Shown here piece by piece: positions 1 to 9,263 of a stretch of 9,263 nucleotides of DNA. The notes beneath the pieces are model-generated. The model was not told the origin of the DNA. It searched no databases and worked only from the letters and a program-made list of their open reading frames with translations. Made by a program: the position numbers and the translations under genes. Source of the DNA: an uncultured Eubacteriales bacterium (GTDB lineage: Bacteria; Bacillota; Clostridia; Oscillospirales; Oscillospiraceae); assembly GCA_934567745.1 (NCBI GenBank), contig CAKTJM010000071.1:1-9263 (forward strand). The letters run 5' to 3'. Numbering within the stretch: position 1 is the stretch's first letter; each line of letters opens with the position of its first letter.

Positions 1-21
1 CTTTGCTGTTTTTTCGCTCAT
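1..21 (-). CDS. Possible 5' end of a gene running off the left edge
   Basis: An ATG at 21-19 opens a minus-strand frame reading MSEKTAK before the window ends. The residues look like an ordinary protein start. However, only seven codons are visible and no convincing Shine-Dalgarno site lies 5-12 bases upstream. It could be a chance ATG. Nothing can be said about function. Confidence 0.15.
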
Positions 22-76
22 ATATGTTCGAGACCCAGTCTGCTCCTGATTACAATCTGGGTTCCTCGACAGACTG

Positions 77-104
77 ACGCCCGTCTCGGGAACGAGACGG
101 GCGT
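77..104. repeat. 12-bp perfect inverted repeat with GGAA loop
   Basis: Positions 77-88 (ACGCCCGTCTCG) pair perfectly with 93-104 around the four-base loop GGAA. Neither side is followed by a T run, so it does not look like a complete intrinsic terminator on either strand. It is flanked by GACAG (69-73) and CTGTC (110-114), which could close a larger stem around it. It is the leftmost of three adjacent hairpins. Confidence 0.7.
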
Positions 105-109
105 TCACG

Positions 110-142
110 CTGTCAAAAAACCTCGCAGGGGTTTTTCGACAG
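110..142 (-). terminator. Hairpin with A/T-rich arms, probable terminator element
   Basis: Positions 110-122 pair with 130-142 at 12 of 13 positions around a 7-base loop; the only mismatch is 115 against 137. Read on the minus strand, the 3' arm holds a six-T run (120-115) after a short GC-rich tip, as in A-tract/T-tract intrinsic terminators. It lies about 37 bases past the stop of the ribbon-helix-helix gene and could end that transcript. The arms share their GACAG/CTGTC ends with the neighbouring hairpins, so alternative foldings are possible. Confidence 0.5.
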
Positions 143-179
143 CCTAAGCCGCAGGGGCTGTGCCCCTGCGGCTTAGGCT
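141..179. repeat. 18-bp perfect hairpin abutting the RHH stop codon
   Basis: Positions 141-158 pair perfectly with 162-179 around a TGT loop, giving a very stable GC-rich stem. It starts at the stop codon (181-179) of the minus-strand ribbon-helix-helix gene. No T run follows directly, so alone it is not a standard terminator. It may act with the next hairpin (110-142) as a composite terminator or as a 3' stabiliser of the mRNA. Confidence 0.7.
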
Positions 180-370
180 CATGGTTTTGGGTCGGGTCCC
201 TCGTCTGCCTGGACCTCCTCCACCGCGGCCCGGACGGCGGCGATGACGAAGGCGGAGAAGGTGCAGTCCTTCCCCCGGATGAGGGCCTCCACGTCCTCGA
301 TGAGGTCGTTGGGGAAGCGGACGGTCTTGTTCGTCGTAGGCGGGATGGACGGGATCTTGAACGCAGACAT
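179..370 (-). CDS. Small ribbon-helix-helix (CopG/Arc-like) DNA-binding protein
   Basis: This 63-residue protein has the shape of a ribbon-helix-helix repressor. A short N-terminal arm (MSAFKIPSIPPTTN) is followed by a basic beta strand (KTVRFP, about 15-20). Helix A comes next (NDLIEDVEALIRGKD, about 21-35), then helix B (TFSAFVIAAVRAAVEEV, about 37-53), and a short acidic tail. Members dimerise and insert the paired strands into the major groove. The start is supported by GAGGTG (380-375) four bases before the ATG. The gene diverges from a 56-aa gene at 484, and an 18-bp palindrome between them is a plausible operator. The fold is inferred from pattern only. It could be an antitoxin-like protein, but no toxin is visible; the target is unknown. 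Confidence 0.8.
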   Translation of the reverse strand: MSAFKIPSIPPTTNKTVRFPNDLIEDVEALIRGKDCTFSAFVIAAVRAAVEEVQADEGPDPKP

Positions 371-429
371 AGGACACCTCGCAATTCATCGTATCATCCC
401 TAGTGTAGCGAGGCATCTGTCTTGTTTAT

Positions 430-447
430 GCATTGCGATCGCAATGC
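430..447. promoter_or_regulatory. 18-bp perfect palindrome, candidate operator
   Basis: GCATTGCGATCGCAATGC reads the same on both strands. With one mismatched pair it extends to 24 bp (427-450). It lies in the 113-bp gap between the divergent ribbon-helix-helix gene and the 56-aa gene and overlaps the -35 element of the latter. That position suits a repressor site. Binding by the adjacent RHH protein is inference. Confidence 0.55.
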
Positions 448-461
448 GTATGTGCTATGAT
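433..461 (+). promoter_or_regulatory. Promoter for the 56-aa gene
   Basis: TTGCGA (433-438), a 17-bp spacer, then TATGAT (456-461) preceded by TGC, an extended -10. The spacing and the -10 are close to the sigma-A consensus. The -35 lies inside the 18-bp palindrome, so a bound regulator would block polymerase. Transcription would start near 468, just before the Shine-Dalgarno site at 471-477, giving a short leader. Confidence 0.6.
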
Positions 462-483
462 GGGCCCATAGGAGGGGAGTCAT

Positions 484-654
484 ATGGTAGACTATGAGCG
501 GCTCTATTTCGATCTCTTCCGCGGCACGGAGCGGGCCATCCGCGCGTTGGAGGAGGCCCAGCGTCGATGCGAGGAGCTGTACCTCTCGGCTGAGGAGGAT
601 CCGGCTCAGCCTGACGCTGTGGCGACGGAGCAGGATGACGCAACGAAGGACTGA
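484..654 (+). CDS. 56-residue acidic helical protein of unknown function
   Basis: A 56-codon frame starts at ATG 484 and stops at TGA 652-654. It is preceded by a strong AGGAGGGG site (470-477) with six bases of spacing and a good promoter. Residues 1-37 (beginning MVDYERLYFDLF and including ALEEAQRRCEELYL) look like one or two amphipathic helices with regular Leu/Tyr/Phe spacing. Residues 38-56 form an acidic, probably disordered tail. No signal peptide, membrane segment or catalytic motif is seen. I recall short clostridial hypothetical proteins of similar look near phage or mobile genes, but assign no family. It diverges from a ribbon-helix-helix gene, so the two may be co-regulated. Its stop lies 16 bases before the hairpin that ends the aro operon from the opposite side. 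Confidence 0.7.
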   Translation: MVDYERLYFDLFRGTERAIRALEEAQRRCEELYLSAEEDPAQPDAVATEQDDATKD

Positions 655-666
655 TATGACGAGGAC

Positions 667-703
667 AAAAAAGCACCGGGGGACATCGTTCTCCCGGTGC
701 TTT
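667..703 (-). terminator. Intrinsic terminator of the aro operon
   Basis: Positions 670-680 (AAAGCACCGGG) pair with 693-703 in an 11-bp stem with a 12-base loop. On the minus strand it is followed by a six-T run (672-667, partly within the stem). It begins 11 bases after the aroQ stop. On the plus strand only TTTCGTC follows, so termination of the convergent 56-aa gene here would be weaker but possible. Confidence 0.85.
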
Positions 704-713
704 CGTCATAGAT

Positions 714-1154
714 TCAGCGCTGGCCTTCCAGATAGCCCTTGAGCCAGCGGATCGCTTCGCGGTAGCCGTCCAGGCCCAGGCCCATGTACGTCTTCACGCA
801 CGCCTGACCGGCGTAGGACACCTGGCGGAACGCCTCCCGCTGGGAGACGTCCGAGATGTGGACCTCCACCGCCGGGAGCGCCACGGCCTTGAGCGCGTCC
901 AAGATCGCCACGCTCGTGTGCGTGTAGGCCGCGGGGTTGATGACGATCCCGTCGAAGCGGCCGAGCGCCTCCTGGATCTTGTCCACGATCGCGCCCTCGT
1001 GGTTCGACTGGAAGACCTCGACGCCCAGGCCCTCCGCGGCGGCGGTCTCCTCCACCAGACGGACGAGGGCGGCGTAGTCCTGCCGCCCGTAGATCCCCGG
1101 CTCGCGGATGCCGAGCAGGTTCAGGTTCGGGCCGTTAATCACTAAAATGTTCAT
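714..1154 (-). CDS. aroQ: Type II 3-dehydroquinate dehydratase
   Basis: This enzyme dehydrates 3-dehydroquinate to 3-dehydroshikimate, the third shikimate step, through an enolate in a cytosolic dodecamer. The 146-residue length is normal for the type II family. Family motifs are clear: GPNLNLLG (8-15), REPGIYG (17-23) with the catalytic Tyr22 on the lid loop, SNHEG (50-54), NPAAYTHTS (73-81), EVHISD (97-102) with the catalytic His99, and REAFR (106-110). The ATG overlaps the end of the aroE-aroK gene by 20 bp. A strong GGAGG at 1165-1161, six bases upstream, supports the start. As last gene of the operon it is followed 11 bases later by a terminator. It supplies the dehydroquinase activity needed between AroB and AroE; no type I AroD is present. 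Confidence 0.96.
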   Translation of the reverse strand: MNILVINGPNLNLLGIREPGIYGRQDYAALVRLVEETAAAEGLGVEVFQSNHEGAIVDKIQEALGRFDGIVINPAAYTHTSVAILDALKAVALPAVEVHISDVSQREAFRQVSYAGQACVKTYMGLGLDGYREAIRWLKGYLEGQR

Positions 1155-2367
1155 AGACTTCCTCCACGCGCTGCACGACCCGGTCGATCGGCCCGTCGTT
1201 CGTCACCGTGAAGTCGGCGAACCGGCGGTACATCGGGAAGCGGATCGTGTACATGTCCTGCAGGCTCCCGCGCAGCGACAGCGGCCGCCCGCGCTTGGGG
1301 AGCTTCGACAGCTCCCGCTCCAGGAAGACGATCGCGCCGTTCTGGTGCAGCAGGGGATAGTTCTCCGGCTGCGTCACGCAGCCGCCGCCCGTCGCGATGA
1401 CTAGGCCGCTCTGCTTGCCCAGCTGGGCCAGCAGGGCGGTCTCATGCCGCCGGAACGCCTTCTCGCCCTTGAGGTTGATGTAGTCCGCGACCGGCATCTT
1501 CAGGATCTGCTCCAGCTCCGCGTCGCAGTCGAAGAAGGGACGGTCGAGCGCCTCGGCCAGCTTCCGCCCGACCGTGCTCTTGCCGCAGCCGGGCATGCCG
1601 ATCAGCACGCGGTTCTCCTTGCGGGCCATGAGCGCGCTGTAGGCCTCCTTCGTCCGGATGGACGGGATCGGCCGCCCCGTGAACCGCTGGGCCGCCTGCC
1701 GGGCCTGCTCGCACAGCATGTACAGCCCGCCCTGGGACGGGATGCCCAGCGCCTCGGCCTGCTGCATGAGCGCCGTGCGGGCCGGGTTGTAGATCAGGTC
1801 CAGGACCCCCTCGCAGCGCGGGAAGTCGCGCAGATCGATCGGGCAGGACGTCGTGTGGGGATACATCCCCACCGGCGTGGCGTTGACGATGACCGCCGCG
1901 TCCTGGTGGCGGTCGAGGTTCTCGTAGTTGTCCTCGCCCATGCGGGAGATGACCACGACCTGACCGGCCCCCAGCTTGCGCAGCACGTACTGCACCGCCA
2001 GGCTCGCGCCGCCGGAGCCGAGCACGAGGCACTTGCGCCCGAGCACGTGGATCCGGCTCTTCCAGACCATCGCCTCGAAGCCCGCCGCGTCCGTGTTGTC
2101 GCCGAGCAGCGCGCCGTCCGGCAGGCGCACGACGGTGTTCACGCTCCCAACGGCCTGGGCGGTCTCCGTCAGCTCGTCGCAGATGTCCAGCATCGTCGTC
2201 TTGTACGGGATCGTCACGTTCAGCCCGTGGAAGTCCCGCGTGCGCAAAAAGTCGCCCAGCTCCTCCGGCTTGACCTCGAAGAGGTCATAGTCGTAGTCGG
2301 CGAACATCGCGTGCAGCTCCTGGGACCAGCTGTGCCCGAGCTTTTCGCCCAACAGTCCACATCTCAT
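1135..2367 (-). CDS. aroE-aroK: Fused shikimate dehydrogenase-shikimate kinase
   Basis: One 410-residue chain joins two consecutive enzymes. Residues about 1-247 are shikimate dehydrogenase (NADPH-dependent reduction of 3-dehydroshikimate). They show GHSWSQELH (11-19) at the substrate site, NVTIPYK with catalytic Lys56, VNTV (76-79), GDNTDAAGF with Asp93, the nucleotide loop GSGGAS (117-122), NATPVGM (162-168) and GGLYMLCEQA (213-222). Residues about 252-410 are shikimate kinase (ATP-dependent formation of shikimate 3-phosphate). They show Walker A GMPGCGKST (257-265), DCD (280-282), EKAFRRHE (302-309), the GGG shikimate loop (327-329) and lid/adenine residues RGRPLS (359-364). Both domains look intact, with hardly any linker. 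The ATG follows the pheA stop by one base, with GAGGTGA upstream, so reinitiation is likely. The cofactor choice is family knowledge. Confidence 0.95.
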   Translation of the reverse strand: MRCGLLGEKLGHSWSQELHAMFADYDYDLFEVKPEELGDFLRTRDFHGLNVTIPYKTTMLDICDELTETAQAVGSVNTVVRLPDGALLGDNTDAAGFEAMVWKSRIHVLGRKCLVLGSGGASLAVQYVLRKLGAGQVVVISRMGEDNYENLDRHQDAAVIVNATPVGMYPHTTSCPIDLRDFPRCEGVLDLIYNPARTALMQQAEALGIPSQGGLYMLCEQARQAAQRFTGRPIPSIRTKEAYSALMARKENRVLIGMPGCGKSTVGRKLAEALDRPFFDCDAELEQILKMPVADYINLKGEKAFRRHETALLAQLGKQSGLVIATGGGCVTQPENYPLLHQNGAIVFLERELSKLPKRGRPLSLRGSLQDMYTIRFPMYRRFADFTVTNDGPIDRVVQRVEEVYEHFSD

Positions 2368-2368
2368 C

Positions 2369-3523
2369 TCACATCACCTCATGATAGCTGCCCAGATACT
2401 GGAACTCCTTCGCGAGGCCGTCCAGGTCGTCCATGAGACGGATGAACTCGTCGGAGTAGACCGAGGTCTCCAGGTCGAAATAGAAGAGGAACTCGAACTC
2501 GCGGTCCGGCAGGGGGCGGCTCTCCAGCTTGGTGAGGTTCAGGCCGAGGGCGTAGAACCGGGAGAGGGCCTGGTACAGTGCGCCGGGGCGATGCGGCAGG
2601 ACCAGCGCGAGGCTCGTCTTGTCCGCGCCGGGGTAGATCTGCATGTCCTTGGCGATGCAGATGAAGCGGGTGTAGTTGTTGCTGCGGTCCTGGATGTCCT
2701 GGGCCAGGACGTCCAGCCCGTACAGCTCGGCGCAGGCGGGGGAGGAGATCGCCGCGACGTCCGTGCGGCCGGACGCGGCGACCAGCGCGGCGGCCTGGGC
2801 GGTGTTCTCGCAGGGGGTGATGACCACGTCGCGGCCGAGCTTCTCCAGGAAGGCCCCGCACTGGCCGATGGCCTGGGGGTGGGAGTAGACCTCGTGCACG
2901 TCCGTCAGGGCCACGCCGGGACGGGCGACGAGGGCGTGGTCGATCTTCAGCCGCACGGCGCGGACGATGTGGAAGCGGTGGCGGCCCATGAGGTCGTAGA
3001 CCTCCTTGACCGAACCGGCGGTGCTGTTCTCGACGGGCAGGACGCCGAAGTCGCAGAAGCCGCTCTCGATGGCGGAGAAGACCGCCTCGAAGCTGCGGAA
3101 ATACTGGATCTCAGGCCGCTTGAAGAGCTTCTCGCAGGCGAGCTGGGAATAGGCGCCCTCGACGCCCTGGCAGGCCACGGTGGCCGTGGGCGGGAAGAGG
3201 GCGGGGGTGGCGGCCAGCGCCTGCTCGATCTCCTGCCGCAGGGGAGAGGGATCGGTGCGTCCGTCGCTCTGATAGCTGCGGCTCAGGGCGAAGAGGAAGC
3301 TGTAGAGGGACGCGCCGTACTGCTCCAGCTCCGGCGGGAGACGGCGGACGATGTCGTTGAGCTTCTGCCGCTCACGGGCGGGGTCGTAGATGGGGCGGCC
3401 CTCCGCCTTCTTCTCTTTGCCGATCTCGGCGGCGACGGACATGCGCTCGGCGAAGGCCTGGAGCAGGGCGTCGTCGGCTTCGTCGATCTGCTTGCGGAGG
3501 GCTTCTAAGGTCAGAGGTTCCAT
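2369..3523 (-). CDS. pheA: Chorismate mutase-prephenate dehydratase (P-protein) with ACT domain
   Basis: This bifunctional 384-residue enzyme turns chorismate into prephenate and then phenylpyruvate, the precursor of Phe. Residues 1-88 form an AroQ-class chorismate mutase. R10, R27, K38, D47, R50, E51 and Q85 match the active-site set of the E. coli P-protein. Residues about 113-292 form the prephenate dehydratase, including VENSTAGSV (164-172), SHPQAIGQC (214-222) and the catalytic TRF motif (285-287). Residues about 303-380 form an ACT domain with GALYQAL (314-320) and ESRP (334-337), the Phe-binding motifs of feedback-inhibited P-proteins. The start overlaps aroC by 13 bp and has AAAGGGA upstream. 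Feedback by Phe is inferred from these motifs. Confidence 0.96.
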   Translation of the reverse strand: MEPLTLEALRKQIDEADDALLQAFAERMSVAAEIGKEKKAEGRPIYDPARERQKLNDIVRRLPPELEQYGASLYSFLFALSRSYQSDGRTDPSPLRQEIEQALAATPALFPPTATVACQGVEGAYSQLACEKLFKRPEIQYFRSFEAVFSAIESGFCDFGVLPVENSTAGSVKEVYDLMGRHRFHIVRAVRLKIDHALVARPGVALTDVHEVYSHPQAIGQCGAFLEKLGRDVVITPCENTAQAAALVAASGRTDVAAISSPACAELYGLDVLAQDIQDRSNNYTRFICIAKDMQIYPGADKTSLALVLPHRPGALYQALSRFYALGLNLTKLESRPLPDREFEFLFYFDLETSVYSDEFIRLMDDLDGLAKEFQYLGSYHEVM

Positions 3524-4617
3524 GGCTTGTTCCCTTTCTGCTCAAGGAGAGCGTCGTAGATGGCGATGGCGGCGGCGGCCTCGAGGCACGGAACCGCGCG
3601 GGGGACGATACAGGGGTCGTGGCGGCCGGGGACGGTGAGGGTCGCGCCCTCGCCCCGGCTCAGGGAGACGCTCTCCTGCGGGCGGGCGATGGAGGGCGTG
3701 GGCTTGACCGTGGCCCGGAAGAGGAGGGGCATCCCGGTCGTGATGCCGCCGAGGATGCCCCCGGCGTGGTTCGTGCGGGTGCGGACCCTGCCGTCCGCGT
3801 CGTAATAGAAGGGGTCGTTGTGCGCGCTGCCGGTCATGGCGGCGGCGCGGGACCCGGCCCCGAACTCCAGGGCCTTGACCGCGGGCACGGCGAAGACGAG
3901 CCGCGCGATGCGGTTCTCCATCCCATCGAGCGTCGGGTCGCCCAGTCCGACGGGCAGACCGAGGGCCGCGCACTCGATGACGCCGCCGAGGGAGTCGCCC
4001 TCGGCCTTGGCCGCGGCGATGGCGGCCTGCATCCGGGACCCGGCCTCGTCGTCGGTGACGGGGAAGGGCTTCTCGCCGGGGGAGAGCAGGTCCGACGGGT
4101 CGAGGGCGACGGGGTCGAAGGGCTCGTCGCTCTCCCCGCCGATGGCGGCGATGTGCGCGCCGACGAGGATGCCCTGCCGCGCGAGGAGCTGCTTGCAGAT
4201 GCCTCCCGCGATGCACAGGGCCGCGGTCAGGCGGCCGGAGAAGTGCCCGCCGCCGGTGGGGTCCTGGAAGCCGCCGTACTTCACCTGCGCGGTGTAGTCG
4301 GCGTGGCCGGGCCGGGGCACGTCCTGGAGCTTGGCATAGTCGCCCGGGCGGGTGTTCCCGTTGCGGATGATCGCCGCCAGGGGCGCGCCGCAGGTGCGGC
4401 CGTCGTACAGGCCGGAGAGGATCTCGGGCACGTCGCTCTCCTTGCGGGGGGTGCTCCACGGGTCGCGGCCGGGGGCGCGGCGGTCGAGGAAGCGCTGGAG
4501 CGCGTCGAGATCGACCGGCTCGCCGGGGGGCAGCCCGTCGAGGGTGACGCCGATCGCGGGGCCGTGCGACTGGCCGAAGATGGTCATCGTCAGCGCGCCG
4601 TGATAGGTGCTGCTCAT
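3511..4617 (-). CDS. aroC: Chorismate synthase
   Basis: This FMN-dependent lyase removes phosphate from 5-enolpyruvylshikimate 3-phosphate to give chorismate, the branch-point compound. The 368-residue length is typical. Signatures are present: GQSHG (15-19) with the conserved His18, RPGHAD (102-107), GGHFSGR (123-129), NHAGGILGGI (283-292) with the second conserved His, and RHDPC (332-336). The start is set by an ATGA overlap with the aroA stop (4617/4614) and by the family N-terminus. The gene ends inside the first codons of pheA, which uses its product. There is no flavin reductase domain; the enzyme would need reduced FMN from the cell or an intrinsic NADPH activity, which cannot be read from sequence. 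Confidence 0.97.
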   Translation of the reverse strand: MSSTYHGALTMTIFGQSHGPAIGVTLDGLPPGEPVDLDALQRFLDRRAPGRDPWSTPRKESDVPEILSGLYDGRTCGAPLAAIIRNGNTRPGDYAKLQDVPRPGHADYTAQVKYGGFQDPTGGGHFSGRLTAALCIAGGICKQLLARQGILVGAHIAAIGGESDEPFDPVALDPSDLLSPGEKPFPVTDDEAGSRMQAAIAAAKAEGDSLGGVIECAALGLPVGLGDPTLDGMENRIARLVFAVPAVKALEFGAGSRAAAMTGSAHNDPFYYDADGRVRTRTNHAGGILGGITTGMPLLFRATVKPTPSIARPQESVSLSRGEGATLTVPGRHDPCIVPRAVPCLEAAAAIAIYDALLEQKGNKPWNL

Positions 4618-5885
4618 ACGCTCGCCTCCCCGGTCAGCCCGTCGAGGACGGTCCAGAAGGAGGGGTAGGACTTCTCCACGGCCTCGGCGTCGATCAGTGC
4701 GACGGGGGCCGCGCAGGCCCGCGCGGCGACGGCCGCGGCCATCGCCAGCCGGTGGTCCCCGGCGAAGGGGACGGGGCCGCCGGAGAGCTGCGCCCGCCCC
4801 TCGATGGTGAGCGTGTCGCCCTCCTCCTGCGCCTCGGCCCCGAGGGCCCGCAGGAGCGCGGCGGTGGTGGCCAGACGGTCGGATTCCTTCAGGCGCAGCC
4901 GCCCGGCGTTGCGGACGACGCTCCGCCCCGGCACGCACGCGGCCAGCGCGGCCACGACGGGCACGAGGTCGGGGACCTGGTCGGCGTCGAGGGCGATCGG
5001 CCGGAGCTCGCCCGGCCGGACGGTGACGGCGTCGCCGTCCGCCGTGACCTGGGCGCCCATCTCGGACAGGATCCGGACGATCGCGCGGTCGCCCTGAGCG
5101 GACGCTTGGTCCAGCCCGGTGACGGTGATCCCGGTCCCGCCGAGCGCGCCCATGCACAGCCACGGGGCGGCGTTGGACCAGTCGCCCTCGACGGAGACGG
5201 TGCCGGGGCTGAGCAGCCCCAGCCCGTCCAGACGCCAGCGGCCGGACCCGTCGCTATGCGGTTCGGCGGCGAAGGCGCGCAGGGCCCGGACGGTCATGTC
5301 CACATAGCCCGCGGAGGCGAGCGGCCCGTCCACGGTGACGGTGCTCTCGCGCATCAGGCAGGACAGGCCGAGGAGCAGGCCGGAGACGAACTGGGAGGAG
5401 ACGTCGCCGGGGAGGTGGTAGTCGCCCGCCTCCAGGCGGCCGGAGACGTGGATGAGCTGCTGGTCCGTCCCGTAGCGGACGGTGCAGCCGTGGGCCTCCA
5501 GCTCCCGCACCAGCGGGCCGAGGGGCCGCTGGAAGAGCCGCCCGGCGGTGTGGAAGCTGGCGTTGGCCCCCAGCGCGGCCACGACGGGCAGGAGGAAGCG
5601 CAGGGTGGAGCCGCTCTCGCCGCAGTCGAGGTCGCAGTGCTCCGGCAGGCAGCCGCGGTCGAGCGGCATGACCTGGAAGACGCCCTCGTCCCATGGCTCG
5701 ATCTCGGCCCCGAGGGCGGTCAGGCAGCGGATGGTGGCCTCGATGTCCTGCGAGGTGCCCTCGCAGGCGACCCAGGTGGGCTTGTCGGCGACGGCGGCGC
5801 AGATGAGCAGCCGGTGCGCGGCGGATTTGGACCCGATCGCCCGGACGGTGCCGGAGACGGGGCCGGTGGTCAGTAGCTTCTTCAT
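4614..5885 (-). CDS. aroA: 5-enolpyruvylshikimate-3-phosphate (EPSP) synthase
   Basis: This enzyme transfers the enolpyruvyl group of PEP to shikimate 3-phosphate; it is the target of glyphosate. The 423-residue length fits the two-domain inverse alpha/beta barrel. Visible active-site elements are GSKSAAHR (18-25, Lys20 and Arg25), the PEP loop GESGSTLR (89-96, Arg96), SSQ (163-165), the aspartate in VPDLVP (Asp306), KESDR (333-337) and DHR (377-379). The loop keeps Gly92 at the position matching Gly96 of the E. coli enzyme; Ala there gives insensitivity in some enzymes, so a sensitive enzyme is likely, though not certain. The ATG overlaps the aroB stop as ATGA, and the stop overlaps aroC in the same way. 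Confidence 0.96.
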   Translation of the reverse strand: MKKLLTTGPVSGTVRAIGSKSAAHRLLICAAVADKPTWVACEGTSQDIEATIRCLTALGAEIEPWDEGVFQVMPLDRGCLPEHCDLDCGESGSTLRFLLPVVAALGANASFHTAGRLFQRPLGPLVRELEAHGCTVRYGTDQQLIHVSGRLEAGDYHLPGDVSSQFVSGLLLGLSCLMRESTVTVDGPLASAGYVDMTVRALRAFAAEPHSDGSGRWRLDGLGLLSPGTVSVEGDWSNAAPWLCMGALGGTGITVTGLDQASAQGDRAIVRILSEMGAQVTADGDAVTVRPGELRPIALDADQVPDLVPVVAALAACVPGRSVVRNAGRLRLKESDRLATTAALLRALGAEAQEEGDTLTIEGRAQLSGGPVPFAGDHRLAMAAAVAARACAAPVALIDAEAVEKSYPSFWTVLDGLTGEASV

Positions 5886-6940
5886 TGGGACAGCCCTCTT
5901 TCGATCCAAAGTGCCATCTGGTCCACCGGGACGGGGCAGAGCTCGCTCCGCCCCCAGGCGCGGGGCAGGACCAGGGTGAGCGTATCGCCCGCGCGCTTCT
6001 TGTCGGAGAGCAGCGGCTCCCGGAGCGCGTCGGCGGTGTAGTCGGTGGTGGTGGGCAGGCCGTGGCGCGTCAGCAGCGCGCCCAGGCGCGGCGGGACGTC
6101 GGCCGGGCACAGCCCGGCGGCGACGGCGGCCCGCGCGGCCATCATCATGCCGATGGCGACGGCCCTGCCGTGGGAGACGGCGTACCTGCTGCACGCCTCG
6201 ACCCCGTGGCCGAAGGTGTGGCCGAGGTTGAGCAGCTGCCGCGCGCCGGTGTCGAACTCGTCCTGCTCGACGAGGTCGCGCTTGTGCGCGACGCAGCGGG
6301 CGACGACGGTCTCGGCTTCGTCGCGGAGGTCGGCCCGCTCCAGCAGGTCGAGCAGCGCTGCGTCGCCGATCATGCCGTACTTGATGACCTCCGCGCAGCC
6401 GTCGGCGAAGTCCGCCGGGGGCAGGGTGGCCAGCGTGTCGAGGTCGCACAGGACGAGCCGCGGCTGGCAGAAGGCCCCGGCGAGGTTCTTGCCGTGGGCG
6501 AGGTCGATGGCGGTCTTGCCGCCGACGGACGCATCGACGGCGGCCAGCAGGGTGGTCGGGACCTGGACGAAGGCGGTGCCGCGCAGATAGGTCGCCGCCG
6601 CGAAGCCGGTCAGGTCCCCCACCACGCCGCCGCCCAGGGCGACCAGACAGTCGGCGCGGGTGAGGTGCCGCTGGGCCAGGTCCTCCAGCAGGGCGAGGTA
6701 GGTCCGGCCGTTCTTCGAGCCCTCCCCCGCCGGGAAGACGAAGGAGGAGGTCGCGAAGCCCGCGGCGCGCAGGCTCGCCTCGGCCTGCGCCAGGTAGAGC
6801 GGGGCGACGTTCGTGTCGGAGACGATGGCGGCGGTGCGGCCGCGGACGACCGCGGCCGTCCGCGCGCCCAGCTCGGCGAGCAGGCCGCGGCCGATCGGGA
6901 CCTCATAGGTCCGCGAGGCGTGGACGGTGACGGTGGTCAT
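5882..6940 (-). CDS. aroB: 3-dehydroquinate synthase
   Basis: This NAD- and metal-dependent enzyme cyclises DAHP to 3-dehydroquinate, the second shikimate step. The 352-residue length is standard. It carries the NAD-site motif GGGVVGD (103-109), PTTLLAAVDASVGGKTAID (128-146) and AEVIKYG (183-189). LNLGHTFGH (237-245) and SHGRAVAIGM (256-265) follow. Glu184, His241 and His257 are the expected metal ligands. The chosen ATG (6940) overlaps the tyrA stop as ATGA and gives the usual family N-terminus; the open frame continues upstream inside tyrA but shows no family sequence there. It directly follows tyrA rather than aroF, so enzyme order in the operon does not follow pathway order. Confidence 0.97.
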   Translation of the reverse strand: MTTVTVHASRTYEVPIGRGLLAELGARTAAVVRGRTAAIVSDTNVAPLYLAQAEASLRAAGFATSSFVFPAGEGSKNGRTYLALLEDLAQRHLTRADCLVALGGGVVGDLTGFAAATYLRGTAFVQVPTTLLAAVDASVGGKTAIDLAHGKNLAGAFCQPRLVLCDLDTLATLPPADFADGCAEVIKYGMIGDAALLDLLERADLRDEAETVVARCVAHKRDLVEQDEFDTGARQLLNLGHTFGHGVEACSRYAVSHGRAVAIGMMMAARAAVAAGLCPADVPPRLGALLTRHGLPTTTDYTADALREPLLSDKKRAGDTLTLVLPRAWGRSELCPVPVDQMALWIERGLSQ

Positions 6941-7773
6941 CGGCCGTCCACCTCCTTCTTGATCCGGCGGCCGTCGTCGAGGAGCTGCCGCAGGCGGGGG
7001 AAGTCCCGGTCGGCCAGGGCGTCGCGGTACTCCGCGAGGTGGCCGATCAGGCAGTCCAGCTCGTCCAGCAGCGGCTCGCGGTCCTCCAGGAACAGCTCCG
7101 CCCACATGTCGGGGTCGAGCCAGGCCACACGGGTGAGGTCCCGGTAGCTCCCGGCGGAGAAGCCGTCGTGCTCGCGGGCGGTGGGGCTCTTGACGTAGGC
7201 GTTGGAGACCACGTGCGCGAGCTGGGAGGTGAAGGCGATCCGGCGGTCGTGGGCCTCGGCGGTGGTCAGGGAGATCCGCCCGAAGCCCGCCGGGGCGAGG
7301 AGCCGCTTGGCCTCGTCGAGCAGCTCGATGTCGTCGAAGGACGGCGGGACGAGGACCATGGGCGCGCCGTCGAAGAGGTCGGCGCGGCTGTACTTGAAGC
7401 CGGAGAACTGGGTCCCGGCCATCGGGTGCCCGCCGAGGAAGCGGAAGCCGTGCTCCGCGGCGAGGGGGAAGGCCCGCGCGCACACGCGCGCCTTCGTCCC
7501 GGCGCAGTCGATGACCATGGTGTGCGGGGCCAGCAGGGGCGCGAGCCGTTCGAGCTGCTGCACCACCGCCTCGGGGTAGACGGCCAGGAGCAGCAGGTCC
7601 AGCTCCGCCAGCCGGTCGTCGGTGAGCGGGGCGTCGATGGCCCCGGCGAGCTGGGCGAACTCGGTGACGCTCTCGTTGGCGTCCCAGCCGAGGACGGTCA
7701 GCTCCGGCGTGCGCCGGTAGGACTTGGCCAGGGACCCGCCGATCAGACCGAGGCCGATGATCCCGACGGTCAT
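6937..7773 (-). CDS. tyrA: Prephenate dehydrogenase, single-domain type without ACT
   Basis: The enzyme oxidatively decarboxylates prephenate to 4-hydroxyphenylpyruvate, the precursor of Tyr. The 278-residue protein starts with a Rossmann motif GLGLIGGS (7-14). Asp31 at the end of the second strand suggests preference for NAD over NADP. HPMAG (116-120) carries the catalytic His116. SQLAHVVS (183-190) and GSYRDLTR (208-215), with Arg211, match the prephenate-binding helices of the family. The protein ends soon after this helical domain, so there is no C-terminal ACT domain as in longer TyrA proteins and no fused chorismate mutase. The ATG (7773) overlaps the aroF stop as ATGA. The mutase activity it needs must come from PheA or elsewhere. 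Arogenate as substrate cannot be excluded. Confidence 0.94.
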   Translation of the reverse strand: MTVGIIGLGLIGGSLAKSYRRTPELTVLGWDANESVTEFAQLAGAIDAPLTDDRLAELDLLLLAVYPEAVVQQLERLAPLLAPHTMVIDCAGTKARVCARAFPLAAEHGFRFLGGHPMAGTQFSGFKYSRADLFDGAPMVLVPPSFDDIELLDEAKRLLAPAGFGRISLTTAEAHDRRIAFTSQLAHVVSNAYVKSPTAREHDGFSAGSYRDLTRVAWLDPDMWAELFLEDREPLLDELDCLIGHLAEYRDALADRDFPRLRQLLDDGRRIKKEVDGR

Positions 7774-8777
7774 GCCTGCATCGCCTCCCGGACTTTGAGG
7801 ATCCGCTTGGCGGTCTCGGCGAACTGGGCGGGCGTGAGGGACTGCGCGCCGTCGCACAGGGCGTGGATGGGATCGTTGTGGACCTCGATCATGATGCCGT
7901 CGGCCCCGGCGGCCGCCGCGGCCATGGCCATCGGCTCGACGAGGTCGGCGTGGCCGGTGGCGTGGCTGGGATCGACGACGACGGGCAGGTGGGTGAGCTT
8001 CTTCAGCACCGGCACGGCGGACAGGTCGAGGGTGTTGCGGGTGTAGGTGCTCTCATAGGTGCGGATGCCGCGCTCGCAGAGGATGACGTCCTCGTTGCCG
8101 TTGGCCATGATATACTCGGCGCTCATGAGCAGCTCCTTGATGGTCCCGGCCAGGCCGCGCTTGAGGAGGATGGGCTTATGGGTCTTGCCCAGCTCCTTGA
8201 GCATGTCGAAGTTCTGGGTGTTGCGCGCGCCGACCTGGATGACGTCCACGTCCTCGAAGAGGGGCAGGTTGCGGATGTCCATGATCTCGGTGACGATGGG
8301 CAGGCCGGTGGCGCGCTTGGCCTCCAGCAGCAGGCGGATGCCCTCGGCGCCGAGGCCCTGGAAGTCGTAGGGCGAGGTGCGGGGCTTGAACGCGCCGCCG
8401 CGCAGGAAGGTCGCCCCGGCGGCCTTCACGTCCTCGGCCACGCCGATGATCTGGCTCTCGGTCTCGACGGAGCACGGACCGGCGATCAGCCCGAAGGCGC
8501 CGCCGCCGATGGCGGCGGGACCGGCCTGGATGACGGTGTCGTCGGGGTGGAACTTTCGGTTGACGGCCTTGAAGGGGTCGGACACGCGGGTGACGGCCTC
8601 GACGATGTCGAGGGAGGCGATCATGTCCATATCGACGGCGCTCGTGTCGCCGATCAGACCGAGGACGGTCTGGAACTTGCCCTCGGAGACGTGGACGCCC
8701 AGGCCCTGGGCCTTGAGCCAGTGGATGAGATGTTCGGTGCGCTCGGGAGAAGCGCCGGGTTTCAAGATCGCGATCAT
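7770..8777 (-). CDS. aroF: DAHP synthase, type I-beta with N-terminal regulatory domain
   Basis: This enzyme condenses PEP and erythrose 4-phosphate into DAHP and commits carbon to the pathway. The 335-residue protein resembles the type I-beta enzyme of Thermotoga maritima. Residues 1 to about 70 form the ferredoxin-like (ACT-related) domain that binds Tyr/Phe in that relative, and the rest is the TIM barrel. Metal ligands fall at the remembered Thermotoga positions: Cys102 (AGPCS), His272 (DPSHATG), Glu298 (IEVH) and Asp309. KPRTSPY (131-137) contacts substrate. Start 8777 lies nine bases after AAGGAAGGA (8795-8787). An in-frame ATG at 8786 abuts that site and is too close. The frame stays open to 8858 inside the terminator, but that part is leader RNA. 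Symbols aroG or aroA(Q) are also used for this family. Confidence 0.96.
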   Translation of the reverse strand: MIAILKPGASPERTEHLIHWLKAQGLGVHVSEGKFQTVLGLIGDTSAVDMDMIASLDIVEAVTRVSDPFKAVNRKFHPDDTVIQAGPAAIGGGAFGLIAGPCSVETESQIIGVAEDVKAAGATFLRGGAFKPRTSPYDFQGLGAEGIRLLLEAKRATGLPIVTEIMDIRNLPLFEDVDVIQVGARNTQNFDMLKELGKTHKPILLKRGLAGTIKELLMSAEYIMANGNEDVILCERGIRTYESTYTRNTLDLSAVPVLKKLTHLPVVVDPSHATGHADLVEPMAMAAAAAGADGIMIEVHNDPIHALCDGAQSLTPAQFAETAKRILKVREAMQA

Positions 8778-8841
8778 GTGGATCATTCCTTCCTTACGTC
8801 TTAGGATGCCCTTCTGTGCGGCGGGCGTCTCGTGCCGGGAC

Positions 8842-8879
8842 AAAAAAATACACCACACAGAATGGTATCTGTGTGGTGT
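8842..8879 (-). terminator. Attenuator (intrinsic terminator) before aroF
   Basis: On the minus strand ACACCACACAGA (8879-8868) pairs perfectly with TCTGTGTGGTGT (8861-8850) around a six-base loop. After one A comes a run of seven T (8848-8842). It is a textbook intrinsic terminator, placed 65 bases before the aroF ATG and after the operon promoter, so by default it would stop transcription before the enzymes. Its upstream arm can instead pair with the antiterminator segment. Confidence 0.93.
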
Positions 8880-8946
8880 CGAAACATTCGATCAAAAGTG
8901 GGGGACGGTCATCGGCCCTCTGTTCAGCACAGCACAAACCACCATT
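8861..8946 (-). promoter_or_regulatory. Predicted antiterminator pairing
   Basis: RNA from 8946-8928 can pair with 8861-8878. The pairing runs AAUGGU with ACCAUU, then after one bulged G seven pairs (8939-8933 with 8867-8873, two of them G-U), two mismatches, and three more pairs (8930-8928 with 8876-8878). This consumes most of the terminator's upstream arm, so the two structures exclude each other. Its 5' segment overlaps the leader peptide stop codon, so a ribosome finishing the peptide would cover it. Pairing was done by eye, without energies. Confidence 0.7.
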
Positions 8947-8976
8947 ACTTTATTCCGTTGGAGCGGGTAAAGTAAT
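8944..8976 (-). promoter_or_regulatory. Leader hairpin over the Tyr/Phe codons
   Basis: AUUACUUUA (8976-8968) pairs perfectly with UAAAGUAAU (8952-8944). Inside it CCG (8966-8964) can pair with CGG (8957-8955). The 5' arm contains the last Tyr and Phe codons of the leader peptide and the 3' arm contains its stop codon. This is the place of the 1:2 pause hairpin of classic amino acid attenuators; a ribosome stalled at the Tyr/Phe codons would open it. It overlaps the antiterminator segment by only three bases. Confidence 0.7.
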
Positions 8977-9019
8977 AGCCGTAAAAGCATGCGGTGTCGA
9001 GCAGAGCACAGAGCTTCAT
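8945..9019 (-). CDS. Phe/Tyr leader peptide of the attenuator
   Basis: A 24-codon frame starts at ATG 9019, nine bases after AAAGGA (9034-9029), and ends with TAA at 8947-8945. Residues 12-17 read FYGYYF, so five of six consecutive codons (8986-8969) call for Phe or Tyr. There is no Trp. The frame lies just after the operon promoter and before a terminator with a competing fold, the arrangement of ribosome-mediated attenuation. When charged tRNA-Phe or tRNA-Tyr is scarce, a ribosome should stall here and favour read-through. The peptide is probably not functional as a protein. No T-box consensus (AGGGUGGNACCGCG) is seen in the leader, so this is not a T-box switch. Confidence is high on composition and placement; there is no experimental support. 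Confidence 0.88.
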   Translation of the reverse strand: MKLCALLDTACFYGYYFTRSNGIK

Positions 9020-9049
9020 AGCGGTCCGTCCTTTCTCTGATTTGGTGAC

Positions 9050-9078
9050 ATCCTATCACAACTGTCGAAGTCTGTCAA
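9050..9078 (-). promoter_or_regulatory. Promoter of the aro operon
   Basis: TTGACA (9078-9073), a perfect -35, is followed by a 17-bp spacer and TAGGAT (9055-9050) preceded by TGA, an extended -10. Transcription would start near the A at 9043, giving a leader RNA of roughly 200 bases to the terminator's T run. It is the only strong promoter seen for the operon. It lies 17 bases past the stop of the upstream GtrA-like gene. Confidence 0.88.
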
Positions 9079-9095
9079 GAGCGAGTTTTGGCGGT

Positions 9096-9263
9096 CTAAT
9101 GATGCCACGGATGGCCGGGGTAGAGGATGAGCTTCCGGCCGAAGAAATTCCAGAAGAAGACGAGGAAGCTGCTGAGCAGCTTGGAGACCATGAAGTACAG
9201 ATGGAGCTTCGACGTGAAGAGGAACATCAGTCCCATGGTCAGCAGCAGCCCGACGCCGGAGAT
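9096..9263 (-). CDS. C-terminal part of a GtrA-like membrane protein
   Basis: Only the last 55 residues are visible; the gene continues beyond the right edge and ends at TAG (9098-9096). The segment has two hydrophobic stretches, one around GVGLLLTMGLMFLF and one around SSFLVFFWNFFGRK, then a short tail ending in HPWHH. The pattern 'SK(L)...VFFWNFFGRK' is typical of the C-terminal transmembrane helix of GtrA-family proteins, small four-helix membrane proteins linked to moving lipid-linked sugars for cell-surface polysaccharides. It could be a stand-alone GtrA protein or the tail of a glycosyltransferase-GtrA fusion. It has no evident link to aromatic biosynthesis. No clear terminator separates it from the aro promoter. 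Confidence 0.75.
   Translation of the reverse strand: MSGVGLLLTMGLMFLFTSKLHLYFMVSKLLSSFLVFFWNFFGRKLILYPGHPWHH

Follow-up and report, generated by a model that had tools for sequence, protein, structure and literature searches.

The aro operon carried by the 9,263-nucleotide stretch of DNA analysed here (the window) is preceded by an element that is very probably a ribosome-mediated transcription attenuator sensing phenylalanine and tyrosine. The attenuators of the enterobacterial trp, his and phe operons combine a translated leader that holds regulatory codons with an antiterminator, an upstream pairing exclusive of it, and an intrinsic terminator; the window likewise has a codon run in a leader, a predicted upstream pairing that would exclude an antiterminator, and a terminator-like hairpin before the first gene. 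It differs from them in that the leader holds the codons of two amino acids, Phe and Tyr, that a full chorismate-to-Phe/Tyr operon follows, and that the host belongs to the Clostridia. The parts are as follows.

9050..9078, minus strand: promoter-like site, TTGACA, 17 nt, TAGGAT, with an extended -10 TG; a consensus match only, at 10/12 positions
9030..9034, minus strand: Shine-Dalgarno-like AAAGG, 10 nt 5' of the leader ATG
8945..9019, minus strand: leader peptide frame, 24 codons from ATG, then TAA, MKLCALLDTACFYGYYFTRSNGIK
8969..8986, minus strand: putative regulatory codon run FYGYYF, residues 12-17, TTT TAC GGC TAT TAC TTT
8968..8976, minus strand: 5' arm of hairpin P1, within the Tyr-Tyr-Phe codons; perfect 9-nt inverted repeat
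8944..8952, minus strand: 3' arm of P1, which shares positions with the stop codon and with the 5' arm of the antiterminator
8933..8946, minus strand: predicted antiterminator 5' arm, AAUGGUGGUUUGUG, from the nascent-RNA fold and own-versus-swapped pairing
8861..8873, minus strand: predicted antiterminator 3' arm, CACAGAUACCAUU, within the terminator 5' arm and loop
8850..8879, minus strand: intrinsic-terminator-like hairpin, 12/12 pairs, -20.3 kcal/mol
8842..8849, minus strand: U-rich tract ATTTTTTT, 3' of the terminator hairpin
7770..8777, minus strand: DAHP synthase of the aroF type, the operon's first structural gene (NF006421, 471 bits, above cut-off)
714..7773, minus strand: remaining operon, with tyrA-like, aroB, aroA, aroC, chorismate mutase-pheA, aroE-aroK fusion and aroQ genes

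An earlier note on this DNA had proposed a 24-codon frame with its own Shine-Dalgarno site and FYGYYF at residues 12-17, set between a promoter and a terminator and followed by genes of both branches. Each of these was recovered: the frame at 9019-8945 with AAAGG 10 nt 5' of its ATG, the codons at 8986-8969, the promoter-like site at 9078-9050 and the terminator-like hairpin at 8879-8850 on either side of the leader, and tyrA-like and pheA-like genes in the operon. The hairpin is directly followed on its 3' side by ATTTTTTTGT, and the aroF start codon, at 8777 or 8786, lies 3' of it. Shuffles of 8600-9263 led us to expect 0.2 promoter-like sites this good and 0.6 terminator-like sites of any strength. 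Curated NCBIfam cut-offs were passed by aroB, aroA, aroC, prephenate dehydratase and aroQ, and the tyrA, chorismate mutase, aroE and aroK matches were under the cut-offs.

No Rfam family matched the window at gathering score, amino acid leaders, the Phe leader and the T-box included, which at that score rules out any such element there; a scan of 8780-9100 at a permissive E-value returned just two unrelated chance-level matches, and a tRNA search of the window returned none. The aroE and aroK genes share a single frame (window 1135-2367, minus strand), with shikimate dehydrogenase followed by shikimate kinase. A further open frame at 9096-9263 (minus strand), with the look of a membrane protein, ends just 5' of the promoter-like site.

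A leader was scored wherever the 450 nt 5' of aroF contained a short frame with at least 5 Phe/Tyr in 8 residues. The density found in the window (5/8 residues) was matched in 39/800 dinucleotide-shuffled upstream regions (about 5%), and because of this the window's lone case is suggestive only. We therefore rest the argument on relatives: an AroF scan of contigs from one genome per species gave at least 574 confirmed stretches, from which the best 80 loci, with 66-87% AroF identity to the window, were kept; among the matches listed, the closest loci were from draft genomes including Candidatus Evtepia faecavium. A Phe/Tyr frame was present 5' of aroF in 71/81 sequences (these 80 loci plus the window), and the antisense control on the same 81 upstream sequences gave 3/81. 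Counted by locus, 70/79 relatives with enough upstream sequence have the leader (L047, with 57 nt, was left out), and the recurrence of Phe/Tyr runs followed by a terminator in front of aroF in related Clostridia, which the earlier note had put forward as a check on its proposal, came out in its favour. This comparative evidence, and not the window's frame alone, settles that the frame is more than a chance occurrence.

One assembly gave both L069 and L074, and the 71 leaders amount to 69 distinct peptides, which range among the relatives from 15 to 35 residues. An SD-like site of at least 4 nt was found in 66/71 leaders, and a hairpin with a T-rich stretch was found 3' of the leader in 71/71 (median -19.2 kcal/mol), the hairpin being better than -8 kcal/mol in 69/71 and weak in L055 (-2.2) and L080 (-6.8). 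Over the 71 leaders, Phe and Tyr per run averaged 6.6 in the leaders' own frame versus 1.6 and 1.3 in the other frames, an excess that is partly by construction because the runs were picked in frame. Three loci (L008, L015, L061) are on contigs labelled Thermoguttaceae, Treponemataceae or Treponema and have a clostridial-type aroF, two of them with the leader; these contigs are either mis-binned or transferred.

The composition of the 69 distinct peptides points to both branch products. Phe makes up 19.2% and Tyr 19.3% of their residues, Trp 0.3% and His 0.7%, and 67/69 contain at least two Phe plus at least two Tyr. The proposal that the leader reads both end products of the branches encoded downstream is thus well matched by the peptides and by the tyrA-like and pheA-like genes. 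Trp codons are not favoured in the leaders.

Three parts of an attenuator can be read from the letters of the window, namely a putative ribosome-binding site of the leader's own, clustered end-product codons, and a predicted terminator before the first gene. A fourth, an antiterminator that would exclude the terminator and itself be excluded by P1 or by a ribosome that has reached the stop codon, comes from computation. P1 pairs 8976-8968, within the Tyr-Tyr-Phe codons, with 8952-8944, and the antiterminator pairs 8946-8933 with 8873-8861; the latter overlaps the P1 3' arm and the terminator 5' arm and loop, and so excludes both. We folded the nascent RNA at the stage where the terminator 3' arm has yet to be transcribed, taking the ribosome to cover 9 nt past the A-site codon. 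In this model the probability of the antiterminator was 0.91 with the ribosome stalled at Tyr15 or Phe17 and 0.03 with the ribosome at the stop codon; in the ribosome-free RNA it was 0.00, and that of P1 was 0.987. With the ribosome halted at Phe12, where the run begins, most of P1 could still form. With full-length RNA the terminator won in all four modelled states (probability 0.985 even with a stalled ribosome), and since it is the more stable structure at full length the switch must be kinetic, with the ribosome close behind RNA polymerase. The analysis as a whole supports the ribosome-stalling logic claimed in the earlier note, and the predicted mutually exclusive antiterminator, absent from that note, was found besides.

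From these parts we infer a mechanism in which RNA polymerase would start near 9050 and a ribosome would translate the leader behind it, the supply of charged tRNA-Phe and tRNA-Tyr being what the leader would read. A shortage of Phe or Tyr would hold the ribosome at Tyr15, Tyr16 or Phe17, where it would cover the P1 5' arm and so free 8946-8933 to pair with 8873-8861; with the antiterminator formed, the terminator would come too late and the operon would be transcribed. When Phe and Tyr are plentiful, a ribosome at the stop codon (8947-8945) would mask the antiterminator 5' arm and the terminator would form. Were the leader left untranslated, P1 would keep the antiterminator from forming, and transcription would by default terminate.

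The same model was applied to 69 loci, the 71 leader-bearing sequences minus the two with weak hairpins. At 9 nt of cover the mean probability of the antiterminator was 0.84 at the best run codon, 0.29 at the stop codon, 0.22 in ribosome-free RNA and 0.36 when the ribosome was placed on the start codon. The antiterminator pairs were picked by best duplex, here as in the 47 loci described below, a choice that favours high values overall, though no one ribosome state above another. A probability of 0.5 was reached in 65/69 loci for the run, 19/69 for the stop codon, 15/69 without a ribosome and 25/69 for the start codon. Covers of 6 nt or 12 nt gave 0.84 and 0.83 for the run and 0.40 and 0.19 for the stop codon. 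The zone in which the antiterminator was favoured opens about 12 codons ahead of the last run codon and closes 4 codons past it, and is so broad that the model backs the geometry and does not single out the Phe/Tyr codons.

Pairing partners also proved specific to their own locus. Across the 69 loci the post-run region paired with its own terminator 5' arm and loop at a mean of -15.2 kcal/mol versus -11.7 kcal/mol for swapped partners, and the codon run paired with its own post-run region (P1) at -13.0 versus -10.1 kcal/mol; for antiterminator and P1 alike 0/5000 permutations were as good as own pairing, in swap tests that ignore shared ancestry. Covariation in a fixed register was followed in the 51/69 sequences with a TTT-N-TG anchor, of which 25 lacking exact anchors were dropped to leave 26, or 20 distinct rows. 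Each of the six positions 5' of the UUUGUG anchor is paired in between 8 and 19 of the 20 rows; shuffles that did as well numbered 8, 75, 93, 125, 740 and 2102 out of 5000. Position-by-position covariation is accordingly modest, one of the six positions falling below 10/5000. Fully paired variants exist in this register (L007, L008 and L049, for example), and the window itself pairs at just 2/6 because of a bulged G. Bulges and shifted registers make the fixed-register count too rigid, and the register-free duplex test carries more weight.

The breadth of the element was gauged in an even draw of 157 genomes of class Clostridia centred on G002, 116 of which had a DAHP-synthase match. The 500 nt upstream of 100 listed matches were taken, nearly in rank order (for L182, 431 nt including 60 coding bases). 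Start-truncated matches, some second copies, matches at contig ends and the lowest-ranked matches were left out, and the sample consequently leans to copies resembling the window's AroF; a few loci repeat the first set, the L119 peptide being that of L029. A Phe/Tyr frame was found in 52/100 upstream regions, the antisense frame alone reaching 15/100. The full set of frame, SD-like site and terminator (-12 kcal/mol or better) was found in 47/100 versus 0/100 in antisense, leaving 53/100 without it, and at least one leader-bearing copy occurred in 46/85 clostridial genomes sampled. Leaders diverge strongly in this sample, as in L197 (KYYFYFSWGYFYFSTGYFFCKK) and L200 (YFSFFTYAFFAFYFFFF). An Rfam scan of 11 leader-bearing loci from the sample matched no family, T-box included.

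In the 47 loci with the full set, own antiterminator pairing averaged -14.6 versus -9.6 for swapped partners, with 0/5000 permutations as good. The modelled probability of the antiterminator was 0.83 at the run, 0.08 at the stop codon and 0.35 without a ribosome, and 0.5 was reached in 45/47, 4/47 and 18/47 loci, respectively. P1 was weaker here (-8.8 versus -8.0, 23/5000 permutations as good). In seven loci of the sample (L171, L190, L191, L195, L197, L205 and L207) we noted leaders of another style, in which two Phe/Tyr clusters flank a short spacer (FYFSWGYFYF, for example) and the tail is long; the early cluster may be a separate stall site.

Other explanations of the same parts were weighed against attenuation. 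The terminator might be constitutive, or regulated in another way by a bound protein or a riboswitch, and the Phe/Tyr frame might be a by-product of a U/A-rich hairpin arm. The codon run is itself an arm of P1, so RNA pairing alone constrains part of the run, as such a by-product would have it, and yet an SD-like site accompanies the start codon of the frame in 66/71 leaders, Phe and Tyr also occur 5' of the P1 arm (Phe12-Tyr13 in the window, for example), and in the class sample P1 is much weaker while frame, SD-like site and terminator persist in 47/100; nor does any Rfam riboswitch or leader family match the window. We consider this explanation improbable.

A short aromatic peptide followed by a switch would also fit nascent-peptide arrest of the TnaC kind, in which the peptide itself would stall the ribosome by binding, within the exit tunnel, Phe or Tyr in free form. 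Arrest peptides are sequence-specific, unlike these variable leader peptides, which vary from 15 to 35 residues and have little in common beyond Phe/Tyr density, and the modelled antiterminator forms across many codons around the run and not at one fixed codon; arrest is in our view very unlikely. Finally, leader translation might act through Rho-dependent termination or through access to the aroF start site and not through the intrinsic terminator, an idea to which the two relatives with weak hairpins (L055, -2.2 kcal/mol; L080, -6.8 kcal/mol) lend some colour. Against it, a U-tracted hairpin better than -8 kcal/mol is present in 69/71, with a terminator 5' arm matched to the post-run region, and we give this route hardly any credence.

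Control of amino acid genes in Gram-positive bacteria is usually told in terms of T-boxes and RNA-binding proteins, and a T-box binds tRNA directly, with no need of leader translation. The leader is absent in 9/79 relatives (L013, L022, L028, L042, L050, L053, L057, L058 and L061). One of these, L042, has a T-box (RF00230) at 3629-3894, in the leader's place before aroF, which suggests that the two sensing systems substitute for each other at this gene; the window has the leader and no T-box, and a covariance-model scan of L001-L003 found no T-box. By eye, aroF lies less than about 80 nt after a coding-like stretch in five others (L013, L022, L050, L053 and L057), and L028, L058 and L061 have neither a T-box nor a close upstream coding-like stretch. 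A search farther 5' (3.2-4 kb, at a threshold of 6/8 Phe/Tyr) found no leader in the eight leaderless loci without a T-box. Among the sampled clostridial DAHP-synthase upstream regions, the Phe/Tyr switch parts are present in 47/100 versus a T-box motif in 8/100 (Rfam confirmed 6/8), which never occurred alongside a Phe/Tyr frame.

Panina et al. reportedly dealt with aromatic regulation in low-GC Gram-positives in 2003. Two candidate uORFs encoding Phe and Tyr, associated with shikimate metabolism genes, are described in the legend to Fig. 6b of Stav 2019 (PMC6429828); they share Phe and Tyr with the leaders reported here, a comparison by description, the legend naming no organism and the text giving no switch anatomy. 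A Phe uORF 5' of aroF beside a terminator, uORFC-13-1, was reported from Acholeplasma and environmental sequences with 24 representatives (Brewer 2021, PMC8632094); aroF and terminator are as here, and its description speaks of at least one Phe residue and mentions no Tyr run. With these two reports the idea is partly in print. The earlier note had contrasted enterobacterial-type logic with Gram-positive practice, and this contrast did not hold: by 2005 predictions of leader-peptide attenuators existed for Actinobacteria, those described including no Phe or Tyr case (PMC1262725), and by 2010 predictions of His leader peptides for bacilli, in a paper whose authors stated that to their knowledge no such systems had been shown outside Proteobacteria and Actinobacteria before (PMC2965389). 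Some Firmicutes are likewise described as having His attenuators (PMC9413887). These Firmicutes systems (PMC2965389, PMC9413887) share with ours leader-peptide attenuation of Gram-positive amino acid genes, and as described they concern histidine in few lineages, whereas here Phe and Tyr are concerned in 46/85 sampled clostridial genomes. Upstream attenuators were predicted for tyrA operons, Firmicutes included, in passages that mention no leader peptides (PMC1173090); the uORF candidates described in PMC11109978 include none that is aromatic, and T-boxes have been surveyed (PMC2494555). The open-access literature searched yielded neither the breadth among Clostridia nor the joint Phe/Tyr run nor the switch anatomy.

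A wider reading, which we regard as possible while leaning slightly against it, is that the Phe/Tyr branch is controlled mainly by ribosome-read Phe/Tyr attenuation in all of class Clostridia, its function kept while peptides and RNAs changed in sequence until almost unrecognisable, with leading ribosomes close behind RNA polymerase in a phylum classed as one of runaway transcription. That classification of the Bacillota (PMC13323073) counts against a ribosome close behind RNA polymerase. The switch would work only if the ribosome keeps pace with RNA polymerase and, if true, would thus offer a direct test of clostridial transcription-translation coupling. It would also mean that many clostridial genomes, among them many drafts labelled as gut and rumen metagenome assemblies, hold a leader gene of 15-35 codons that is likely missed by gene callers.

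Turning to the Trp branch, a TrpE search gave no match in the drafts G001 and G002 (L001, L002), which are the closest to the window by AroF identity, and matches in G003, G004 and G005. It is possible that G001 and G002 are Trp auxotrophs, and in such relatives the pathway may serve no Trp. The second DAHP synthase of G004 and G005 (L086, L087) shares a contig with TrpE and lies, by eye, 3' of TrpF-like and TrpA-like frames; from its place beside Trp genes, a first enzyme of its own seems to serve the Trp branch in some relatives. There is no intergenic space for a leader before this second enzyme in L086 and L087. Neither hisG, scanned in five genomes, nor trpE, scanned in three, was preceded by a convincing leader rich in His or Trp; hisG may lie inside its operon in the genomes scanned. 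A T-box-like motif, under the Rfam gathering score, is present 5' of trpE in G004 (L217:1311).
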